A DNA stretch of 64,000 bases, taken from positions 33,113 to 97,112 of the forward strand of contig NZ_JAQUVZ010000013.1 of assembly GCF_028693135.1 (NCBI RefSeq), in the 5' to 3' direction. This DNA is from Methanosarcina sp. (GTDB taxonomy: Archaea > Halobacteriota > Methanosarcinia > Methanosarcinales > Methanosarcinaceae). The notes beneath the pieces were generated by a model. It did no database searches. It worked only from the letters and a program-made list of their open reading frames with translations, and was not told the DNA's origin. The stretch's first letter is position 1; each line of letters starts with the position of its first letter. Shown piece after piece: positions 1 through 64,000 of this stretch. Both the position numbers and the translations under genes were made by a program.

Positions 1-344
1 CAGGCGTTGTCTATGTAGGAGGTGGAGTCCCGAAGAATTTCATCCAGCAGACCGAGGTAATAGCTTCGATTCTTGGAATGGATATTGGCGGGCATGACTA
101 TGCAATCCAGTATACTTCCGATTCTCCTCACTGGGGAGGACTCTCAGGATGCACTTTTGACGAAGCAGTTTCATGGGGAAAGATCGCACCTCAGGCAAAA
201 AAAGTACAGGTTTTTGTGGATGCTACTATCGCCCTTCCAATTGTTATCCATGCTCTGCGTGAAAAAACACGTGATATGAAGCGTGCAGCTCCTGTTTTTA
301 ACTGGAATGAGCCCGAAGGGCTTGATATCGTTTATAGCGAATGA
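1..344 (+). CDS. dys: Deoxyhypusine synthase, C-terminal part (5' end outside window)
   Basis: The frame is open from the first bases and ends at 344, giving about 113 residues of a C-terminal domain. It begins with the glycine-rich stretch VYVGGGVPKNFIQQT and continues with DYAIQYTSDSPHWGGLSG and a TFDEAVSWGKI segment, which I recognise as the NAD-binding and active-site end of deoxyhypusine synthase. The enzyme transfers the aminobutyl group of spermidine to a lysine of translation factor aIF5A, the first step of hypusine formation, in the cytoplasm. The start and the catalytic lysine region cannot be checked except for the conserved WGK motif, which is present. The gene is followed by a 63-base gap and two regulator genes on the same strand. 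Confidence 0.9.
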   Translation, partial: GVVYVGGGVPKNFIQQTEVIASILGMDIGGHDYAIQYTSDSPHWGGLSGCTFDEAVSWGKIAPQAKKVQVFVDATIALPIVIHALREKTRDMKRAAPVFNWNEPEGLDIVYSE

Positions 345-407
345 TCAAATAACAAATCTTTATTATATTGAAAGCCGATAACATAAGGCGAGATGGAGAA
401 GACATAA

Positions 408-929
408 ATGGGCAAACGAACTCGAATAATTAACGATCCTTCCTATTTAGTACCATTACTCAGGACTTTTGGATCAAGAACCCATAAAAAAATATTCGAT
501 GCACTTTCTAACAAATGGATGACCAGAACAGAAATCGATGAGTTCATAGGCACAGACTCATCAAAAAACCTTCATATATTGAAAAAGGCAGGACTCCTTG
601 AAAGTCAGTGGAGAATCCCTGAATCAGGACAAAAACCCTCTAAAGAATACCACAGTTCTTATTCAAAGGTTCAGGTAAACTTTCAGTGTTCCTTTGAAGA
701 CCTCAGTGACATTATTATGCTTACCTTCAAGCCATATGAAGAGGTGAAGGATGCCATGGAGGAACTGGAAAAACTGGTTGAAGAGGGCAATACATCAATG
801 AGCAACCTTACACGGACTCTTAACAGGAACCCATTTTATATTTGCGCCGTTGCCCGCAGGTCCGAAAGGCTTTCAGTAATGGGGCAGAGGTTAAAAATAA
901 TTGAAGATGTTGAGGAGAATTACGATTGA
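408..929 (+). CDS. ArsR-like winged-helix regulator
   Basis: This 173-residue protein has a winged-helix DNA-binding domain in roughly residues 15-75 (pattern RTHKKIFDALSNKWMTRTEI, then a recognition helix around SSKNLHILKKAGLLES). The C-terminal half, residues 95-170, is helical and acidic and could serve for dimerisation or sensing; I see no metal-binding cysteine pair, so a metal sensor is unlikely. The ATG is preceded by GGAG at a reasonable distance. Its stop codon overlaps the start of the next regulator, so the two are almost certainly co-transcribed. Effector and targets are unknown. Confidence 0.75.
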   Translation: MGKRTRIINDPSYLVPLLRTFGSRTHKKIFDALSNKWMTRTEIDEFIGTDSSKNLHILKKAGLLESQWRIPESGQKPSKEYHSSYSKVQVNFQCSFEDLSDIIMLTFKPYEEVKDAMEELEKLVEEGNTSMSNLTRTLNRNPFYICAVARRSERLSVMGQRLKIIEDVEENYD

Positions 930-1717
930 TGATTAAGATACTCCAGACAAAGAGTGGAGTCACCAAATTTCAGGTCCTTATTGAGGTTGCTGCCCATCAG
1001 CCCAATGTCAGGCAAAAAGAGATTGCCGGAAAGATAGGAATAACCCCCCAGGCTGTTTCCGAATACATCAAGGAGCTTGTAAATGATGGGCTTATTATAA
1101 CAGAGGGCCGCGTCAGGTACAGGATAACAAAAGAAGGCGTAGAGTGGGTCCTTGAAAACGCAGCCGAAATGAAGCGGTATGCCCGCTTTGTCATGGAGGA
1201 CATAATCAGCCATGTCTCGACCTGGACAGCCATCACAAAAGAAGAAGTCAAAGAAGGCCAGCAGGTTTACCTGAAAATGGATCATGGGCTCCTCTATGTA
1301 AGCAGCACGGAAATGACAGGTGCATCAGGCACTGCCATATCCGATGCCGCCCTGGGGGACGAGGTGGGAGTAACCAACCTCAGGGGCCTTATAGACCTGG
1401 AAAACGCAACCATCACGGTCTGCAAGGTTCCCAGGGTTGAGCGCGGAGGTTCAAGAAAAGTGGATCTCGAGCGTCTGAAGACGCTGGCAAACTCAAAACC
1501 CTATATAGCAGCAATCGGTGTGGAGTCGTTAATTGCTCTTCGCAAGATCGGCATAAGCCCCAATGTCATGTTCGGGACAAACGAATCCGTTATCGAGGCT
1601 GCATACCACGGACTTTCATCCCTGGTAGTTTCAGTGGATGAACAGGTCGCTGCTCTCCTGAACAGGTTAGAAACCGAGAACCTTGAGTACGAACTTGTTG
1701 ACCTGACAACCGAGTAA
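929..1717 (+). CDS. Winged-helix transcriptional regulator with C-terminal sensory-like domain
   Basis: About 262 residues. Residues 10-70 form a MarR/Crp-like winged helix (RQKEIAGKIGITPQAVSEYI followed by a wing ending YRITKEGVEWVLEN). Residues 100-260 form a second domain with repeated glycine and valine-rich strands and no recognisable catalytic motif; it resembles the C-terminal part of the archaeal predicted regulators grouped in COG1497, from memory. TTG at 926 and ATG at 929 are both possible starts; GAGGAG lies 8 and 11 bases upstream. I prefer ATG, which gives a TGATG overlap with the upstream regulator and points to translational coupling. Ligand unknown. Confidence 0.75.
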   Translation: MIKILQTKSGVTKFQVLIEVAAHQPNVRQKEIAGKIGITPQAVSEYIKELVNDGLIITEGRVRYRITKEGVEWVLENAAEMKRYARFVMEDIISHVSTWTAITKEEVKEGQQVYLKMDHGLLYVSSTEMTGASGTAISDAALGDEVGVTNLRGLIDLENATITVCKVPRVERGGSRKVDLERLKTLANSKPYIAAIGVESLIALRKIGISPNVMFGTNESVIEAAYHGLSSLVVSVDEQVAALLNRLETENLEYELVDLTTE

Positions 1718-2129
1718 CTTTCCTGAAATTTAGCTTCCGGTTCGAGGCATTCCTTACTCACAGGTTTGGAATTCGAACCTTTTGTTTTTCCATAACTAGT
1801 GCTTCGATTCCCAAATAAATCCATTATTTGGTGAGGGATTTGTTGATCACGAGATGGATTTTGAATTTTAGGTTTATGGATGTAATCTGGAATCGATACA
1901 CTAGTGTCGCGTCAATCCTCAATGATTGAAAGATTCTGAATAATTGCAATCGAGTTTATAAGACATTTTACTGCTGATGCGACACTAGTATCGGTTTTTT
2001 TGTTATTCAGGTTAACTGTAATTTTTCAGGTTTAACTGCAATAACCATCTATAATTATGCTGCACACTTTTATTTTAATACCTTAATATATTAATACTAC
2101 AGAACCATCTGATAATATGGTGTTTTTCC
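1718..2129. other. Intergenic region with an inverted-repeat element
   Basis: There is no credible gene here. It contains the MITE-like inverted repeat described at 1894-1994, and near 2070-2100 an AT-rich stretch with TTTTAATA and TTAATATATTAA that could act as the TATA element of the phosphodiesterase gene at 2130. Confidence 0.5.
1894..1994. repeat. MITE-like inverted repeat, about 100 bp
   Basis: The left arm CGATACACTAGTGTCGCGTC (from 1894) is matched by the reverse complement of the right arm, CGATACTAGTGTCGCATC (ending 1994): the same sequence except for a two-base insertion and one mismatch. The arms enclose about 62 bases with no coding capacity. Paired arms, small size and lack of a gene suggest a miniature non-autonomous insertion element or the fused ends of a deleted one. 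A long cruciform or 3'-UTR hairpin is the alternative. No clear target duplication is visible. Confidence 0.55.
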
Positions 2130-2678
2130 ATGAAACTGATCGTACTTTCCGATACCCATCTTAAAACAGGAGAAATCCCCCCGAAACTTCAAAGCATTCT
2201 CGAAGACTGTGACCTGATTGTCCATGCAGGGGACTTCAGTACTGTAGAAGCTTATAAGGCATTCAATGCCAGCGGCAAGCTAAAAGCCGTTTCCGGAAAT
2301 GACGATACCTTCGAGCTCAGGAAGCTCCTTCCCGAAAGGCTAAAATTTGAAGTTGAAGGAGTGAAAATCGGGGTGATACATGAAGGAGGGCTTTCAGTAA
2401 TGGATACAACTGCCCAGGGTTACCTCGCAAAAGAAATGGGAGTAGATGTCCTGATTTTCGGGCACCTTCACCGCCCTTTGATTGAACAGAAAGATGTTAT
2501 GCTTGTCTGTCCGGGTTCTCCGACAAAACCCAGGATGTCAAATCCAAGTGTTGTGGAACTAATAATTGAAAAAGGAAGTATTAAAGGCAGGATACTTACT
2601 CTTGAAGGAGATAGTTGTGAGTATATCAAATTCCGGGATACCCTGAAAAAACAAAAACAGGAAGAGAATCAAAAATAA
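2130..2678 (+). CDS. YfcE/MJ0936-type metallophosphoesterase
   Basis: This 182-residue cytoplasmic protein carries the full set of calcineurin-type phosphoesterase motifs: DTH at residue 8, HAGD near 32, GNDD near 57, HEG near 85 and GHLHRP near 112. These bind two metal ions and hydrolyse phosphodiesters. Length and motif order match the archaeal MJ0936/YfcE family; the physiological substrate is not known. The C-terminus ends in a lysine and glutamine-rich tail. It appears to be transcribed alone, with an AT-rich promoter region upstream and a convergent gene downstream. Confidence 0.88.
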   Translation: MKLIVLSDTHLKTGEIPPKLQSILEDCDLIVHAGDFSTVEAYKAFNASGKLKAVSGNDDTFELRKLLPERLKFEVEGVKIGVIHEGGLSVMDTTAQGYLAKEMGVDVLIFGHLHRPLIEQKDVMLVCPGSPTKPRMSNPSVVELIIEKGSIKGRILTLEGDSCEYIKFRDTLKKQKQEENQK

Positions 2679-2772
2679 AAGGAGCCTGAGTGCCTGAAAC
2701 CGACTCACAAATCCTGAAAAAGTTATAAACAGGAACCTGCCAGGGGTTTTATTGCCAGAATTCAGGCAAATG

Positions 2773-2787
2773 CCTCGCTAAGCGAGG
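2773..2787. terminator. Hairpin between convergent genes
   Basis: CCTCGC-TAA-GCGAGG is a perfect six-base-pair stem with a three-base loop, placed between the stop codons of the phosphodiesterase gene (plus) and the small gene at 2824 (minus). It could mark the 3' end of either transcript. No adjacent T-run is seen. Confidence 0.4.
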
Positions 2788-2823
2788 TCTCTGGAACTAT
2801 GTATTTGGCAAATCCCCGTCAGT

Positions 2824-3045
2824 TCACGTAGTCTCCAGTTTGAACATTACACCTGTTCCCTGAAGGCTCAGGTAGACTTTGTCTCCAAACTCGAGAATCT
2901 TCTCGACACCAACATTGCTGTTCCAGTTATATATAAAATCGTAACTGCCTTGCATGGGTTCGAAACCCAGAGACAAAAGCCTCCGGTTGACTTCAGACGG
3001 GCGAACTCCTTCACTACTGAACCAGACCACAAGATAGGTTTTCAC
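2824..3045 (-). CDS. Small conserved-type protein, unknown function
   Basis: A 73-residue protein starting at GTG, preceded by GGATGAT at suitable spacing. It opens with a beta-strand (KTYLVVWFS), has a helix containing RPSEVNRRLLSLGF, then strands ending in GVMFKLETT. This strand-helix-strand order resembles small ferredoxin-like folds such as Cas2/VapD-sized proteins, but no catalytic acid is visible in the expected place and there are no cas genes nearby, so I assign no function. It is convergent with the phosphodiesterase gene. Confidence 0.6.
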   Translation of the reverse strand: MKTYLVVWFSSEGVRPSEVNRRLLSLGFEPMQGSYDFIYNWNSNVGVEKILEFGDKVYLSLQGTGVMFKLETT

Positions 3046-3374
3046 AGGATCATCCCATATACCAATTAATTAACTTATTTTAGCGTTGACTCTTATTCAA
3101 TTACTCATTGCTCATTTTATATCATGTTTCGTTTATTTATCTATATTTTGCCTCTTATTGCCCGAATTCCAGGAAAAAACGAAAAAACGTAGTCAGTGAA
3201 TGAAAGTTTAGAGTGAACGATCTGGTAAAAAATAAGAAATAAGAACAGACAAAAAGAGAAAAGAAATAAAGAGAACAAACAAAAAGAGAAAAGAAATAAA
3301 GAGAACAAACAAAAAGAGAAATAATTAAGAAGCAAAGAGCTTCCTAATTTGATTACGGATACTTTTTACAATTA
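3046..3374. repeat. Spacer with 30-bp tandem repeat
   Basis: Between the small gene and the RPA operon, positions 3241-3321 hold 2.7 copies of a 30-base purine-rich unit (GAGAACAAACAAAAAGAGAA plus ten bases); the second and third copies are identical over their shared length. The minus-strand ORF across it is only a translation of the repeat (SFCLFSLFLF) and is not a gene. The repeat lies just downstream of the RPA operon's last stop codon. Confidence 0.85.
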
Positions 3375-3944
3375 TCAGGCATTATCTTTAAGAGACTCAA
3401 GGGCTTTTTTAACCATTTCACGGTAAATCTCAGTATCAGTGGAATAGTGCTCCTTTGCAAGCTTTGAGTTTGGGTCTTCCTGTGCCTCAACTGCCCTTAT
3501 TCTCTCAAGAGTCTGCTTTGCAGTATCGAGTACCCACAGATTTCTTGTCAGTTCGTCTACCTGCTGGATAGATTCAGGGCGGATAGAGGTCAGGACATTT
3601 CCATCGTCTGTGGTATAGGTGCTGGTTTTGCCGACGACCGCTACGAAAGCAGGCAGTTCGCACTCTTCAAGGAACTGAGCGGCTTCGGGCTGGTACTGCC
3701 CTGCATAGACAAGGAAGGAACCTGTTGGGTCGGAAACCCTGCCTCTCCAGTATTCGGAGTCAGTACCGATATCCTCCTTTTCTATAAGAGTCCCAACAAT
3801 GAAGATACGGTTCACCTTCGCCCCTGTTGGAGTAAGGAGATACTGAGGGGCATACTGGTCACTTTCGTCCCTGGATGTGAGGTTTGAGTCTCTCAGTTCC
3901 TGGGAAAAAACCCTGCGCGATACTTCTCTAAAGAAGCCTGTCAT
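3375..3944 (-). CDS. RPA-associated OB-fold protein (COG3390 type)
   Basis: This 189-residue protein has an OB-fold-like core in residues 35-125 (GAKVNRIFIVGTLIEKEDIG ... DPTGSFLVYAGQYQPEA) and a helical C-terminus. It is the family found next to RPA in euryarchaea and is taken as a subunit or partner of the single-stranded-DNA-binding complex used in replication and repair. Its start codon directly follows the stop codon of the RPA gene with no gap, so the two proteins are translationally coupled and probably made in fixed ratio. Family assignment rests on sequence pattern and gene order. Confidence 0.82.
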   Translation of the reverse strand: MTGFFREVSRRVFSQELRDSNLTSRDESDQYAPQYLLTPTGAKVNRIFIVGTLIEKEDIGTDSEYWRGRVSDPTGSFLVYAGQYQPEAAQFLEECELPAFVAVVGKTSTYTTDDGNVLTSIRPESIQQVDELTRNLWVLDTAKQTLERIRAVEAQEDPNSKLAKEHYSTDTEIYREMVKKALESLKDNA

Positions 3945-5198
3945 TTACTCCACCTCCAGTTCAGCAAGCACTTCATCAAGGAGTTCCCTATCCAGGAAAG
4001 TCCTTGGAATAATTGAATCCACAAGGATATAGCGGTCAAGCCTGTGTCCGCTAATAGTATAATACCTGCCGACAAGCTCGTGTTTTAATTTATCAAGTAC
4101 AACTCCGGGATCAAGGGCATCTGCAGCCATTGCAATGGCGCTGTCAAGAGATACTCCGGAAAGCTCTTCGGTAAGCCCCCGGTTAATCAGGGCGTCCTGG
4201 GTGGAAGTTCCCGAGTCAAGGACTGCCTTTATCCTGAGGTCATATTCTCCTTTCACTTTCCCGTGCTCTGCACAGGCGCCTTTAACCAGGGCCCGTTTGC
4301 ACTCAGGGCACCGCTTTATAAGTCCGGAGCCTGTCTGAATGTCAATCATTGCCCCGAAATATGTAAAAGCAGAAGTCCCCACTTCGATATCTTCATCGAG
4401 TGTTTCTATGGAGCTTGACCTGTTAAGCTGAATCTGGAACTTGCCGTTCCACTCGTTAACGACCACATTTTTCAGCATGTAACTTTTTCCTTCCTCCATA
4501 TCAGGAAGTTCGGAGCTTGCCCAGTTAGTGAATTTAATAACACCGGTTTCATCTCCTATAAGCCCTGCCTGTTCTATCGACTCATGGGAGTTTTCCCAAA
4601 GCTGGACCACTTTCCCTCTTACCGTAGCCCACTGGCCCCCCACAAGGTCAACAATGTTTCGGAGCTCAGCTTCTCTTGCTGAAGGAACGAAATCGCCGCC
4701 ACCTACTTCAACGGGCTCGGAGAGCTTCTCTATGGAACTGTTTTTGTTAACCTGGACCTGAAACCTTTCATTGTATTCTCCGACAACGACGCTCCGGAGA
4801 AGGTAGCTCTCACCCTGCTCGAGGGGAGGAAGTTCGGCATTTTTCCAGATGGTGAACTTTATGATTCCAGTCTCATCTCCAAGGAGTCCAACCTGAGATA
4901 TGGATTCATGAGTATTTTCCCAGAGCTGAATAACCTTTGCCTTAAGGTTTGCCCACTGCCCATTCTCCGTAATATCCATAATTTTGGTGAGCTGGGGTTC
5001 GGCCTGCCTGACATAAAACTCATTTTTAGGAATGGAATATTTCTTCAAAAAATAGTTTGTTACGCTGCGTTGCGCCTCGTTTGAAGGCACTTTGAACTTC
5101 GTAATCAACTCGTCAAGTCTGCTTTCGACGTCCTCAACAGGCACATCGATGCCAAGTTTCATAAACCGGTCTCTAATGGATTCTGCAATCTGTTTCAT
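3945..5198 (-). CDS. Replication protein A, two OB folds plus zinc finger
   Basis: The 417-residue single-stranded-DNA-binding protein has a helical N-terminus (1-65), two closely similar OB folds (about 70-160 and 185-275) and a zinc finger near residues 295-312 with cysteines in CPEC and a CAEH pair. The OB folds share QLWEN(T/S)HESI, GDETG(I/V)IKFT and SSSIE, so they arose by a recent internal duplication. This architecture matches the two-OB-fold RPA proteins (RPA2/RPA3 type) of Methanosarcina rather than the four-OB-fold RPA1. It coats single-stranded DNA in replication and repair. It is the first gene of a two-gene operon. Confidence 0.88.
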   Translation of the reverse strand: MKQIAESIRDRFMKLGIDVPVEDVESRLDELITKFKVPSNEAQRSVTNYFLKKYSIPKNEFYVRQAEPQLTKIMDITENGQWANLKAKVIQLWENTHESISQVGLLGDETGIIKFTIWKNAELPPLEQGESYLLRSVVVGEYNERFQVQVNKNSSIEKLSEPVEVGGGDFVPSAREAELRNIVDLVGGQWATVRGKVVQLWENSHESIEQAGLIGDETGVIKFTNWASSELPDMEEGKSYMLKNVVVNEWNGKFQIQLNRSSSIETLDEDIEVGTSAFTYFGAMIDIQTGSGLIKRCPECKRALVKGACAEHGKVKGEYDLRIKAVLDSGTSTQDALINRGLTEELSGVSLDSAIAMAADALDPGVVLDKLKHELVGRYYTISGHRLDRYILVDSIIPRTFLDRELLDEVLAELEVE

Positions 5199-5544
5199 CT
5201 TAATTCTACCTCAAGCCTCATGGTTAGTTATCTTATTGAGAGGCATTCTAAAGTACAACGACAGAGAATATAAAGCTAAGTGAAGCGGGGTGAAAGTATT
5301 AAACAAGCAGGAAGCGGCTGCCCCTGAAAGAGCTCTTCCCTGGTGAATTGCAAAGCCCGAAAAAATACTTGCTTCACACCCTCAACCCAATTTTGAGGAA
5401 CGGATCTATCCTTTTTAAGACAGTCCCACTTCTCCTCAAAGAAAATTCACTTGTATTCCCCTCATCTCTGTTTCGGATTAGCCTCAAATTTTATTATATC
5501 TTGTTTGTTAATTGGTTATGTAACCGGATAGTTGTTTTAATTAT

Positions 5545-5662
5545 ACAATTATTCATCAGTAGACCTGTTATTTTAGATTACCAATAACCATCCAATAATC
5601 TGTCCACAAGGCACTTTGTAATAAGAAGTTTTTGTAGTGTTGATCGAACTATTCATAACACC
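5545..5662 (-). pseudogene. Decayed tnpB 3' end (IS200/IS605 family)
   Basis: The minus strand matches the last part of the intact tnpB at 22483-23748. The DNA stretch TCCACAAGGCA followed by ATAAGAA or TAGGAAA and GTTGAT is shared in register over about 90 bases, including the part around the stop codon. Translated, it gives NSSINTT followed by CGQIIGW, against NSAINIM and WIGYL in the intact protein, then in-frame stops. Only about 40 codons remain and there is no start. Confidence 0.7.
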
Positions 5663-5984
5663 AGAAACTCCCTATAAAATTTTTCTTAGTAACTTTAGAA
5701 TAGATTGTTTTTTAATATTGATATATTTTGGGATGTCGAACATCTTCTAATAACTGAAAAAACATATAAAAAGGATTTTATCATATTCAATGTTTGAACC
5801 TTCAAAATTAAATGTTTTATATTTATTCGAGTTTTTCCCGGAAGTGGAAGGAAGCATATTGTACGGCTGTCTATACGACGGCTCCTGATCAATCGGGCGG
5901 TATTCAGAATGTCCGAAACTGGCATCTTCAGCTTTTTCCCTTTCCGCATAGGCTGTACAACCTTATCAGGAAATGTCATCCACA

Positions 5985-6000
5985 AAGTACTTAAGTACTT
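5985..6000. promoter_or_regulatory. Perfect 16-bp palindrome
   Basis: AAGTACTTAAGTACTT reads the same on both strands and is itself two copies of AAGTACTT. It lies 130 bases downstream of the antiporter gene. It could be a protein-binding site or an insertion scar; function unknown. Confidence 0.35.
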
Positions 6001-6129
6001 AGTAACTGTCCCAAAATAAATCAGGCCGATTTTTTATAAATTTTATATTCAATTGGTGAAAATGATCTTGAAAATCAAGGCATCCAATCGAAACCTGTGC
6101 AAAGTTTGTTCGGCAGTTACCCATTGTAA

Positions 6130-7968
6130 TTATTTGTGGAGTATACTCGCGGTCCGCTTGGCGGCGTCTCCTTCCCCAATAACGGTTACGATATCTTCAT
6201 ATTCAAGCACAAGGCTCCCATTGGCGATAATCGAATCACTTCCCCGCTGGACCATAACCAGAAGGCTCTTTTCAGGGAACTGGATATCCTTAATGGCTTT
6301 CCCGATTACCCTGGGGTTCGTGACCTTGACTTCCATCATGTCCCCCTCGCCTCCTACCTCGCACATAGAAAATAGATGAGGCCTTCCGATCATGTTGTCA
6401 AGCACCACGGCAGTGGTCGTGGCCGGGCTCATGGCACGGATGCCCATATTCCAGAAAGCCTGAAGGTTTTCTATCTCGTTTACCCTGGCTACCAGCTGGT
6501 CACCCCTGAATCCGAAAGAAGCTTTAGCAATCTGACAGAAGAGAAGGTTCGTGTTATCCTGATTGGTTGTTGCAACCACATATTTGGCATTCTCTATTCC
6601 TGCCTTTTTCAGGACATTTACATCCCCTCCATCCCCCTGGACAATCCGTATCCCGAGTTCCATGCATTTCTTGCAGTTGTCCTCGGAAATGTCCACAACA
6701 ACTACATTTTCTCCTCTTTTGTCAAAACGTTCGGCAAGAATCCTGCCTACCTTTCCTCCACCAATAATAAGGATTTCCATAGGGATTACCTCCAGCACCT
6801 CTGCCACTTTTTTTGACAAGCTGCCACTCATGAAGACCGTGATGATAACCGTAAGGAAGACAAGCCCCACAAGGGTCTGCCCTCCCGGAATGCCCATCGA
6901 ATCGAGCTTGATTGCAAAATAGGTCGCAACCGACGTCGGCACAACGCCCCTGGGCCCAACAAAGGAAATGAAAAGTTTCTCATTCCTGCTGATCTGCGAG
7001 TTCCACATAGAAACAAAGACCGCCACCGGGCGGATAAGGAATATGAGAAGCAGTACAAGGACTATCCCGCTTACCCCTATTCTCTGGATATCTTCGAATT
7101 TAAGCATTGCCGCAAGCAGGATGAAAAGCAAAGAGAGCATCACAATCACAATGTCGCTCTTGAATTCCTTGATAGTATCCTTGTAAGGGAATTCCGAAGT
7201 CCCAAGGATGATCCCGAAAACGGCTACCGCCAGAATCCCAGACTCGTTGCCCAGGGATTCTGAAAGGACGAAGCAGGCAAATACTGCAGTCAGGGAAACC
7301 AGCCTTGCGGTCCGATTGCTGATCGCTATCCCCCGTGTATAAAACCAGCGGAGAGAAAACCCGCTCAAAGAACCCAGTACAATTCCGATCCCCAATCTGT
7401 AAAGGATAAAGATCACAGCATCAATCCCGGAAAGTTCTGCTGCGACCCATTCGAAGACCATGGCTGCAAGGATCACACTGGCAGCGTCATTCAGGACCCC
7501 CTCAAGTTCCAGGATCTTGCCAAGCCTGTGGCTAATCTGGATATTCCTTACAATAGGAGTTATCACTGTCGGACCTGTTGCCGTGACAAGGGCTCCGAAA
7601 AGGGCGGCTAGTTCGAGAGGGACCCCTATCAAGAGGTTGGTCAGAACCGTGGTCCCCAGGAAGGTTACAAAGACCCCTATTGTTGTCAGCTTCAGAACAC
7701 TATCCTGAACCATCCTTATATGCTTCAGGTCAATGTGAAGCCCACCGTCAAAAACAATCACGGATATAGAGATTGCCACTATAGCGCTTAACCCCTCGAT
7801 ATAGAGAGCAGGATCCAGCAGGTTAAGGACCTCGGGCCCTACGATGACTCCTTCGATCAACAGGAAAATGATAAAAGGAATCCGGAAATAGCAACTGAGT
7901 GCCTGCGCAACAAGGGACATGATAAGTACGGCAACTACCAGCCCAAGTAGAAGTATCGGATCAAGCAT
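6130..7968 (-). CDS. CPA-type cation/proton antiporter with TrkA/RCK regulatory domain
   Basis: The 612-residue protein has about 12 membrane segments in residues 1-390, including the conserved EGVLNDAASV motif (acidic residues of the ion path in NhaP-type exchangers) and FVGPRGVVPTSVA. After a short linker comes a Rossmann NAD-binding RCK (TrkA-N) domain beginning at ILIIGGGKVGRILAERF, then a TrkA-C domain at about 530-610. Such proteins exchange Na+ or K+ for H+ across the cytoplasmic membrane and are gated by nucleotide binding to the RCK module. AGGGAA precedes the ATG. Neighbouring osmoprotectant and cation-exchange genes fit a role in salt and pH balance. Ion selectivity cannot be read from sequence. 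Confidence 0.88.
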   Translation of the reverse strand: MLDPILLLGLVVAVLIMSLVAQALSCYFRIPFIIFLLIEGVIVGPEVLNLLDPALYIEGLSAIVAISISVIVFDGGLHIDLKHIRMVQDSVLKLTTIGVFVTFLGTTVLTNLLIGVPLELAALFGALVTATGPTVITPIVRNIQISHRLGKILELEGVLNDAASVILAAMVFEWVAAELSGIDAVIFILYRLGIGIVLGSLSGFSLRWFYTRGIAISNRTARLVSLTAVFACFVLSESLGNESGILAVAVFGIILGTSEFPYKDTIKEFKSDIVIVMLSLLFILLAAMLKFEDIQRIGVSGIVLVLLLIFLIRPVAVFVSMWNSQISRNEKLFISFVGPRGVVPTSVATYFAIKLDSMGIPGGQTLVGLVFLTVIITVFMSGSLSKKVAEVLEVIPMEILIIGGGKVGRILAERFDKRGENVVVVDISEDNCKKCMELGIRIVQGDGGDVNVLKKAGIENAKYVVATTNQDNTNLLFCQIAKASFGFRGDQLVARVNEIENLQAFWNMGIRAMSPATTTAVVLDNMIGRPHLFSMCEVGGEGDMMEVKVTNPRVIGKAIKDIQFPEKSLLVMVQRGSDSIIANGSLVLEYEDIVTVIGEGDAAKRTASILHK

Positions 7969-8172
7969 GAGATTCCCTGTAATGATGCGTAATCTTACTA
8001 AAAATTATTAGTACCCATTCCAGATAAATTGAATTGAAAGATATGTCAAGGTTGTATTGCCAAAAAAGCATTACCCTCTGAAAACGTCCCTCTCGGGAAC
8101 TCTGATTATATAATATACTTTATACAAATTGGGGCTGTAATTTCAACCCTCTGGCTACATTCTGCACGATTG

Positions 8173-8195
8173 CTCTCATCATATATAAATGAGAG
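8173..8195 (-). terminator. Hairpin downstream of the osmoprotectant transporter operon
   Basis: CTCTCAT and ATGAGAG form a seven-base-pair stem around a nine-base AT-rich loop, beginning 28 bases after the stop codon of the last transporter gene. No long T-run follows, so it may be a 3'-end stabilising hairpin and not a terminator in itself. Confidence 0.4.
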
Positions 8196-8223
8196 AGGTA
8201 ATTCCCAAATAAAGAACGGTTTC

Positions 8224-8838
8224 TTACTTTTGAAGGTACACCGGAGTAAGCCAGTGTTCTATTTTCGAAAAAGAAAAATCCAGGAAAAGAGCTATGGCTA
8301 TGACCGGCAGGGTTCCTGCCAGAATTTTAGTAGTATTGAAATTTGTAAGCCCTTCAAAAATCATAGACCCCAGGCCTCCTCCCCCTATAAGAGCCGTCAG
8401 GACTGCAATGCTGTTGGCGAGGATGGCGGCAAACTTTATTCCGGCAAATATGGCAGGGTATGCATTCGGGAGCCTCACATACCTGATAACCTGAAATTCT
8501 GTCAATCCAATTCCTTTTGCGGACTCGATCAGCGAAGGGTCCACATTAAAAAGTCCTATATAGGTGTTTTTAATAAGCGGAAGCAGTACCCTCAACATTA
8601 TGGCTATAACCGCAGGTGTAAAGCCAATTCCTATCAGGGGCACAACCACAGCCACAACCGCAAAACTGGGGACTGCCTGAACAAGGTTGGAAAACCTCAT
8701 GATAAGGGAGGCCAGCTTTGCATTGTACAGGGAAAGGAGTATCAGAGGGATGGAAACAAGAGCCCCGATAAGCAGAGCGGTATAAGCAAGAAAAAGGTGC
8801 TCAAGCGTAGCCTCCAGGATTTCCACAGTTATGACCAT
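8224..8838 (-). CDS. Osmoprotectant ABC transporter permease (OpuCD/ProW type)
   Basis: This 204-residue inner-membrane permease has five to six hydrophobic segments and the binding-protein-dependent-transport signature around residues 115-150 (ESAKGIGLTEFQVIRYVRLP), which docks on the ATPase. Together with the other permease, the CBS-containing ATPase and the lipoprotein receptor it forms an OpuC-like uptake system for glycine betaine or related compatible solutes. It overlaps the upstream permease gene by ten bases, so translation is probably coupled. It is the last gene of the operon. Confidence 0.87.
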   Translation of the reverse strand: MVITVEILEATLEHLFLAYTALLIGALVSIPLILLSLYNAKLASLIMRFSNLVQAVPSFAVVAVVVPLIGIGFTPAVIAIMLRVLLPLIKNTYIGLFNVDPSLIESAKGIGLTEFQVIRYVRLPNAYPAIFAGIKFAAILANSIAVLTALIGGGGLGSMIFEGLTNFNTTKILAGTLPVIAIALFLDFSFSKIEHWLTPVYLQK

Positions 8839-9485
8839 GTCCCATACCTCGCTTTAAGAGTGCTTTCTATTATACCTGCAATTCCGTCCAGGAGCACAGC
8901 AAGAAACCCTACCCAGGCTCCGGTGACAAGAATCGTGCCCATATCATAGAGCTGAATCCCGTTCTGAAGAGCTGCCCCAAGCCCGCCTGCGGCGATCAGC
9001 CCCCCGAGGGTTACGACTCCCATTGTAAACACTACTGCAATCCTGATGCCTCCTGCGATCAGGGGAAGGGACAGGGGAAAACGAACCTGGAAGAGAACTT
9101 CTCGCTGTGTCAGGCCCAGTGCCTCGGCAATCTCTATGTATACCCTAGGCACGTTTGAAAGGCCGGTGTAGGTATTTCTGGCAATCGGAAGGAGGGAATA
9201 AAGGATAGAAGCTACGATTGTTGGCTCTGTGCCTATCCCGAATATGGGAAGCAGAAGGACCAGCAGGGCCACATCGGGAACTGATTCTACTACGTTTAAG
9301 CCATTCAGGACAGGAGCTGCAAATTTCGGGTTCCGGTAGGTAAAGATTCCAATAAACACACCTATAAGAATAGAAAAGAAGAGAGCAACTAAAAACATGT
9401 AGAGGTGCTCAAATGTGCGCAGAGAGAGCAGCTGAGTGTTCCAGACTCTTAGAATTTCTACAGTGAGCTCATTAAGACTCTCAAT
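8829..9485 (-). CDS. Osmoprotectant ABC transporter permease (OpuCB type), non-canonical start likely
   Basis: The permease signature is at EIAEALGLTQREVLFQVRFP and there are five or more membrane helices. The first ATG (9398) would remove the usual N-terminal helix and has no ribosome-binding site. Upstream in frame, coding similarity continues (ELTVEILRVWNTQLLSLRTF, typical of OpuCB N-termini) until a stop at 9534-9536, but no ATG, GTG or TTG occurs. AGGTGA at 9496-9501 is followed in frame by CTG (9491), ATA (9488) and ATT (9485). I place the start at ATT 9485, with the alternatives equally possible. The two permeases probably form a heterodimer. Confidence 0.8.
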   Translation of the reverse strand: MESLNELTVEILRVWNTQLLSLRTFEHLYMFLVALFFSILIGVFIGIFTYRNPKFAAPVLNGLNVVESVPDVALLVLLLPIFGIGTEPTIVASILYSLLPIARNTYTGLSNVPRVYIEIAEALGLTQREVLFQVRFPLSLPLIAGGIRIAVVFTMGVVTLGGLIAAGGLGAALQNGIQLYDMGTILVTGAWVGFLAVLLDGIAGIIESTLKARYGTWS

Positions 9486-9534
9486 TATCAGACAATCACC
9501 TTTCGCTAAACCTGAACAGATTCCGGACCAGACT

Positions 9535-9594
9535 TAATGTAAACTAATGTAAACTAATGAAAACTAATGAAAACTAATGTAAACTAATGTAAAC
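9535..9594. repeat. Six tandem copies of a 10-bp unit
   Basis: TAATGTAAAC is repeated six times without gaps (copies three and four read TAATGAAAAC), filling the space between the ATPase stop codon and the permease start region. The ATPase stop codon sits at the edge of the array. It lies inside the operon, so it is transcribed as a purine-rich, unstructured leader. Confidence 0.95.
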
Positions 9595-10722
9595 TTAAAT
9601 CAGGTTCTGGAGCACCCTGTCGGAAAACAGGACTCCGGCAGGTTCGTTATCTTCGAGTACGAGCCCCATAGATTCACCCTCTGACTTGAGCTTTGCAAGG
9701 GCTTCAATAAGTGTGGTGTCAGAGGAGAAAAGGGGCAGGGCCCTGGTGACTTCTTTAAGTTCTATTCCTCTGGTTCTGGCTTTCAGTACATCGTTTAAGC
9801 AGACGCGCCCTGAAACTTCGGATTTTCCCATCACAAAAGCAAACTCAAGCCCTTTCCTTACCATCAGGTCAAGGGCGCTTTCTGCGGACATGCCAGGGTC
9901 CAGAGTGTCCTCTCTGGCAAGAGGCTGCATCATATCCCCGACCTTCAGGGTATCGATGTGCCTGTACTTCCTTTTAGAGTCCACAATCTCGGAGACAAGG
10001 TCACTGACTGGCGAGAAAATTAACTCTTCAGGGGTTCCGACCTGGATGAGTTCAGCATTGTTCATAATTGCAATCCGGTCCCCAAGTCGGAAAGCTTCAT
10101 TGATGTCGTGCGTAATGAAAACAATGGTTCTTCCAAGCTCTTTTTTAATCTTGAAAAACTCGTCCTGCAGCTGAGTCCGAAGGAGAGGGTCAAGCGCCCC
10201 GAAGGGTTCATCCATAAGGAAAAGAGGTGGGTCCATTGCCATTGCTCTGGCAAGCCCGACCCTCTGCTGCTGGCCTCCGCTCAGTTCATGAGGGTACCGG
10301 TCCATAAAACGCTCGGGGGGGAGAGAGACAAGGGTTAGCAGATCCCTCACCCTCTTCCTGATTTCCTCTTCGTTCCAGCCCTCAAGTTTAAGGAGCAGCC
10401 CGACATTTTCCGAAATGCGGAGATGAGGGAGCAGCCCGATATTCTGGATCACGTAGCCAATATTCCGCCTGAGGCGGACAGAGTCAAACTCCCTTACATC
10501 AGCCCCGTTTATGGACACCGTGCCCGAATCAGGCTCTATCAGGCGATTTATAGTCCGCAGAGCAGTGGTCTTCCCTGAGCCACTTCTCCCTATAAGGATA
10601 AGGAGTTCTCCGCCCTGAATCTCCAGGTTCAGGTTTTTGATGGCAAATTGCTCCCCGTACTTTTTAGTAATATTTTCAAGCCGGACTGAATCTACCCGGT
10701 CAAAAAGCTTTTTGATTGTCAT
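9595..10722 (-). CDS. Osmoprotectant ABC transporter ATPase with CBS domains (OpuCA/ProV type)
   Basis: About 375 residues. The ABC ATPase domain (about 15-245) contains Walker A GRSGSGKTT, the signature LSGGQQQR, Walker B LFLMDEPFGALDP and the switch His in FITHDINEA. The C-terminal 110 residues form two CBS motifs (GDMMQPLAREDTLDPGMS ... and VTRALPLFSSDTTLIEAL), which in bacterial OpuA sense ionic strength and gate transport. It powers import of compatible solutes under high salt. TTG at 10728 and ATG at 10722 are both possible starts; neither has a clear ribosome-binding site and I chose ATG. It follows the receptor gene by 12 bases. Confidence 0.9.
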   Translation of the reverse strand: MTIKKLFDRVDSVRLENITKKYGEQFAIKNLNLEIQGGELLILIGRSGSGKTTALRTINRLIEPDSGTVSINGADVREFDSVRLRRNIGYVIQNIGLLPHLRISENVGLLLKLEGWNEEEIRKRVRDLLTLVSLPPERFMDRYPHELSGGQQQRVGLARAMAMDPPLFLMDEPFGALDPLLRTQLQDEFFKIKKELGRTIVFITHDINEAFRLGDRIAIMNNAELIQVGTPEELIFSPVSDLVSEIVDSKRKYRHIDTLKVGDMMQPLAREDTLDPGMSAESALDLMVRKGLEFAFVMGKSEVSGRVCLNDVLKARTRGIELKEVTRALPLFSSDTTLIEALAKLKSEGESMGLVLEDNEPAGVLFSDRVLQNLI

Positions 10723-10734
10723 GGGCAACCATAT

Positions 10735-11655
10735 TCAGGCAGAAATCAAACCTTCCTCTTTCAGGAAATCCCTGGCAATATCTCTCGCTTCCCTACCCTC
10801 TACATCATATTCTCCATTAAGTCTTCTCATAGTGTCCTGGTCAATTCTGCCATTAAGCTGTGCAATTGCCTCCATTGCACCAGGGTTTTCCTGTGAAAAG
10901 GTCTCAGTAACAAGAATCACTGCGTCATAGGGAGGGAGAGCATCCTTATCATCTTCAAGCACTTTTAGCCCGTAGACGTCGTTTCGGGTATCCGTGGTAT
11001 ATGCACTTATGGCATCGACTTCATCGTTCTTTATGGCCTCATACATGATACCCGGAGCCATTGAATTGTAGTTTTTGAATGAGAACCTGTAAATACGGGC
11101 AATCTGCGGAAGCCCGTCTTCCCTTGTGGCAAATTCCGGGTCCGTACCTATCGACATTTCTGAGGCATACGGTTCAAGCTCACTGATTGTGGACACATTC
11201 CGGCTTTCAGCCCATTCCCTGTTAACAGCTATAGCATAGGCATCCTCAAACCCCAGACGGGCTGCAATAACTACCCCATCACTTTCAAGCATGCCCTGTT
11301 CGGACTCCTCATATATTACTGCTGGATCCCATTCCTCAAGAGGCGGTTTTTTTAGAATCTGGCTATAAATTGTCCCTGTATATTCGGTATAGGACTGGAT
11401 ATCCCCTTTCTTCAGAGCCTCATAATTTACAAGCGTGCCCCCGAGATTTTTTTTGACCTCGGTTTCATAACCCTGCTCTTCGAGCAAAAGTGAGACCATC
11501 TCAGCGGTAATATAGGATTCCTGGAAAAGCTTTGTCCCAATTACAATTTTTTCGGCAGGTTGTGTACCATTCCCTTCATTCGAACTATTCTCCGTGCAGC
11601 CGCTGACCAGAAGCGAGGCTACGAGCAGCAAGACTGTAATAAAGCGAAATTTCAT
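10735..11655 (-). CDS. Osmoprotectant ABC transporter substrate-binding lipoprotein (OpuCC/ProX type)
   Basis: About 306 residues with an N-terminal signal ending in a lipobox (LLVASLLVSGC), so the mature protein is probably anchored to the outer face of the cytoplasmic membrane. The binding-protein core begins KIVIGTKLFQESYITAEMVS and contains YTEYTGTIYSQIL and ISAYTTDTRN, typical of quaternary-amine receptors (OpuAC/ProX). The start at ATG 11655 is favoured because GGGGGGA lies six bases upstream; the longer frame would use GTG at 11673. This is the first gene of the transporter operon. Ligand (glycine betaine, choline or another solute) is not determined. Confidence 0.88.
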   Translation of the reverse strand: MKFRFITVLLLVASLLVSGCTENSSNEGNGTQPAEKIVIGTKLFQESYITAEMVSLLLEEQGYETEVKKNLGGTLVNYEALKKGDIQSYTEYTGTIYSQILKKPPLEEWDPAVIYEESEQGMLESDGVVIAARLGFEDAYAIAVNREWAESRNVSTISELEPYASEMSIGTDPEFATREDGLPQIARIYRFSFKNYNSMAPGIMYEAIKNDEVDAISAYTTDTRNDVYGLKVLEDDKDALPPYDAVILVTETFSQENPGAMEAIAQLNGRIDQDTMRRLNGEYDVEGREARDIARDFLKEEGLISA

Positions 11656-11699
11656 TTCAGTTCCCCCCAACACCCTATAGTTTGTTAGGCACCCTTATC

Positions 11700-11735
11700 C
11701 ACTTTAATAAATTATTCATTTTAATAAATAAACGG
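11700..11735 (-). promoter_or_regulatory. Probable promoter of the osmoprotectant operon
   Basis: On the minus strand two TATA-like stretches, TTTATTAAAAT and AATTTATTAAAG, lie 45-75 bases upstream of the receptor start codon. Either would place transcription start within 30-45 bases of the ATG. Confidence 0.35.
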
Positions 11736-11780
11736 ATTTGTTTTGTAAATTTACTGTCAATAGTAGTTATAACTTCGGAG

Positions 11781-11799
11781 GACCAAAAAAGTTATAAAG
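11781..11799 (+). promoter_or_regulatory. BRE/TATA promoter of the cation exchanger gene
   Basis: ACCAAAAAA (BRE-like) is followed by GTTATAAAG (TATA) at 11791-11799. This predicts transcription start near 11822, about 30 bases before the ATG at 11854. Confidence 0.5.
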
Positions 11800-11853
11800 T
11801 ACTGCAAAAAAAGAGCGTTTGAGTTATATTCTTTGTCTTCTTTAAAGGACCCC

Positions 11854-12801
11854 ATGGACTTGCTTTTGATCTTTCTTTTTCTGCTCAGCCTTGCTATGAT
11901 AAGCAAGGGTTCGGACTGGTTCATTGAAGCTGCGATTGCAATATCAAACAAAAGCGGGATCCCGAAAATGCTTATAGGGGCTACGATTGTGAGTTTTGCA
12001 ACCACAGCTCCGGAGTTTGCAGTTTCTGCAACAGCGGCTTATATCGGGCATACAGACGTAACAATAGGAAATGCAGTGGGCTCAGTCATATGCAACACCG
12101 GGCTTGTACTGGGTTCGATTATAGCTGTAAAAGCGATCCCTATGAAGGATGATACGTTTCCCATTAAAAGCGGGCTTATGCTCCTTTCAGGAATTGTCCT
12201 TATCATACTCAGCCGCGACGGAAATGTTAACCGGCTTGATGGGCTTATACTTCTGCTTGTGTTTTTTGCTTTCCTCTTCCACGCTTCAAAGACCCAACGC
12301 GTATTGTTTGGAGATAATGAAACAGGTAGACAAAAACTGAAAATCAAAGATATCCGGAAAGATATAGCTTATTTTGTCCTTGGCTCCCTTTCCGTAGTCA
12401 TAGGAAGCAGGATCCTGGTAGATTCAGGGATAAAAATAGCCGAATGGATGGGCATCCCTGAAGTAATAATAGCCCTGACAGCAGTTGCAATAGGAACATC
12501 CCTGCCCGAACTTGCAACTGCAATTACCTCCCTCAAGAAAGGGCACCAGGACCTCTCCATAGGAAACATCCTCGGGGCAAACACAATGGACATTGCCATG
12601 ATCCTCGGGGCATCATCCCAGATTCGCGTGCTCCCTGTTTCGGAACAGCTTGCAGGATACGATTTTCCATTTATGTTCCTTATATCTCTCGCGCTTATAG
12701 TCTTCGGGATCACTGGAAAAAAGCTGGAAAGGTGGGAAGGAGGCGTAATTCTAGGGGCATATCTGGTTTATGTGGCAGGGCTTTTTATCCTCTATGGATA
12801 A
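11854..12801 (+). CDS. Sodium/calcium exchanger family protein (CaxA/YrbG type)
   Basis: This roughly 315-residue membrane protein has ten to eleven hydrophobic segments and the two inverted alpha-repeats of the family: GATIVSFATTAPEFAVSATA with GNAVGSVICN, and TAVAIGTSLPELATAITSLK with GNILGANTMD. The acidic residues in APE and LPE coordinate the cation. It exchanges Ca2+ (or another cation) against Na+ or H+ across the cytoplasmic membrane. A longer frame starts at TTG 11833, but AAAGGA just before ATG 11854 and the hydrophobic residues that follow favour the shorter form. It is divergent from the osmoprotectant operon. Confidence 0.88.
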   Translation: MDLLLIFLFLLSLAMISKGSDWFIEAAIAISNKSGIPKMLIGATIVSFATTAPEFAVSATAAYIGHTDVTIGNAVGSVICNTGLVLGSIIAVKAIPMKDDTFPIKSGLMLLSGIVLIILSRDGNVNRLDGLILLLVFFAFLFHASKTQRVLFGDNETGRQKLKIKDIRKDIAYFVLGSLSVVIGSRILVDSGIKIAEWMGIPEVIIALTAVAIGTSLPELATAITSLKKGHQDLSIGNILGANTMDIAMILGASSQIRVLPVSEQLAGYDFPFMFLISLALIVFGITGKKLERWEGGVILGAYLVYVAGLFILYG

Positions 12802-12987
12802 ACCTGCACCCCAACTTCTAAAAAGTTAAAACTTTTTCATTCCCCAAATTCCAGTTTTTTACTTAATATATATATTTTTCTCTTGTTATATACCTTACAT
12901 TCACTATTATATTTTATAGGATGTTTGTAAATCTTCAGTTTTTATAGAATTGTTTTTATATATTCATTGAATCTCTTCTGAAGGCAA

Positions 12988-12997
12988 TGTATAAATT
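12988..12997 (+). promoter_or_regulatory. TATA box of the amino-sugar operon; leaderless mRNA predicted
   Basis: TATAAA at 12990-12995 is centred 28 bases before the A of the ATG at 13021. With the usual archaeal TATA-to-start distance, transcription would begin at or within three bases of the start codon. In agreement, no ribosome-binding site precedes this ATG. Confidence 0.5.
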
Positions 12998-13020
12998 CTA
13001 AAAAAATATTCTTTAACTCT

Positions 13021-14238
13021 ATGAAAGCTATTATCCTCGCAGCAGGAGAAGGACTGCGCTGCAGACCTCTTACTCTTACCCGTTCCAAAGTAATGCTTCC
13101 TGTAGCCAACAGGCCCATTCTGGAACATGTCATATCTTCACTTGAAATAAATGGAATCAATGAGATCATCCTGGTTGTCGGGTATGAAAAAGAACGCATA
13201 ATGAACTATTTTGAAGACGGGCTGAATTTCGGGGTCAATATAAAATATGTCGAGCAAAAAGCCCAGCTAGGGACAGCGCATGCGATTGAACAGGCAAAAA
13301 AACTAATAAGTCCCGAGGATTCCGAATTCCTTGTCCTGAACGGAGACAACCTGGTAGAACCAAAAACCATAGCCGATCTTCTTAACAACTATGAGGGAGA
13401 TGCGAGCCTTTTAACCGTAAGAATGGAGGACACAGCAGGTTATGGAGTGGTACTGAAAGAAAAGAAGAGAGTTATCCAAATTCTGGAAAAAAGACCCGGA
13501 GATTTAAGCCATATTGTAAACACGGGAATTTATATTTTTACGCCGCAGGTCTTTGAAACCATTGAAAAAACTCCTATATCCGAAAACGGAGAATATGCGA
13601 TAACCGATACTCTACAGCTTATGATTGACGAAGGGAAAGTAGTCACTCCAATCTCAACTGAATCCAAGTGGCTGGATGCAGTCCATGCCTGGGATCTCCT
13701 GAAAGCAAACTCAATTGTATTAAACTCCTCCAGAAACCTGAAGCAAGAAGGAGAACTTGAAGAAGGAGTAATAATTCGCGGGAAGGTTGCAATCGGGAAA
13801 AATACAAGAATCCGTGCCGGAACCTATATTGTAGGTCCGGTGGTAATAGGGGAAAACTGTGATATAGGACCTAATGTAGTAATTCTGCCCTCCACTACTA
13901 TAGGAGACAATGTGTCCATAAGGTCCTTTACCGAAATCCAGAACAGCATCATAATGAATGATTGCAGGATTTCTTCCCACGGGCAGATCTCCAATTGCAT
14001 AATTGGAAGCAACAATACCCTTGGCCCGGGTTTTACTGCAGAGGAAAAAGAAAACCTTGAGATAAACATTAACTGCAGGATCCACAAAGCCCCAAAGCTC
14101 GGAACTATAATTGGGGACGATAACCGGATAGGAAGCAGGGTACTCGTGAAAGCCGGAGTAATGATTGCTGTCAACTGTCAGGTAGAGTCTGGAAACACCA
14201 TTTACAGAGACCTTCCCCGTGATTCGGTGGTACTCTGA
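13021..14238 (+). CDS. GlmU-like nucleotidyltransferase with divergent left-handed beta-helix domain
   Basis: The 405-residue protein has an N-terminal sugar-phosphate nucleotidyltransferase domain (1-230) with LAAGEGLRCRPLTLTRSK, LNGDN and QLGTAHAIEQA, and a C-terminal hexapeptide beta-helix (245-400). It resembles archaeal bifunctional GlmU, which acetylates glucosamine-1-phosphate and transfers UMP to it. Compared with the paralogue at 17546, the acetyltransferase part lacks the H-x-Y-V-GDS and GAGT motifs and has a charged insertion (AEEKENLEININ). It may therefore be only a nucleotidyltransferase or have another acyl specificity. It is first in the glm operon, 22 bases before glmS. Confidence 0.82.
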   Translation: MKAIILAAGEGLRCRPLTLTRSKVMLPVANRPILEHVISSLEINGINEIILVVGYEKERIMNYFEDGLNFGVNIKYVEQKAQLGTAHAIEQAKKLISPEDSEFLVLNGDNLVEPKTIADLLNNYEGDASLLTVRMEDTAGYGVVLKEKKRVIQILEKRPGDLSHIVNTGIYIFTPQVFETIEKTPISENGEYAITDTLQLMIDEGKVVTPISTESKWLDAVHAWDLLKANSIVLNSSRNLKQEGELEEGVIIRGKVAIGKNTRIRAGTYIVGPVVIGENCDIGPNVVILPSTTIGDNVSIRSFTEIQNSIIMNDCRISSHGQISNCIIGSNNTLGPGFTAEEKENLEININCRIHKAPKLGTIIGDDNRIGSRVLVKAGVMIAVNCQVESGNTIYRDLPRDSVVL

Positions 14239-14260
14239 CCTCTTAAGAAGGAGATAAAAA

Positions 14261-16117
14261 ATGTGTGGAATTGTCGGATATGCAGGGCAACGTGCTGCTG
14301 CACCAGTTATTATAGAATCTCTTAAAAAACTTGAATATAGAGGATATGACTCCGCAGGGGTCACCGTTCTTGGCAGTGGAATTGAGACATATAAGGCAGT
14401 AGGAAAAATTGTAAATCTCGAATCCGAACTCCCGAAGAACCTCGGAGGGGCTGTCGGAATAGGACACACCCGCTGGGCAACCCATGGACGTCCAAATACG
14501 GTAAATGCCCACCCTCATAACTCGGGGAGAAACCCGGAAAAAATCTCTATAGTGCATAATGGGATTGTCGAAAATTACATGTCATTGAAAGAGAGGCTTA
14601 TTGGAGAGGGTTACGAATTCAAATCCGAAACCGATACCGAAGTGATCGCACATCTTCTGCACAAACACATCTATGGGAAACCGGATGGAAAAGAAGCTCA
14701 ATGCGAACTTCTTGTGGGACTCAGAGAGGCCTTAAAAGAGATTGAAGGGTCCTATGCTCTTGGAATCATCTCTGCTGACGAACCCGGAAAACTCGTGCTT
14801 GCCCGCAAGGACAGCCCTCTCGTCATAGGGCTCGGGAAAGGGGAAAATTTTGCTGGATCTGATGTAACTGCTTTTCTGAACTATACCAGGGATGTTATCT
14901 TTGTAAACGACTTTGAGACAGCAGTGCTGACTCCAACAAGCGTGGAGATATTTGACAGGGAAGGAAATCTCACGGAAAAGAAGATAGAAAAGATAGAGTG
15001 GGACTTTGAGGCTGCAGAAAAAGCAGGTTATGAACATTTCATGCTGAAAGAGATTCATGAACAGGTCAGTGCAATCCACAATACCCTGGCAGGCAAAGTC
15101 TCTGAACTTGATGGAGCTATATACTTAAACGAACTGAACCTCAGTGAGGATGAAATAAAGAAACTTTCAAGGGTTCAGATCCTGGCATGCGGAACTTCCT
15201 GGCATGCAGGCTTGCTTGGAAAATACCTGTTTGAACAGCTGGCAGGAATCCACTGCGACATTGACATATGTTCGGAATACAGGTACAGAAATCCTGTTAT
15301 GAATGAAGGGACCCTTGCCATTGCGATTACTCAATCAGGAGAAACTGCAGATACCCTTGCAGCCGTGCGGGAGATTATGTCTTACAACTGTCCCACGCTT
15401 GCAATTACGAATGTTGTTGGAAGCACCATTACAAGGGAGGCAAACAGTGTGCTCTATACACGGGCAGGGCCCGAAATAGGAGTTGCTGCCACAAAGACCT
15501 TCAGTACCCAACTTACCCTTCTTTATCTCCTCGCCGTAAAGTTTGCTCTTGTAAGGGGCAAGCTCAGCCCTGATTACGTAAAGGGGTTCATCACGGAAAT
15601 CCGGAAAGTCCCGGGAGAGATCCAGCAGATCCTTAACCAGAAGGAAGCGATAAAGGAATGTGCTGAGAACTTTGCCCGTTCAAAGAGCTACTTCTTCCTT
15701 GGCAGGCACCTTAACTACCCTATAGCTCTTGAAGGAGCCCTTAAGCTCAAAGAGATCTCATACGTGCACGCCGAAGGCTTTGCTGCAGGAGAACTGAAAC
15801 ACGGACCTATTGCCCTTCTTGAAGAGGGATCTCCTGTAGTTGCAATTGCCACCAGAGGGCAGACATATGAAAAGATGCTCAGCAATATTAAAGAAGTGAA
15901 AGCCAGGGACGCTATTGTGATAGCAGTTGCCGACATTAAGGACACGGAAATAGGAAAGTATGCAGACATTGTCCTCAGAGTCCCCCAGAGCGGCGAACTG
16001 CTGGCTCCCCTTCTTAATGTTGTCGTGCTTCAGCTGCTTGCTTATTACACTGCTCTTGCCAGGAAATGCTCTATTGACAAACCCCGCAACCTTGCAAAGA
16101 GTGTAACTGTCGAATGA
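14261..16117 (+). CDS. glmS: Glutamine-fructose-6-phosphate aminotransferase
   Basis: The 618-residue length is normal for GlmS. The N-terminus MCGIVGYAG supplies the catalytic cysteine of the glutaminase domain (1-230) and LEYRGYDSAG and GHTRWATHG are conserved. Two SIS sugar-isomerase domains follow (about 290-440 and 460-610) with CGTSWHAG, QSGETADTLAA and the C-terminal DKPRNLAKSVTVE that forms the active site. It makes glucosamine-6-phosphate from fructose-6-phosphate and glutamine, the committed step to UDP-GlcNAc. AAGGAG lies eight to nine bases before the ATG. No glmS ribozyme is seen upstream, as expected in archaea. Confidence 0.96.
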   Translation: MCGIVGYAGQRAAAPVIIESLKKLEYRGYDSAGVTVLGSGIETYKAVGKIVNLESELPKNLGGAVGIGHTRWATHGRPNTVNAHPHNSGRNPEKISIVHNGIVENYMSLKERLIGEGYEFKSETDTEVIAHLLHKHIYGKPDGKEAQCELLVGLREALKEIEGSYALGIISADEPGKLVLARKDSPLVIGLGKGENFAGSDVTAFLNYTRDVIFVNDFETAVLTPTSVEIFDREGNLTEKKIEKIEWDFEAAEKAGYEHFMLKEIHEQVSAIHNTLAGKVSELDGAIYLNELNLSEDEIKKLSRVQILACGTSWHAGLLGKYLFEQLAGIHCDIDICSEYRYRNPVMNEGTLAIAITQSGETADTLAAVREIMSYNCPTLAITNVVGSTITREANSVLYTRAGPEIGVAATKTFSTQLTLLYLLAVKFALVRGKLSPDYVKGFITEIRKVPGEIQQILNQKEAIKECAENFARSKSYFFLGRHLNYPIALEGALKLKEISYVHAEGFAAGELKHGPIALLEEGSPVVAIATRGQTYEKMLSNIKEVKARDAIVIAVADIKDTEIGKYADIVLRVPQSGELLAPLLNVVVLQLLAYYTALARKCSIDKPRNLAKSVTVE

Positions 16118-16124
16118 TTGTAAA

Positions 16125-16182
16125 GGCTGAGAATCTCAGAATAATGGCTGAGAATCTCAGAATAATGGCTGAGAATTTCAAT
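16125..16182. repeat. 21-bp tandem repeat, 2.8 copies
   Basis: GGCTGAGAATCTCAGAATAA plus one T is repeated at 16125, 16146 and (partial) 16167, between glmS and glmM. Each unit contains the small palindrome CTGAGAATCTCAG, so the RNA can form repeated short hairpins inside the operon. Confidence 0.9.
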
Positions 16183-16244
16183 CTAACAACAGAATATGAG
16201 AATTCAGAACTGAACTGAACTTCATGAAATATGGGGTGGAATTT

Positions 16245-17549
16245 ATGAAACTCTTCGGATCTTCAGGAATTAGAGGCATAGTTAATAAAGAAGTTACACC
16301 CGAACTTGCACTGCAGGTAGGGCTTGTGCTGGGAAGCCGGAAAAAGACCGCAGTTATCGGGAGAGACCCCAGAACTTCTGCGCCTATGATAGAGCACGCC
16401 CTGGTCGCCGGGCTGACTGCAGCGGGCTGTGATGTTACAAAGGTGGGCATGGTAACTACCCCGACCCTGGCATATGCGGCCAGAAAATATGAGTGCGGAG
16501 TAATGGTTACAGCCTCCCATAACCCCTCAGAGTATGTGGGGATAAAGCTGTGGAACCCTGACGGCATGGCTTTTGACTCAGCCCAGCAGGAAGAGGTTGA
16601 AGAAGCTATAGAGAAAGAAAACTTTTCGCGGGCTACCTGGGACCTTATGGGGAAAATTGCTGAAGACGGAAACGCCATTCGGGACCACATGGATATGATC
16701 GAGGGGCTTGTAGGGAAGTCAAAGCTACGCGTGGTTCTCGACTGTGGATGCGGAGCGGGAAGCACAATCACTCCTTATCTCCTGCAGGAACTTGGCTGTC
16801 AGGTAATAACCCTGAATTCCCAGCCTGATGGACACTTCCCGGCAAGGAACCCTGAGCCTAACGACCAGAACCTTTCAATGCTTAAAAAAGCAGTTGTGGC
16901 TTTCGAAGCCGACCTCGGAATAGCCCATGACGGAGATGCGGACAGGATGATGGCAGTCGACGAAAAAGGCAACTTCGTATCCGGAGACGACCTGCTTGCA
17001 ATATTCGGGCGTTTTGAATGCGGGGACCAGAAGGGAGCTGTTGTCGTGCCTGTGGACACCTCCATGATGGTGGGTGATTATCTTGAAGGTTCTGAAATCA
17101 TAAGGACAAAAGTAGGGGACGTCTATGTTGCAGAGGGCATAAAGCAGTACGGAGCCGTCTACGGTGGAGAGCCTTCAGGCAGCTGGATTTTCCCGAAGAT
17201 TTCCTACTGCCCTGATGGGATTTATGCAGCTGCTAAGCTTGTTGAGATTGTCAGGGAAAAGAAGTTAAGCGAGCTCAGGGCGGAACTTCCTGTTTATGCC
17301 ACAAAAAGGGGTGCTCTTCCATGTGCAAACGAAAAGAAAGCCGAGTTCATGGAAAAGGTAAAAACAAAACTTGAACCCCTTGGAAAAGTCCTTGATATTG
17401 ACGGCATCCGCGTGGAACTTGAAAACGGCTGGGTGCTTGTCCGCCCCTCGGGCACGGAAGCAAAGGTAAGGATTACGGCAGAAGCCCGGAAAAACGTAGA
17501 TGAGATATACGATATGGCAGAAAAAATAGTGAAGGAGGCGCTTAAATGA
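16245..17549 (+). CDS. glmM: Phosphoglucosamine mutase (alpha-D-phosphohexomutase family)
   Basis: About 434 residues. [13 protein letters not shown] starts the protein; the phosphoserine loop is TASHNPSEY near residue 89, the metal-binding loop is DGDADRMM near 230, the sugar loop GGEPSGS near 310, and the phosphate-binding loop [11 protein letters not shown] lies near the C-terminus. It converts glucosamine-6-phosphate to glucosamine-1-phosphate between GlmS and GlmU. A longer frame begins at ATG 16224, but GGGGTGG precedes ATG 16245, which also matches the usual family start. It overlaps the next gene by four bases (ATGA). Confidence 0.92.
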
Positions 17550-18739
17550 AAGCAGTTGTCCTTGTGGCAGGCAAAGGCACAAGGATGGAACCTCTCACCT
17601 CCGACTGCCCTAAAGTAATGCTTGAGGTTGCAAACAGACCTATACTTGAACATATCCTGAACGCAGCCGTAGAAGCTGGTATTGAGGGTTTTGTCTTCAT
17701 TACGGGATACCTGGAAGAGCAAATAAAAGATTACTTCGGGGACGGAAGTAAATGGGGAGTGAGCATTGAGTATGTGCAGCAAAAAGAACAGCTAGGGACT
17801 GCAAATGCTATTGGCTATGCCAGGGGACACGTTGAAGGGGCATTCCTTGTACTTAACGGGGACATGCTAATCGGGCAGGAGGACTTAAAATCTCTGGTTT
17901 CAAGGAAAGAAGAAGCAGTTATCTGCGTAAAAGAGGTGGAAAACCCCTCGGATTTCGGGGTGCTTGAGACCGATAATAATAAAGTGGTCAGGATAATTGA
18001 AAAGCCAAAAAACCCCCCAACCAACCTTGCAAATGCCGGGATTTACCTTTTCAGAGAGTCCCTGTTTGACTTCATTGACAAAACCCAGCTTTCCGTAAGA
18101 AGAGAACTTGAGATAACAGACTCCATTCAGATGCTGATCGACAGCGGAGCGCCTGTGGGCTACCACCCCCTCACAGGCCGGTGGATTGACATAGGATATC
18201 CCTGGGACCTCCTGAAAGCAAACGAACACCTTTTAAAAGATCTCAAGGGCAGCTGCGAAGGTACCGTGGAGCCAAATGCAACCATAAAAGGGGAAGTTGC
18301 AATCGGAAAAGGTACTCTCATCAGAAACGGTTCCTATATTGAAGGGCCTGTAGTAATAGGTGAGAACTGCGATATAGGGCCTAACTGCTTTATCCGCCCT
18401 TCAACTGCAATAGGCAACCGTGTAAGGATAGGAAACGCTGTGGAGTTAAAAAACACAATTGTCATGGAAGGCACTCATGTAGGGCACCTGAGTTATGTAG
18501 GAGACAGCATCATCGGGCGCCGTTGTAATTTCGGAGCCGGTACGAAGGTTGCAAATCTCCGCCACGATGGGAAAAATATAAAGGTAATACTGAAAGGCAG
18601 GATTCTTGACTCAGGCAGAAGAAAACTCGGCGTGATCATGGGGGATGATGTGCATACCGGCATCAATACCAGTATAAATATAGGCGTGATAATGGAAAAA
18701 GGAAAAGTCACACTTCCCGGAGAAGTTGTCAAGCACTGA
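17546..18739 (+). CDS. glmU: Bifunctional GlmU-type enzyme (UDP-GlcNAc pyrophosphorylase / acetyltransferase)
   Basis: The 397-residue protein has a nucleotidyltransferase domain (1-225; [34 protein letters not shown]) and a left-handed beta-helix acetyltransferase domain with [28 protein letters not shown] and [12 protein letters not shown]. These last motifs are the acetyl-CoA and sugar-phosphate sites of GlmU-like enzymes, so it probably does both last steps to UDP-GlcNAc. Its start overlaps the glmM stop by four bases, implying coupled translation. It is clearly paralogous to the gene at 13021, which flanks the same operon. Confidence 0.9.
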
Positions 18740-18877
18740 GCCGGTCAGGCGCTGAACCCGGCAATAAAGTCATAAAAAGAAGCAGGGATCCTTTCCTTTA
18801 TGCGGGGAGACGGAAGGGGGAATCCCTGAATATTTTGTTTGAATCCTTATTTTTTATTTGAATCTATTTTAAAGGGT

Positions 18878-19405
18878 TCAGGAATACAGCTGCTTTATGC
18901 TCCAGAACACTGTGTTTCGGAAGAAACCTTTTACTTCCACATTGAGAGATCCTTCATTCATGTTCTCTACAGCTTTCCTTAAAGGGTCTTCCGAGTCAAG
19001 TATCTCTCTTATAGTCTTTTCGTCGGATTTCACAATGATGGAGGGGCCTAACTTTGAATTAGGATCATTGGGGGTGTCATACCTATAAAAATCTCCTACT
19101 TCCCCACCCCTCATAAGTACAGTTACGTAGAGCATCTCACCATTTTCGAGTTCAATTTTCCCCGCAACCTCTTCACTTGCCACCAGCCTTTTAACAAGTA
19201 AAGGCACGTTATCAAAGTTATCGTTATAAAACTCCATCTGGGCACTTAATTCAGAAAAAAGATCGTTTTCCGGACTGGAATTAATAGGGGTTGTAAAGAG
19301 TTCAGCTGCTGTAATGTCACCCACACCAGAAGCCGGCCCTGCTATCGAAGCAAGCAAAAGCAAAACAAGAAAGGAAACCATAACCCTATTTTTGCTATAA
19401 ACCAT
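18878..19405 (-). CDS. Secreted protein of unknown function (paralogue of 19563-20087)
   Basis: The 175-residue protein has a Sec signal peptide (hydrophobic VMVSFLVLLLLASIAG, cleavage near ASG) and a soluble domain. The pattern FDNVPLLVKRLVASEEVAGK, then SIIVKSDEKTIREILDSEDP and a terminal FWSIKQLYS parallels the neighbour at 19563 (LTPGILKSLVGDEQ, VTVRSDESTVRSIIDSSSP, LMLWAMKIG). The middle, KSDEKTIREIL..DP, resembles small lipid-binding SCP2-like domains only loosely. It probably acts outside the cytoplasmic membrane. The pair looks like a tandem duplication followed by strong divergence. Confidence 0.7.
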   Translation of the reverse strand: MVYSKNRVMVSFLVLLLLASIAGPASGVGDITAAELFTTPINSSPENDLFSELSAQMEFYNDNFDNVPLLVKRLVASEEVAGKIELENGEMLYVTVLMRGGEVGDFYRYDTPNDPNSKLGPSIIVKSDEKTIREILDSEDPLRKAVENMNEGSLNVEVKGFFRNTVFWSIKQLYS

Positions 19406-19562
19406 AGTTGAAAATAAGAAGTAGAGATATAAAAAGTTATCAATAGAAAGTAAAATTCTCCAAAAAGGGGAGAGAAGTCGGTTAATTGAAATATCCAGGG
19501 ACTGAATCCCTCTGGTATTATTATAAATTAATAAAAATTAGCAGTATATAATACTGCATGAC

Positions 19563-20087
19563 TTATATAAGCAGGTCAGCAAGCCCTATTTTCATTGCCC
19601 ATAGCATGAGCCTTTGCAGTAAACCTGCATCTTCAACTGTCACTTTCCCGGATTTCAGGGCTTCATTGAATTCCTGCATCGGGGAAGAAGAGTCAATAAT
19701 TGAGCGAACTGTTGATTCATCGCTCCGGACTGTTACTGAGGGCTCCTTATCAGATAATGCCTCAAGTTTTTCAAATTCGACAAATTCCGCAGCTTCCGTG
19801 ATACCCCAGGCGTACAGTTCTCCCCCATTCTCAAGGGTTATGACGAAAAGGATCTGTTCGTCCCCTACGAGACTTTTCAAAATACCGGGGGTAAGGTTGA
19901 GGTTCTGGTTGTAAATCCCAATATTATAATTTATCAGGTCGAACAGTTCTGATCCCGGGTCTCCAGTTCCTTGAGGAGAAGTGCTATTTCCATATGTCGA
20001 ATCTTCAGCAACTGCCGCTAATGGCATCAAAAACAAAGAAAAAATAACAGATAAAATCAAAAACTTTATTGAATTATTTAAAGCCAT
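19563..20087 (-). CDS. Secreted protein of unknown function (paralogue of 18878-19405)
   Basis: The 174-residue protein begins with a signal peptide (IKFLILSVIFSLFLMPLAAVAE) and a short serine, threonine and glycine-rich linker, then the domain shared with the downstream neighbour: NIGIYNQNLNLTPGILKSLV, LFVITLENGGELYAWG, VTVRSDESTVRSIIDSSSP and LMLWAMKIG. No catalytic motif is visible. A 157-base spacer separates the two genes, so they may be separately expressed. Extracellular or surface localisation is inferred only from the signal sequence. Confidence 0.7.
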   Translation of the reverse strand: MALNNSIKFLILSVIFSLFLMPLAAVAEDSTYGNSTSPQGTGDPGSELFDLINYNIGIYNQNLNLTPGILKSLVGDEQILFVITLENGGELYAWGITEAAEFVEFEKLEALSDKEPSVTVRSDESTVRSIIDSSSPMQEFNEALKSGKVTVEDAGLLQRLMLWAMKIGLADLLI

Positions 20088-20425
20088 AGTTGCATATCGG
20101 CACTTATATTAAATAAAAATAATGGTTCAGTAGATTTCATGAAATGAGCTATATAAGCCTTTTATTATCTAGTAGAGAGATTTTATCCCCTTGAAATTAA
20201 TATATCTATCTAATAATATAAACCAACAATTTTCAAGTTCCGGATAAATTATTAAAAAAATAAAGAAAAGGATTAAACCAAAAATCAAAACTAAAAATCA
20301 AAACTAAAAATCAAAACTAAAAATCAAAACTAAAAAAGCTCAAAATAAGTCAAAAGCAAAAAATTAAACTCAAAAAAACCAAAAATAAAAAACTTACCGG
20401 GATATGTTTTATCCAGCGGCAAGAG
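20088..20425. repeat. Spacer with 13-bp tandem repeat
   Basis: AAAAATCAAAACT is repeated four times at 20280-20331 and continues as similar A-rich sequence to about 20390. The rest is AT-rich with no gene. It lies downstream of the small gene at 20426 and upstream of the secreted protein gene. Confidence 0.9.
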
Positions 20426-20623
20426 TTAAAGTTTAAGAGAGGGTCTGAACACCTCAGTACAGTACATGTCGAAGACCTGGTCTTCAACCTGTTCGTAGAT
20501 TTTTTTATAATCTTTCGACTTTGGGTCGTGCTTGCTCATAGTCTTTTTGACTTCAGCATTCATCTTATCAAGAGTTTTCTGGTCGAAACCTTCCGTATTC
20601 TCCATAGTAAACATATAAATCAT
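20426..20623 (-). CDS. Small charged helical protein, unknown function
   Basis: A 65-residue, lysine-rich, mostly helical protein (EGFDQKTLDKMNAEVKKTMS, then DYKKIYEQVEDQVFDMY). Three in-frame ATGs occur near the start (20623, 20614, 20605) and none has a clear ribosome-binding site; a TATA-like TTTAAATAA lies about 45 bases upstream of the first. Codon pattern and a coherent amphipathic helix support a real gene. I do not recognise the family. Confidence 0.55.
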   Translation of the reverse strand: MIYMFTMENTEGFDQKTLDKMNAEVKKTMSKHDPKSKDYKKIYEQVEDQVFDMYCTEVFRPSLKL

Positions 20624-21302
20624 ACTCTGGAACTAACTTTGTTAAATGCTTAAGATTTTTTGCATTATTTAAATTTTTATATTACATATACAGTATTACC
20701 ATACAAATAGATTAATCATCATAAAAATTGATTAATCAGGTAACATGCTGGTAATTAATTGCCAGCTCGGAACTATTTTTGAAAGTGGTTTTAATTCAAT
20801 GAATAATATATTTATATTATTACTCTAATATATTAAATTTCCCTTTTATGACTTTTATTTGTATTTCAAATGAATAGACCTGAGGGTTTGCCAAATGATC
20901 CATTATAAAAGCCTCTTTATTCAAAGAAATAATTTCTCAAAGCCTGCATAAATAGTTGTTCAAGTAAATTTTAAACAATAAGCTTTTTAGTTCTTACTCC
21001 TATAAATATTTTACATATATAGAATCTCCTTCAGGACATGCACATCTATACATTAGATTAAATATATGAATATATAATGATTACCTGAAGTACATAGGCA
21101 GTATTATACAGATAAACGGTAGGGAAATAATATCCTTCATGAATAATTTTCAGTAAACGGGTTTCTGTTTTGCGGAGTCAGGATAAGGCTTTCGCAATCG
21201 AATATCCATACTGGTTCAGGGGGTTAATTTTATTAGCTCTTCAGGTTACTATAAGACATAGAAAGATATTAGGTATAGAAAAGTATTCGAGTTGATAACA
21301 AA
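20624..21302. other. AT-rich intergenic region, no gene seen
   Basis: About 680 bases with stop codons in all frames and no recognisable RNA gene. A slightly GC-richer stretch at 21160-21230 lies just before the AAA ATPase gene and may be its leader. Confidence 0.5.
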
Positions 21303-22421
21303 GTGCGACCGATCTCACAAAGAGTGAACGCTAAGAAAATTCACGAGAAAAATACCGAGCTCGGGAAATCCACATCCGAACTTCTTATCCTGAAGGCCGA
21401 AGGATATCCCCTGAGCGGCATGATGGAAGAATATCCTGTTATTGAAAACAGGGATGTTTTTGAATTCTATGCACGGGAACAGTGGAACGGGAATGTTGCC
21501 CGCAAAGGAGATTATCTCTTTGACAAGAGAATGTTCCCTGACTTTGCATACCGCATTATCGATGTGGAACCTGCAGAATCCATAATAGGAAACTCAACAT
21601 CCATTATCGTAACTGAAGAGGAAAATGGAATATCTCCCTCTGAAGAGATAAAAAGTGATGTTAAATTTGAAGATGTGATAGGGCAGGAACTTGCAAAACA
21701 GAAGTGCAGGCTGATCGAGCGCTTTCTGGAAGAGCCCGAACGTTTCGGGAAATGGGCACCAAGAAACATTCTGTTCTTTGGCCCCTCAGGAACTGGAAAA
21801 ACCATGCTTGCAAAAGCCCTTGCAAGCAAGACAGATGTGCCGATCATTCCAGTCAAGGCTACCCAGCTAATAGGAGAATATGTCGGGGACGGAGCCCGTC
21901 AGATCCACCAGCTCTATGACAAGGCAGAAGAGATGTCCCCCTGTATAATTTTCATTGACGAACTTGATGCCATTGCCCTGGACAGGCGATTTCAGGAGCT
22001 CAGAGGAGACGTAAGCGAGATCGTAAATGCCCTTCTTACAGAAATGGACGGGATAGTTGAACGCGACGGAGTCTGTACCATCTGTTCAACAAACCGTGTC
22101 AATTCTCTGGACTCTGCTGTGAGAAGCAGGTTCGAAGAAGAGATTGAGTTTGTCCTTCCTGAGGAAGACGAAATTGTTCATATACTGGAATCAAATGTGA
22201 AGACTTTCCCTCTGAAGGCAGAGGAATTTGATTTCCAGACACTTGCAAAGAAAGCTAAAGGGCTTTCAGGCAGGGATATTGTAGAAAAAATCCTTAAGAC
22301 CGCCCTTCATCAAGCAATCATCGAAGATAGGGAAATTGTCAGCGGTAAAGACTTTGAAAAAGCCCTTGCAAGATTGGGAAGGAAAGATTTTGCTCAGGAC
22401 CCAACCCATCTGTATGTATAA
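21303..22421 (+). CDS. AAA+ ATPase with unknown N-terminal domain
   Basis: The 372-residue protein starts at GTG. Residues 1-115 are not recognised (ELLILKAEGYPLSGMMEEYP ...). The AAA domain follows (120-300) with Walker A GPSGTGKT near 160, Walker B IIFIDELDAIA, sensor 1 STNRVNSLD and arginine finger in SRFEEEIEF; a helical lid ends near 365. It resembles the COG1223 group of archaeal AAA ATPases related to Cdc48 and proteasome regulators, which remodel or unfold protein substrates. No partner gene adjoins it; a transposon zone begins immediately downstream. Confidence 0.83.
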   Translation: MRPISQRVNAKKIHEKNTELGKSTSELLILKAEGYPLSGMMEEYPVIENRDVFEFYAREQWNGNVARKGDYLFDKRMFPDFAYRIIDVEPAESIIGNSTSIIVTEEENGISPSEEIKSDVKFEDVIGQELAKQKCRLIERFLEEPERFGKWAPRNILFFGPSGTGKTMLAKALASKTDVPIIPVKATQLIGEYVGDGARQIHQLYDKAEEMSPCIIFIDELDAIALDRRFQELRGDVSEIVNALLTEMDGIVERDGVCTICSTNRVNSLDSAVRSRFEEEIEFVLPEEDEIVHILESNVKTFPLKAEEFDFQTLAKKAKGLSGRDIVEKILKTALHQAIIEDREIVSGKDFEKALARLGRKDFAQDPTHLYV

Positions 22422-22422
22422 A

Positions 22423-22482
22423 CGTGAACTACCCCTCCCTGTCAGGCTAGCGCCTGCTGAGGAAGGGGCTTCCTTCGAGTAT
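22423..22482 (-). ncRNA. Right end of the TnpB element, probable omega-RNA 3' hairpins
   Basis: On the minus strand, directly after the tnpB stop codon, GGAAG-CCC-CTTCC is followed by the hairpin CAGGC-GCTA-GCCTG and GGGAGGGG, which can pair with CCCCTTCCTC, before the border-like GTAGTTCACG. In IS200/IS605 elements the guide RNA of TnpB is made from this end, with its 3' guide read from the flanking DNA. Very similar ends occur at 25165 and 49795. Confidence 0.6.
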
Positions 22483-23748
22483 TTACTTCATTTGAAAATC
22501 AGATTCTAAGAATCTAATTCTCATCGGTAAACCTGTTTGTCGAAGATTATCTACAAATTGTAGATAGCCTATCCACAAGGCATTCTGTGATAGGAAACGT
22601 ACCATGATGTTGATAGCACTATTTCTATCCCTATCAATTACATTTCCACAATCGCATTCCATAGTTCGCTTCCATAAAGGCATATCGTGCCGTTTTCCAC
22701 ATAGGTAGCATTCTTTGGAAGTATAGCTTTCATCAATTCTTATTACTCTTTTACCTCTGAGCTCTGCTTTATAGGTCAGGAATTCGATGAAGCGAGATAA
22801 ATAACCCTGATTTTGAGTTGATCTATTTCTGGATCTTATCCTCTTAGTTTTCTTCTGCTTTTCCCCATTGATTATTTTGGGTTGAGCCATTTTCTTAACT
22901 TTAAGATCTCCCACAATAATTGTATTGGCTCTGGTATTTTCTATCATTTTCCTGGATAGTTTATGCTGGAAATCCTTCAGCTGATTGGATTTTTTAGTTT
23001 CCATCACCCGATAATTTTTATGTAGTTTAAGGTATTTCCTGCTGTTTTTTATACAGTGATCTTTTTTTGATTTTATACTATCCATTTTCTTTTGCCAATA
23101 TTTATCAGGTCTGGGAGTTTTGACTTCGTGGATTTTTCCTTTGAGATTGATACAGGTTACTATTTTGGTTATGCCTGCATCAATCGCCTGATAACATCCG
23201 TTGTCAGTATACACTTTGGGAAAAACATCATATATTACGGAAAGGTAAAAGTCTCCTCTGCCTTTGTAAGGATCATCATTGTAGATCTCTACCTGTCTTA
23301 CATTTTCTAATTTGAGGTCAATTTCAAACTCAAGAGACGTTTTATTGACAGAGTGAGCAAATTTAATGTTTTCATTGTTAATTTTATATCCACTCTGATT
23401 ATAACATAACGTCATGAAATATTTGCTACTTCGGAACTTAGGAGGTCTTGCCTTCAGGTCTCCGTTTTTCCTGAGTGCAAAAAAGGACTTGTAATTAGCA
23501 TCAAGTTTTTTAAGTACACCCTGGAGAACTTTTGAATAAACCACCTTATATTCAGGATTATTTTCCTTGAATTCAGGCAATTTGTTCTGCTGTTCTATAT
23601 ACCCTACACTACGTTGTTCATTACGCCATGCGTTTTTTCTATCAGCCAGAGCAAGATTATAGATACATCTACATTTATTGGATAATTCCCAGAGAACATT
23701 AACCTGTTCATCTGTAGGATATATCTTAATCTTTTTTGTTAGCTGCAT
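22483..23748 (-). CDS. tnpB: TnpB, RNA-guided nuclease of an IS200/IS605-family element, rearranged RuvC site
   Basis: The 421-residue protein is full length and uninterrupted. The helical N-terminus begins QLTKKIKIYPTDEQ. RuvC-I is AIDAG with Asp190; RuvC-III is NVIDRDRNSAIN with Asp372; the zinc ribbon uses Cys347, 350, 365 and 367 (CYLCG ... CDCG). The RuvC-II motif, normally EDL, reads VGDLKVKKM with Gly280. A glutamate occurs at residue 340 in RIDESYTSK, the place where Fanzor-like and a subset of TnpB proteins carry a relocated catalytic glutamate. It therefore looks like an active nuclease of that subset. No tnpA adjoins it; a tnpA copy lies at 50056. Confidence 0.92.
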   Translation of the reverse strand: MQLTKKIKIYPTDEQVNVLWELSNKCRCIYNLALADRKNAWRNEQRSVGYIEQQNKLPEFKENNPEYKVVYSKVLQGVLKKLDANYKSFFALRKNGDLKARPPKFRSSKYFMTLCYNQSGYKINNENIKFAHSVNKTSLEFEIDLKLENVRQVEIYNDDPYKGRGDFYLSVIYDVFPKVYTDNGCYQAIDAGITKIVTCINLKGKIHEVKTPRPDKYWQKKMDSIKSKKDHCIKNSRKYLKLHKNYRVMETKKSNQLKDFQHKLSRKMIENTRANTIIVGDLKVKKMAQPKIINGEKQKKTKRIRSRNRSTQNQGYLSRFIEFLTYKAELRGKRVIRIDESYTSKECYLCGKRHDMPLWKRTMECDCGNVIDRDRNSAINIMVRFLSQNALWIGYLQFVDNLRQTGLPMRIRFLESDFQMK

Positions 23749-23868
23749 GGTTACCCCGACTTTCCATATATTTTTTCAAAGAGTCAACTGGCATAGAATA
23801 TAATATCAATAAAAAGATGAAACTATGAATATATGTATTTAACTAATCACGATGAATATTAATGGGGA

Positions 23869-23936
23869 AGTTGACGGCTTTCATCCCCCACCTGTCGCTT
23901 CGCTCCGAGGAAGGGGACTTCCCGCCTTCTCGTTAA
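23869..23936 (-). repeat. TnpB-element end-type hairpin (orphan or left end)
   Basis: The minus strand reads GGCGGGAAGTCCCCTTCCTC, then GGAGCGAAGCGACAGG, then GTGGGGG, and ends GCCGTCAACTTC. The first block is shared with the tnpB right end and with 49795. The terminal GTCAACTTC matches the GAAGTTGAC that begins the right border of the tnpA element at 50435. Confidence 0.6.
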
Positions 23937-24235
23937 AAGAGAAAGAACATACAAGAGATAGTGCCTTTTAATCCATTTTCTATGAGATATTTTCAGGCAC
24001 CTCTCTTATGAATCATTTTGTATGTGTCCCTTTACTTTTGACTGCTCTTATAATTTTTCCTTATAGATTAATTTTCCAGTCAATTGAAACTTTATTTTCA
24101 GGCTTTTGAGTTCATAAGAAGCTTTAATAATTATAACACAATAAAAATTTATTTCAGTATATATTTTTTACTCATTTACATATGTACCTGATATTTGTAT
24201 ATTTGGGGAATTATCCACATTGATTTGTAGAATCG

Positions 24236-24290
24236 GTGTGAACTGCCCCTGAGCCAAAGATTCAAGGGTTTTACGCTTCCTTATATAAAG
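24236..24290. repeat. Relic of an IS200-type terminal hairpin
   Basis: GTGTGAACTGCCCCTGAGCC ... TTCAAGGGTTTTACGC is a degraded version of the border hairpin at 50445-50472 (CCCCTGAGC ... CTCAGGGGTTTTACAC). No transposase remnant adjoins it. Confidence 0.5.
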
Positions 24291-24297
24291 ATTATTC

Positions 24298-24819
24298 TTA
24301 GAATCTGTATTTGAACTCAAAGCCAAATTTATTCAAGAAGAATAATGCCATCATTATAAAAAAGCAAATGAAAGAAACAGATACAAAAGATATTACAAGA
24401 TTATGAAGAAATCCGGTTTCCTGAAAATTTACTTTCATCAATGGGAATAGGCTTATTTTTTCATTATAGATTGGATAGAAGTAAGTACAATTGGCGCCAC
24501 AAGCATCATCCAGCAATAGATGAGAAAGGAAAGCAGCTTCGCCAAAAACTCCTAGATATATTGCCTTACCAACCTTCCTATATGCCATGTATCCTGCAAG
24601 TGTTCCGAACAGGAGCGCAGAAGAACTGAATAGAAGTAAATGTGTTGGGACAGAGCCAATCCAGCAGTATTCAATAGTGCCGTTTACGAGCAAATTATAA
24701 ACAACCATGATGTCTGGAAACAGTGCACATAAACTGCTTACAAGTAATAGCAACATTAAGCATTGAACCCTCAAAAGAGGCTTCCCTGTGAAAAATTGAT
24801 CTGATAGTAGCATACACAA
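24298..24819 (-). CDS. Membrane-bound hydrolase-like protein (YdjM/COG1988 type)
   Basis: The 173-residue protein has about four hydrophobic segments. FPDIMVVYN, THLLLFSSSALLFGTL and FLSHLLLDDACGANCTYFYP follow the pattern of the LexA-binding, inner-membrane metal-dependent hydrolase family (LPDID ... HR..TH ... HLLLD). The first histidine motif is incomplete, so activity is uncertain. The start is unclear: ATG 24819 and ATG 24813 are close together and neither has a ribosome-binding site. It stands alone between transposon remnants and may be a recent arrival. Confidence 0.6.
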   Translation of the reverse strand: MCMLLSDQFFTGKPLLRVQCLMLLLLVSSLCALFPDIMVVYNLLVNGTIEYCWIGSVPTHLLLFSSSALLFGTLAGYMAYRKVGKAIYLGVFGEAAFLSHLLLDDACGANCTYFYPIYNEKISLFPLMKVNFQETGFLHNLVISFVSVSFICFFIMMALFFLNKFGFEFKYRF

Positions 24820-25164
24820 CTACTGCACTGATACAGAATACAAAGAACAAAATATGTACAACTGGATAGGATATAACAAACTACTCTTTTAGAATATATT
24901 TTCGGCAGAGAACTTGTTTATTACTTAATATTTTACTGACTGTGTTTTATCACCTATTTAGTATACATATCTTAATTAAAAGTAATAATCTCTATAAAAC
25001 TGTTAGAGAAAATGTATTTAGAAACTGTTGTCACGATTCCATATAATTTGTATTCGACAGCAAATCAAAGAATGTGAGTATTATTAATGATGGGGGTTTT
25101 GAAACTAATTTCATAACCTCGAATGTTCAAGGGGTTTGCATATATCCCAAATGTAACAATAAAA

Positions 25165-25236
25165 CGGGAAGTTCCCTTCCTCAAAAATCCGAGTCATCAG
25201 GTTAAGAGTTCAGGGAGGAGTAGTTCACGAAATTTG
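25165..25236 (+). repeat. Orphan TnpB-element right end
   Basis: GGGAAGTTCCCTTCCTC is followed after a variable hairpin region by AGGGAGGAGTAGTTCACG, matching both ends of the tnpB right end at 22423-22482 but in the opposite orientation. No tnpB sequence remains to its left. Confidence 0.6.
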
Positions 25237-25682
25237 CTGACATTTCGTTCTATAGAATATCAATCAAGTAAGAGAGAATACAAAAATCATATTTCGTTTG
25301 TTGTGCAAAACGGATTATAAGCTACTGGTCAACTACGTCCCTATTTTTTATCCGACAAACCGGAATTTCTGAGAAAGAGGCCTGCATATCCTCCCTGTTA
25401 CAGATCATTTTATGCATATTAATGGTCGACCTGAGAGAACCACTCCTAAATTCTCTTGCGAGAATGGCAACCCAGTTCTATCGAAACGCTTCAAAGGTTA
25501 CTTTCGGCAGAGTTGTTGCCGACCTTATATCAGATAGAACCGATTCCGATGATAGTAGACTCAACTTAAACTGTTATCTGCTTATTGCAGTACCCTACTC
25601 CAATCTGAAAGTGTCAAAACTATCTGGTACAATATACGCAGCCGAGGCATAATAATGTTTAATGATAAAGAAAATCGAGAGT

Positions 25683-25755
25683 GATTACGCATTCCTCCCC
25701 ACCTTTCAGCTTCGATATATCCGGCCTGTATAGGAAGGGAAATCCCGCTCAGGCG
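25683..25755 (-). repeat. Orphan TnpB-element end, degraded
   Basis: On the minus strand GCGGGATTTCCCTTCCT, an intervening TCGAAGC, AGGTGGGGAGGAATGCGT resembles the end at 23869-23936 (GGGAAGTCCCCTTCC ... AGGTGGGGGATGAAAGC). The border sequence is eroded. Confidence 0.5.
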
Positions 25756-25981
25756 ATTGGATCTAGAAGTTTATTAAGATGTTTTTAAAAGAAAATCCCC
25801 AGCCATTCTTTAAATAGTTAAGATTTTTTTAGGACTACCAGACGTAAGTAATATTTATTCTTTAATGTTTTTCTATACTCCTGTAGCTTATATGTTTACT
25901 GTGATGTGACTTTGAAGACAACATGTATTCGAGTAAATGTTTACTTAGAATAATTATCATCTCAGGAAGGGAGTTTTGTAT

Positions 25982-26935
25982 TTGACTCTTACAATTGCTG
26001 CAATGCCTGCATATAATGAGAGCCATGTGATTGCAGAAGTAATTCTGGGTTGCAAAAAATATGTTGATAAAGTTATCGTGGTGGATGATGGAAGTTCGGA
26101 TAACACTGCAGAAATTGCAGAATCTCTGGGAGGATATGTAGTAAGACATGAGGTAAATAAAGGATATGGTGCGGCTCTCAAATCCTGTTTCAAATTAGCT
26201 CGTGAATTTCATGCAGATGAAATGGTAATAATAGACTCTGATGGACAGCATAATCCGGATGAGATTCCTCAGTTGTTGGAACCGTTAAAACATGGGGTAG
26301 ACCTCGTAATCGGCTCCCGGTTCATAAACGGTAATGGGAAAAACGTTCCAACCTACAGGAAAATTGGCATGAAAATTCTAGACATTGCCACATACTTTGC
26401 AGGTGGTATCCATGTTACGGATTCTCAGAGTGGTTTTCGAGCTTATGGGAAAAAAGCCATTGAGAATATCTGGCTTAAGGGGGACGATATGTCTGCAGGC
26501 TCTGAGATTTTGCTCTATACGAGGGATCATAATCTTAAGTTTGTAGAAGTTGAGATTCACTGCAGATATGATCTTGATCAGTGTTCAAGCCAGAATCCGT
26601 TTGTACATGGTCTGAATGTGATGCTTCAAATTCTAAAGGATATGGAGTTAAGGAGACCTTTGTATTGTTTCACAGTTCCGGGAATGGTGTCAGTAATAGC
26701 GGGATTGTTTATAGGAATGAAGTTTTTACAGGATTTTTATTCTGGAGGGAGTTTGAGATTTGGACCGACTTTATTGCTGATTTTGATAATGTTGGTTGGG
26801 ATTTTGATGGTGTTTACTGGGATTATACTTCATACAATTTCTAAGATGATTTCTCAGATAGTATCAAATCAAAAAGAAATTGAGTCTCTCGACAAGGTTT
26901 TTGAATACAGATTTGAATATAAGTCCGATGAATAG
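25982..26935 (+). CDS. Family 2 glycosyltransferase (dolichol-phosphate sugar synthase type)
   Basis: The 317-residue protein has a GT-A domain (1-220): AAMPAYNESHVIAEVI, KVIVVDDGSSDNTAEIAESL, the DSDGQHNPDEIP metal motif and GSRFINGNG. The C-terminal part has two membrane helices (PGMVSVIAGLFIGMKF; LLILIMLVGILMVFTGIIL). Such enzymes transfer a sugar from a nucleotide donor to a polyprenyl phosphate at the inner face of the membrane for later use in glycan or glycoprotein synthesis. No ATG occurs at the start; TTG 25982 gives TLTIAAMPAYNE and is preceded by AGGAAGGGAG, with TTG 25976 as an alternative. It opens the surface-polysaccharide cluster. Confidence 0.85.
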   Translation: MTLTIAAMPAYNESHVIAEVILGCKKYVDKVIVVDDGSSDNTAEIAESLGGYVVRHEVNKGYGAALKSCFKLAREFHADEMVIIDSDGQHNPDEIPQLLEPLKHGVDLVIGSRFINGNGKNVPTYRKIGMKILDIATYFAGGIHVTDSQSGFRAYGKKAIENIWLKGDDMSAGSEILLYTRDHNLKFVEVEIHCRYDLDQCSSQNPFVHGLNVMLQILKDMELRRPLYCFTVPGMVSVIAGLFIGMKFLQDFYSGGSLRFGPTLLLILIMLVGILMVFTGIILHTISKMISQIVSNQKEIESLDKVFEYRFEYKSDE

Positions 26936-27002
26936 TTTTAGAAGTGGAGATGAATTTTCATTGTTTATTAAATTCATTAAAAAATCGGGAACAGGAATCT
27001 GA

Positions 27003-27554
27003 ATGGAATACTTTGAGGACTTTAACACACGAATGGAAGACCCTGAGGAAATTAACCTGAGGGAAGTTATGGAGTATTATGGTTACACAGGCTCATTCGG
27101 TGTAATTAAATTTTATTTTCGTTATGCAATTAACTGGATATTGCAGACAATGGCTAAAATTTGTCCTCATTTTGGAATCTCAGTAAAACTCCAGCGGATG
27201 AGGGGCGTAAAAATCGGAAAACATGTATTTTTGGGGCCTGGCGTCAATCTCGATGATCTATACCCGGAATTAATTACAATCGAAGATTACGTCGGTATCG
27301 GAATGGGAACAATGATCTTTGCACATTCTAATCCCACCTGTTCCCCATATCTAAAAAAAAAGTACTATCCAAGGGAAGTAAAACCTGTAACTATAAAAAG
27401 TGGTGCCTGGATTGCGCCTGGTAGTATAATTCTTGCAGGAATTACAATTGGGGAACATAGTGTTGTTGGAGCTGGGAGTGTTGTTATGAAAAACGTAGAA
27501 CCCTATACAGTTGTAATTGGCTGCCCGGCTAGAGTTTTAAAGAAACTTGAGTGA
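27003..27554 (+). CDS. Hexapeptide-repeat acyltransferase (LbH family)
   Basis: The 183-residue protein has an N-terminal helical part (1-65) and a left-handed beta-helix from about 70: VKIGKHVFLGPGVNLDD, ITIEDYVGIGMGTMIFAHSN (catalytic-type histidine in FAH), IKSGAWIAPGSIILAGITIG and SVVGAGSVVMKNVEPYTVVIGCPARVLKK. The closing motif is typical of sugar O- or N-acetyltransferases. It probably acetylates a precursor or finished residue of the surface polysaccharide. The gene lies 67 bases after the glycosyltransferase on the same strand. Confidence 0.82.
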   Translation: MEYFEDFNTRMEDPEEINLREVMEYYGYTGSFGVIKFYFRYAINWILQTMAKICPHFGISVKLQRMRGVKIGKHVFLGPGVNLDDLYPELITIEDYVGIGMGTMIFAHSNPTCSPYLKKKYYPREVKPVTIKSGAWIAPGSIILAGITIGEHSVVGAGSVVMKNVEPYTVVIGCPARVLKKLE

Positions 27555-27787
27555 TCAGTGGAAACTAACTTTTGAATTTGCTTTAGCAGCAAGTCGTTAT
27601 ATTTTTGACAGAAATATGTAGAAAAATCATTCTAAGAAAAACCAATTGAATCAAGGTAAGTACATATTAGAAAAACAACTGAGGTAACACATAACTATTT
27701 CGGAATTTAATTGACGAACATGTTTGTGAAAATAGGGTAATACAGTGTGAAAAAATGCCAAAGTTATTTCGTGGGGGGGTACTAAGC

Positions 27788-28615
27788 ATGATTAACGCAC
27801 TAAGTTTCGATTTGGAATATTGGTACACTGCAGAACTAGTTTGTAGATTTGCACCTGATGAAAAAGAAGATCAAGTAATAGAAGCTGTATATCCTTTACT
27901 TGACTTACTAGATAAATATGATACGAAAGCCACATTTTTTGTTCTGGGAAAATTAGCAGAAAAATATCCCGAGTTAATCATAGAAATCTCCAAAAAGGGT
28001 CACGAAATCGGCTCCCATTCGTATTCCCATAAGACTCTTCATGAGCTTGGAATGAAAAATTTTGAAGATGAGATTGAAAAGACCAACAGCATTTTGAAAT
28101 CAATTACTGGAAAATCTCCACTTGGATTCAGGGCTCCGACTTTTTCAATCGACAATACGAATAAATGGGCTTTAGATATACTGGTTAAAAATGGTTATAA
28201 GTATGATTCCAGTGTTTTTCCAGTGAAGACAAATTTATATGGAGTTCCGGATGCACCAGTATTTTCATACTGTCCTTCTAAAGATGATATTACTGTGCAT
28301 GATCCAGATGGCCCGATAATAGAGTATCCTTTAAGCGTTATAAAATTTGGAATAAATATCCCTATTGCAGGCGGATTTTATCTTAGACTTCTTCCGATTT
28401 CTTTTTTAAAATCTGCTATAAATCGAGTTAATATGAAAAGATCTGTGGTTATCTATATGCATCCCTGGGAAATGTATTCTTATACACAAAAGGTTCCACT
28501 TCCTTTAATTTCTCGTTTCATTACTTATTATGGGGTTGATTCAGCCTTTAGTAAACTTGAAAATTTACTCAAAAGTTTCAAATTTTCTCCAGTAAGGGAG
28601 GTATTAGGTTTATAA
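27788..28615 (+). CDS. Polysaccharide deacetylase (NodB homology domain)
   Basis: About 275 residues. NALSFDLEYWY carries the catalytic-type aspartate; TKATFFVLGKLAEKYPELI, GHEIGSHSYSHKTL (metal-binding HSYSH), GFRAPTFSI and YMHPWEM complete the carbohydrate esterase 4 pattern. The arrangement resembles the subgroup found in bacterial exopolysaccharide clusters. It would remove N-acetyl groups from amino sugars. ATG 27788 is preferred over ATG 27755 because a run of seven G lies at the right distance and the family normally begins at NALSFD. No signal peptide is visible, so it may act inside the cell on lipid-linked intermediates. Confidence 0.83.
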   Translation: MINALSFDLEYWYTAELVCRFAPDEKEDQVIEAVYPLLDLLDKYDTKATFFVLGKLAEKYPELIIEISKKGHEIGSHSYSHKTLHELGMKNFEDEIEKTNSILKSITGKSPLGFRAPTFSIDNTNKWALDILVKNGYKYDSSVFPVKTNLYGVPDAPVFSYCPSKDDITVHDPDGPIIEYPLSVIKFGINIPIAGGFYLRLLPISFLKSAINRVNMKRSVVIYMHPWEMYSYTQKVPLPLISRFITYYGVDSAFSKLENLLKSFKFSPVREVLGL

Positions 28616-28717
28616 AATAGGATTTACATATACATTCTAAGAATTTTAAGTAGTTACTTATTAAGCCTTAAAATATTCTCAAAATTGCAAAAATTAGGAT
28701 TGTAAACTAATTTTGGG

Positions 28718-29800
28718 GTGGCTTGTATTAAAATATGTTTTATATTGTTGATAAATAAAGGTGGAATGGTGCATTATGTATCACAGCTTTGCAATTCTCT
28801 AGCTAATAATACAGAATGTAATGTTTATCTAATCACTCCAAAAGGTATCAATGAAAATCTCTTTGACAGGCGTGTAATTTTGAAAAAAATTCCTTCTGTT
28901 GACAGACATGGATATCGAATTGATTTGATGATAAAGTATCTTTTGGAAATAAAACCTGATATTATACATACGAGTATGGTACATCCTTTTATAGTTCCTT
29001 TATTGCCAATCTTAAAAAAAATAGCTCCTGTTGTAGCTACAGTGCATGACGTTCAGCTGCACTCTGACCAAAAGAATTTCATTTTTGATCTGAGTACATT
29101 AATTACTTCCAAATGTGCGGATTTAGATTTTGTTCATGGTGAAAAATTAAAGTTAGAATTAATAAAGAGAGGTGTTTTAAATTCAAAAATATCTGTTATA
29201 CCCCATGGAGATTATTCATTTTTTAGTAGCGTAAATCAAAAAGAAATTACTGAAGAAGAAAATACAATTTTATTTTTTGGCAGAATACTTGACTACAAAG
29301 GAATAGATTATCTAATAAAAACAGAACCTTTGATCTCCTCAAAAGTATCTAATTTTAAAATAATTATTGCTGGTAATGGCGATTTTTCTAAATATGAAAA
29401 TATGATAGGTAATAAAAATCACTTTGAAATAATTAATGAATATATCCCGGATGAAAAGGTCTCTGAATTATTTCAAAAATGTTCAGTTGTCGTTTTGCCT
29501 TATATAGAAGCATCACAAACAGGAATAATTCCAATAGCTTATGCGTTTAAAAAACCAGTAGTTGCAACAGACGTGGGGAGCCTTTCAGAAGTTGTTATAG
29601 ATGGTGTTACAGGTTTTATCGTACCACCTAAGGATTCACAAAGTCTAGCTGATTCATTATTAAATGTCTTATTAAATAAAAATCTAAAGAATAGTATGGG
29701 CAACGCAGCATATGAATTTATGAAAAAAAATATGTCCTGGGAAGGAATAGCACAAAAAACAATAGGAGAATATACAAAACTCATTCCTAATAATTGCTGA
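28718..29800 (+). CDS. Family 4 glycosyltransferase (GT-B fold)
   Basis: About 360 residues. The N-terminal Rossmann domain starts CFILLINKGGMVHYVSQL; the C-terminal domain has ILFFGRILDYKGIDYLI and the acceptor and nucleotide-sugar motif EASQTGIIPIAYAFKKPVVA ... GSLSEVV, typical of GT4 enzymes acting on the cytoplasmic face. The only canonical start is GTG 28718, which lies inside the purine-rich GGGGTGG that would be the ribosome-binding site. ATT at 28727, five bases after GGTGG, would give the expected N-terminus (I/M-KICFILL). The donor and acceptor sugars are unknown. It lies within the AT-rich polysaccharide cluster. Confidence 0.83.
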   Translation: MACIKICFILLINKGGMVHYVSQLCNSLANNTECNVYLITPKGINENLFDRRVILKKIPSVDRHGYRIDLMIKYLLEIKPDIIHTSMVHPFIVPLLPILKKIAPVVATVHDVQLHSDQKNFIFDLSTLITSKCADLDFVHGEKLKLELIKRGVLNSKISVIPHGDYSFFSSVNQKEITEEENTILFFGRILDYKGIDYLIKTEPLISSKVSNFKIIIAGNGDFSKYENMIGNKNHFEIINEYIPDEKVSELFQKCSVVVLPYIEASQTGIIPIAYAFKKPVVATDVGSLSEVVIDGVTGFIVPPKDSQSLADSLLNVLLNKNLKNSMGNAAYEFMKKNMSWEGIAQKTIGEYTKLIPNNC

Positions 29801-29808
29801 GGGATAGA

Positions 29809-30366
29809 ATGAAGACTAAAACCTATTTTGGTATATTTTCAATGATTTTCTATTTTTTTAAAAAAAGAGCTAATGCTTTAATCCTCAAAAATAAACTTAT
29901 GTTCGAAAAAAATGTGTTTGTTGGTCCGAATGTAGTATTAGATACCGAATATCCCTGGCTAATCTCTATTGGGAAAAATAGCTATTTGACAAAAGGAGTA
30001 GTCATTTTAACTCACGATGCAAGCACTAAATTACACACAGGATATTCAAAAGTAGGAAGAGTAGTCATTGGTGAAGACACTTTTATTGGAGTAAATAGCA
30101 TAATACTTCCACATGTTACTATCGGAAATAATGTAATCATTGGGGCTGGTAGCATAGTAACATCAGATATTCCTGATAATTGTGTTGCGGCTGGAAATCC
30201 AGCTAAAGTCATATGTTCTACCTCCGAAATTATAGAAAAACATAAGCAAAAAATGCTCTTATCTCCTATATATGAAAATGGATGGACAAGTAGAACAGGC
30301 GTTACGGAAAAAAAGAAAGAAAAGATGAATGAAGATTTGAAACAAACGATGGGGTATATAATTTGA
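29809..30366 (+). CDS. Hexapeptide-repeat acyltransferase (LbH family)
   Basis: The 185-residue protein has an N-terminal hydrophobic helix (GIFSMIFYFFKK) and beta-helix repeats from about 45: MFEKNVFVGPNVVLDTEYP, ISIGKNSYLTKGVVILTHDA, VIGEDTFIGVNSIILPHVTI and NVIIGAGSIVTSDIPDNCVAAGNPAKVIC. It is a second sugar acetyltransferase candidate in the cluster, distinct from the one at 27003. ATG 29809 has GAGGGAT upstream; a longer frame from TTG 29794 would overlap the glycosyltransferase. A charged C-terminal tail (EKKKEKMNEDLKQTMGY) extends past the fold. Confidence 0.8.
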   Translation: MKTKTYFGIFSMIFYFFKKRANALILKNKLMFEKNVFVGPNVVLDTEYPWLISIGKNSYLTKGVVILTHDASTKLHTGYSKVGRVVIGEDTFIGVNSIILPHVTIGNNVIIGAGSIVTSDIPDNCVAAGNPAKVICSTSEIIEKHKQKMLLSPIYENGWTSRTGVTEKKKEKMNEDLKQTMGYII

Positions 30367-30506
30367 AATGCTGACATTCCTTTCAAAATAGTTAAATCTA
30401 AAATTCTTTATTTTAAGGTTACTTTTCATAGAGAAACATTATGATATTATGATATTATGATCCAACTATCCTATAAAATTAATTGTGTACAACCTAGGAA
30501 TCCATT

Positions 30507-32693
30507 ATGACAGAAGATAACAAAGTGGAAATCAATATTACAGGTATTGCCTTATCAATTCAATTTGCAGCCTTGGGTTTGATATGTGCTGATATTATGG
30601 GTATTAGCATTCCAATAATTAGCATTCCAATATTAAGGTATATTGTAGTTTTTGTATATTTGGCCTTTATTCCGGGAATTTTAATTCTCAGTATTTTAAG
30701 AATTAATCTAAAATTTATAGATTTGATCTTATTCTCTTTTGGTTTAAGCTTGTCATTTGTTACGATATCAGCCTTATTTGAAAATGTAATCGCATTTATT
30801 TTAAACGTTGAAAACCCAATATCTGAAATATATTTGACTGTATTTTATAGCATTATAATAGTATTTCTTATTTTATTGTCAAAATGGAGAGGTTGTACAT
30901 TTATTGCTTTTGATCGATTAGATAGATTAAATTTAAAGAGTATTGCTATATTATTTATTCCTATATTTTCTATATTTGGTGGTATTAGTCTTAAATATCA
31001 AGGCGAAAGTTATTTCTTGCTGTTTGTTCTGATGATTATATCCGGAATCCCATTTTTGAGTTTAAATCTAAAAAATAAATATTACCCATTGATAATTTGG
31101 GCGGTTTCTTTTTCATTATTAATACACACTAACCTCTCTTATGCCGGAAAATCATTTTATGAAACCTTCCTCCCAGGAATTGTCTATACAGCAGGTATAT
31201 GGGATCCGTTATTTCCTTATGAACCAAATAATTCTTTATTAACTACTTCTCTTATGCTTCCTGTTTTTTCCAAATTGATGGGTATAGATATTATTTGGGG
31301 AGTTCATATTATTAGTTGGATTGTAATGGCTTTTATACCCGTAGGAATGTATAAACTTCATTCAAAATTTCATGGTTATAAAGTGGCTTTTCTTTCTTCT
31401 TTTTTATATATATTTATGCCATTTTATTATACACAAGAATGGGTAATGTATGCTCAAAGAACAGCTTTTGCTTTGTTATTTATAACTCTCTTTTTGTTAG
31501 TGGTATATAGTGATATAGAATTAATTAAAAAGAAAATTCTATTTCCTTTTTGTTTATTCCCAATCATTGCTTCACATTACGGTGCAGCCTATTTCTTTTT
31601 AATTATTCTTACAGTATATGAATTATTAATAAAGATTTTTAAAATGAAGGAAGGTATCAAATTAAATACATATCTTTTATATACAGCTCTTCTCTTTTTT
31701 TGGTATATATGCACCTCTTCAGCAAGTAATGTTATCTGGATAGGAAATCTTATTTTTGATGTGTTCAGTAATTTATCTAAGATTCTACAACCAAATGATA
31801 ACTATACGCTGAAATTATTATTTTCAACTGACTCATATTCTATCGACGTTGTGAAATATTTCAATGTGTTTATAATAATGTTATTATTTATTGGTGCTTT
31901 TTTATATACACAAAAAAAAATACAAATAAATCGGCCAGAATATGGGGTATTATCTGTATCTTCGGTACTCATTTTGGTTACACAAATATTACCCCATTCT
32001 ATGGGAAATGGTAGATTGCTTTCTATGGTATTGATCTTTGCTTCTCCATTGTGTATATATTCATTTTTATTCTTATTAAAACCAGTAAAGTTGGATCATA
32101 ATAAAGCATTAACAATTTTTTCGATTTTTTTATTTGTGTTCTTTATTTTTGGTTCGGGGATTTCGTCGAATATTATAAATAAAGCCTCAGGAACAACAGT
32201 GGATTATTCCATAAACCGTCAAATGGATAGATTGGCTATTCAAGAAGGGGATGGTAAAGGAAAATGGCTTTTGTACTGGCCTTATCGTCTAGACTCTACT
32301 ATAGATGCCACTGATTGGTTTGTAATGCATAATTCCGGGAAACCAATATATTTAGATTGGTGTCTCTATTATCATTTCATAACTCATGAAGGAACTTCAG
32401 ATATACATAAATTTTATAATGTTGAGTATGGGAGAAAAAAAATATTTACGAATATGGTGATGGCTAATAAAATACTTATGTCAGATGTATTAAGTGGAAC
32501 GAAGCCTGTAAATAGAGGAGAGTATCTATTTTTGGTCCATCATAATACTATAGAAAATTCCATAATTATAGATGAAAAAAATGTAATAAAAACGTCAGAT
32601 TATGCAGAGCACTTTGCTGAAATGGACTGTATTTACAATGATGGTGGAAACATTTTATTTCAGATGAATAGAAATGAACTATATTTACAATAA
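30507..32693 (+). CDS. DUF2206-type polytopic membrane protein
   Basis: The 728-residue protein has about 14 membrane segments in residues 10-560 followed by an extracytoplasmic domain of about 160 residues (NRQMDRLAIQEGDGKGKWLL, WFVMHNSGKPIYLDWCLYYH). It matches the archaeal membrane proteins called DUF2206, which occur in polysaccharide and S-layer glycan clusters and resemble GT-C glycosyltransferases or polymerases in layout. An acidic pair in the first outer loop, expected for GT-C catalysis, is not certain. It may polymerise or transfer glycan units on the outer side of the membrane. The gene is very AT-rich. Confidence 0.75.
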   Translation: MTEDNKVEINITGIALSIQFAALGLICADIMGISIPIISIPILRYIVVFVYLAFIPGILILSILRINLKFIDLILFSFGLSLSFVTISALFENVIAFILNVENPISEIYLTVFYSIIIVFLILLSKWRGCTFIAFDRLDRLNLKSIAILFIPIFSIFGGISLKYQGESYFLLFVLMIISGIPFLSLNLKNKYYPLIIWAVSFSLLIHTNLSYAGKSFYETFLPGIVYTAGIWDPLFPYEPNNSLLTTSLMLPVFSKLMGIDIIWGVHIISWIVMAFIPVGMYKLHSKFHGYKVAFLSSFLYIFMPFYYTQEWVMYAQRTAFALLFITLFLLVVYSDIELIKKKILFPFCLFPIIASHYGAAYFFLIILTVYELLIKIFKMKEGIKLNTYLLYTALLFFWYICTSSASNVIWIGNLIFDVFSNLSKILQPNDNYTLKLLFSTDSYSIDVVKYFNVFIIMLLFIGAFLYTQKKIQINRPEYGVLSVSSVLILVTQILPHSMGNGRLLSMVLIFASPLCIYSFLFLLKPVKLDHNKALTIFSIFLFVFFIFGSGISSNIINKASGTTVDYSINRQMDRLAIQEGDGKGKWLLYWPYRLDSTIDATDWFVMHNSGKPIYLDWCLYYHFITHEGTSDIHKFYNVEYGRKKIFTNMVMANKILMSDVLSGTKPVNRGEYLFLVHHNTIENSIIIDEKNVIKTSDYAEHFAEMDCIYNDGGNILFQMNRNELYLQ

Positions 32694-32726
32694 TAGTGGA
32701 AATATTTCTGCATTTTTGTAGGGGTA

Positions 32727-32754
32727 AAGGGGAGTGTCGAAAGGGGAGTGTCGA
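32727..32754. repeat. 14-bp tandem duplication
   Basis: AAGGGGAGTGTCGA occurs twice back to back, 34 bases after the DUF2206 stop codon. The segment just before it (TTTACAATAATAGTGGAAAT, 32684 onward) is also an imperfect copy of the end of that gene (TTTACAATGATGGTGGAAAC, 32633 onward), so short duplications are frequent here. Confidence 0.9.
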
Positions 32755-32947
32755 AAATAATTGATTCAACTAAATAAGCAGGATTCTTCTTCCTCACCGT
32801 TCCGGCTTTGCTAGAAATGGCAGGTGGAGAAGAAACGCGCCAACTTTCACACAGAATGTTCACAGATCTTAAAATTACAGGGACATCTGTGGAAAGTCCG
32901 ATTCAAGGTATGGATTTATTCAAATTAAGCATAAAAGGGTTTTGACA

Positions 32948-34189
32948 ATGATTTCAAACCTTCAAAATAAAATACATTACATTAACTTTATTCATGATCC
33001 GTTATTCAAAAATGCCTTTTTTCTCATGCTTTCATGTATTTCCACTGCAGGTTTTGGATTCATTTTTTGGATGCTGGCAGCAAAATATTATTCGGCAAGT
33101 GATGTGGGAATTGCAACTGGAATTATATCCTCGATGACATTAATTGTTTATTTATCAAGACTTGGCCTTGATTATTCAATTATCCGTTTTTTTCCCACAC
33201 ATGATAAGTGTAGGGTTTTTAACACATCTACAGTTATTCCAACATTTGTTGCATTAATCTTTGGTTCAATATTTATAGCAGATGTGCATTTTTTTTCACC
33301 AGAACTCCTTTTTTTAAGATCTCCACTATACACACTTTTTTACTTAATATCTCTTACTTCAAGCTCAATGATATTTATGGCGGGTATTGCTTTTGTTGCA
33401 ATTAGAGAAGCAGAATTTCAACTGTATATGAATCTGATTGTGGGCTCCAGAGTATTATTCTTAATGTTATTCATATCTCTAGGAGCAATAGGAATTTTCT
33501 ATGCAGTAGGTACCTCATTCTTTTTTGCATTTATTGTTGCTTTAGTGTTAATTACAAAGTCCGGGATAAATCTAAAACTAGAAATAGATCGTAAATTTTT
33601 GACTGATAGTTTTAATTTTTCTGCCGGGAACTATCTTACAGGTCTGTTTATGACCGTTCCTACTATGTTATTACCAATCATCATCCTGAATATGCATTTG
33701 GTTGAGCAGGCAGCTTATTATTATATTGTATATGGGATTGTGCTTTTATTATTTATGATTCCAGATTCGATCAGTACATCGTTATTTGTTGAAGGAAGTA
33801 ATGGTCAATCATTAAAGAAAACTGTCATTCGAGCACTGGTCATTATATTTTTGTTTTTAATTCCAATTGCATTATTTCTCTATTTATATGGGGACTGGAT
33901 ACTTGGATTTATTGGGGAGGATTACGTTGCAGGGGGTTTAGGTGTATTAAGACTAATGATTTTTGCGAGTTTTTTTGTGGTAGTGAATAATGTCTACTTT
34001 GCGATAAAGAGGATTCAGAAGGATACTAAGGAGATTACAGTACTCAGTGGAATAATTTGTGTTTTATTAATAGGATTTTCATATCTGCTTTTACCCATTC
34101 TTGGAATTATAGGGATCGGGTATGCCTGGATAATTAGTTATGGAGTTGGAGCATTGATAATTGCAATTCGAGTATGGGGAAATAAATAA
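32948..34189 (+). CDS. Polysaccharide flippase (Wzx / MATE-like superfamily)
   Basis: The 413-residue membrane protein has 12 or more predicted helices, with the family-typical N-terminus (KNAFFLMLSCISTAGFGFIFWMLAAKYYSASDVG is spread over residues 20-55), and SSMTLIVYLSRLGLDYSIIR. Such proteins move lipid-linked oligosaccharides across the cytoplasmic membrane. ATG 32948 is preferred to TTG 32942. It is in line with the glycosyltransferase and acyltransferase genes and supplies the export step of the cluster. No dedicated polymerase other than the DUF2206 protein is present. Confidence 0.83.
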   Translation: MISNLQNKIHYINFIHDPLFKNAFFLMLSCISTAGFGFIFWMLAAKYYSASDVGIATGIISSMTLIVYLSRLGLDYSIIRFFPTHDKCRVFNTSTVIPTFVALIFGSIFIADVHFFSPELLFLRSPLYTLFYLISLTSSSMIFMAGIAFVAIREAEFQLYMNLIVGSRVLFLMLFISLGAIGIFYAVGTSFFFAFIVALVLITKSGINLKLEIDRKFLTDSFNFSAGNYLTGLFMTVPTMLLPIIILNMHLVEQAAYYYIVYGIVLLLFMIPDSISTSLFVEGSNGQSLKKTVIRALVIIFLFLIPIALFLYLYGDWILGFIGEDYVAGGLGVLRLMIFASFFVVVNNVYFAIKRIQKDTKEITVLSGIICVLLIGFSYLLLPILGIIGIGYAWIISYGVGALIIAIRVWGNK

Positions 34190-34596
34190 CTCTAAAAAGA
34201 TAAGAAGATTATGCGCTTAAAATGTGGAAACTAAGGTTACAGTTTTTCCGTATTTTCTGTGGCTATGAGGATGTTGCTTATTTTAATCTGATGTGAATTA
34301 TGTGTGAACATTTACGTGCGAACCTATTAAAAAAGTGATAAAGGTTTTTATATTGCCCTCATAGTCTTAAATTATTAATTATAAAATTATTAATTATAAG
34401 AATAATTTATTCTACATGATTTATTTACATCGTGGCTATCTTTATATGTGCTCAGCAGTGAGCAAAATTAAAATTTATTAATCTAAAAATAAAGACGTAT
34501 AAACAAAATAATTTAGAAAGGTAAATGCGGTGAGTATCATATTACATTCACATTTAGGAATTTTAAACATCACTAATGTGATAGTGGATGATATAT
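34190..34596. other. AT-rich spacer, no gene seen
   Basis: The region contains TTATTAATTATAAAATTATTAATTATAAG near 34371-34399 split as a direct repeat of AAATTATTAATTATAA, and TATA-like stretches that could serve the DUF362 gene. No ORF of interest. Confidence 0.5.
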
Positions 34597-36141
34597 ATGA
34601 AAGAGGATAAAAATCATCATTCTTATAAATATAGTCATTCAAAAAAAAATCATATTAAATATAGGATAAAGCATTTGTGGCATAAAATTGAAAACAGTTT
34701 TGTTTTCATGGCTCTTGCAAGCTTTTTCTGGTTAGTATATAAGTCCGGAACAAAACCTTCAAGAATTGTTTATCCTTGTCAACAAGCTGCTGCTGCGAGT
34801 CTAAGTACATTTTTAATACTTGCAATAGTATCATCTCCACTTTTTATATATTTGAAGAAAATTCAAACTTTTTTTACCCACGATTTTAAATTAAGTAGAT
34901 TATTTTTATTTATATCAATTATAGCTGCTATATTTGGAGTCTTTTTAACAATTGACTATTATAATAAAATGCCAATGAATTCTCCAGTTGAATTCGGAGT
35001 CAACGGAAAAGTTCTATCCACATCTGAGCAAGTAAACCTGGGAATTCAATGTGAATATGCAACAATTCCCGCTGCATATGATTTACCGTCTCCTCATAGA
35101 GTTGTAACGGTTCATGATTCGAATTCTTCTACCTGGGAAGGAAAGGGAAATCCGAATAACTACATGAATCAAACTGAAATCGATAAAATGGTAGATGTTG
35201 GAATAATGGAATTGACCGGAACAACATCCCCCCAGGATGGATGGAGAAAGATAATCCCATATGTGAATGGACAATCAGTTGCAATAAAAGTGAATTTTAA
35301 TAATAATTGGTATTTTTCATCTAGTGGATTTTATTATGATGATGATTCAAATACAAACATGCTTAATTATGCCGCAGTTGTAAATTCGGTAATAAGAGGA
35401 TTGAAGTCTATTGGTGTTCCTTCAGATAAAATATGGATAACTGATCCATCAAGACCTGTGCATGATCAGTTTAGAGAAAGAATAGATGATAAGGGAGTGC
35501 AATATTATATAAATCAAAATTGTGAAGCGTATATTGAAGGAAGACCAAATGTTTTTGTAACCGGTTATGTTCCTGATAATTCGGTATATGCATCAACAAG
35601 CACGGCATATGATGAAAAAATAAGACCTGCTCAAGTATTTGCTGATGCAACCTATATAATAAATATGCCGCAATTAAAAGGACATGGATTTACAAGTGTT
35701 GGAAGAGTAACTTTGAGCTTAAAAAATAATTTTGGAAGTGTTTTTTATACTGCTGATGCCCTCGGAGATGATCCAGCACATGATGCAGATCCATTTGCAA
35801 AACTTTTGGCAGATATTAATAATAATCCAGTGTTTAGAGACAAAACAAGGTTAGTTGTAGGTGACGGGATAATGGGTAATCCCAATATAAATTATGGTTC
35901 ACCTACTTTGTGGAGTTCATTTGGAAATAAACCACCCAAAACTCTTTTCTTTGGGGTTGATCCAGTAGCAACAGATTCGGTTATGGTAAATTATATAAGA
36001 CGAGAAGTAGGTCCACAGGCAACAGGTATTGTTCAATTTTATGCAGCTGACCTGGGATTGGGAGTTTCAGAATCCTGGGACGACAACGAAAATTATACCT
36101 GCATAGACTATCATCCGATAGATCTTGATTATCAAATGTAA
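34597..36141 (+). CDS. Membrane-anchored DUF362 protein
   Basis: About 514 residues. The N-terminus is rich in His, Lys and Tyr, followed by two to three membrane helices (FVFMALASFFWLVYK; SLSTFLILAIVSSPLFIYL; LFLFISIIAAIFGVFL). Residues 120-515 form a DUF362 domain: GQSVAIKVNFNNNW, IWITDPSRPV, YIINMPQLKGHGF, VTLSLKNNFGSV, VVGDGIMGNP and FFGVDPVATDSVM. DUF362 proteins usually carry ferredoxin clusters or are linked to cofactor or metal metabolism; here no CxxCxxC cluster is seen, and the domain is predicted outside the membrane. ATG 34597 follows GTGGATGAT at good spacing. Its role in a polysaccharide cluster is unknown. Confidence 0.8.
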   Translation: MKEDKNHHSYKYSHSKKNHIKYRIKHLWHKIENSFVFMALASFFWLVYKSGTKPSRIVYPCQQAAAASLSTFLILAIVSSPLFIYLKKIQTFFTHDFKLSRLFLFISIIAAIFGVFLTIDYYNKMPMNSPVEFGVNGKVLSTSEQVNLGIQCEYATIPAAYDLPSPHRVVTVHDSNSSTWEGKGNPNNYMNQTEIDKMVDVGIMELTGTTSPQDGWRKIIPYVNGQSVAIKVNFNNNWYFSSSGFYYDDDSNTNMLNYAAVVNSVIRGLKSIGVPSDKIWITDPSRPVHDQFRERIDDKGVQYYINQNCEAYIEGRPNVFVTGYVPDNSVYASTSTAYDEKIRPAQVFADATYIINMPQLKGHGFTSVGRVTLSLKNNFGSVFYTADALGDDPAHDADPFAKLLADINNNPVFRDKTRLVVGDGIMGNPNINYGSPTLWSSFGNKPPKTLFFGVDPVATDSVMVNYIRREVGPQATGIVQFYAADLGLGVSESWDDNENYTCIDYHPIDLDYQM

Positions 36142-36298
36142 AAAACGGGTTTTCGGAACTAAGAAGATTAGGAACTACAGACCTCTGGGATAGTTTTATG
36201 TATAGAAATCATTAATGTATAGAATCATTATTCTCTATCAGAAGTCATATTTAGTAAGATCTCAACTATACCCTAAGCAAGATTTAAAAGGGATTCTC

Positions 36299-36559
36299 AT
36301 GAATGAAATACGTGAAGTCGACCGCTTTGAGTGCAGGGTTATAAGCGTAACCCAGAACATGGCCTGGAAAGGTGTGACAGTTGAAGAAAACGATACAAGA
36401 GGGAGGGTGTACTTCGGAAGGGTCAAAGGTGAAATTGAAATAAATCCTGGAGACACATTCTATCTCGGTGTCAAGCAAATCTATGAAATAGAAGACAAGA
36501 ACATGAGAGTTACACTCTACGACGCTGAAAACAAAAACCTGGACTGGACACTTGTCTGA
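36299..36559 (+). CDS. Small conserved-type protein, beta-rich
   Basis: An 86-residue protein: VDRFECRVISVTQNMAWKGV, GRVYFGRVKGEIEINPGDTF and YLGVKQIYEIEDKNMRVTLY suggest a small beta-barrel or OB-like fold. The longer frame from 36215 is rejected as the start because AAAAGGGATT lies just upstream of ATG 36299 and the added residues look non-coding. Function unknown. It is separate from the upstream cluster, with higher GC content. Confidence 0.7.
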   Translation: MNEIREVDRFECRVISVTQNMAWKGVTVEENDTRGRVYFGRVKGEIEINPGDTFYLGVKQIYEIEDKNMRVTLYDAENKNLDWTLV

Positions 36560-36724
36560 ACAAACTGATAATACTGGATAAAGATTCTTTCTACAGGTTT
36601 ATTTCCTGTAGAGAAATTTAATCCAATTTTTAAACTCTGCTTTTAAAGAAAACTTCAAATTTTCCGCAAAAAGCCCTGTACCCGGAGTATGAAGGCTCGA
36701 ACATGTCTGTTTACTAACGTCTGT

Positions 36725-37642
36725 TTATTCATGTCTGTATGGTATCTCAAGTTCCATCAGGTCTTCGGCTACAATTACATTTTCAAAAATTTTTTTTGAA
36801 TCATTCAAAATAGGTTCCACATCATCAGTATAACGTGAACTGACATGGGTAAGGACCAGTTTCCTGACTCCGGCTTCTTTTGCAAGAGTTGCAACTTCAC
36901 CTGCTGTCGAATGCATGGACTCTTTTGCCCAGTCTGCCATCTCATCGGCGAAGCTGCCGTCATGGATTAAGAGGTCAGCATCCCTGCTTGCCTCAAGCAC
37001 TGCTTCACAGGGCCTGGTATCTCCGGTGTACACGATTGTCCTTCCGGGCCTTGGGGCTCCCATTACTTCTTCGGGCCTTACGAGCCTTCCCTCCACTTCA
37101 ACAGGATTTCCCCTTTGCAATTTTGCAAAAAGGGGTCCTGGAGGGACTCCAAGCTCGACTGCCTTTTCCCTGTTAAAACGCCCAGGGCGGGAGTTTTCCA
37201 CAAGGGCATAGCCAAGGCTCGGGATGCTATGCTCGGTCTTTAAAGCCCGGATCACATAGCTTTCCCCTTCTACAGTGTCCCCTGGACTCAGTTTCACACC
37301 CCGGATTTCGTATTTAAGGTTGAAATAACCAAGGGCCTTAAAAAGCTCAGTAAACTCTTTTGTCCCTTCAGGACCGTAGATCGTCAACGGCTCTTTCCTG
37401 CCCAGAAAAGACATAGTTTGAATGAGACCAGGAATTCCTAGAAAATGATCTGCATGAAAATGACTGACAAAAATGGAGGACAGGCTCATCATCCCCGTTT
37501 TTGCCCGCATCATCTGCTGCTGGGTGCCTTCTCCACAGTCAAAGAGTATAAGTTCCCCTTCTCTGTTGACCATTACTGCTGACGGATTTCTGTTACGGGT
37601 CGGGAGGGACCCTCCAGTGCCAAGAAAAGTTATGCGAAGCAT
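36725..37642 (-). CDS. rnz: Ribonuclease Z (tRNA 3' endonuclease)
   Basis: The 305-residue metallo-beta-lactamase-fold protein contains LGTGGSLPT, the zinc motif SHFHADHFLG, HSIPSLGY, YTGDTRP and LTHVSSRY, all standard for RNase Z of the short (ElaC) form. It cleaves tRNA precursors after the discriminator base to allow CCA addition. The longer frame starts at 37696, but ATG 37642 (MLRITFLGTGG) matches the family and the upstream residues are encoded by a short repeated sequence (ACTCACTAATTA) unlike protein-coding DNA. Confidence 0.93.
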   Translation of the reverse strand: MLRITFLGTGGSLPTRNRNPSAVMVNREGELILFDCGEGTQQQMMRAKTGMMSLSSIFVSHFHADHFLGIPGLIQTMSFLGRKEPLTIYGPEGTKEFTELFKALGYFNLKYEIRGVKLSPGDTVEGESYVIRALKTEHSIPSLGYALVENSRPGRFNREKAVELGVPPGPLFAKLQRGNPVEVEGRLVRPEEVMGAPRPGRTIVYTGDTRPCEAVLEASRDADLLIHDGSFADEMADWAKESMHSTAGEVATLAKEAGVRKLVLTHVSSRYTDDVEPILNDSKKIFENVIVAEDLMELEIPYRHE

Positions 37643-38097
37643 GATGAACTCACTAATTATGATGAAATTACTAACTGGTGACAATGAAATTATCACAATG
37701 AACTCACTAATTACATCAGAGGTATTTATTAATTACCAGTCACTCTATACTCTTTAATTTACACTCTCTCTTTTAAGAATCAAACCATAAGCAAACATCT
37801 GGAGTATACAAAATAGGCATGAGATATAGAAAATAAGTATAAGATTTAATATATAAACGCTGCGCAATAAATCTGTATAAAGATGGTATACTATTTATTA
37901 TAAAAGCTCTTTAAACCCTACAGATTTGCATTTATATCAAACCTCTTCCCCTCATTAGAAGATGGCTTTCCACCTTCAGAAGAAGTTATCCTGTTATGGA
38001 ACATTCCTATGCAGGTATCAGGTGTCATCTATCAGGACATGAAGGAAGAGAATTATCTATCAACAATTGTAAAAGAAGAAAAAGGAACCGTCGTCAT
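37643..38097. other. Divergent promoter region between rnz and the heme genes
   Basis: It holds a direct repeat of AATGAACTCACTAATTA-like sequence at 37640-37712 and a TATA-like TTTAATATATAAA near 37846-37858. An in-frame extension of the methyltransferase from 37996 is not supported. Confidence 0.45.
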
Positions 38098-38865
38098 ATG
38101 TCAGGAAATTACGGAAAAGTTTATCTTGTGGGTTCTGGTCCCGGCGACCCTGAACTTCTGACCCTTAAAGCCCGCCGGTTAATTGACAGTGCTGAAGTCA
38201 TTATCTATGACCAGCTCCCGGGAAAAGTGATCCTGGGCTCAATGCCGGAAAGCGCAGAGAAAATCGATGTGGGAAAATACGCGGGCAACCATACCATGAC
38301 CCAGTCTGAGATCAATAAAGTTATTGTGCAGAAGGCAAAGGAAGGCAAGATGGTGGTCCGGTTAAAAGGAGGGGACCCCTACGTCTTCGGAAGGGGAGGA
38401 GAAGAAGCTGAGGTGCTTGTAGCAGAAGGCATCGAATTCGAGGTAGTGCCAGGGATAACCTCTGCAATTGCAGTGCCCGCATATGCCGGAATTCCAGTAA
38501 CCCATCGGGAGAGCACGTCGATGGTCACCTTCATAACAGGACATGAGGACCCCACAAAGGAAGATAGCGGGCTGGACTGGGAAACCCTGGCAAAGTTCAA
38601 CGGGACCATTGTAATCTTTATGGGAGTAAAGATGCTCAGGCGAAATACTGAAGAACTCATGAAGCACGGAAAAGATCCAAAAACCCCTGTTGCAGTCATA
38701 GAGAAAGGGACCCGGCCTGACCAGCGGGTAACCGTGGGAACCCTTTCAGATATCGCAGACCTGGCAGAAGAACGAAAAGTAAAGGCTCCTGCCATCACGG
38801 TTGTAGGAGACGTTGTCAACCTTCACGCGATTCTTGGCGAGCAGATCACAGGAAAAGAATTTTAA
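38098..38865 (+). CDS. cobA: Uroporphyrinogen-III C-methyltransferase
   Basis: About 255 residues. VYLVGSGPGDPELLTLKA, GDPYVFGRGGEEAEVL, VVPGITSAIAVPAYAGIPVTHR and IVIFMGVKML are the SAM-binding and active-site motifs of SUMT. It methylates uroporphyrinogen III twice to give precorrin-2, the branch point to siroheme, cobamides, F430 and the archaeal heme route. A longer frame begins at ATG 37996, but the start MSGNYGKVYL at 38098, preceded by AAAGGAA, fits the family. It is followed after 20 bases by the uroporphyrinogen-III synthase gene. Confidence 0.93.
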   Translation: MSGNYGKVYLVGSGPGDPELLTLKARRLIDSAEVIIYDQLPGKVILGSMPESAEKIDVGKYAGNHTMTQSEINKVIVQKAKEGKMVVRLKGGDPYVFGRGGEEAEVLVAEGIEFEVVPGITSAIAVPAYAGIPVTHRESTSMVTFITGHEDPTKEDSGLDWETLAKFNGTIVIFMGVKMLRRNTEELMKHGKDPKTPVAVIEKGTRPDQRVTVGTLSDIADLAEERKVKAPAITVVGDVVNLHAILGEQITGKEF

Positions 38866-38885
38866 GGGCTCTAAGAGGTAAAGGT

Positions 38886-39689
38886 ATGACTGAAGAATCA
38901 AACACAATAAAAATTCCCGTGCTTGCGATCATGAGGCCTGAAAGCTACAGGGAAAAGTCCGAGATAATTGCCAGGGACTGCGGCTTTGAGCCCATCTATG
39001 CTCCTATGATAAAGCTTGAAGGCATAAAAGACGAAGGATTCGAGCCCTTCGTGCAGAGGGTTATTGACGGAGCTTCGGATTACGTTGTTTTTACGAGCGC
39101 AAACGGGATACTTTTCACACTGGAAAAACTCACGGAAACTGAAAAGGAAAAATTCATCACAGCCCTGAAAAAGATCAGGGTAATAGCAATCGGCCCGAAC
39201 ACGGAGAAAGAGCTTGAAAAAATAGGGATTGAAGATTCTTTCCTGCCTGCAGATTACAGTTCTGAAGGAATTGTAGAAGCCCTCTGCCCTGAGGTAAAAG
39301 GGAAAACAGTTGACCTTGCAAGGAGCGTTTTTGGGGCTAAGTTTTTGATAGAAGGTCTTGAAAAGTGCGGAGCAACCGTATATGAGACTCATGTGTACAC
39401 CCTCAGCATCCCTGAAGGTGCAGCCCAGAAAGAGCTCATAGAACGCACCCTCGCAGGGGAAGTGGATGCCTTTGCCTTTACCAGCTCAATGATGGTCAAA
39501 GGCTTTATGAGGCATGCGGAAAAGCTGGGAGCAGGGGAGACTATAAAAGAGACTCTTAGCAGGGCTTTAGTAGGCGCAATCGGGACTCCTACGGGAAATA
39601 CCCTGAAAAAACATGGGGTCAATGCGGACGTTATCCCTGATGAGTTCACTTTCGAGGCTCTGATAAAAGCTATGAAAAAAGAGCTATGA
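38886..39689 (+). CDS. hemD: Uroporphyrinogen-III synthase
   Basis: The 267-residue protein has the two-lobed HemD layout: IMRPESYREKSEIIARDCGF, YVVFTSANGILFTLEKL, VIAIGPNTEKELEKIG, AFAFTSSMMVKGFMRHA and VGAIGTPTGNTLKKHGV. It closes linear hydroxymethylbilane to uroporphyrinogen III, the substrate of the methyltransferase encoded immediately upstream. GAGGTAAAGGT lies a few bases before the ATG. The two genes form an operon; no other early tetrapyrrole genes are in the window. Confidence 0.88.
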   Translation: MTEESNTIKIPVLAIMRPESYREKSEIIARDCGFEPIYAPMIKLEGIKDEGFEPFVQRVIDGASDYVVFTSANGILFTLEKLTETEKEKFITALKKIRVIAIGPNTEKELEKIGIEDSFLPADYSSEGIVEALCPEVKGKTVDLARSVFGAKFLIEGLEKCGATVYETHVYTLSIPEGAAQKELIERTLAGEVDAFAFTSSMMVKGFMRHAEKLGAGETIKETLSRALVGAIGTPTGNTLKKHGVNADVIPDEFTFEALIKAMKKEL

Positions 39690-39808
39690 AAAATCGGCAA
39701 ATAAAATTCACCGGCAAATAAAAGTCCCCTGAAAATTTACCCCTAAAAGCCAGTTTAAAAAACAATACTTAAAATTCTGGAAAACAATCTTAATTTTGAC
39801 GGATCGAC

Positions 39809-41008
39809 ATGATAGGCATTTCAAAACTTTACTGCGGAACCGTGGAACCTTCTGATGCCCTTCGCTATGAAAGGGATTCAAAGAGGCTTCCCTCTCACCT
39901 TCTGCAGTTTTCGAAAGATAAAAAACCGGTAGTAGTCTGGAACATGACCCGTCGATGCAACCTGAAATGCGTCCACTGTTATGCCCAGGCAAAGGACATG
40001 GAGTTCAAGGATGAGCTTTCGACTGAGGAAGGAAAAGCCCTGATCGACGACCTTGCAGCTTTTGGCTCTCCGGTTATGCTTTTCTCCGGGGGCGAGCCCA
40101 CGATGCGAAAAGACCTGCCGGAGCTTGCAGCTTATGCCAGAGAAAAAGGGATGAGAGCCGTAATCTCAACAAACGGGACTCTCATAGACAAACCTCTTGC
40201 AAAAAAGTTAAAAGAGGTCGGACTTTCTTACGTAGGAATTTCCCTTGATGGCATAAGAGAGACAAATGACAAATTCAGGGGCATGCAGGGAGCATTCGAT
40301 GCAGCTCTAAGGGGCCTGCATAACTGCCAGGAAGAAGGCATAAAAGTCGGGCTCCGCTTCACCATTAACAAGCAGAACGTCATGGACATCCCTGCGATAT
40401 TTGACCTCCTGGAAGAAGAAAAAATCCCCAGGATCTGCTTCTATCACCTTGTCTATGCAGGCAGGGGTTCGAAGATGGTGGACGAAGACCTCTCCCTTGA
40501 AGAATCAAGGAAGGCTGTGGACCTGATTGCCGAGAGGACAAAAGCCCTGCACGAGAAAGGCTTCCCCGCAGAAGTCCTGACCGTGGACAACCACTGCGAC
40601 GGCCCGTACCTTTACCTGAAACTGCTGAAAGAAAATCCCAAAAGGGCAGCAGAAGTGTTCGAACTCCTTTCCATGAACCAGGGTAACTCCTCAGGGATAG
40701 GTTTCGGCTGCGTTTCCTGGGACGGCTCCGTGCACGCCGACCAGTTCTGGAGACACTACTCCTTCGGAAACGTCCGCGAAAAACCTTTCAGTGAGATCTG
40801 GACCGACCTTTCCGACGAACTGATGGCCGGGCTCAAGAACCGGAAACCCCTTATTCAGGCTAATGCTGACCGCTGCGCCCACTGCAAATGGTTCGACATC
40901 TGCAATGGAAACTTCAGAGTTCGAGCCGAAGCCGTGTACGGGAACGTCTGGGCAGACGACCCTGCCTGCTACCTCACAAAAGAAGAAATCGGATACAACA
41001 AAGCCTGA
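39809..41008 (+). CDS. ahbC: Radical SAM enzyme AhbC (12,18-didecarboxysiroheme deacetylase)
   Basis: The 399-residue protein starts MIGISKLYCGTVEPSDAL and carries the radical SAM cluster motif CNLKCVHC near residue 53, FSGGEP, and a C-terminal cysteine set (GCVSW; CAHCKWFDIC) for an auxiliary iron-sulfur cluster. The N-terminal sequence and C-terminal SPASM-like layout match AhbC, which removes two acetate groups from didecarboxysiroheme to give Fe-coproporphyrin in archaeal and sulfate-reducer heme synthesis, rather than AhbD. It lies 120 bases after hemD, linking it to siroheme-derived heme for cytochromes. Assignment is from recalled family features. Confidence 0.85.
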   Translation: MIGISKLYCGTVEPSDALRYERDSKRLPSHLLQFSKDKKPVVVWNMTRRCNLKCVHCYAQAKDMEFKDELSTEEGKALIDDLAAFGSPVMLFSGGEPTMRKDLPELAAYAREKGMRAVISTNGTLIDKPLAKKLKEVGLSYVGISLDGIRETNDKFRGMQGAFDAALRGLHNCQEEGIKVGLRFTINKQNVMDIPAIFDLLEEEKIPRICFYHLVYAGRGSKMVDEDLSLEESRKAVDLIAERTKALHEKGFPAEVLTVDNHCDGPYLYLKLLKENPKRAAEVFELLSMNQGNSSGIGFGCVSWDGSVHADQFWRHYSFGNVREKPFSEIWTDLSDELMAGLKNRKPLIQANADRCAHCKWFDICNGNFRVRAEAVYGNVWADDPACYLTKEEIGYNKA

Positions 41009-41015
41009 AAATAAT

Positions 41016-41924
41016 TCAGGCTTTACTAATATACCATTTTGGAATGCATGATTCAAATCCGTCATACCATTTCAAAACATTTTCTGCTTGCTTGAGCATC
41101 GTGCTGATTTCTTTTTGTCCGAATTTAACTGCCCAGGGAACTGATGAAAGCTGGTTACTTGCAATATATAAAGCCATTAGCCTGAAAAACAAAGCGGGTA
41201 CTTCGTGGCCAAAATACCCATTTATGCGCCCCGATGCAAATATGGCACTTATATCTGCACACCATGTAATGCGGTTGAATTCTTCCCATGGGTCACCGTA
41301 ATCAAGCCTATTAAAATCAATAACTCCTAACTCTCCGGATTCCGTAACAACCATATTTCCGATGTGATAATCCCCATGCTGAAAGCACTGAGGGCGATTA
41401 TCCAGTAAATATCGGTTCTGTTCTATGTATTCAATTATTTTATCTGCTCCCTTCAGGCGAATCCCGCAAGCTTCGTAATCGGCAATATTTCTTTTTATTT
41501 TGCGATTAAAACGCTCTGACCAGGGTATTAGATTTTTTGCCGCAGGAATTTGATGTATAATTTTTAATATTTCACCAGCTTTAACACCAAGCCGGTACTG
41601 CTCCTTATTATTCAGCTCCGGAAGAAGAGCTCCTGCATCCCTTCCTTCAATCCAGGTTAGTAAAGAATATACAGACTGACCGCTATTGCAAATTCCAAAA
41701 TCGATCGGATGCGGTACCAAAATATCAAGATTGTCAAGCTGTTTTATTGCTTCAAACTCCTGTATCTTATTCTCATATTGCGAGATATCCGATACTCTGA
41801 GTAAAAATTCTCTACCTTCTGCGGTTCTGATATAGTATTTCTGATCACTTGACCAGCCTTTTTTAATTGGCTCAACTATTTGCCATTTGCAGGAATCAGG
41901 AATTTCATTAAAGAATTTAATCAA
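41016..41924 (-). CDS. APH-family small-molecule kinase, probably bacterial in origin
   Basis: The 302-residue protein has the aminoglycoside phosphotransferase/choline kinase fold: an N-lobe with SDQKYYIRTAEGREFLLRVS, the hinge region SVYSLLTWIEGRDA, the catalytic loop CFQHGDYHIGNMVV (HGDxxxxN) and the metal loop GVIDFNRLDYGDP. From memory the sequence (for example ADKIIEYIEQNRYLLDNRPQ) resembles proteins common in Firmicutes more than archaeal kinases. It is convergent with ahbC, only seven bases apart. The substrate is unknown; antibiotic modification should not be assumed. Confidence 0.82.
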   Translation of the reverse strand: MIKFFNEIPDSCKWQIVEPIKKGWSSDQKYYIRTAEGREFLLRVSDISQYENKIQEFEAIKQLDNLDILVPHPIDFGICNSGQSVYSLLTWIEGRDAGALLPELNNKEQYRLGVKAGEILKIIHQIPAAKNLIPWSERFNRKIKRNIADYEACGIRLKGADKIIEYIEQNRYLLDNRPQCFQHGDYHIGNMVVTESGELGVIDFNRLDYGDPWEEFNRITWCADISAIFASGRINGYFGHEVPALFFRLMALYIASNQLSSVPWAVKFGQKEISTMLKQAENVLKWYDGFESCIPKWYISKA

Positions 41925-42081
41925 ATTAACAACCCCTATGAGAATCGAAACCCAGTTATTGCTGCTTATTCTAGATCACAACTTTAGAGTTTTCTTTAAT
42001 AAATAACCATTTATTAATACTGAACGCATATTTTTATAAAAGAAAAGTCAGAAAAAGAGTTTAGGGAGGAAGGGCAAATAG

Positions 42082-42747
42082 ATGAAGCCGATTCATTTAC
42101 TTCTGATTTTTTCAGTTATATTTACAGCCATTTCAGGCTGCGTATCCGACAGAGGAGACACAGGAGCCTATGGCAACCAGACAGAAACTAATTCTTATCA
42201 GGGGGAACAGTTAACCCCTATTGCACAGCAGCGAAACAACGCCATCAAGGGCACTCAGTATATTGACAGGGAAAGTTACAGGCTGCAGGTTGATGGGTTT
42301 GTGGAAAACCCCCGAAACTTTACGTATGAAGAAATAACCGGGTTACCTCAGACTTCGAAAGTTATCGACCTTAACTGTGTGGAAGGCTGGGGCTTTACTG
42401 CAAAATGGACAGGAGTAAAGATAGCTGAAATCTTTGAAGAAGCAGGGGCTATGGAAAATGCAACAACCGTTATTTTTTACAGCGCTGACGGGTACTCCAC
42501 CGCTCTTGATAAGGACTATCTGCTGGAAAACGACATTATACTTGCATATAAACTAAATGATGTGACCCTGCCACCTGAAAGGGGGTTTCCCCTGCAGCTT
42601 GTGGCTGAAGACAAGTATGGGTACAAATGGGCGAAATGGATAGTAAGAATCGAACTCGGCAACTCACCTTATAGAGGGTACTGGGAGGAGCGCGGGTACA
42701 ATAACATAGCCGATGTCGGCGGACCTGCTTTTGAAAGAAGAGGGTAA
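42082..42747 (+). CDS. Molybdopterin-binding oxidoreductase-like lipoprotein (YedY/sulfite-oxidase fold)
   Basis: The 221-residue protein has a lipoprotein signal (LLLIFSVIFTAISGC) and a serine, threonine and glutamine-rich linker, then a sulfite-oxidase-fold domain from about residue 60 (YRLQVDGFVENPRNFTYEEI). VIDLNCVEGWGFTAKW carries the cysteine that ligates molybdenum in this family, and GFPLQLVAEDKYGYKWAKW closes the pocket. It would act at the outer face of the membrane. At 221 residues it is a minimal domain with no dimerisation module and no haem-binding partner gene next to it. AGGGAGGAAGGG precedes the ATG. Substrate unknown. Confidence 0.82.
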   Translation: MKPIHLLLIFSVIFTAISGCVSDRGDTGAYGNQTETNSYQGEQLTPIAQQRNNAIKGTQYIDRESYRLQVDGFVENPRNFTYEEITGLPQTSKVIDLNCVEGWGFTAKWTGVKIAEIFEEAGAMENATTVIFYSADGYSTALDKDYLLENDIILAYKLNDVTLPPERGFPLQLVAEDKYGYKWAKWIVRIELGNSPYRGYWEERGYNNIADVGGPAFERRG

Positions 42748-43098
42748 AAGTTCGTATTGAAATACCAATAATAATATAAGATACACGGGCTATAGTATAC
42801 TCTTACCAGTATTAGAAATTCAAAACAAGGAATCAAATCCTGTCCTGGCTACGTTTGATTATAACAGGGTTTGATTATTTCTACCTTTTATTCTACTATA
42901 TTTCATGAGTAATGATTTCTATAATTCATGAGAGCTACGCTTCGTGAGTGCTAAGCTTCAGGGTTGTATTTCATTGCAGTACTGCTAAAATGAAGAGAAA
43001 CAGAGAGACAAAGAATATAGTTGTTGAGAGACAAAGAATATAGTTGTTGAGATTGATAGTTGTTGAGATTGAGGCTGGAAAAATGGGGGTAATTTGAA
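42748..43098. repeat. Spacer with 23-bp tandem repeat
   Basis: GAGAGACAAAGAATATAGTT plus GTT is duplicated exactly at 43003-43025 and 43026-43048, followed by a shortened GAGATTGATAGTTGTT copy. It sits in the leader of the kinase gene at 43099. Nothing else is seen in this spacer. Confidence 0.9.
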
Positions 43099-44052
43099 GT
43101 GGCAAATAGCCATGTTAATACTTTGTACCCTGGGGACCCATTCAGGGACTGGCTTGTTGAAGAAGTTGTAGGGAACCGGATTCGCGATAAAAAATGCCGT
43201 GTAGACGTTTTTAAGTACAATTCATCTCACACTGTCTGCAGGTATCAGTTCAAAGGAGAACACTTCAGCGTGATTGCAAAATTTTTTGCCGAACCTACAG
43301 GGAAGCTGAAAGCTTACAACTCATATAAAGGCATGATGAATGAATACCGGAACCTGAAAAAAGCAGCTTCGATAATAAATGTTGCAAAGCCTCTTGCAGT
43401 AAATAAAGATTTTAATTGTGCCCTTGTAACCGAACACGTACCCGGAAAATCTCTGGGCTGGTACCTTAAACGCGAAGAGGACCTTTATGAAAAGCTTGCT
43501 GCTGTGGCTCACATGCTAAGGCAGCTGCATGATAATACACAGTCATCCACTTACAATAAAGAAAATGAGTTCAGAAACTATCATGACGTGCTGGACCACC
43601 TGCAACTGGATAACAGCACCAGGGAGACTTTCAACAAACTCCTTGGAGAATGGTGGTACAGTTCCTGGCTCGACCGGGAATGTGGATGTATGGTTCACAG
43701 GGATGTCACCCCCTCCAATTATATTTTTTGCAAAGGACAGCCCTATGCACTTGATTTTGAAAGCTCCTGGTATGAGGCACATCCTGTAAGGGATCTCGGA
43801 ATTCTTACTGCGGAACTTAAGAACGAGTTCGAATTGCACAAAGGAGGAGGCTGGAAAGCCGAGCCGTATATAGGGAATTTCCTCTGGAAGTACAGCCGCG
43901 GAGAAAAGGATTTTTTATACATTACCAGAATTCTGCCTTTTTTCATGAGTATAGGACTGCTTCGTTCGGCAAGGCTTCACCAGAGCGATTACAGGAATTA
44001 CCTGATAAGAGAAGCACTTGAATGTTTAAGTGCAATTAATAGAGGGAATTAA
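43099..44052 (+). CDS. Protein-kinase-fold (APH/LPS-kinase-like) phosphotransferase
   Basis: The 317-residue protein starts at GTG. The catalytic loop MVHRDVTPSNYIF (HxDxxxxN) is near residue 207 and the metal loop YALDFESSWYEAHPVRDLG follows, where DFE replaces DFD/DFG. The N-lobe has FSVIAKFFAEPTGK with the probable ATP-binding lysine. It could phosphorylate a sugar, lipid or small molecule. It is the first of three codirectional genes with two HAD proteins, which hints at paired phosphorylation and dephosphorylation of one metabolite, though the gaps are long. Different from the bacterial-like kinase at 41016. Confidence 0.72.
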   Translation: MANSHVNTLYPGDPFRDWLVEEVVGNRIRDKKCRVDVFKYNSSHTVCRYQFKGEHFSVIAKFFAEPTGKLKAYNSYKGMMNEYRNLKKAASIINVAKPLAVNKDFNCALVTEHVPGKSLGWYLKREEDLYEKLAAVAHMLRQLHDNTQSSTYNKENEFRNYHDVLDHLQLDNSTRETFNKLLGEWWYSSWLDRECGCMVHRDVTPSNYIFCKGQPYALDFESSWYEAHPVRDLGILTAELKNEFELHKGGGWKAEPYIGNFLWKYSRGEKDFLYITRILPFFMSIGLLRSARLHQSDYRNYLIREALECLSAINRGN

Positions 44053-44072
44053 GGAAATAGATAGAATTTAGG

Positions 44073-44135
44073 GTAAAATTAAGGGGATTGAAGAGTAAAA
44101 TTAAGAGGATTGAAGGATAAAATAAAGGGGACTAA
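44073..44135. repeat. 22-bp tandem repeat, nearly three copies
   Basis: GTAAAATTAAGGGGATTGAA plus two bases at 44073 is followed by a copy at 44095 with one or two changes and a weaker copy from 44117 (ATAAAATAAAGGGGACT). It overlaps the in-frame extension upstream of the HAD gene, which argues against a start within it. Confidence 0.85.
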
Positions 44136-44169
44136 AAACAATCATCAAGGGGATACGGGAGGTAAGAAC

Positions 44170-44919
44170 ATTTCAAAGAACCATGAATTGGAAAACAGCG
44201 AGGGCATTATCACCTTTCTGGGCGCTCCTGCCGGAGCAGGGGAAGAAGTATTTGAGAGCTGTCAGATAAAGGGTGTTATTTTTGACTGCTACCAGACGCT
44301 TATCGATATCCACACCGAAGAACACAGGATCGAGACTTACGAGACTGTAAGCGCATGGCTTGCTTACCATGGGGTAAAAATAAAGCCGGAAAAGCTATGG
44401 GATACTTACATGTTTAAGGTGCAGGAAAGGATGGAGGACTCAAAGGAGATATACCCCGAGATCAGGGTGGAGGAAATCTTTGCCGAGATCTGCAGGGAAA
44501 ACTCTATCTGGAAAATCGATGAAAAACTCCTCGGAATTGAGACCTCAAGAGTCTTTCGGGCAGCATCTATACGAAAAATCCGCCCATTTCCTCAGAGCAT
44601 AAAGCTAATTGAGCACTGCATAAACATCCCCAAGTGCATAATCTCCAACGGACAGAGGGTCTTTTCCGAACTGGAACTCCGGTACCTCGGGCTCTACGAT
44701 TACTTTGATTTTGTGATTTTCTCGTCGGATGTAGGGTACAAGAAACCTGACCTCAGGCTTTTCATGACCGCACTCAAAAGGATGGAACTCGAACTCGAAC
44801 CCAAGTGTGTTATGTCCCTCGGGGACTCTTACGAAAACGAGATACTTCCAGCCAGAAAGCTCGGGATGAGGGCCATGACTATTGAAGAAGCCTGGAAGCA
44901 GTTCGAACTAACTGACTGA
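44170..44919 (+). CDS. HAD-superfamily hydrolase, apparent AUU start
   Basis: About 249 residues. HAD motif I is VIFDCYQTLIDI, motif II ISNGQRVFSE, and motif III/IV KKPDLRLF ... SLGDSYENEI. The second position after the nucleophile is Tyr, as in L-2-haloacid dehalogenases (DxYxT), unlike DxD phosphatases, so the chemistry is uncertain. The frame has no ATG or GTG before motif I. TTG 44110 lies inside a tandem repeat and has no spaced ribosome-binding site. ATT 44170 is in frame and six bases after a perfect GGAGGT. The protein is paralogous to the one at 45282 over its whole length. Confidence 0.75.
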   Translation: MSKNHELENSEGIITFLGAPAGAGEEVFESCQIKGVIFDCYQTLIDIHTEEHRIETYETVSAWLAYHGVKIKPEKLWDTYMFKVQERMEDSKEIYPEIRVEEIFAEICRENSIWKIDEKLLGIETSRVFRAASIRKIRPFPQSIKLIEHCINIPKCIISNGQRVFSELELRYLGLYDYFDFVIFSSDVGYKKPDLRLFMTALKRMELELEPKCVMSLGDSYENEILPARKLGMRAMTIEEAWKQFELTD

Positions 44920-45281
44920 TTTTAAAAAACGTTCCCTTTCTTTTTTGGAGCTGCTTATTTTTAACTCTCTTTCTATTTTTGTTAGTCCCGGGTCCATCTC
45001 CTGATATTTTTAAAATATCAGAAAATGAATGGTCCGGCTTTCGACCCCACTCTATCTGATTTTGCAATAATGTTCGTTCAAGAGAATGAGAGATAGAAGA
45101 GTATTTGAGCAGGGAGCTATAGGTAACATGGGGATATATATTGTTCTTAGAACTACTATGGGTATTTACACAATATCTATATACTATTAGGCACATTGTC
45201 ATATAAGTAGAGAAAAAATATACACAAGATCCGATCCAGGATAAAATTTGATTAAATTAAAAAAATAAAGGGAGAAGCCCT
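44920..45281. other. Spacer between the two HAD genes
   Basis: No gene is seen. TTTTTAAAATATCAGAAAAT and nearby AT-rich sequence, with TATA-like TATATATTG near 45133, may serve the second HAD gene. GGGAGAAGCC precedes its ATG. Confidence 0.4.
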
Positions 45282-45935
45282 ATGCTCCAAAATGGAAAAA
45301 TTAAAGGTTTAATCTTTGACTGTTATAAAACTCTCATTGACATCAAAACAGATGAAGGAAGCCGGGAAACAAACGAAAAAGTAAGTAAATGGTTACTTTA
45401 TCAGGGAGTGAGGATAGAACCCAATCGGCTCAGGGAAGAATACAGGTGGAAAGTTATAGGCAGGCTTGGGAACTCAGGCCAGCAGCACCCTGATATCCGT
45501 ATAGAAGAGATTTTTACCGAGATCTGCGCCGAAAATGCCTTTAGAGAAATCGATCCCTTCTGGCTTGGGATTGAAACAGCCAAGGTCTTCAGAACTGCGT
45601 CTTTAAAGAAACTGGAAGCTTACCCTCAGAGCCTGCGCCTGCTTGAAAAATATAGAAATATCCCCAAATGCATTGTTTCCAATGCTCAGAGGGTTTTTAC
45701 GGAACAGGAGCTTCGCTTCCTGGGCCTGTACGATCGTTTTAATTTTGTAATTATGTCTTCGGACCACCGTATCAAGAAGCCTGACACCCGGCTCTTCAGG
45801 ATGGCTCTCGACGGCCTGGGGCTTGAGCCCTGGGAAGTGCTCTCTATCGGAGACACACCGGAAAACGATATATATCCACCTCAGAGCCTCGGAATGAATG
45901 CAATGCACATCCACAGCGCGTGGAAATACGCATAA
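45282..45935 (+). CDS. HAD-superfamily hydrolase, paralogue of the preceding gene
   Basis: The 217-residue protein shares motif I LIFDCYKTLIDI, the cap segment with DIRIEEIFTEIC, motif II IVSNAQRVFTEQELRFLGLY, and motif III/IV IKKPDTRLF ... SIGDTPENDIYPPQSLGM with the neighbour at 44170. The DxYxT motif I again suggests dehalogenase-like or altered chemistry. It lacks the 35-residue N-terminal extension of the neighbour. GGAG precedes ATG 45282. Tandem duplication is the simplest origin. Confidence 0.8.
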   Translation: MLQNGKIKGLIFDCYKTLIDIKTDEGSRETNEKVSKWLLYQGVRIEPNRLREEYRWKVIGRLGNSGQQHPDIRIEEIFTEICAENAFREIDPFWLGIETAKVFRTASLKKLEAYPQSLRLLEKYRNIPKCIVSNAQRVFTEQELRFLGLYDRFNFVIMSSDHRIKKPDTRLFRMALDGLGLEPWEVLSIGDTPENDIYPPQSLGMNAMHIHSAWKYA

Positions 45936-46380
45936 ATTAAGTATTATATGTTTTTTCGTTTAACTTTTTTAATTTATTTGCTTTTAGTGTATGTGTCATT
46001 AAAGAGCTAAGCTTGTTATTGTGGCTAGTTTGCCTGATTAAAGAGCTTTTTATTGTGTAAACAACTCCTGTCTCAGTAATCAGTAGAATTATCATTATTG
46101 CATCAACAATTATTGTCTAAACAATAATATTTAACATAACCGCCTGTTACCCACGATTTGTCACTTCGTCAGCTTTTTCCCGCAATACTCGCGTAGATAA
46201 ATGGAGAAAATATACAAAAGGGTCCTGGAAACGAAAGATCACTTGAAAAATAAGGGTCCACCTGAAAATCAGGAATGATCCAGCTTCGATAAAAAAGATG
46301 GACAAAAATTGTTAAGAAAACCACTTTAAGCAGTAAAGTAAACTGCTTTAAGCAGTATGATTATTGTATTTTCTGCAGTT
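45936..46380. other. Intergenic region with inverted repeats
   Basis: It contains ATTATTGT-CTAA-ACAATAAT at about 46109-46128 and AAGCAGT ... ACTGCTT at 46331-46351 (within two direct copies of CTTTAAGCAGT). The second lies 30 bases downstream of the DUF2124 stop codon on the minus strand and could mark its transcript end. No gene. Confidence 0.5.
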
Positions 46381-46848
46381 TCAGGTTTCAAGCACTTCAA
46401 TATCCAGGTCGGCATTAATAATATAATCAAAGTTAATAACCTGATCCCATTTCTGCTGCATAAACATCGACTGGAAACAGACTCCTATAATTTTTCTTTT
46501 ATCCGACCCTTCGAGGACCTTGATTGCAATTTCTCCAGTTTGTACAAGGTCTGTGCCAATCTTTGGCATTGCAAGCCCGCCAAGCAGGACAACGACGTCA
46601 GCATGACCATCTACAGGTTCTCCAAGCTGCATCCCCTCAGGAGCCATGGATATTGACCTGGCTTTTTCAAAGTTCAGATTGGGGATAAAAGCAAGTTTTC
46701 GGTCCCTGACCACAAAACCCAGAAGCTCGGCAAAGGGGGTGCAAAAGCCCGGAGTCCCAACAAAAGTGATCTTTTCTGCTCCTTCGACAAGGCCCCTGAA
46801 ACTGTTCAGGATTCCTCCTACTCCTTGAGATGTGTTTATTATCTTCAT
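46381..46848 (-). CDS. DUF2124 family protein
   Basis: The 155-residue protein has a Rossmann-like order of strands: ITFVGTPGFCTPFAELL, KLAFIPNLNFEKARSIS, DVVVLLGGLAMPKIG and KIIGVCFQSMFMQQKWD. It matches the methanogen-specific DUF2124 family of unknown function. The glycine-rich GLAMPKIG loop could bind a nucleotide or phosphate. It is transcribed alone on the minus strand, opposite to the HAD genes. Confidence 0.8.
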   Translation of the reverse strand: MKIINTSQGVGGILNSFRGLVEGAEKITFVGTPGFCTPFAELLGFVVRDRKLAFIPNLNFEKARSISMAPEGMQLGEPVDGHADVVVLLGGLAMPKIGTDLVQTGEIAIKVLEGSDKRKIIGVCFQSMFMQQKWDQVINFDYIINADLDIEVLET

Positions 46849-47330
46849 GAAAATCTTCTCCTAACTCTTCTCCTTATTGATGTTTCACTAAAATCCTGCT
46901 TTTTGAGCACTTTCTTTGCAGCAATATTTTTGTGCAAATTATATCTGTTTCTACAATAAGATTGGAAACATCTCCTTAAATAAGTTGAGTTGATGACTAA
47001 ACTCACCTCAAGTTCTACATATATCTAACGGAATATTATTACTGAACGTAATAAAAATTACAACAAAAATATGGCAGCCGAAAATAGTTAAAAATTTTCC
47101 GATAAAGTTAAGGTACCTGAAAACAACCAGAGCCTGAAACATGAAAAGCTTACAGAATACGAGATTTTAGAGTTTTATGCTACTCCTGACACCCGCGCTC
47201 ATGATAAGAATCAAAAGCATTTATAAAAAGCATTAAAAGCATTTATAAAAAGCATTAAAAGCATTTATAAAAAGCATTTTTCAGATGTAACAAAACAGCG
47301 TAAGAATAGAAATTGATGCAGGGAGGACAT

Positions 47331-47392
47331 GTTGAACACAGAGTTTTCAACCTCCAATCGCTTTTTAGGGATTGGTTATTAGATGGATTTTT
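47331..47392 (+). repeat. Direct repeat, copy 1 (hairpin-bearing)
   Basis: ACACAGAGTTTTCAACCTCC, AATCGCTTTTTAGGGATTGG matches the sequence at 48620-48675 at about three quarters of positions. Each copy contains CCAATC ... GGGA(T/C)TGG, able to form a hairpin. The two copies flank the beta-helix gene in the same orientation. Confidence 0.6.
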
Positions 47393-47421
47393 AATCTTAA
47401 TTGTTCAGAAAAAATAAATCA

Positions 47422-47459
47422 AATTGGCTCTCAGTTAATGAACTGAGAGTTTCCCAATT
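47422..47459 (-). terminator. Strong hairpin terminator of the beta-helix protein gene
   Basis: CTCTCAGTT-AATG-AACTGAGAG is a perfect nine-base-pair stem, extended by outer AATTGG/CCAATT pairing. It begins 12 bases past the stop codon at 47471, and on the minus strand it is followed by TTTGATTTATTTTTTC, a T-rich tract. Confidence 0.65.
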
Positions 47460-47470
47460 AATAAAGTTCC

Positions 47471-48367
47471 TTATCCACAATTTTCAATTCTATTATCGTG
47501 GATGTTTACATTTGTTTCTTTTGTATTCAAATGTACTATTGCAGGAGCAGATAAGTCATGGAAATAGTTGCCGGAAGCTTCTATGTTGTTAAGAGTTCCC
47601 TGTAATTCTAAACCTGCATATCCGCCGCCAGATGTAGTACATTCATTGTTTGTCATGACTCCATCGGTAACGGAATCGAACCTAACGGATGAATTAGTTC
47701 GGTTAATAAATTTAGAGTTTTTAACTGTAATGCCATTTACATGATAGGCATATACACCGTCATGTCCACATTTGTTTACAGTTACCGTATCTATCACTAT
47801 GTTACTGGACTTTGAAATAAGCATGGCATCATTACATCCATTCTGGAATGTAACATTCTGGATTGTTAATCCATTGCAATTTACTATGGTTGCCATGTTA
47901 TAACAGGAGGTTCCAAGCCTGACACCTGAGTAATAGTCACTCTGACTACCATCAACAGTTAAGCTTCTTATTGCAACATTGCTTGCAGAACCGCCTCTGA
48001 CCATAAGCATAGCTTTCTTTTCTGAAATACTACTTTCACGCCCACCCCAGACAGGTAGTCCTTTGGCGAGCTTAATTATTACACCGGAATCTCCTTCAAG
48101 GATCGTGTCGCTGCCGATCAGAAGAGAATCGCCTATAACATATGTGAATGGGCCTTTGAGATGGACGGTTGTGCCTGGATTATTTGCTGCAGATTCAAGA
48201 GCCTGGTTAATCTGGACATGATCGTCCTTTCCATCACAATTGAAGTCTCCGCTTCCATCTCCGGCAACAGTTATAGTTTGCGTACTCTGGGCGCATAGTG
48301 CAGCCGGTACGGTAGTCATAATAAGACAGATTGCCAGGAATAGGGTTCCTAGCTGACGTTTTAGCAT
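47471..48367 (-). CDS. Secreted right-handed beta-helix protein, apparently short
   Basis: About 298 residues. A signal peptide (LGTLFLAICLIMTTVPAALC) is followed by GDGSGDFNCDGKDDHVQINQ, a header typical of Methanosarcina surface proteins, and parallel beta-helix rungs rich in Asn and Val (NGLTIQNVTFQNGCND, SSNIVIDTVTVNKCGHDG, VNGITVKNSKFINR). Such folds bind or cleave polysaccharide; related Methanosarcina proteins, including disaggregatase, are longer and carry C-terminal domains absent here, so this may be a truncated or stand-alone rung domain. ATG 48367 has AGGTGAT upstream. Two palindromes upstream may regulate it. Confidence 0.8.
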   Translation of the reverse strand: MLKRQLGTLFLAICLIMTTVPAALCAQSTQTITVAGDGSGDFNCDGKDDHVQINQALESAANNPGTTVHLKGPFTYVIGDSLLIGSDTILEGDSGVIIKLAKGLPVWGGRESSISEKKAMLMVRGGSASNVAIRSLTVDGSQSDYYSGVRLGTSCYNMATIVNCNGLTIQNVTFQNGCNDAMLISKSSNIVIDTVTVNKCGHDGVYAYHVNGITVKNSKFINRTNSSVRFDSVTDGVMTNNECTTSGGGYAGLELQGTLNNIEASGNYFHDLSAPAIVHLNTKETNVNIHDNRIENCG

Positions 48368-48449
48368 CATATCACCTTTGGGTTGGATTATAGGGATTTA
48401 AGTAAATCAAAATATTATAGGGTAATTCTTTACTTTTCCCAAAATTTCA

Positions 48450-48467
48450 TATTACGTACTCGTAATA
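48450..48467. promoter_or_regulatory. Palindrome 1 upstream of the beta-helix gene
   Basis: TATTACG-TACT-CGTAATA is a perfect inverted repeat about 80 bases upstream of the beta-helix gene. A near-identical one lies 100 bases further away. Confidence 0.5.
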
Positions 48468-48547
48468 CCTTTTTTCCGAAACTAATTAGATCGACTCTTC
48501 AAAGAATCATATAATTAGGTCGGATCTATGCGATAATTCTAAATTCG

Positions 48548-48567
48548 ATATTACGTCTTCGTAATAT
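48548..48567. promoter_or_regulatory. Palindrome 2 upstream of the beta-helix gene
   Basis: ATATTACG-TCTT-CGTAATAT is a perfect inverted repeat sharing the half-site ATTACG/CGTAAT with the one at 48450. A pair of like sites suggests a dimeric regulator. Confidence 0.5.
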
Positions 48568-48619
48568 TTTTGAACCTATCCAATTCGGTTCTCTGCGTTT
48601 TTGTGGGGCGGACACGGTG

Positions 48620-48675
48620 CACACAGAGTTTCCACGCTCCAATCACTTGATTAGGGACTGGTCACTGGAGGTGGC
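48620..48675 (+). repeat. Direct repeat, copy 2 (hairpin-bearing)
   Basis: ACACAGAGTTTCCACGCTCC, AATCACTTGATTAGGGACTGG is the partner of the sequence at 47331. Beyond it AGAAGC-TCTG-GCTTCT (48690-48705) is a further hairpin. Confidence 0.6.
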
Positions 48676-49790
48676 AGGACATGAGAAGCTCTGGCTTCTA
48701 CCAGTCAAACGTTGTTTTTGACCAGTTACTGAACATAGGATACTGATCTTCTGGTCAATACTTCCTGTTTTAATTAATCATGGCCTTTAGCCAGGTCAAC
48801 TCCTCTGAAAGAGTTTTTCATTCACCTGTTATTGAATTAATGAGTTGACATTCTGGGCTTATGTGACCCTGTTATAAAAGATTTTTGGTATTTTGGCAAA
48901 TAAATTTAATAAGTGTGCCTCACAATTAGGTTTAATTATAATTGTTTCGGGCTTTTGAATCCATGAATAAACAGGATATTAAGGGAATTATTGCGTGAAT
49001 TAAAAGGATAAAATTTATAATTATAAGAGATTTTCAAGTTTTACATGCCTGTTTTTTTATTTGGACGAAGTTCAGGTACATACATAGTTTCCCATTTTCA
49101 TCCTTCGATTATCATCCTTAATAATTTTAGGCAAATTTATTCATTGATACAAATATAAAAAAGTTGAGTTTGTAAAAAATTGTCCACGGTTTTGCCATTT
49201 ATTGACATTTACATGTTACTATATGCTATTTTTTCATTATGATTTTGAAACGTTAATTATCTTCTGGAATCGTCAAAATTCAGATCAATTATTAGCATAT
49301 AATGGCCGCCATTAATAAATTACAATTGATTTTTAAAAGTCTTATGTGGAGTAAATTAATAATATTACTGTGGAACTTATGCAGTTATAAATTTAGAATG
49401 TGGCGTATTTCATTACTTCGTTAATGTTACAATTAATTTTATTTATATCCAGGTTGAATTATATCTAAATCCCTGCCACTTTATGAATCTTCAATTCAAG
49501 TGATTCCATTTTTAATTAATTATAGCTCCAGTCTTAGAAAATCTCTCAAGGGAAACATTACACACGCCCTTTAAGACCTTTCTTTCTGCCAGCGACCTTT
49601 CCATATCATAAAACGGTTTTATTCTTCTGTTTTATTCCTTAATTATCCATGACCTGTTGCTCGGATACTCTCATTTTGATTCTTATCCATATTTCTCATA
49701 TATATAGTACATTTGTTATCCGGCACAGAATCTTTGTCTTTGGTAACATGGTTTTGAGCGTAAATGCTTACATTTAACTCAGGGGGTGCA
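48676..49790. other. Long AT-rich region without genes
   Basis: No ORF or RNA gene is recognised. It contains the hairpin near 48690 and a perfect inverted repeat TAATGGC-C-GCCATTA at 49300-49314, which may be an operator. Sequence is otherwise of low complexity and rich in stops. Confidence 0.5.
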
Positions 49791-49794
49791 GAGG

Positions 49795-49860
49795 CTCAGC
49801 AGGAAGTCCCCTTCCTCGGAGAGCTTCTGCCCGACAGAGGGGAGCAGTTCACGAATCAAT
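49795..49860 (+). repeat. Orphan TnpB-element right end
   Basis: CAGGAAGTCCCCTTCCTCGG, then GAGCTTCTGCCCGACAG, AGGGGAGCAGTTCACG matches the right end of the tnpB element (GGAAG/CTTCC hairpin, then the G-rich block and AGTTCACG border). It is in plus orientation, although the tnpB relic beside it is on the minus strand, so it derives from another insertion. Confidence 0.6.
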
Positions 49861-49861
49861 A

Positions 49862-50004
49862 ACCATGAAAAAGTTGATTCTGAAAAGACTTGTTTTGCAG
49901 GAATATCTTTTCCATCTTCTACAAGAATACTGATATAGTAATCCCCTTTACACGTCCCTGATATGGTAGCTGTTTTAAGCTCTCCTTATATGGTTTAACA
50001 ACTT
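49862..50004 (-). pseudogene. Internal fragment of a second tnpB
   Basis: The minus strand reads VVKPYKESLKTATISGTCKG then DYYISILVEDGKDIPAKQ and VFSEST, which is the beta-strand segment just before RuvC-I in TnpB proteins. It runs into the orphan end at 49860 where RuvC-I should begin and is preceded by a stop. It is the remnant of a tnpB divergent from the tnpA at 50056, as in IS605. Confidence 0.65.
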
Positions 50005-50055
50005 ATGTATTTTTAGTTAAACAGGAAATGTGGGACCAAAAATCATCGCAAATTT

Positions 50056-50430
50056 TTGATAATGTATCAGATAATCTTTGTTTGCAAGTATCGGAAAAAC
50101 GTACAGGAACCAATTAGCGAAGAGCTTAAACAAATTAGATCTGATATTTCAAAAGAATCGAACTTTGAAATTCTCGAAATGGAAACTGACAAAGATCATA
50201 TTCATTTCCTGATTAAGAGTGAGCCAAAAGTTAGTGTTCTGTCAATTGTCAGAAAATTGAAACAAGAATCTACTAACAGGTTGTGGAAAGTGCAAAAAGA
50301 GTATCTGGAGAAGTATTTGAAGAAGTATTATTGGGGTGAAAATACGTTATGGAGTGAGGGGTATTTTGCGTCTACTATCGGAAAAGTTAGTAAAGAACCT
50401 GCCGAATATTATATACGGAATCAGGGTTGA
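50056..50430 (+). CDS. tnpA: IS200-type Y1 transposase (TnpA), N-terminus possibly truncated
   Basis: The 124-residue protein has the HUH motif DKDHIHFLI, the N-terminal strand MYQIIFVCKYRKNV and the catalytic tyrosine helix IGKVSKEPAEYYIRNQ. It would cut and join single-stranded element ends. The similar residues NHRKFLI lie upstream in the same frame, back to a stop at 50014, but without ATG, GTG or TTG; the listed start is TTG 50056, with ATG 50062 next, so the protein lacks about ten residues of the usual N-terminus or uses a non-canonical start. The C-terminal hairpin border follows at 50435. Confidence 0.85.
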   Translation: MIMYQIIFVCKYRKNVQEPISEELKQIRSDISKESNFEILEMETDKDHIHFLIKSEPKVSVLSIVRKLKQESTNRLWKVQKEYLEKYLKKYYWGENTLWSEGYFASTIGKVSKEPAEYYIRNQG

Positions 50431-50434
50431 AGTT

Positions 50435-50475
50435 GACGCTTATATCCCCTGAGCTAAAACTCAGGGGTTTTACAC
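50435..50475. repeat. Right border hairpin of the tnpA element
   Basis: GAAGTTGACG is followed by CCCCTGAG-CTAAAA-CTCAGGGG, a perfect eight-base-pair hairpin, and TTTTACAC. It starts five bases after the tnpA stop codon, where IS200 elements carry their right-end recognition hairpin. Confidence 0.7.
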
Positions 50476-50687
50476 TTTTTCATATAACAAAATTTTCATA
50501 TAAAAACATTTAAAAAAATTTAAAACATGAACCGCTTGATTTTGGGCAACTTCGTTTAGGTTTTCTATCTGCTCATCTTTAATGAGCAGCTGGTTTTTCG
50601 ACAGGCAAGGTATTCACACCGGATTTCCAACATTCCGATCCTTATCCTGGAAGTTGAGTATAATCCTTCCACGTATGGTTGTCGGGT

Positions 50688-50960
50688 TTAATAATGGATC
50701 GGATTAGAACCATACCTTGAACCAGTTTGTTTTTCATCTTCTACTTTTATTTTATGCGTTACAGTTTCATCAGCTGGTTTTTCGTCTTCTACTTTTATGT
50801 TATGCGTTACAGTTTCATCAGCTGGTTTTTCGTCTTCTACTTTTATGTTATGCCAACCACATAAACAGCGACCTTCTTTGCAATTCATGAAGTATTTTAC
50901 AACACAAGCAAACCCTATTGCTGCTAAGATACAACCCACTATTTTCATAAATTTATTCAC
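50688..50960 (-). CDS. Small membrane-anchored protein with 16-residue repeats
   Basis: The 90-residue protein starts at GTG with GGAGTGA six bases upstream. One membrane helix (IVGCILAAIGFACVVKYFM) and a short Cys-rich stretch (CKEGRCLCGW) are followed by three tandem copies of the 16-residue unit HNIKVEDEKPADETVT (the last partial), encoded by a 48-base tandem repeat. The tail is acidic and probably unfolded. No known family. Copy number could vary between strains. Confidence 0.6.
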   Translation of the reverse strand: MNKFMKIVGCILAAIGFACVVKYFMNCKEGRCLCGWHNIKVEDEKPADETVTHNIKVEDEKPADETVTHKIKVEDEKQTGSRYGSNPIHY

Positions 50961-51515
50961 AATTATTCACTCCAGATTATTATTGCACTTTATTGTTTAT
51001 GAAGATACGCAAACAAGCAGAAAGTCGTAATTAACCCCTGTTTGACAGATTATACTATAATAATACTATAGTCAGGCATAATACTATAGTCAGGCCTCAT
51101 GCACTTAAGGTACAAAACCAAGTACATCAGGCATTACACTTAAATACATGTTTTAGACAATTGGCGATCTATTGTGGTTTAATGCTATTGATTTCTCCTT
51201 TAAATTACGTAAGTCCTAAATGATAAACACACCTGCGAAAGAATGTGGGATCACCGATTCAAAGTGGACACTACGAGACCTTCTAACGCTTAAGTGTTTC
51301 AAAACACCAATCACATAACAATTGACAACCTACCGTTTCCCCGGGAAAAAAATACAATCAACAAAAACTAGACATAAAAACTAAACACATAATCTGACAT
51401 TTTCTGCACAGTCAGAGCTTTCTATTGCATCCAAAACCAGATATATTTAAATAATCGCAAGCACTCTAAAACCCAAGAAATTCTTACACTTATTTCCTAA
51501 TCATGGAGTGTCTTT
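50961..51515. repeat. Spacer before valS with 18-bp repeat
   Basis: TAATACTATAGTCAGGCA occurs at 51061-51078 and again (last base C) at 51079-51096. The rest of the spacer is AT-rich with the valS promoter at its end. No gene. Confidence 0.85.
51432..51452 (+). promoter_or_regulatory. BRE/TATA promoter of valS
   Basis: AAAACC (51432 onward, BRE-like) precedes ATATTTAAAT at 51443-51452. Transcription would start near 51474, giving a leader of about 40 bases with GGAGTG before the ATG. Confidence 0.5.
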
Positions 51516-54125
<2,610 letters not shown>

Positions 54126-54841
54126 GCCGAAGCTTACCTTCCCGACTTTCGCCTCGCCCGAATTGCGCCTCGGGAGTACGCGGTCCTTTTCGCTGCGCTC
54201 AAGAGGACTACTTTATGGATTTTAGTAGTGAACTTATTCGCTGCGCTGAAGAGGACTAATTTATAGGTTAGAGCAGTGAGCTTCGTTCAGAAGGGCTAAG
54301 CTACACTATCTCTAATCTATACAACGTCATTAGCTGTTTTAAGTCGTTCTTGCCACGCTCGACGCAGGAGAGCGGCCTTTCCCAGAAAAAGAAAAAAGAA
54401 AAGAATGAGCCCTCTGGGAAACAACTGGTGACACCTGTAAGGAACTAATATGTAGAAGTGAACAGGGAAATTGAGAACTATCTGCTTCTTTTACCTTTTT
54501 TTGCTTTTTTTGAAAATCGATCCCCCGATTAAGGCAAGTATTTTCTTGAACCTGAAGGCATTCCTTCAGTATTTTATCTCCCTTAATTGCGGGGTTGGTT
54601 TGCAGGTTATTTTTTATCTGGCTGACAGGCGACTCATCCCGTTGCGGCGCAGAGAGAAATAAATTAAAGATTTCCTCCGGGACTCCGGGATAGATCAAAC
54701 AGTTAATCAGGAACCAACTGTGGGAGAGGATTTCAATTAACCTGTAATTCCAGCAAATTTCTATTGGAATTTACAACATGGTGCTTAATTTTTCAGGTTT
54801 TTCGAAATCCTCATACATATTTTTAATTATTTACTGGCATT
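54126..54841. repeat. Intergenic region with direct repeats after valS
   Basis: TTCGCTGCGCTCAAGAGGAC (54189) recurs as TTCGCTGCGCTGAAGAGGAC (54237), 48 bases apart, with a weaker third copy near 54281. The rest has overlapping spurious ORFs on both strands, none with a recognisable domain. Confidence 0.7.
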
Positions 54842-55003
54842 TTACCTCTTTACCAGCATCAGAGAAAAAGAGAATATGAGAAGCGCTGCATAGAACATTA
54901 CACCGGAATCAAATCTGTTATACAGGGACAACCATGTGTATACAAGCATTGATCCTGAAAATACTGCTAAAACTATAAGTCCAATATATTTTGCATCTAC
55001 CAT
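54842..55003 (-). CDS. Small two-helix membrane protein
   Basis: A 53-residue protein reads MVDAKYIGLIVLAVFSGSML, a short polar loop YTWLSLYNRFDSG, then VMFYAALLIFSFSLMLVKR. The two hydrophobic segments are separated by a loop with two aromatic residues and one acidic residue, and the C-terminus is basic (KR), so both ends are probably inside. It is shorter than usual ORF cut-offs. A GTGAGTGAT-like sequence lies upstream of the ATG. It sits between valS and the archaellum operon on the operon's strand, 111 bases past its last stop. Function unknown. Confidence 0.6.
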   Translation of the reverse strand: MVDAKYIGLIVLAVFSGSMLVYTWLSLYNRFDSGVMFYAALLIFSFSLMLVKR

Positions 55004-55114
55004 TTTTCATCACTCACTTTGCTTTATATATACAATTTATTTTTTTATTTAAGTTCAGATCTCAGTTAGAGTACTGAAAATTTTTGATCATTCCTATCAT
55101 AAACCGTTGATAAG

Positions 55115-56077
55115 TTATGATTTTAAATATCGCCCGTGTTTTTTTAGATCCTTGAGAACACCTTCAAGGTCGGATTTCATAAGCTTCAAATCCAGATCTT
55201 CTCCTTGAATCTCACCCATAAAATTGACCTTCTTTTCATTAGAAATTACGATATCATTTTTTAGTGAAGCTAATAGACTGTCACTTTCGTCACCAAACTT
55301 TATTTCTGTATAATCGGCATCAAATGAGAAGTTATCTTCATCGGGTTCATTATCCAGTCCATCAATTTTAATATCAAATTCATTCCCATCTAACATTAAA
55401 TCCTTCTCAAGTGATTCATCAAATTCTGAAGGCATCGCACCAAAAAACGGTTCTGCTATATTAGCTTCAGAACTATTGCTTTTTAAAGTGCTTGCCGTGG
55501 ACATTTTAGTTAGAAGGTCATTATCAAAATCTAACTCGTCTTTTTTGGATTCGACCACTTTCTCAAGATTGTTAACATCATCAGTTACGCTAAATTTTGA
55601 ATTTGGTTCCTTTTTATTCTGTTCCTTTTTATCAGATAAGGAAACAAATATTTCGTCATCATGTTTATTCCTGCGAGGTAAAGTGGATGAAATAGATGAA
55701 ATTTTATTGCGTAAGTTACCAAAAAACTTCTGAATAGCATCTTTTGTTTTAAGGAATATTGGTTCCACTTTTTCAGGGTTATTTTTGCTGGAGTCTCTTT
55801 TGACTGAAATGGAGCTTTTCCGACTTGAATCGAAGCTATTCTGGATTGAACCACGAAGTTTTTTGCTATACTCAGAAAAATGCTTCAAGCTCTCAGAGCT
55901 AAAAGTTGTTATTTTCTGAGTCAGATTCGAAAAAGACTTAAACTCCTCGAGATCGACTGGCACTCCGCCTTTACTTTTATATTTATCATAGAGAGTTGTT
56001 GTCCCCATTATAGCCAGAGTTACAAAAATACCTATAAAGATCGTAAAATTTGTTTCGTATATGGTTTTTAAGTCCAT
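55115..56077 (-). CDS. Membrane-anchored acidic protein closing the archaellum operon
   Basis: The 320-residue protein has one N-terminal membrane helix (FTIFIGIFVTLAIMGTTTLY), a basic, serine-rich segment (60-150), a long acidic and probably disordered region (160-290) and a C-terminal helix ending DLEGVLKDLKKHGRYLKS. It starts two bases after the flaJ stop codon and so is almost certainly translated with the archaellum genes. I do not recognise a family. The topology (single membrane anchor plus long cytoplasmic tail) is that of motor-ring scaffold proteins such as the crenarchaeal ArlX in layout only. Confidence 0.75.
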   Translation of the reverse strand: MDLKTIYETNFTIFIGIFVTLAIMGTTTLYDKYKSKGGVPVDLEEFKSFSNLTQKITTFSSESLKHFSEYSKKLRGSIQNSFDSSRKSSISVKRDSSKNNPEKVEPIFLKTKDAIQKFFGNLRNKISSISSTLPRRNKHDDEIFVSLSDKKEQNKKEPNSKFSVTDDVNNLEKVVESKKDELDFDNDLLTKMSTASTLKSNSSEANIAEPFFGAMPSEFDESLEKDLMLDGNEFDIKIDGLDNEPDEDNFSFDADYTEIKFGDESDSLLASLKNDIVISNEKKVNFMGEIQGEDLDLKLMKSDLEGVLKDLKKHGRYLKS

Positions 56078-56079
56078 AT

Positions 56080-57705
56080 TTATACACCTGCTGCAAGACT
56101 ATCAAGTGCTCCATTAAATGAAAAGGCCATTTCCACTAAAGGAGGAGTTATAATCATCAGTATTCCTGACAGGATAAATATAGATATACCATAATAGATT
56201 GCTAAGTACATTGGTCCCCCTTTTACAGCAACAATTGCTAATATGTTAGCAAGAGTTAGAATAATAATAACTATTACAACAAATTTCCCGAGTAATTCGA
56301 CCGGAACCCCACCAAATATTCCCATATTCATGCCACCCATGCCGCTGGGCATAATATCTCCAAGTTCTCCGTTATTAGCCTCAAACTGGGAAAAAAGGGT
56401 TGATATGATAGTAGAAAAAATCGTAAGGATCTGGCCGATGAAAAGAAGAAGGGAAACCATTGCTACATGCAGAGGTATGACAAGACTGGTAAATCCTTTG
56501 GATATGCGTTCCCTTTTCATTCTTAAAAGAACCAGTTCAAGGTTGGACGAGCTCACAAGCTCCCCTACTACTTCTGCATTACCCCCGAAATTTACAGCAT
56601 CTACAAAAACATTTGTAAATTTGTAAATCAAATAGCTGCCCGTTTCTCCGACAAATCTCTCCCAGCACAGCGTAGAATCCAGTCCGGTTGCCAGTTTCTT
56701 GTAGAGCTCCTGGCTCATGTCTTTGAGCTCTCCAAGGTTTTTAGGATCAATCTTTTGAAGGGCTTTTGGAACTGTCAGACCGGAACCACTTATAATAGAC
56801 CCAAGACTTCTTATGAAAGTGGTATAACTTTCATCCCTTTTGTTAATTTTATCAATATCTCTATTTGCCGCAATCCCGACAGGCAGCATAATAACTCCTG
56901 CAAGAATCATTCCGACTCCTTTAATATCAATGAAAAAATCAGGTGAACCGATAAGAGCCGGTATAATGGTGAATATTATAACAGACAGAGCAGATAAAAT
57001 AAGAGTAAGAGGAAGCCACTTATGGATGTATACCTGCTCTGTTGATTTTACGCTTAAACCGTGGACTTTAGAATCTTTAGGAGAGGATGAAAAAAGTAAG
57101 CCCACCCCAAGAAACGCCATAAAAAATATAATAACCATTGTGGAATGAAGCGTATCTGCCGGATCCCCAATATTATATAAAATTACTGAAAGTAATATAA
57201 TAATAGCTACAAGGGAGGTAGAAACAAGCAACGCTGTGTAAGCGTTTGACCATTCTTTGGTGGTTTCAAGGTCTCTTTCGAACTCGTCTATTCTTTTTGT
57301 CTTAAATAATTTCCATTCTTTGGTTAGAAATTCATTATCAGGTTCTCCTGCAGCTATAGCATTTGATAACCTGTTAAGAAGTTCCCGCATTCTATCGTGA
57401 GTTACTTTTGTGGATATGAGTTCACACGCATTGGCGTAATCATAATGCCAGTTCTGAGCCAGTTCTCTAATCTGACCAAAATATTCACTTGGACAATATT
57501 CTTTCTTATTAGATATGCTTGAGAATATTTTGTCTCTTGTTAGATTAGCAGTTGAGATTGACGCCATATAAGTAAGAGTAAAAAGCAGATCGTTACTCAT
57601 AAAGAGTTCTTTCTGGTAACGTCTGAGTTTAAGAGAAAGCCAGTCTAAAATAGATTGTGAATTAGACTTTTTGTTGAAAATGTTTTTTACCCCATAGGTT
57701 CCCAT
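56080..57705 (-). CDS. flaJ: Archaellum membrane platform protein FlaJ/ArlJ
   Basis: The 541-residue protein has two cytoplasmic domains of the type II secretion F/PilC-like fold (residues 20-150 and 290-420, with SLGSIISGSGLTVPKALQKI) between groups of hydrophobic helices, about nine in total. It anchors the filament and transmits the rotation or assembly force from the FlaI ATPase. Length fits FlaJ. It lies 11 bases after flaI. Ends in a hydrophobic C-terminal helix set. Confidence 0.92.
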   Translation of the reverse strand: MGTYGVKNIFNKKSNSQSILDWLSLKLRRYQKELFMSNDLLFTLTYMASISTANLTRDKIFSSISNKKEYCPSEYFGQIRELAQNWHYDYANACELISTKVTHDRMRELLNRLSNAIAAGEPDNEFLTKEWKLFKTKRIDEFERDLETTKEWSNAYTALLVSTSLVAIIILLSVILYNIGDPADTLHSTMVIIFFMAFLGVGLLFSSSPKDSKVHGLSVKSTEQVYIHKWLPLTLILSALSVIIFTIIPALIGSPDFFIDIKGVGMILAGVIMLPVGIAANRDIDKINKRDESYTTFIRSLGSIISGSGLTVPKALQKIDPKNLGELKDMSQELYKKLATGLDSTLCWERFVGETGSYLIYKFTNVFVDAVNFGGNAEVVGELVSSSNLELVLLRMKRERISKGFTSLVIPLHVAMVSLLLFIGQILTIFSTIISTLFSQFEANNGELGDIMPSGMGGMNMGIFGGVPVELLGKFVVIVIIILTLANILAIVAVKGGPMYLAIYYGISIFILSGILMIITPPLVEMAFSFNGALDSLAAGV

Positions 57706-57716
57706 CTAAATCACCA

Positions 57717-59579
57717 TTAGAATTGAACTCTCAGCATACCATGTTTTGTAATCTTTGCGACTGTATTGAAAAAGTCGTAATAATTTACAATTCCTTCATT
57801 GTTTAATCTCTCCAGTATTTTTGCCCTTTTTTCTATTTCATCATACATGACTTTCTTTTTCTTGCCAGGAATTCCAAGCCTTGAAGCAATTTTATTTTCA
57901 AGGATATATGAACTTCCCAGAGCACTGAAAATAAATGAATCAGTAACAGGGTCCCAGGAAAAGGCTTCAATGAATGAAATTCCACCTTTATCCGGATTGT
58001 AGCCGAGAACCTCATTTATACTGATAACTCTTCTCACAAGTTTACCATCCGGTCTCCGAACCGCAGATTGAATTATGACAAAGTTGAGGTTATCTACGTA
58101 CGTTTTAGGAATATTAATAGGATCAGCGGTAATTCTCTGGATCAATTTTTCTACGTTTGCAGCGTGAAAGGTTGACATGACAGGGTGTCCGGTCTGCATA
58201 GCCTGGAATGCTACGTTTCCTTCAACGCCTCGAATTTCTCCGACAATGATGTAGTTTGGCCTCTGCCTCAATGCTGCTTTGAGGAGGTCAAACATTGTAA
58301 CATCCGAACCGCTGCCTTCCCCGATTCCTGCACCCCTCGTACTTCCTCTTGTTGTTTCTCTTGTCCAGTTTTTATGAGGGATCTGCAATTCAGGCGTATC
58401 TTCAATTGAAACCAGTTTTGCATCAGGATTTATAAATGCTGTAATACCATTCAACGTAGTTGTTTTTCCACTCGCAGTTTCCCCGCAGATAAAACCGCTC
58501 ATTCCTTCCCCGATCAGAATCCACAGGTAAGCTGCCATCCTGTAATCCATGGTCCCACCTTTTATAACCTGAAGAATACTGAACGGAATGTCAGCGAATT
58601 TTCGTATGGTGAAATTACTCCCGTTTTTACTGATATCGTCCCCAAAAACAATATTAATCCTTGACCCGTCCGGGAGGGTGGAGTCCACTATGGGGTTCTT
58701 GAAAGTGATGGGCTTTCCGATCCTCTCTGCAAGCCTGATAATATATTTATTGAGTGCATCATTGTCATTAAATTCAAGAACGCTTCTCAAACCCTTGAAC
58801 ACCTTATGTTCAATAAAGATCGGTCCCAGACCATTGCATGTTATATCTTCAATATGCCTGTCATTTATGTAGGGATCAAGGAAGCCCACTCCTATTTTGT
58901 CTCTGATAACTGAGTATTTCAGAGCGTCATACTGCTCCTTTGTTACGTACATATGCTTTTTATCCAGATTGCCCCTGGATGGAAATAATATGGACCCAAA
59001 TAGTTTATTAACCCCGGAAGTGGAATTGCCAGCTGGCTTTTTTTTGCCTATTATGCAAATAGACTCCAGGGCTTCTCTAAGTATCCTTTCCTTTTCTACT
59101 ACATTTTCAGGATCAAAATCAACCCCGGTAAGATAATCCACAAGTTGGATTTCCATTTCTTTAATGCGGCTCCCAACTCCGGTAAGAAGTATAGGCTCAA
59201 TAGGAATATAGAAATTCCTTACGTCGTTTTTGTTTGGATAAATGTGCACATAGATCTGATCGTTGACCTTGTAGATCAAATTGGAATCTTCGATATCGCC
59301 GTGTTTTGATTCAAGATTAGAAACATATCTGGGTATACCCATTGTATCTATGGGCAGGATATGCAGGTACTCCAGAAGATGAAGGTTGATTTCGACCTCC
59401 TTTTTCATTTCCGGAGGGAGGAGCTTGTAAAGGTTACATGTTTTCAGGTTTGAATGGTCATGCCCATCATATTTTTTTGGTTTAAACGGAAAATTTGTAT
59501 ATACTCCTGCATTAAGCACCTGACCATCTTCAATAATCAGCTTCTCTTCAATACTCAGCTTATCCTCAATACTCTCCAT
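57717..59579 (-). CDS. flaI: Archaellum motor ATPase FlaI/ArlI
   Basis: The 620-residue type II/IV secretion ATPase has Walker A CGETASGKTTTLNG near residue 366, the Asp box and Walker B region YIIVGEIRGVEGNV, and the His box GHPVMSTFHAAN. The N-terminal domain (1-250) is the regulatory NTD of GspE-like ATPases. It powers both assembly and rotation of the archaellum on the cytoplasmic face of the membrane. It is about 60-70 residues longer than many FlaI proteins, mainly through the N-terminus. It follows flaH by 37 bases. Confidence 0.94.
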   Translation of the reverse strand: MESIEDKLSIEEKLIIEDGQVLNAGVYTNFPFKPKKYDGHDHSNLKTCNLYKLLPPEMKKEVEINLHLLEYLHILPIDTMGIPRYVSNLESKHGDIEDSNLIYKVNDQIYVHIYPNKNDVRNFYIPIEPILLTGVGSRIKEMEIQLVDYLTGVDFDPENVVEKERILREALESICIIGKKKPAGNSTSGVNKLFGSILFPSRGNLDKKHMYVTKEQYDALKYSVIRDKIGVGFLDPYINDRHIEDITCNGLGPIFIEHKVFKGLRSVLEFNDNDALNKYIIRLAERIGKPITFKNPIVDSTLPDGSRINIVFGDDISKNGSNFTIRKFADIPFSILQVIKGGTMDYRMAAYLWILIGEGMSGFICGETASGKTTTLNGITAFINPDAKLVSIEDTPELQIPHKNWTRETTRGSTRGAGIGEGSGSDVTMFDLLKAALRQRPNYIIVGEIRGVEGNVAFQAMQTGHPVMSTFHAANVEKLIQRITADPINIPKTYVDNLNFVIIQSAVRRPDGKLVRRVISINEVLGYNPDKGGISFIEAFSWDPVTDSFIFSALGSSYILENKIASRLGIPGKKKKVMYDEIEKRAKILERLNNEGIVNYYDFFNTVAKITKHGMLRVQF

Positions 59580-59616
59580 GTCAACTCCATGTGTGGTTAG
59601 TTACTTTAAAATTTTT

Positions 59617-60333
59617 TTAGACTCTGGCCTGTGATATTGGAATTATCTTTAAACCGAATCCAGGCTGGACTTCAAAACTCACTATATTACCTGTGCTTTT
59701 CTTAGCCCCTCTGATTTTTGCGACTTCCATAACGCTAATATAGCGATCAGTGAGCTGCTCCTTTCTCAGAAATAGATGACAATCACATGAAGACCTTATT
59801 CTGACAAGTGTGTCCTCTTTGAAAGCGTGTTGATGCAAAGTAATGAAGATCGTGTACCCTTTGTCACACAAATTTTTCAAACTTGTGAGGAATCCAAGTA
59901 TGTTATCCTCATCAGAGTAAGTAGTAAACATTGTGAGGGAGTCAATTATAATGACTTTTTCTTTAATACTTTTAATGTGATTTATAACAAGATGCAGAGT
60001 CCCTTTCATTTGCATGGAAGTCCATTCAACACCGTCAAGATGAACCGGAAAAATCCTAAAATAGCCCCATACGTAAAAATCCGAGATGTCAAGGCTCAGA
60101 CTATCCATTTGAGCCAGCATGCTTTTAATGGTATTTTCAGTTGAATAATAGGCTATCCTGTAAAGTTGATTCAATCCGCCATACACCATTTGCTGGCAGA
60201 ATACACTCTTCCCGGTATCGTTTTCACCTTCAATGAGTACAAGGGAACCTAAAGGGATGCCCTCACCTAATTTTTTATCAATTTCATCATTGCCACTTGA
60301 AATAATGCCCTCTTTATCCTCTGTTTGCCCCAT
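59617..60333 (-). CDS. flaH: Archaellum ATP-binding protein FlaH/ArlH
   Basis: About 238 residues of a RecA/KaiC-like fold. Walker A is EGENDTGKS near residue 38 and Walker B is VIIIDSLTMF near 130; the usual catalytic glutamate is missing, as expected for FlaH, which binds but barely hydrolyses ATP. It docks on FlaI and regulates motor assembly. A longer frame starts at ATG 60348 and overlaps flaF; ATG 60333 has GGGTGA five bases upstream (within the flaF stop region), so I chose it. Confidence 0.9.
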   Translation of the reverse strand: MGQTEDKEGIISSGNDEIDKKLGEGIPLGSLVLIEGENDTGKSVFCQQMVYGGLNQLYRIAYYSTENTIKSMLAQMDSLSLDISDFYVWGYFRIFPVHLDGVEWTSMQMKGTLHLVINHIKSIKEKVIIIDSLTMFTTYSDEDNILGFLTSLKNLCDKGYTIFITLHQHAFKEDTLVRIRSSCDCHLFLRKEQLTDRYISVMEVAKIRGAKKSTGNIVSFEVQPGFGLKIIPISQARV

Positions 60334-60334
60334 T

Positions 60335-60805
60335 TTATTCACCCACATGTTCTGCAGAAGAGACTATACCATTTTCAGTGATAATTTTTACAATAAAACT
60401 GTCATCGGATTCAAGATCAATTAATAATGCAACGTTAATACTTTCATGCGGGTCCAGAATACCGGGATTTATTAGCTCGTCATCAAATGTTATTATGTAC
60501 TGAGACTCATTCAAATAGGACACCTGACCATTTTTAACTAAGATAACATCCCAGAGACCAAAGTCGATTAATTTGGTTTCACCTGTATTTACAATTGTGA
60601 AACTGGTAAGATTTGTTGAAACGTTAAACCTTAGATCCTGAATTTCAATACTGGTGTGAAGCCTATCCATAGTTGTTTCATGAATTGCAACGTATCCGTG
60701 ATAAGAAGATTCGAGAAGATTACTGGTCCCCATTGTTACAGTACCCGCTACAACAAGAATAGTTCCAACTACAAAGAACGCCACAATTACTGTATCAAGG
60801 CCCAT
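60335..60805 (-). CDS. flaF: Archaellum stator protein FlaF/ArlF
   Basis: The 156-residue protein starts MGLDTVIVAFFVVGTILVVA, a membrane helix like that of pilins, followed by a beta-sandwich domain exposed at the cell surface (RFNVSTNLTSFTIVNTGETK, IITFDDELINPG). FlaF and FlaG bind the S-layer and anchor the motor. The longer frame begins upstream at 60892 but overlaps flaG; ATG 60805 starts five bases after flaG and fits the family. Confidence 0.82.
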   Translation of the reverse strand: MGLDTVIVAFFVVGTILVVAGTVTMGTSNLLESSYHGYVAIHETTMDRLHTSIEIQDLRFNVSTNLTSFTIVNTGETKLIDFGLWDVILVKNGQVSYLNESQYIITFDDELINPGILDPHESINVALLIDLESDDSFIVKIITENGIVSSAEHVGE

Positions 60806-60809
60806 AATA

Positions 60810-61286
60810 TCACTTTGAGAATGTATCTGATACTGATATCCCGTTGTAAAGGAAAAAACTAATTTTATAAGTGCCAGCTGGCAGAGAATCAAGATTTATT
60901 GCTATCTTAATGGTCTCTCCACGGTTCCATGTATCACCACTATCCCCATTCTCAAGAGTGTAAACCCATGAAGGAGATAAAGCAGATTCAAAACCAGGGT
61001 TCCAGTAGTTTGAAGAAGAAAGAAGAAAAACATCACAGAATTGTAGCTGTGAAAGGGGTATATTTGATGACCCGACATTTTTTACCCAGACGAAAACATC
61101 GTTACCTTCAGGGTAAATAAATATAATATCTATATCTGATTTAAACTGATCTTCCATAGTACGTGCAACGGAGTTATAAGATTCAGACAGACCATATACA
61201 GAAGGAAGAATGGCATTAACAAAGGACACTACAGCTATAACACTCACTATTATGAGTATTGCTGAAGTTATGACTTCCTTTGACAT
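60810..61286 (-). CDS. flaG: Archaellum stator protein FlaG/ArlG
   Basis: The 158-residue protein starts MSKEVITSAILIIVSVIAVV, the FlaG-type N-terminal membrane helix, and has an extracytoplasmic beta domain with DIIFIYPEGNDVFVWVKNVG and YKISFFLYNGI. With FlaF it forms a filament-linked stator complex outside the membrane. It overlaps the end of flaCE by 19 bases, so translation is probably coupled. Distinction between FlaG and FlaF follows family N-termini and gene order. Confidence 0.82.
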   Translation of the reverse strand: MSKEVITSAILIIVSVIAVVSFVNAILPSVYGLSESYNSVARTMEDQFKSDIDIIFIYPEGNDVFVWVKNVGSSNIPLSQLQFCDVFLLSSSNYWNPGFESALSPSWVYTLENGDSGDTWNRGETIKIAINLDSLPAGTYKISFFLYNGISVSDTFSK

Positions 61287-61978
61287 GCGTTCTTCACCGT
61301 ATCATTTTCATTCAGGACATAGTCCAGTACCTTGGAGTCAAGAGACTGATCTTCGGGATTAAGTATATGATAAAGTCTATACAGGTCCACCACTGCGTCA
61401 TCGAGGTTATTGTTTTTGCCCAGGATCTCAATGACTTTAAGAATAATCTCCTTAATATCATCGGGAATATACCCTAAGAGCGAGAAGACTCCAATTAATT
61501 CCTTTATGGCGTCCTGGTCATATTTCCCCACCATGTCCTTGCTCCAGACAATGGTCTTGTAAAAGGACAGGGGATCAATAAGTTTAGAGTCATTTCTTTT
61601 AGGCAATTTTTTAGCAACTTGCCTCATATCTTCAAATGGACTCTTATGGATCTGCTCCATTAATTCCAGGTCTATGTCATCAGACTCATTTTCTTTTGGT
61701 TCATCTTTTTTAGGCGGATGACCTTCTTTATTACCATCATCAGCAGGCTTGGGATCTATTATGGCACCGGAGATATTGGCAATACCCTGAATATTCTGAA
61801 AAGGGTTTTCCAGGACACTCATCGTTTCCCTTATGTCCATAAGGAGATTTTTGATAGAGCCTTTGATCTCAGTTACCTCTTCTTCAAGACTTGCAACTTT
61901 GGATTCTATAGTGTCGCTCTCAGCTGTAGCTACAATTTTATCAATCATGGACTGGTCGAAGGATTCCCTGCTATTCAT
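61268..61978 (-). CDS. Archaellum motor scaffold, FlaC/E fusion-type (ArlCDE)
   Basis: About 236 residues. Residues 15-60 form a coiled coil (IESKVASLEEEVTEIKGSIK) ending in the FlaC-type NPF motif (SVLENPFQNIQGI). A charged, proline and lysine-rich linker (75-105) leads to a C-terminal FlaD/E domain (about 140-230; DPLSFYKTIVWSKDMVGKYD, SLLGYIPDDIKEIIL). In euryarchaea these proteins form the cytoplasmic ring that links the motor to chemotaxis signals. ATG 61978 has GGTGAT at good spacing; ATG 61981 is just upstream. Confidence 0.8.
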   Translation of the reverse strand: MNSRESFDQSMIDKIVATAESDTIESKVASLEEEVTEIKGSIKNLLMDIRETMSVLENPFQNIQGIANISGAIIDPKPADDGNKEGHPPKKDEPKENESDDIDLELMEQIHKSPFEDMRQVAKKLPKRNDSKLIDPLSFYKTIVWSKDMVGKYDQDAIKELIGVFSLLGYIPDDIKEIILKVIEILGKNNNLDDAVVDLYRLYHILNPEDQSLDSKVLDYVLNENDTVKNACQRKS

Positions 61979-62051
61979 CATATCACCAAAGCTGTAGCAT
62001 TAAAAAATAAAAAATAATGGCACTCAGAAGAGTGTCATTATTGCTTCAATT

Positions 62052-62606
62052 TCAGACGAGTACCATTATTGCATCAATCGATGGAGGTGCCTGCCTGTGA
62101 ATAGTATAGGAAGCTCCTTGAGGAGGTTTGATTTCAATCTGGAACTCTTCGTTAGGTCCTATATCATAAGTATTTACAGGGATTTTTAGTTCAAATTTCT
62201 CAAACTTGTCTAGGATGTCATCGGTGTTCCCGTTATACTTAGTTGTGATACTATATCCACTGTTAATAAGTGTTAATTCAGTTGGCGCTTCAGTTGGAGA
62301 TGAAAAAACTATAAGAGTTTTATTAACGTCAACCGATGAACCGCCTGAAGTAAGTTGTATGAACAAATTGAGATCTTTAAGTGTATCATTTTCACCTGTG
62401 GCGACTAAATCTCCACTCAGTTCAACACTGCTGCTTGCCTGCATTACACCTGTGTGCACGACTTCCTGGCTCTTCTGGGTAGTATAGAACCCTGCTCCGA
62501 GCATGACGTAGCTGAAAACTGCAGCCACGACTACGAAGGCTACCAGCACAATTGCTGCTTCAAGCCCAGTAAACCCTTTCTCATCTTTTATAAGTTTATT
62601 CCACAT
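62052..62606 (-). CDS. flaB: Archaellin (FlaB), second copy
   Basis: The 184-residue filament subunit has a class III signal peptide: WNKLIKDEKG is cleaved before FTGLEAAIVLVAFVVVAAVF, which becomes the helical filament core. The rest is a variable beta-rich domain with NTYDIGPNEEFQIEIKPPQG and a TIHRQAPPSIDAIMVLV tail. AGGTGAT lies seven bases upstream. The first 50 residues are nearly identical to the upstream copy and the rest differs. It follows that gene by 11 bases. Confidence 0.92.
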   Translation of the reverse strand: MWNKLIKDEKGFTGLEAAIVLVAFVVVAAVFSYVMLGAGFYTTQKSQEVVHTGVMQASSSVELSGDLVATGENDTLKDLNLFIQLTSGGSSVDVNKTLIVFSSPTEAPTELTLINSGYSITTKYNGNTDDILDKFEKFELKIPVNTYDIGPNEEFQIEIKPPQGASYTIHRQAPPSIDAIMVLV

Positions 62607-62617
62607 GCCAGATCACC

Positions 62618-63193
62618 TCAGAAAACCGGATAATAATTGCCTGCAGTAAGTGCGGGAGGCATTGTTCGTTGAAGAATAAGGACTGCACCTTCTGGTGGTT
62701 TTACATCAATCTTGATATTTTCGTTTACTCCAGGCTCTGATGTTGTGAGATTGGTTAAATTGAGTATAATCTTATACTTCTCACCCTTTTCAATCAGGTT
62801 AACTGGACCACCGTTATTAACTACGTCAGTATAAGTCCAGTTCCCACTGGCACTATATGCGTCTGTTTTAAAATCATTATCATCTGTGTAGGTAATTATT
62901 GTTTTATTGAGGTCCACAGATGATCCACCGGCGGTGTTTGTTATATAAAATGTAACCGAAGCTACATCGTTATCAGCCCCTCCTTTCACAATTACATCTC
63001 CGGAAGGTGCAAGGCTGCTGCTTGCCTGTGCAACACCTGTGTGCACGACTTCCTGGCTTTTCTGGGTTGTATAGAAACCCGCTCCCAACATGACGTAGCT
63101 AAAAACTGCAGCTACGACGACGAAGGCTACCAGCACGATTGCTGCTTCAAGCCCCGTAAACCCTTTTTCATCTTTGATTAATCGATTCCACAT
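62618..63193 (-). CDS. flaB: Archaellin (FlaB), first copy and start of the operon
   Basis: The 191-residue filament subunit has WNRLIKDEKG as signal peptide and FTGLEAAIVLVAFVVVAAVF as filament core, followed by a variable domain (TFYITNTAGGSSVDLNKTII, EKGEKYKIILNLTN) and IKVDVKPPEG-like closure. Sequons NLT and NKT are candidate N-glycosylation sites. GGTGAG precedes the ATG. It is the first gene of the archaellum operon, and the promoter is upstream at 63251-63266. Confidence 0.92.
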   Translation of the reverse strand: MWNRLIKDEKGFTGLEAAIVLVAFVVVAAVFSYVMLGAGFYTTQKSQEVVHTGVAQASSSLAPSGDVIVKGGADNDVASVTFYITNTAGGSSVDLNKTIITYTDDNDFKTDAYSASGNWTYTDVVNNGGPVNLIEKGEKYKIILNLTNLTTSEPGVNENIKIDVKPPEGAVLILQRTMPPALTAGNYYPVF

Positions 63194-64000
63194 TATAACT
63201 CACCATAATATATTGCAACTATTATAACATCAAATATAATATCTGAATATATTATAAATGTTTCGTATGTTAGGCATTTAACTTCCTATAAAAGTTTATA
63301 GAAATAAGAGTTAATTTGAAAAAAAAGGTATAGAAAAAGAGAGTTTATTAAGATTATTCATAGAAGGAATTAAACAAAATTTAACCCTATTGATATTGAT
63401 TATAATTACAAGTTTGATCTAACTGCAGAATAAATGTGTTCCCATTTAGCTTTTATACAGGCATAAATAAGGGGGACTGCTTGATTAAATAATTTTTATA
63501 GTTATTGATGAAAAAAATAAGAAAGTAAAGTAGATGAATGATTTTCAATTAATTAACCAGTCGTTTTAATAATATAGAGGCTCACGATTCGTTTTTCCCC
63601 GAATTGCGGCGACACATACTCAGCAATTCTATAATTATAGACAAATAAATAAATTTTATAATAGGACTTCGGACATGCTTATGCATACGTCAACATAAAA
63701 ATTACAGTGCCCCCCTATATTATAAGGAGTTAGAAAAAAATAGATTAGAAGAAGAACTTTAGTACAGAGATTTTCACATATGCCGTATAAATTCTCAATG
63801 AGCATCTTTTATCGCCAGTTTGAATGTATATATGAAGTAAAAAATGCCAGGATATGGGTAAAACACTTTTAACAGAAAAACGCACATGAAATTCTTCGAA
63901 TAACATGCCCAAACAATGAAAGTCCTTTTCACTTACCTTTTTTTGATATTAACTCCATCATTACCTTGGGACAGGAAGGTTGTTTTTTATTTGGCTCTTC
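63194..64000. other. Upstream region of the archaellum operon, no gene seen
   Basis: Apart from the promoter, about 740 bases are AT-rich and without a gene or recognisable RNA. A region of this size upstream of flaB could carry regulator sites; I see no clear repeat pair. A new gene may begin beyond the window. Confidence 0.5.
63251..63266 (-). promoter_or_regulatory. BRE/TATA promoter of the archaellum operon
   Basis: On the minus strand CGAAAC (BRE-like) is followed by ATTTATAAT. Transcription would start near 63228, about 35 bases before the first archaellin ATG. Confidence 0.55.

Follow-up and report, generated by a model that had tools for sequence, protein, structure and literature searches.

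A TnpB with a relocated RuvC-II glutamate in a tnpA-less IS200/IS605-type element of Methanosarcina, and a guide RNA predicted from the 3' end of its gene

The tnpB locus and its insertion site

A reading frame of 421 aa on the minus strand (22483..23748) of a 64,000-nucleotide stretch of Methanosarcina DNA (the window) was identified as a TnpB gene by Pfam and NCBIfam profile matches, a residue check and alignment. A first-pass annotation had already placed a full-length TnpB here, without its strand, and had rightly taken the host for an archaeon. The gene lies in a 1,509-bp element of the tnpA-less IS200/IS605 type (22424..23932, minus strand), recognised from a 94% identical copy elsewhere and from empty sites. 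The borders were taken from alignment with that sister copy on contig C3 (G000:C3:24539-26049; L026, L222), which sits at a TTTTAAC site, has a different guide and carries a broken frame. The flanking host gene encodes an AAA ATPase (21303..22421, plus strand), and the element ends 2 bp past its stop codon. The left end carries a hairpin (GAAGTCCCC...GGTGGGGGATGAA; 23880..23921, minus strand) that is conserved among copies; the copies share GAAGTC...GATGAA as left-end hairpin and ...GTAGTTCAC as right end, and their flanks diverge outside.

Directly outside the left end lies TTTAA (23933..23937, minus strand), the predicted target-adjacent motif (TAM). Of 49 distinct matches to the left-end motif, 39 have TTAAC no more than 45 nt ahead of it, against a background of 4.5% of 45-mers, a count favoured by the search, in which one with TTAAC was preferred among several left-end motifs. 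A T comes before TTAAC in 34 of these 39, and TTTTAC stands in two of the ten exceptions; in 47 of 98 loci the search did not find the left-end motif. Because two empty-site comparisons fit better with the C at 23932 inside the element, the TAM is predicted to be TTTAA, and TTTAAC was rejected as the target motif. At the empty L002 site, relatives G011, G008, G001 and G020 join TTAA straight to the right flank. L048 and L050, which are empty at the site of the element described here, agree in length with the prediction that leaves the C out, L051 falls one base short of this and L049 carries extra bases. The element is absent from the 170 nt that follow the AAA ATPase gene in all ten relatives read, of 29 with the gene.

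At the family level, the hallmarks of IS200/IS605 elements are present: Y1 TnpA beside tnpB, subterminal hairpins and a one-sided target motif. In 27 of 107 loci TnpB has a Y1 TnpA gene directly upstream, a count in which at least four places are represented twice. There is no Y1 TnpA in the element itself, and none of the three Y1 matches in the genome is beside it. One Y1 TnpA gene in the window (50056-50430, plus strand) lies 200 bp beyond a 75-bp solo mini element (49778-49852, plus strand) that follows TTTAA and ends GCAGTTCAC; solo elements of about 75 bp like this one are present elsewhere in the genome. Scans for bacterial-type signals gave 9 promoter-like sites (6.3 +/- 2.4 in shuffles) and one terminator-like site (1.3 in shuffles).

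The TnpB protein

The protein scores 187 bits on NF040570, the IS200/IS605 TnpB profile, with a curated cut-off of 100, and three Pfam domains exceed their cut-offs; the annotation from both Pfam and NCBIfam is that of an RNA-guided TnpB. The proposed catalytic residues are D190 (in AIDAG), E340 (in RIDESYTSK) and D374, and the zinc ribbon (C347/C350/C365/C367) has the pattern CxxC...CxC. At the canonical RuvC-II glutamate position stands Gly280 (in IIVGDLKVKK), and E340 precedes the first zinc cysteine by six residues, the position published as "Ealt". In an alignment of the query with the 120 listed of 1,223 homologs found (set A1 is 67 of these 120), D190, G280 and E340 are each present in 121 of 121 proteins. 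Across 27 loci of the own genome and genus, E340 is kept in 26/26 covered copies and G280 in 27/27, and across 80 further loci on named contigs the counts are 79/79 covered and 79/80, with one Ser. A glutamate at the canonical place was found at none of these 107 loci (27 Gly; 79 Gly and one Ser).

These results bear out the first-pass annotation in its reading of Gly280 and in the retention of D190 and the four zinc cysteines. Its choice of D372 as the RuvC-III aspartate gives way to D374, which lies opposite D361 of ISDra2 TnpB, the second D of DRD, in a phmmer alignment; the ISDra2 triad is given as D191/E278/D361 in PMC10097598. D374 is present in 120 of the 121 aligned proteins, with one gap, and D372 in 118. 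The glutamate in DESYTSK was correctly picked out, but its ISDra2 partner in the phmmer alignment is a Pro (in VSPYFPSS), not an arginine following an aspartate, and the longer span relative to ISDra2 amounts to 14 residues rather than 15 (67 from G280 to C347, 53 from E278 to C331). Because phmmer misplaces the EDL region, the equivalence of G280 and E278 was drawn from the motif (IIVGDLKVKKM against IIGTEHLKPDNM) and a MAFFT alignment.

The gene is intact and appears functional, judging from the invariance of E340 and a dN/dS of about 0.11 relative to the now broken sister copy. In an AlphaFold model (pLDDT 85.1, pTM only 0.66), E340 directly follows strand 334-339, G280 lies within strand 276-281 and D374 opens helix 373-388. 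The solved folds that match the model best are TnpBs, with superposition rmsd above 7.

TldRs are TnpB derivatives that have lost the catalytic triad and occupy fixed gene contexts. A similarly dead TnpB, kept as an RNA-guided DNA-binding regulator, would fit the replacement of the canonical glutamate by G280 in every aligned protein. However, the triad is not lost here, as the alternative glutamate, both aspartates (D190 and D374) and the zinc cysteines are retained, and copies occur at many different sites with mobile-element ends, unlike a fixed host regulator. We therefore regard a TldR-like role as unlikely. Because the gene is intact and has an invariant glutamate just before the zinc finger, its product is instead likely to be a working RNA-guided DNA cutter.

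Predicted guide RNA

The predicted omegaRNA scaffold (22424..22590, minus strand) overlaps codons 387-421 and the right end, and has four helices with covariation. Hairpin A (GCCT/AGGC, loop TGTGGAT; 22567..22581) covers codons 390-394 and hairpin B (TATCTACA/TGTAGATA; 22546..22566) codons 395-401, with changes on both sides in 8 of its 8 pairs. Helix C joins codons 402-403 (5' arm CTTCGA, 22540..22545) to the non-coding right end (3' arm TCGAAG, 22473..22478), and is followed by the right-end hairpin D (GAAGCCCCTTCC...GGGAGGGGTAGTTC; 22426..22472), all on the minus strand. Sequence conservation among copies stops at GTTCAC, and the predicted guide GTTTATACATACAGATGGGT (22404..22423, minus strand) is host DNA from the end of the AAA ATPase gene, its length of 20 nt being an assumption from known TnpBs.

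Covariation was assessed in 24 of 32 non-redundant scaffolds (set A3), the other eight being Asgard sequences with different hairpin lengths; the 32 were drawn from 73 reading frames, of which 48 matched anchor patterns that demand part of helix C and so favour that helix. Pairing holds in 94.8% of cells, with changes on both sides in 19 of 30 pairs, and none of 500 shuffles reached as high. Structures slid along the same scaffolds were only 34-46% paired. Helix C changes in step between the reading frame and the right end (CTTCGA/TCGAAG, CTGCGA/TCGCAG, CTACGA/TCGTAG, CATCGA/TCGATG); in a table of 47 rows there is one mismatch (L121) and one wobble (L132), and the pattern took the wrong stretch in L123 and L131. 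Hairpin D alone, in 45 sequences (set A2; 45 of 46 non-redundant ends, one with an N having been dropped, from 74 found by motif), is 92.2% paired, with a count of pairs changed on both sides that 114 of the 500 shuffles also reached.

In each of the 24 scaffolds, the loop of hairpin A (TGTGGAC/T) and the terminal GTTCAC are complementary. This is complementarity and not covariation, because the bases hardly vary, and the pairing competes with the three outer pairs of D. One IS607 TnpB has been described as requiring a pseudoknot. The rate of identical codons at conserved residues also peaks over codons 389-405, at 0.83 in the genus set and 0.71 in a wider set, compared with 0.54 and 0.42 in the body of TnpB. 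Rfam 15 gave no match for 22200-24200 at E values up to 1. The guide-RNA model R1 scores 142 bits at the own scaffold, which was among those used to train it; next to canonical TnpBs in the same genome its scores are 27-31 bits. Weak matches at 25065-25228 (plus strand, 20 bits) and 5507-5621 (minus strand, 22 bits) are probably decayed element remnants.

Codons 324-342 (about 22723-22779, minus strand), a stretch that spans E340, are under a synonymous constraint that equals that of the guide-RNA part, with identical-codon rates of 0.82 in the genus set and 0.61 in the wider set. Many family members have a partial hairpin there (ACCTAYAA/TTRTAGGT, codons 325-332), and no archaeal TATA was seen by eye in this copy within codons 324-342. 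As the TnpB match starts at residue 352 in eleven mini elements of genome G010, this signal is not among what these eleven keep; it is perhaps a cis element of the mRNA.

The scaffold signal might be nothing but protein coding plus a right-end hairpin recognised by TnpA, with no functional guide RNA. TnpA recognises right-end hairpins and works through guide and cleavage sequences, for which GGAAG and GTTCAC could serve here. However, helices A and B lie inside the reading frame, C links it to the right end, and all of them covary; A-C are moreover still paired in TnpB-less copies with early in-frame stops (see below). This explanation is quite improbable, and a guide RNA made from the 3' end of the gene is preferred.

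TnpB-less mini elements

Scaffolds are also found without a full TnpB. In 13 TnpB-less copies from several genomes (set A5; 13 of 26 model matches), all of which have an in-frame stop by codon 17 of the former frame, 97.9% of the cells of helices A-C are nevertheless paired, and six pairs have changes on both sides, which 3 of 500 shuffles reach. Hairpin A is missing from L220; in L221 helix C is incomplete, as is the complementarity of the loop of A. Two of the 13 are in the own genome (C3:27723-27899 and C3:111062-111238), the first of them about 1.7 kb beyond the sister copy. The kept pairing fits the use of guides in trans, although the copies are related and the conservation is partly due to recent origin.

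In G010, 23 loci score over 100 bits. Four are at TnpBs of this family, none of them complete and stop-free, and the 19 that remain, each of them read, lack a full TnpB and carry 19 different guides. As G010 has no complete TnpB of this family, it argues against use in trans there. G008 has two complete open copies and 14 loci over 100 bits, six of which are at TnpB matches; the remaining eight, all read, have no full TnpB, five of them lacking any TnpB match. The model matches read in G016 and G017 are at fragmentary matches to this TnpB.

A tentative extension, which we hold to be possible rather than probable, is that in Methanosarcina a dispersed set of guide-RNA elements has the relocated-glutamate TnpB as its common nuclease. 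Mini elements without TnpB, dozens of them with a complete, covarying scaffold and different guides, would then form a decentralised natural guide array that lets one or two intact TnpBs watch over many insertion sites in trans. GTTCAC would have two roles, in DNA as the TnpA end and in RNA as the partner of the hairpin A loop in a pseudoknot.

Distribution

Among the 120 listed of 1,223 homologs, the closest named ones are from Methanosarcina, and the family was found in 9 of 30 genus genomes (E <= 1e-80). Named loci (the best 80 of 175) come from other methanogens, Methanoperedens, Thermoplasmata, DPANN and Asgard archaea, with three labelled bacterial (L127, L140, L178). The same genome also carries TnpBs with the canonical glutamate, mostly of the VETLNIKGM type, as well as a third kind in which the glutamate is relocated but zinc cysteines are absent (ESHTSKCSFLDNEP). 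L010-L013 and L015-L017 of this genome make up a second multi-copy TnpB type, which has a relocated glutamate (EESHTSK), lacks zinc cysteines and carries DPG or DLG at RuvC-I; in this typing L003 and L004 were in the wrong frame, and L014 and L019 gave no frame.

Proposed mechanism

Taken together, the locus probably encodes an active RNA-guided DNA nuclease, an intact TnpB whose RuvC-II glutamate would be E340 instead of the residue at the position of G280, and whose guide RNA is predicted from the gene's own 3' end. The metal ions would be bound by D190, E340 and D374. As scaffold, the complex would keep the transcript's 3' part (22590-22424), with about 20 nt past GTTCAC as the guide. It would then find TTTAA followed by the guide sequence, as present at the empty site, and cut there using D190/E340/D374; alleles without the element, once cut, could be repaired from an allele that carries it. 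The element itself would be spared, because TTCAC and not TTTAA precedes its guide. In the genome, TTNANGTTTATACATACAG has a mismatch-free match at that locus only, and one other place differs by one base; in the relative L048, this guide region is preceded by TTCAG rather than TTTAA. To transpose, the element would depend on a Y1 TnpA provided in trans. Cleavage by the Methanosarcina TnpB is likely, and we infer that guides may be used, and may act in trans.

Comparison with known systems

Relocation of the RuvC-II glutamate is already published for Fanzors, Ealt TnpBs and RII-r clades, and the TnpB described here is an archaeal member; to this the present analysis adds its predicted RNA, a predicted target motif and mini elements that carry the scaffold. 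ISDra2 TnpB (8h1j, 8exa, 8bf8) has the canonical E278 where the Methanosarcina protein has G280, and its TAM is given as TTGAT (PMC10278001), compared with the predicted TTTAA. The Ealt TnpBs with a non-DPG RuvC-I described in PMC10711439, and the RII-r3 and RII-r5 groups of PMC10278001, have their glutamate six residues before the zinc finger, as here, with none at the canonical place in the present protein, and the TnpB domain order is common to all. The pattern published for non-DPG Ealt proteins in PMC10711439 fits 3 of the 120 homologs, and 118 once CxC is allowed in the zinc ribbon.

Kinship with Fanzors was also considered. In mimivirus Fanzor2 (9b0l), the Glu of VNEYLTTKTC lies opposite E340 in a phmmer alignment, both proteins have G-x-L at the old site with its Gly, and Foldseek gives an E value of 3.1e-15 to 9b0l, as might be expected of a pro-Fanzor belonging to the Fanzor lineage itself. 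Fanzors have DPG, Fanzor2 accompanies IS607 elements (PMC10711439, PMC3627910), and the DPG/IS607 Ealt clade is described as the origin of Fanzors (PMC10711439). The TnpB here has DAG, and its relatives DLG, DAG or DIG, with DPG at no more than one of 80 loci (one Pro at 191); relatives carry Y1 transposases, not IS607, and the structural match to ISDra2 is better than that to 9b0l. Membership of the Fanzor lineage is very improbable, and was rejected, the DPG pattern fitting none of the 120 listed homologs and the transposases found in relatives, in a search for Y1, being Y1. A RuvC-core tree (25 sequences, 157 columns) has 35-65% support at key nodes, too low to say whether the protein groups with Fanzors or to tell single from repeated relocation of the glutamate. 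By its residues and neighbours, this TnpB sits with the Ealt group that has non-DPG RuvC-I and IS200/IS605 Y1 transposases. The earlier assignment to relocated-glutamate TnpBs is thus upheld, but the subset is not the DPG/IS607 clade behind Fanzors.

Nucleases with a relocated glutamate include the eukaryotic Fanzors; on the prokaryotic side, the survey in PMC10278001 reports a single active RII-r5 ortholog. The predicted guide RNA, motif and sites make activity, the need for E340 and guide use by mini elements directly testable. PATEs retain their element ends without a nuclease gene, like the mini elements here. The same is described for SpuFz1 ghost elements (PMC10432273). The Methanosarcina mini elements differ from both in that they also keep the internal scaffold helices, with changes that restore pairing.
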